Origin: an uncultured beta proteobacterium
GTDB lineage: Bacteria > Pseudomonadota > Gammaproteobacteria > Burkholderiales > Rhodocyclaceae
DNA: 5,106 bases
Assembly: GCA_903910495.1 (NCBI GenBank)
Contig: CAIVZW010000677.1
Location: 1 to 5,106 of the forward strand
Direction of reading: 5' to 3'
Part shown: positions 1 through 5,106 of the stretch, piece by piece
Layout of the letters: each line of letters begins with the position of its first letter
Position numbering within the stretch: the stretch's first letter is position 1
Translations under genes and position numbers: made by a program
Notes under the pieces: generated by a model
The model's database searches: none
What the model was told of the DNA's origin: nothing
Seen by the model: the letters and a program-made list of their open reading frames with translations, nothing else

Positions 1-167
1 CCGCCCGCTTCGTATAAGCGCAAGGCCGCATTCACCGCCGCCCAACTCAGTCCGGTTTGTTCGACGATCTTCATTACCCCAATTCCTCGACGGTGCAGTC
101 GAATCACCTGCTTTCGCCTCTCTTGCAGTACTTCTCGCGACTGCTTGCGTGCATCTTCTTTGTCCAT
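1..167 (-). CDS. IS630-family transposase, N-terminal fragment (cut by window edge)
   Basis: Only the first 55 codons are in the window; the gene continues past the left edge. The start is the ATG at 165-167, with a weak GAAG upstream. The basic N-terminus (MDKEDARKQSREVL) leads into a helix-turn-helix: RRKQVIRLHRRGIGVMKIVE, then TGLSWAAVNAALRLYEAG. I recognise this arrangement from IS630-family (Tc1/mariner-like DDE) transposases, where the N-terminal HTH region binds the terminal inverted repeats. The DDE catalytic residues would lie further into the protein and cannot be checked, so intactness is unknown. It lies directly downstream of the element operon in the same direction, which fits an insertion at the end of the 219-599 gene. 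The family call is from memory of the HTH segment, not a search. Confidence 0.8.
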   Translation of the reverse strand, partial: MDKEDARKQSREVLQERRKQVIRLHRRGIGVMKIVEQTGLSWAAVNAALRLYEAG

Positions 168-222
168 ATATCTTCGACACAAATACACCGCAAAAGTTCT
201 CGTATAATTCGTGCCGGGTCAA
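1..222 (-). mobile_element. Partial IS630-like insertion sequence (one end inside the window)
   Basis: The transposase start at 167 is preceded by a short non-coding stretch up to the stop codon of the neighbouring gene (219-221). IS630 elements insert at TA and carry terminal inverted repeats just outside the transposase. A TA is present at 223-224, so the IS end may lie at 222, reading inward TTGACCCGGCACG. The other end is outside the window, so neither the inverted repeat nor the TA duplication can be confirmed, and the boundary is a guess within perhaps 30 bases. Confidence 0.5.
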
Positions 223-599
223 TAGTTTTGAAACCAAACACGCACGCCGTCGAATCCCTGACCATAGCGTCGTTCCCGGCGCCAACCGAGTCGAAGTAAC
301 GCCTGACCAACGCACTGCGGATGAGGTCGATCTCGATACTTCCCTGACAGGCGAGAAACCAATTCAGCCATCGACCATGGCCGGTTTCGGAGCTGTGACG
401 GTATCGTCCGCATGAGTTCTGAAATTTGATCTTCGAGTGGCTTTACCGACTTCGGCGACGGGGACAGACTGGCGAGTTCGAGTTGTAGTTTCTTGGTCGC
501 AATCTCCTTTTGCAGGCGGCGGCGCTCCTCACCTTCCGAGGCGGCTTCGGCTGCTTGTCGGTGCAACTCGGCCAGGTAACCGTTTATATGCTGGTTCAT
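219..599 (-). CDS. Small coiled-coil plus winged-helix-like protein of unknown function
   Basis: This 126-residue protein has an ATG at 597-599 and a strong Shine-Dalgarno (AAGGAGG on the minus strand, 608-614) spaced 8 bases, which fixes the start. Residues 1-70 are charged and helical with no glycine-rich breaks except SLSPSP at 45-50, consistent with a coiled coil. Residues 74-122 (PWSMAELVSRLSGKYRDRP, then VGQALLRLGWRRERRYG and GVRVW) look like a winged helix: two helices, a recognition-like helix and a basic wing. I recall similar small proteins next to primase-type genes in mobile elements but cannot name a family. It follows the primase-helicase by 40 bases, so is probably co-transcribed and may be a DNA-binding accessory to replication. 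The C-terminus (VWFQNY) lies at the presumed IS630 junction, so its last residues and stop may come from the insertion. Confidence 0.75.
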   Translation of the reverse strand: MNQHINGYLAELHRQAAEAASEGEERRRLQKEIATKKLQLELASLSPSPKSVKPLEDQISELMRTIPSQLRNRPWSMAELVSRLSGKYRDRPHPQCVGQALLRLGWRRERRYGQGFDGVRVWFQNY

Positions 600-639
600 T
601 GGGGTTTCCTCCTTGAATCACTGGTGGTGGCTGTAAATA

Positions 640-3444
640 TCATTGCGCTTCATCGAAGGCGAAGAGGTCAGGGCACGCGGAATCGTCGTCTTCTGGTGGG
701 TTTGGTGGATTTGAAGGACCTGTTTCCTTCCCTAGAGTATTTTTGTAAGTAATTTTTATTGCATCCTTGGCCGAGTCAGCCGAAACAGGCCCACCGAATC
801 CACCAAAGCCACCACCGCCCGGTACGACCACCACGACGCGCCAGAGGGCTGTATTCGACCGACCCTGCAACCGTTCAAAGCGAAAGCCATCAACAATCTT
901 GCCGATCCGCTTGCGTAGATACGCCGCCAGTATCTTGACGTTGAGAAACCCGCGCGGGTCCGCAGCGACTTCCTTGAGAACGTCCGCAAGGTTGCCACAC
1001 CCTATAACTTGATTCAGCGGCTGTGCAGTCGAGCCGTACTGACCGTGCCACTGTTGCGCCAGAAATGCCAACCGCAAGGCATCAGGATCGGTCGCCGCCG
1101 CTTCCGCGAGACGTGCCGTCGGGTCACACAAGCCCGGTATGCCCTGCTGGCTGAGCCAGACCACCGTCTGACGGATGAGATCATCCCACTGCTCAAAACT
1201 GGCAAGGCGGCCTGCCGCTGGCTTCGGGCGACCGGCGGCAATGTAGCCGGACAGGAGGGTCAACGCGGCGACGACCAGTCGCTGCCGATTACGAACGATG
1301 TAATCGAGCGGGTCAACTGCGAATTCACGCTTCCACACTTCGCTGGCCTCAAGCTGCGGGTCGATCCGGATGGTCAGCAAGCGCCGCACGATGTCGCCCA
1401 CAGGCGCGAGATTGTTACCGGTGATCAGCACCAGCATTCTGTTGTCGGCCTCGATCTCGGTATTCCCTCCAAGCAGGCGATCAGACCAGCGAGGTGAAGT
1501 CAAGAAGGCCGCAAGTACCGGTGATTTCAGTTGCGTTTCCATATTGTCGAAGATCACGACAGATTTACCCTTGGCGAGGGCGGTGGCAATTTTCTTGCGT
1601 GTTTCCTCGTCTTCGGTCGGGGGTGGCAATAGAGATTCGACTCGCCCGGTGCCGAGAGCAGCAATGCACTGCGCGAGTTTTGTCTTCCCTGACGCAGGCG
1701 TCGGAGCATCCAACCCAAAACCGGGCGCAGTGGGCAAGCAAGAGCGCACCACCGACGTCAGCATTGCCGCCAGTTGGCAGGATCGGCTTACGTCACCATC
1801 GAATGGGAAGTCTTTGACCGGCTCCCAAAGTTGGGCAAATGCGCTCTGAATGGCTGCAGTGTTCGGTTGCCTGTTTATGGGCAGAAAATGCGATTCACCG
1901 TCGATCAGCAGCAACAATCCGGTCTGGCTGTCATACCCCGGCGTGGAGATGATCCGGCCTTCATGGGTCATGGTTGGCGCAGTGATGACGCCCGCCAGTT
2001 CCCGGAAGGTGCCGTGTCCACCCCGGCTGAGAATCAGTTGTGCGATGGTGTCCGTCAGGTCAGTGGCCCGAAGCTCCTTGGCGCGCGAGTCGAAGCGGAC
2101 CAGGCTGCACGCACTACCCGCGAGATACTTGATCCGCGCTGGGTTCAATACTCGCGTCTGGCCGTCATGCTGAATGTCTAGCAGCGCCTGGCCGCGCTCA
2201 TAGATTTCACCCTGCTCGGAAAGATACTTCGACAGTTCATCCGTACAGCGCGCGGACTCGCCGGTAAAAATCTGGATGATCTTGGGCGGTTTTTTCAGGG
2301 TATAGCGGCAGCCACCATGAGCATGGCTGTAAATGTACGGATGCCCGCCATTTTTTAGGCTGATGAAGGCTACTCGATTGTCGTTACGGTATTCAGGTTC
2401 CAGCGGATCGTGGCAACGCTGTCCGTGATACTGGTCGGGGTAGGCGAGCAATTCGGCGATAGAGATTTCGGCCCCACCCTGCAAGGTAATCACAAAGTCA
2501 CCACCCAGCGTTTGCATTTCGGCGGCCTGCTGCACTGACTGACGGGCCTTGTCCGGATCGGCTCCGCGCTTGACCAGATCGCCGGTTCGACGCTCTACCC
2601 ATTCAGCGCGAACACGCTGACGTTCGACCTCAACATCCGCCTTGGCTTGCTGCACCAGCTTATGAATTGCGTCCTCGTCTTGCCGGCTCAATGTAGGCAA
2701 ATGGTGGGCATCTACCATCTCCAGATAGCCTTCGACGAACTTACAGGACATATCCCGCTGTCCGAGCGGCGGCATGCATATCGCACCACCAACAAAGTCG
2801 AGCCGTTCGGGTTGCCAGACGCTGGTATCCACTGTGCAACGTTTAAGCAAAGTTCCTGCTGACGAAATGTCGTAGTAACCGTTACCGAACAGCCACAGTT
2901 GGGCTTCGATAGCCTGACCAATAGCCGGTATGAGGCTTGCATCCGACACCAACGCATAGGCACGCTGATTTACCATCGCGCGCAAGCATGCGCCGGTCTC
3001 TACGTGGTAGAGGTTGCTCGAACTGGACGGGCGCACCAGCATATTGACGCCTTCTAAGAAACCAACCGTCTCCCAAAGAAAATGCGCGAATGTGTTTTCG
3101 AATTCTTGCCCGTTGTCGTTATCGAGCATAAGAATACCCGGCCCCTTTGACCAGCCGAAATAGTTACGGGTCCGCGCAATGGCATCGGGATGACGCGCTA
3201 GGTCTTCCTCACGAACGAGACTGCCACCGGGTTGATCAGGAACGCCATAGGTGAATGCAACGTCTGGCGTAGCAGCTTCAAGGTGCAGAGAAAGGCCGTG
3301 AAGATCAGCAACTGATTCAATCGCATACGTGCCATGACTGAGATGCGCCGCAGCCTTTTTCTGGATCGAACCGGAGTCGTTGATGGAGAGTATTTTGGTC
3401 AGAGGGCCATGGCCGCAGGTGATCCGGGTAAATGAGATGGTCAT
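640..3444 (-). CDS. Primase-helicase replication protein (AEP-like N-terminus plus AAA+/SF3-like ATPase)
   Basis: This 934-residue protein is the likely replication initiator of the element. Residues 100-225 resemble the primase-polymerase core of mobile-element proteins: acidic motif GILMLDND (D108, D110), RPSSSSNLY (138-146), and RCTVDTSVWQPERLDF (202-217; D206 a third acidic candidate). R161 (NQRAY) sits where I expect the motif II histidine, so primase activity may be altered or lost. Residues 250-312 are charged and helical; HPYIYSHAHGGCRYTL (368-383) is a family hallmark. The ATPase has a Walker A-like TPASGKT (582-588; the usual first Gly is Pro), Walker B-like SVVIFDN (628-634), sensor LITGNN (673-678) and arginines R687/R688. 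The tail after 870 is low complexity, Gly-rich then Pro-rich, encoded by an inverted repeat. The ATG at 3442-3444 overlaps the upstream stop as ATGA, with AGGAG at 3454-3458 on the minus strand, suggesting translational coupling. Family assignment is by motif recognition. Confidence 0.85.
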   Translation of the reverse strand: MTISFTRITCGHGPLTKILSINDSGSIQKKAAAHLSHGTYAIESVADLHGLSLHLEAATPDVAFTYGVPDQPGGSLVREEDLARHPDAIARTRNYFGWSKGPGILMLDNDNGQEFENTFAHFLWETVGFLEGVNMLVRPSSSSNLYHVETGACLRAMVNQRAYALVSDASLIPAIGQAIEAQLWLFGNGYYDISSAGTLLKRCTVDTSVWQPERLDFVGGAICMPPLGQRDMSCKFVEGYLEMVDAHHLPTLSRQDEDAIHKLVQQAKADVEVERQRVRAEWVERRTGDLVKRGADPDKARQSVQQAAEMQTLGGDFVITLQGGAEISIAELLAYPDQYHGQRCHDPLEPEYRNDNRVAFISLKNGGHPYIYSHAHGGCRYTLKKPPKIIQIFTGESARCTDELSKYLSEQGEIYERGQALLDIQHDGQTRVLNPARIKYLAGSACSLVRFDSRAKELRATDLTDTIAQLILSRGGHGTFRELAGVITAPTMTHEGRIISTPGYDSQTGLLLLIDGESHFLPINRQPNTAAIQSAFAQLWEPVKDFPFDGDVSRSCQLAAMLTSVVRSCLPTAPGFGLDAPTPASGKTKLAQCIAALGTGRVESLLPPPTEDEETRKKIATALAKGKSVVIFDNMETQLKSPVLAAFLTSPRWSDRLLGGNTEIEADNRMLVLITGNNLAPVGDIVRRLLTIRIDPQLEASEVWKREFAVDPLDYIVRNRQRLVVAALTLLSGYIAAGRPKPAAGRLASFEQWDDLIRQTVVWLSQQGIPGLCDPTARLAEAAATDPDALRLAFLAQQWHGQYGSTAQPLNQVIGCGNLADVLKEVAADPRGFLNVKILAAYLRKRIGKIVDGFRFERLQGRSNTALWRVVVVVPGGGGFGGFGGPVSADSAKDAIKITYKNTLGKETGPSNPPNPPEDDDSACPDLFAFDEAQ
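695..813. repeat. Pair of 32-bp inverted repeats built of 9-bp units around an AT-rich spacer
   Basis: The arm at 695-726 and the reverse complement of 782-813 match at 27 of 32 positions, with a 55-base spacer. Each arm is three 9-bp units. On the plus strand these are GGTGGGTTT (695-703), GGTGGATTT (704-712) and a diverged unit (713-721). On the minus strand they are GGTGGCTTT (813-805), GGTGGATTC (804-796) and GGTGGGCCT (795-787). Each arm ends in the shared TGTTTC. The spacer core 735-761 is almost all A/T. The whole structure lies in the last 60 codons of the primase-helicase gene: one arm encodes residues 878-888 (GGFGGFGGPVS), the other 907-917 (ETGPSNPPNPP). Further GGTGG copies flank it at 623-630 (plus) and 812-816 (minus). 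The sense-strand RNA could form a long stem with 27 Watson-Crick and two G-U pairs. Function is not shown; an origin or initiator-binding site is the main hypothesis. Confidence 0.85.
735..761. other. AT-rich core between the inverted repeat arms
   Basis: This short stretch is dominated by runs of T and A (TATTTTTGT, AATTTTTATT) inside an otherwise GC-rich gene, and encodes residues around IKITYKNTL. Its position exactly between two iteron-like arms is what one expects of a DNA-unwinding region in a replication origin. That function is inference; an AT-rich Lys/Ile/Tyr-coding patch could occur without it. Confidence 0.4.
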
Positions 3445-3953
3445 GACCGGACACTCCTATGGAACGACTGAATTTTTCCTATCTCAGCGAGCAGCAGTTG
3501 CGGCAGACAGCATGGCCGAACCATTACATGGGTAGAAGCTGCTTGCTTTGCGCTATACCAGAACTCATTCGATGGCATACCTGGTGCAAAGGCAATAACG
3601 ACGCGAATACCCATCGCCAGTGTCCCACCAATCTCAATCAAAGTGCCATAACAGTCAATCGCCGTGATGTAAGCAAAAACTAGATCAGCCTTGGCGAGAG
3701 CCTGCGTGTTGTTGTCGATTACGGCCTGCTGATCGAAGTTCTGGTCAAAGGAAGAATCATCGCCCACAGCACCATGGCGATTCGGCCCGTGGTTGCCGCC
3801 ATGGTTTGATCCGACGAAGAATGGGCCGACGTAATCGAAGGATTTCGTTTTGATTGGCCCATCACCCCATAGATGACCGCGCAATCCAGGCACAAGACCG
3901 TGACGCCAATCGTTCTTGCCGATCTTGCCGGCAAGGTAGATGCGCGGACTCAT
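3441..3953 (-). CDS. Nucleoside 2-deoxyribosyltransferase-like protein with His-Gly-rich insertion
   Basis: This 170-residue protein begins with RIYLAGKIG (4-12), the first strand and loop typical of the nucleoside 2-deoxyribosyltransferase / TIR-like Rossmann superfamily. It continues with AKADLVFAYI (87-96; D90) and IDCYGTLIEIGGTLAMG (99-115; D100, E107). In characterised family members equivalent acidic residues bind the sugar and a Glu is the nucleophile that cleaves the N-glycosidic bond, so D90/D100/E107 are the candidate catalytic set. Between them lies a Gly/His/Asn-rich stretch (44-66) with three HG dipeptides (51, 55, 60), possibly a metal- or base-binding loop. The start overlaps the AlpA stop as ATGA, with AGGAGAG at 3958-3964 (minus strand) upstream; its own stop overlaps the primase-helicase start. 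It may act in nucleotide metabolism, host interference or defence; the sequence does not decide which. It could be a non-catalytic nucleotide sensor. Confidence 0.75.
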   Translation of the reverse strand: MSPRIYLAGKIGKNDWRHGLVPGLRGHLWGDGPIKTKSFDYVGPFFVGSNHGGNHGPNRHGAVGDDSSFDQNFDQQAVIDNNTQALAKADLVFAYITAIDCYGTLIEIGGTLAMGIRVVIAFAPGMPSNEFWYSAKQAASTHVMVRPCCLPQLLLAEIGKIQSFHRSVRS

Positions 3954-4303
3954 TTCGCTCTCCTGTCGGGGGCATCGCGGTGATCAGGCGGTGGGTTGTG
4001 GGCTTCGAGGTGATCAGGCGGTTGGTTGGGGGCGGCTACCCAAGAACCGTCCGCCCACGCTTTAAGGTCGCAACGTTTCCATGCCGTCACGCCAGTTGAC
4101 AACCGACATGGTGGGGGAAATGTTCCTTTCGCTACCCAGTCCCACAATGCGCCGTGGCTTACTGGAAAAACGTCTGAACGGATTTGTTTTTCACGAACAA
4201 AAAGTGGAAAATCCGCCCATTCGTCTGGGGGTGTGGAAGGTACTAGGGATTTTGCTCCGCCAAGAAAATGGCCGGCTTCGCGAGATAAAATATTTTTTGA
4301 CAT
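3950..4303 (-). CDS. AlpA-type helix-turn-helix regulator / excisionase
   Basis: This 117-residue protein has a MerR-superfamily AlpA-like core at about 33-86. FPVSHGALWDWVAKGTFPPP (46-65) is the HTH and the start of the wing, followed by CRLSTGVTAWKRCDLKAWAD (66-85), matching the AlpA pattern of a helix pair, G-x-FP-x-P, then W...DL..W. AlpA proteins of P4-like elements act as excisionases or activators of integrase, which fits a position just after the integrase. The 32-residue N-terminal extension is longer than in phage AlpA (about 70 residues in total). The tail after 91 is Pro/Asp/His-rich and built from a 30-bp DNA repeat. I chose the ATG at 4301-4303 because GGAG lies 7 bases upstream; an in-frame GTG at 4352-4354 would add 17 residues but lies in a hairpin and lacks a clear ribosome site. 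First gene of the leftward operon. Confidence 0.8.
   Translation of the reverse strand: MSKNILSREAGHFLGGAKSLVPSTPPDEWADFPLFVREKQIRSDVFPVSHGALWDWVAKGTFPPPCRLSTGVTAWKRCDLKAWADGSWVAAPNQPPDHLEAHNPPPDHRDAPDRRAK
3979..4033. repeat. Tandem 30-bp direct repeat in the tail of the AlpA-like gene
   Basis: Positions 3979-4003 and 4009-4033 match at 23 of 25 bases with a period of exactly 30 bp (10 codons). They encode the related segments PPDHLEAHN and PPDHRDAP. Each copy carries a TGATCA palindrome (3981-3986 and 4011-4016), so the palindromes lie on the same face of the helix. A degenerate third half-unit continues toward 3965, next to the ribosome site of the following gene. It may be a recent coding duplication or a protein-binding array. 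Confidence 0.8.
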
Positions 4304-4309
4304 GTGAAG
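4304..4309 (-). promoter_or_regulatory. 3' half of a stem closing on the AlpA start codon
   Basis: On the minus strand CTTCAC directly before the ATG is the perfect complement of GTGAAG at 4349-4354. The pair would enclose a 39-base loop that contains the Shine-Dalgarno (4311-4314) and a smaller hairpin at 4332-4346. Such a stem could modulate initiation at the AlpA-like gene. Six base pairs is modest, so this is suggestive only. Confidence 0.4.
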
Positions 4310-4310
4310 G

Positions 4311-4314
4311 CTCC
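4311..4314 (-). promoter_or_regulatory. Ribosome binding site deciding the AlpA start
   Basis: GGAG on the minus strand lies 7 bases before the ATG at 4303 and is the only good ribosome site for this reading frame. It supports the 117-residue form over the longer frame opening at 4354. Confidence 0.6.
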
Positions 4315-4331
4315 AAAAACAAAACTGGATA

Positions 4332-4346
4332 ACCCCATCTCGGGGT
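4332..4346 (-). other. Small leader hairpin (ACCCC / GGGGT)
   Basis: A perfect 5-bp stem with a 5-base loop in the leader RNA, nested inside the possible 4304-4354 stem. A T-rich stretch (TTTTGTTTTT on the minus strand) follows about ten bases later. That gap makes a classic intrinsic terminator unlikely, but attenuation or a structured leader is possible. Confidence 0.4.
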
Positions 4347-4369
4347 GTCTTCACAACGTCCGGTCGGCA

Positions 4370-4382
4370 GGCAAGAATTGCC
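4370..4382 (-). other. Leader hairpin (GGCAA / TTGCC)
   Basis: A perfect 5-bp stem with a 3-base TTC loop in the untranslated leader between the promoter and the AlpA-like gene. It is one of several short inverted repeats in this 170-base leader. Confidence 0.35.
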
Positions 4383-4450
4383 CGGTCTCGCTGCAGTGCT
4401 GATTTCCGGCTATCCCGTCGGTCTCCTCAGTGCCTATCTCAGAGGGCCAA

Positions 4451-4466
4451 ACCGGGCGGTTCCGGT
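4451..4466 (-). other. Leader hairpin close to the predicted transcript start
   Basis: ACCGG (4466-4462) and CCGGT (4455-4451) pair across a 6-base loop on the minus strand. This would be the 5' end structure of the operon transcript if transcription starts near 4472. Confidence 0.35.
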
Positions 4467-4478
4467 AACACAATGGTG

Positions 4479-4508
4479 AATTTAGCAGAAATCGTTAATG
4501 CGGTGCAA
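4479..4508 (-). promoter_or_regulatory. Sigma70-type promoter for the leftward operon
   Basis: The -35 box TTGCAC (4508-4503) and -10 box TAAATT (4484-4479) on the minus strand are separated by 18 bases, and the -10 has the extended TGC just upstream. Transcription would start near 4472, leaving a leader of about 170 bases before the AlpA-like start at 4303. It lies just after the integrase stop, so it gives the AlpA-to-small-protein operon its own promoter independent of integrase transcription. No second good promoter was seen in the gap. Confidence 0.6.
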
Positions 4509-4533
4509 CAAAATCTGATCTAGTCCAGAAGAA

Positions 4534-5106
4534 TTACGCCGCGCCCCGCAGCGGAACGACATTGAACGGCTTGCCCTGCTCAACTGCAAGGAGCTTACTC
4601 TCCCACAACTCCATCGCAGATCTACGCTCGTCGAGGTAATCGTAAGTGTCATACACATCATTGATACCCGGCAAACGATGATTGAGGCAACGCTCAGCGA
4701 TATGCGGCTTTACCCCAAGCATCGCTAGATGCGTTCTGGCCGTTCGCCTCAGGTCGTGGATCGTGAAATGTTCAAGGCTATGCTCAATCTGGTTCAACGC
4801 CCAGTTCAGAGTCTCCACGGCAAGGTGAGGTTTGGTGCCTCGCCGCTTGGCCGGAAAAACGTAGTCACTGCCGCAACCAATCAGTTTCAACTCAGTCAGC
4901 CACTCCACGGCAGCAGGAGATAACGGCACCGTGAAGCCTTTGCCGCCTTCCTTATCCCCGGTTTTTTGCCGTTCTGCTGGCACAGTCCACCGCCCATTCT
5001 CAAGGTCAAACTCAGACCAAGGGGCTTCAATCAACTCGGACTTACGAACCGCAGTAAGGAGGAGCAACCGCACCGCCAGCGCGTAGGGGCGAAATACAGG
5101 ACCGGC
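4534..5106 (-). CDS. Tyrosine integrase, P4/phage type, C-terminal half (N-terminus outside window)
   Basis: The visible 190 codons are the catalytic domain of a tyrosine recombinase that integrates and excises the element by strand exchange at att sites. Numbering from the window edge, the catalytic set is complete: R21 in LLLLTAVRKSEL, a candidate lysine K48 in the beta-hairpin (ERQKTG), H117 and R120 in HDLRR, H143 in CLNH and the nucleophile Y152 in VYDTYDYLDERR. The ending YLDERRSAMELWESKL is typical of P4-like island integrases, which are usually about 400 residues, so roughly half is missing to the right. The stop is TAA at 4534-4536. The frame is open to the right edge; a GTG at 5071-5073 is internal, not the start. 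In such islands the integrase usually lies next to one attachment site, often a tRNA gene, which would be to the right of this window. Confidence 0.92.
   Translation of the reverse strand, partial: AGPVFRPYALAVRLLLLTAVRKSELIEAPWSEFDLENGRWTVPAERQKTGDKEGGKGFTVPLSPAAVEWLTELKLIGCGSDYVFPAKRRGTKPHLAVETLNWALNQIEHSLEHFTIHDLRRTARTHLAMLGVKPHIAERCLNHRLPGINDVYDTYDYLDERRSAMELWESKLLAVEQGKPFNVVPLRGAA

Follow-up and report, generated by a model that had tools for sequence, protein, structure and literature searches.

A putative replication origin of inverted 9-bp iterons at the end of a primase-helicase gene

The gene and its terminal array

The window, by which we mean the whole 5,106-nt stretch of DNA analysed, from an uncultured beta proteobacterium, holds one partial element without its ends, in which, of genes bearing on a PICI assignment, only an integrase and a weak AlpA match were found. 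The primase-helicase gene lies on the minus strand, and within its final 60 codons sits an array of two inverted arms (694–726 and 782–814), each of 33 nt, 85% complementary and 55 nt apart. The features are the following:

640–3444, minus strand: primase-helicase, presumed replication initiator, 934 aa (fold and PHROG matches)
826–1116, minus strand: C-terminal winged-helix-like domain, presumed iteron reader (about residues 777–873)
643–819, minus strand: array-coded tail GGFGGFGG...NPPNPP (residues 876–934, predicted disordered)
782–814, minus strand: iteron arm A, with GGTGGCTTT (805–813), GGTGGATTC (796–804), GGTGGGCCT (787–795) and GTTTC (782–786)
727–781, no strand: spacer, 60% AT, with a subregion at 733–765 of 79% AT; presumed melting region
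694–726, plus strand: iteron arm B, inverted, with GGTGGGTTT (695–703), GGTGGATTT (704–712), GAAGGACCT (713–721, degenerate) and GTTTC (722–726)
623–632, plus strand: outlying GGTGGTGGCT, exact inverted copy of 807–816, with a putative role

The G-rich strand was taken for each arm, and reading the units along both arms shows that GTTTC is common to the inside of both and that the innermost unit of 694–726 is degenerate. The observations of the sequence-only reading stand: the 27/32 arm identity is the same 33-nt match minus one base, the GGTGGTGGCT copies (623–632, plus strand, and 807–816, minus strand) are exact inverted copies of each other, the arms share one frame of this minus-strand gene (GGFGGFGG first, NPPNPP second), and the 20-mers with the highest AT content anywhere in the window (18/20 A/T) start at 738–741, in the AT-rich core between the arms. 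The outlying copy at 623–632 may be due to chance. The inverted array is real and exceeds chance: scored for a pair of inverted blocks, each of 3 × 9 nt, the window obtains 45/54, and among the 2,771 control windows, which were taken from the fetched loci, a score of 44 is attained by 8 and one of 46 by 2. A search of one genome for the window array gave no match, and neither did searches of plasmid and phage DNA for near-identical sequence.

The fold of the 934-aa protein (P0001) resembles PriRep1, the SaPI5 primase-helicase and D5/PrimPol-type helicases. Among PHROG families, a DNA primase family matches residues 1–353, and families of unknown function and of DNA polymerase/primase match residues 433–871. 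No Pfam family (E ≤ 0.1) and no NCBIfam family (E ≤ 0.01) matches the protein, PADLOC returned nothing, and a profile search against the sequences of solved structures was of no use. With the C-terminal domain by itself as query, Foldseek finds no match at E ≤ 0.001. The tail segment, which comes after the winged-helix-like domain, has pLDDT below 50.

The array among homologous loci

Two inverted blocks of 9-nt units were identified at the 3′ end of the gene in 80 of 150 surveyed loci, the window included, against 24 of the 2,771 control windows, so that the absence of the second arm from most homologues, which the sequence-only reading had named as contrary evidence, is not what we observe; the other 70 loci fall below the array threshold. 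When the search windows are lengthened by 50 nt and the locus of this study is omitted, 68 of 149 loci are below threshold, 8 of them having less than 200 nt of 3′ sequence, and a wider, control-free search detected arrays of period 8–10 in 7 of the remaining 60. Most sub-threshold loci are therefore unexplained. One-armed arrays as a class show no clear excess (scores of at least 24 in 3/60 loci versus 26/1,960 controls). At two loci (L046 and L051) single arms lie kilobases apart, and the array of L251/L086 is found 1.35 kb upstream of the family gene to which it belongs.

The 83 non-redundant elements contain 66 unit forms, and exact-unit pattern searches found nothing. Their spacers, of 24–148 nt, are AT-richer than the flanks in 78 of the 83. 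In 56 elements unit identity is 0.810 within an arm, 0.812 between arms for unpaired units and 0.845 for paired ones. The inner flanks (12 nt) match at 0.451 within an element versus 0.308 between elements, and a TTTC motif occurs in 75 of 166 inner flanks versus 24 of 166 outer ones. Small palindromes inside the arms are not in excess (3.49 versus 3.44 in shuffled sequences). The C-terminal domain and the unit are weakly correlated, and where the helicases share less than 35% identity there is no correlation.

The position of the array relative to the gene, counted with an anchor inside the C-terminal domain, varies: it comes after the stop codon in 60 elements (median 12 nt), runs across it in 11 and lies inside the gene in 12, among them the window. 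The family tree was drawn without L181, which has a very long branch. In-gene arrays encode differing tripeptides, in different frames and in either strand order, and the inverted units are kept while the amino acids change, as the sequence-only reading had asked of a nucleic acid element. The pattern of conservation fits a nucleic acid function and not a protein function.

Comparison with known origins

Origins of SaPIs and PICIs, in the portions of the published account used here, consist of two iteron sets around an AT-rich region that directly follows the initiator gene on its 3′ side; for EcCICFT073 a replicon test is published (PMC6092414). The window resembles them in carrying its array in the last codons of the presumed initiator's gene, in the iteron–AT–iteron layout and in a protein fold close to PriRep1 and the SaPI5 primase-helicase. 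The family described here has inverted 9-bp units, about three per set, in a comparison that leaves PICI unit length and orientation aside. Unlike in SaPIs and PICIs, the array is inside the gene in the 12 elements mentioned above, and P0001, since it has no Pfam match, is without the D5_N or DUF927 signature of their initiators.

A distant relative is found in the Streptomyces plasmid pWTY27 (repAB-iteron), whose RepA is homologous to P0001 (31.0% over query residues 401–868). According to excerpts of its description, RepA gives footprints on two stretches next to its gene that belong to the basic replication locus; the repeats listed by the authors measure 8 and 7 bp, and their preferred explanation is a stem-loop (PMC3583192). 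On our own reading, the footprinted stretches contain inverted units spaced by 9 bp. pWTY27 differs in having two clear units per side, in noncoding DNA, and a separate primase-polymerase protein, RepB. In the three-unit test it scores 39, under the control maximum of 41 (11 windows), and pA32H2, at period 9, scores 36 against 37.

An origin inside the initiator's own gene has a known precedent in bacteriophage lambda, whose ori lies in gene O, and the layout in the window would be a variant of this kind. Lambda O is not known to be a helicase, nor is the lambda AT tract known to lie between inverted iteron sets. Iterons and an AT-rich region inside gene O are described in the part of the literature account cited here (PMC7466680), and lambda ori differs from the window array in its four longer iterons placed mid-gene, each itself an inverted repeat. 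The Cch2 helicase of SCCmec uses its C-terminal domain to bind direct repeats downstream of its gene, as proposed here for P0001; in the sections cited, there are three 5-nt iterons, the inverted repeats are dispensable for binding and the origin is only putative (PMC7581432). In the literature searched we found no description of an origin in the present primase-helicase family, excerpts of PMC3640518 had no bearing on it, and we claim nothing wider.

A putative origin and its presumed initiator

We consider it very probable, from comparison of sequences, that the integrative element starts its replication at the array, bound and melted by its own primase-helicase. Strong support for an origin or initiator-binding site within the gene of its initiator comes from the changing units, frames and strand orders, the AT-rich spacer, the 3′ position, the SaPI-like architecture and the published footprint of the relative. 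With its C-terminal winged-helix-like domain the primase-helicase would bind the two inverted iteron sets, each of about three 9-bp units, and so be placed on both sides, probably as two hexamers. The bound initiator would then melt the AT-rich spacer, load itself and prime replication. Against this reading speak the loci below the array threshold, the weak correlation of unit and C-terminal domain, the low scores of pWTY27 and pA32H2, the array upstream of its gene at L251/L086 and the lack of a Foldseek match for the C-terminal domain.

The initiator could instead, or in addition, recognise the inverted repeat folded as a DNA hairpin or cruciform, which we regard as unlikely. The hairpin-pairing unit order wins over swaps 1/2, 2/3 and 1/3 by 36:6, 27:12 and 28:9 (83 elements, the rest ties), the inner flanks match better within elements, and stem-loop recognition is what the pWTY27 authors, in the excerpts used, propose (PMC3583192). 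However, direct 9-nt repeats within an arm are needed for iterons and not for a hairpin, and position-specific contacts or homogenisation of the arms may also explain the excess identity of paired units. Long spacers between inverted arms, as those of 24–148 nt here, should make cruciform extrusion hard. Somewhat less likely still is a site at which the initiator acts in copy number, incompatibility, partition or autoregulation while replication starts elsewhere. Plasmid iterons often act in both origin and control, and the two loci with single arms kilobases apart would suit such a site, but against it speak the AT-richness of the inter-arm spacer, the lower plasmid maintenance after PICI ori deletion (PMC6092414, in part) and the place of the iteron in the pWTY27 replication locus (PMC3583192, in part).

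A structured 3′ RNA element of the primase-helicase mRNA (a terminator, or a stability or translation-control hairpin) was rejected as very improbable. The location at the 3′ end of the gene and the strong sense-RNA hairpin (610–840, minus strand, z = −3.09, with 0 of 200 shuffles equally stable) would agree with it, and the sequence-only reading had leaned slightly this way, but RNA is not favoured because G-U and A-C mismatches are equally frequent over the 83 elements (50 versus 51). Rfam gave no match in the window at gathering scores, DNA is suggested by the repetition of units, by the AT-rich centre and by the footprint in the relative, and arms kilobases apart or an array upstream of the gene do not suit a 3′ RNA. 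Hardly credible is selection on the Gly-rich and Pro-rich tails themselves, with the DNA repeat as by-product: where the tail is shown among the nearest homologues, P0002–P0023, the Gly-rich part comes first and the Pro-rich part second, but this is contradicted by the other tripeptides, frames and orders of in-gene arrays, by the 60 arrays outside the gene and by the predicted disorder of the tail.

With the array as origin, a gene that continues through it would translate it as a disordered tail, made of tripeptide repeats because 9 bp are three codons. This would explain puzzling tails such as GGFGGF...NPPNPP, TPATPAT and HLHHLHHL as translated origin DNA and not as protein function. For KTDKTD/VSFVSF-type tails, which might be expected in other primases, one pattern gave two matches, with no replication gene seen among their listed ORFs within 900 nt, and the expectation is not supported here.

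A joint reading, to which we give even chances, is that one widespread origin design, 3+3 inverted 9-bp iterons around AT-rich DNA, may serve several kinds of primase-helicase: the present family and the DNA-primase/AAA, AAA_25 and Prim-Pol/D5_N types, for which BLASTP detects no similarity to the present family. In the same reading, the 9-bp word would be a fast-changing address read by the C-terminal winged helix, and within the present family alone the origin would have entered or left coding sequence six or more times. Three neighbouring protomers of a hexamer might each cover one 9-bp step, which on B-DNA amounts to a rotation of about −51 degrees, close to a sixth of a turn. To our knowledge, most integrative elements and satellites have no mapped origin. 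If the inverted 9-bp array is a general sign of an origin, origins and initiators could be paired by sequence alone across elements, and the 66 unit types with their C-terminal domains would, if this is true, supply data from which to study a recognition code of winged helices.

The inverted array in the primase-helicase gene and its relatives

The genes of the window, all on the minus strand, are the following:

3-188, minus strand, small protein with HTH matches below the cut-off (family match)
219-599, minus strand, 126-aa ORF (ORF reading)
640-3444, minus strand, primase-helicase of 934 aa (P0001), with the array in its last 60 codons
3441-3953, minus strand, weak nucleoside 2-deoxyribosyltransferase match (family match)
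3950-4354, minus strand, weak AlpA match (family match)
4534-5106, minus strand, tyrosine integrase, truncated at the edge of the window (family match)

The nucleoside 2-deoxyribosyltransferase-like gene adjoins that of the primase-helicase, overlapping the latter's start by 4 nt. The array is composed of two inverted arms of 33 nt each (694-726 and 782-814), 85% complementary and with 55 nt between them. Both are built from 9-nt units of the GGTGGNTTY type, with GTTTC on the inner side of both arms, and the innermost unit of the arm at 694-726 is degenerate. The highest-AT 20-mers of the window begin at 738-741, i.e. in the inter-arm spacer.

Among 7,992 candidates scored in the protein search, 464 were relatives, of which the 120 listed were kept; Gly-rich and Pro-rich repeats were observed in their tails in both orders, and also in other frames. 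The DNA set comprised 80 genome loci (best 80 of 151 relatives) and 70 viral loci, amounting to 150 with the window and without L107, whose match covers the N-terminal part only. The best inverted repeat by the 3' end scored at least 14 in 75 of the 150 loci vs 39 of 3,341 control windows, the range used for the window cutting across its own array. A symmetric model with two inverted blocks, each of 3 x 9 nt, reached at least 42 in 80 of the 150 loci vs 24 of 2,771 controls; with direct instead of inverted blocks, 18 loci and 43 controls reached this score. The period is sharply 9: a consensus of at least 0.8 was present in 64 loci at this period, in 11 at period 6 and in 0-4 at periods 7, 8, 10, 11 and 12. 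A further scan of viral DNA (best 80 of 229 relatives, one of them already in the set) and five plasmid loci added 84 loci, some on contigs already in the set, with period 9 in 49 and periods 7, 8, 10 and 11 in 0-6. From these 234 loci we retained 83 non-redundant elements (score at least 44, rows with four or fewer differences over both arms being dropped), a selection that requires agreement within each element and no particular word, and that 8 of the 2,771 controls also pass. The 83 elements present 66 distinct consensus units, with rotations and strands collapsed, and the commonest, AAACCCACC, occurs 10 times.

Against the reading of the array as an origin count the 70 of the 150 loci that fall below the array threshold, or 68 of 149 with windows 50 nt longer and our own window excluded. 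Eight of these 68 have under 200 nt of 3' DNA, and a wider, uncontrolled search of the other 60 identified arrays of period 8-10 (fraction at least 0.80) in seven, located in four of these at 428-766 nt beyond the end of the match. L046 and L051 have a single arm at the gene end (~65 and ~98 nt after the match end, respectively); its inverted copy is located 2.7 kb upstream in L046 (22/27) and 1.2 kb downstream in L051 (23/27), and these are possibly split origins. We also noticed a short VARVA-type tail repeat, for which no second arm emerged from the scoring, in L009, L012, L017, L020-L024, L029, L030 and L033, a group mostly of Rhodoferax, Polaromonas and Limnohabitans; L015 and L016 have a tail of this type and a separate noncoding array with a different unit.

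Position of the array and the level of its conservation

Counted from inside the C-terminal domain outward, the array lies after the stop in 60 of the 83 elements (median 12 nt), across the stop in 11 and within the gene in 12. When inside the gene, it is translated into different tripeptide repeats (GGFGGFGG...NPPNPP in the window and L001, KPTTHTKPTT...GGFGGIGG in L031, NGFNGYNGF...NPLNPLNP in L058, AGVAGVAGV...TPATPATPAT in L136 and AGDAGDAGD...HLHHLHHL in L131). On a 73-row tree, the 'inside' label requires at least six changes, gains or losses (6-6 across bootstraps), and the order of the arms, judged from base composition and with the C-rich arm leading in 6 of the 73, requires three. 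The inverted 9-nt units are kept in homologues despite other amino acids, with tripeptides, frames and order varying, as the sequence-only reading had expected of a nucleic acid function. That complementarity, period and spacing are retained as word, frame, arm order and coding status vary shows that selection on the array acts at the nucleic-acid level.

In L018, P0053, P0070, P0091 and P0101, an array-like stretch of the protein is followed by a C-terminal piece with Cys residues (C..C.NF...C), and the array of these may therefore lie between two domains. Around the 3' end of the L052 gene there is a 149-nt inverted repeat, with array units more than once per side.

An earlier lean towards an RNA role, based on G-U pairs, was not sustained: among the inter-arm mismatches of the 83 elements, 50 would be G-U in the sense RNA vs 51 A-C, with no sign of sense-RNA pairing. 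The spacers average 53.7% AT vs 41.3% in the flanks, being the richer in 78 of the 83 elements, and units are directly repeated inside each arm, in an iteron-like manner. Paired units resemble each other somewhat more than unpaired ones do (36:6, 27:12 and 28:9 vs three swaps, 83 elements), and therefore a hairpin or position-specific contacts may contribute to array function. TTTC is present in 75 of 166 inner flanks vs 24 of 166 outer flanks (inner 24 nt, both arms, 83 elements).

Arrays beside other replication genes and in plasmids

Three DNA patterns, searched with no protein input, retrieved 11, 7 and 1 viral stretches; two exact-unit patterns had no matches in viral DNA. Seventeen of these 19 arrays are located where a primase or helicase gene ends. 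Six (L091, L241, L248, L250, L253 and L254) follow P0001-family proteins or near kin, in each case on a contig that the homology set already includes, and therefore 11 of the 17 fall outside that set. Five arrays (L235, L236, L237, L242 and L243) are in the tails of one DNA-primase PHROG type, to which L237 was assigned via BLASTP alone; L235, L237 and L243 match L236 at 74-94%, and L242 does so at 43%. A Pfam scan of L235, L236 and L242 gave nothing above the cut-off, with Toprim, AAA or zinc-ribbon below it. Three arrays (L240, L244 and L245) follow one 669-aa protein, 100% identical, with AAA_25 above the cut-off and HTH and Toprim below. The others follow a Prim-Pol/D5_N protein (L249), a 67-aa end with a match to a PHROG DNA helicase (L239) and a truncated ORF, helicase-like, with a PHROG that the P0001 family matches as well (L238). 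BLASTP of P0001 and L103 against L236, L240, L242 and L249 retrieved no match under E 0.1. Outside the 17, L252 is truncated by the end of its contig, and L251 (10100-10193) is a full array located upstream of L086, the family gene, at a distance of 1.35 kb, with no array found at the 3' end of the primase-helicase gene on that contig.

Relatives are also present in plasmids. RepA of Streptomyces pWTY27 is 31.0% identical to P0001 residues 401-868; an excerpt of PMC3583192 describes the basic replication locus as repAB plus an adjoining iteron, with RepA footprints at 405-447 and 462-509 and the loop left unprotected. The footprinted stretches contain GTGGGAA at 9-bp spacing, inverted, two per side, followed by AACC. 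With two units per side, pWTY27 scores 39 in the three-unit test, under the control maximum of 41 (11 windows), and its likeness to the arrays rests on the reading of the footprints, not on this score. The 6.5-kb Psychrobacter plasmid pA32H2 encodes a relative over its full length (30.7% over 92%), has three 10-nt units per side after this gene (fraction 0.88), and scores 36 at period 9 vs a control maximum of 37. Scores were 46 vs 40 in pMNOD06 and, weakly, 41 vs 37 in pA17P3 and 40 vs 39 in pCM32 (16-20 control windows for these four plasmids).

Candidate reader and relation to known origins

Both regions were aligned for 74 of the 83 elements. Among these, the similarity of the units tracks identity of the C-terminal domain when the helicase is allowed for (partial rank r of 0.125, with p 0.0065 by permutation), and the helicase adds nothing given the C-terminal domain (0.015). 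The correlation is 0.44 at 50-90% helicase identity, 0.12 at 35-50% and nil below 35%. Among 13 sliding segments, those from the C-terminal part predict unit similarity best, both over all pairs (0.148, residues 835-872) and for close pairs (0.463, residues 805-864; other segments 0.26-0.42). The correlation is modest and no proof that the C-terminal domain, the putative reader, contacts the array.

An excerpt of PMC6092414 places PICI origins directly 3' of the initiator gene, always with two iteron sets around an AT-rich region. The window element resembles SaPI/PICI in origin layout and very probably works in that way, with the array as its putative origin. For an origin within an initiator gene there is a precedent in lambda, whose origin is located centrally in gene O, as stated in an excerpt of PMC7466680. 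In the literature covered, the following seem to be new: a candidate origin of fixed, inverted 9-bp design in which the word varies, the presence of this design beside helicases of several types, and the repeated move of the array into or out of coding sequence.
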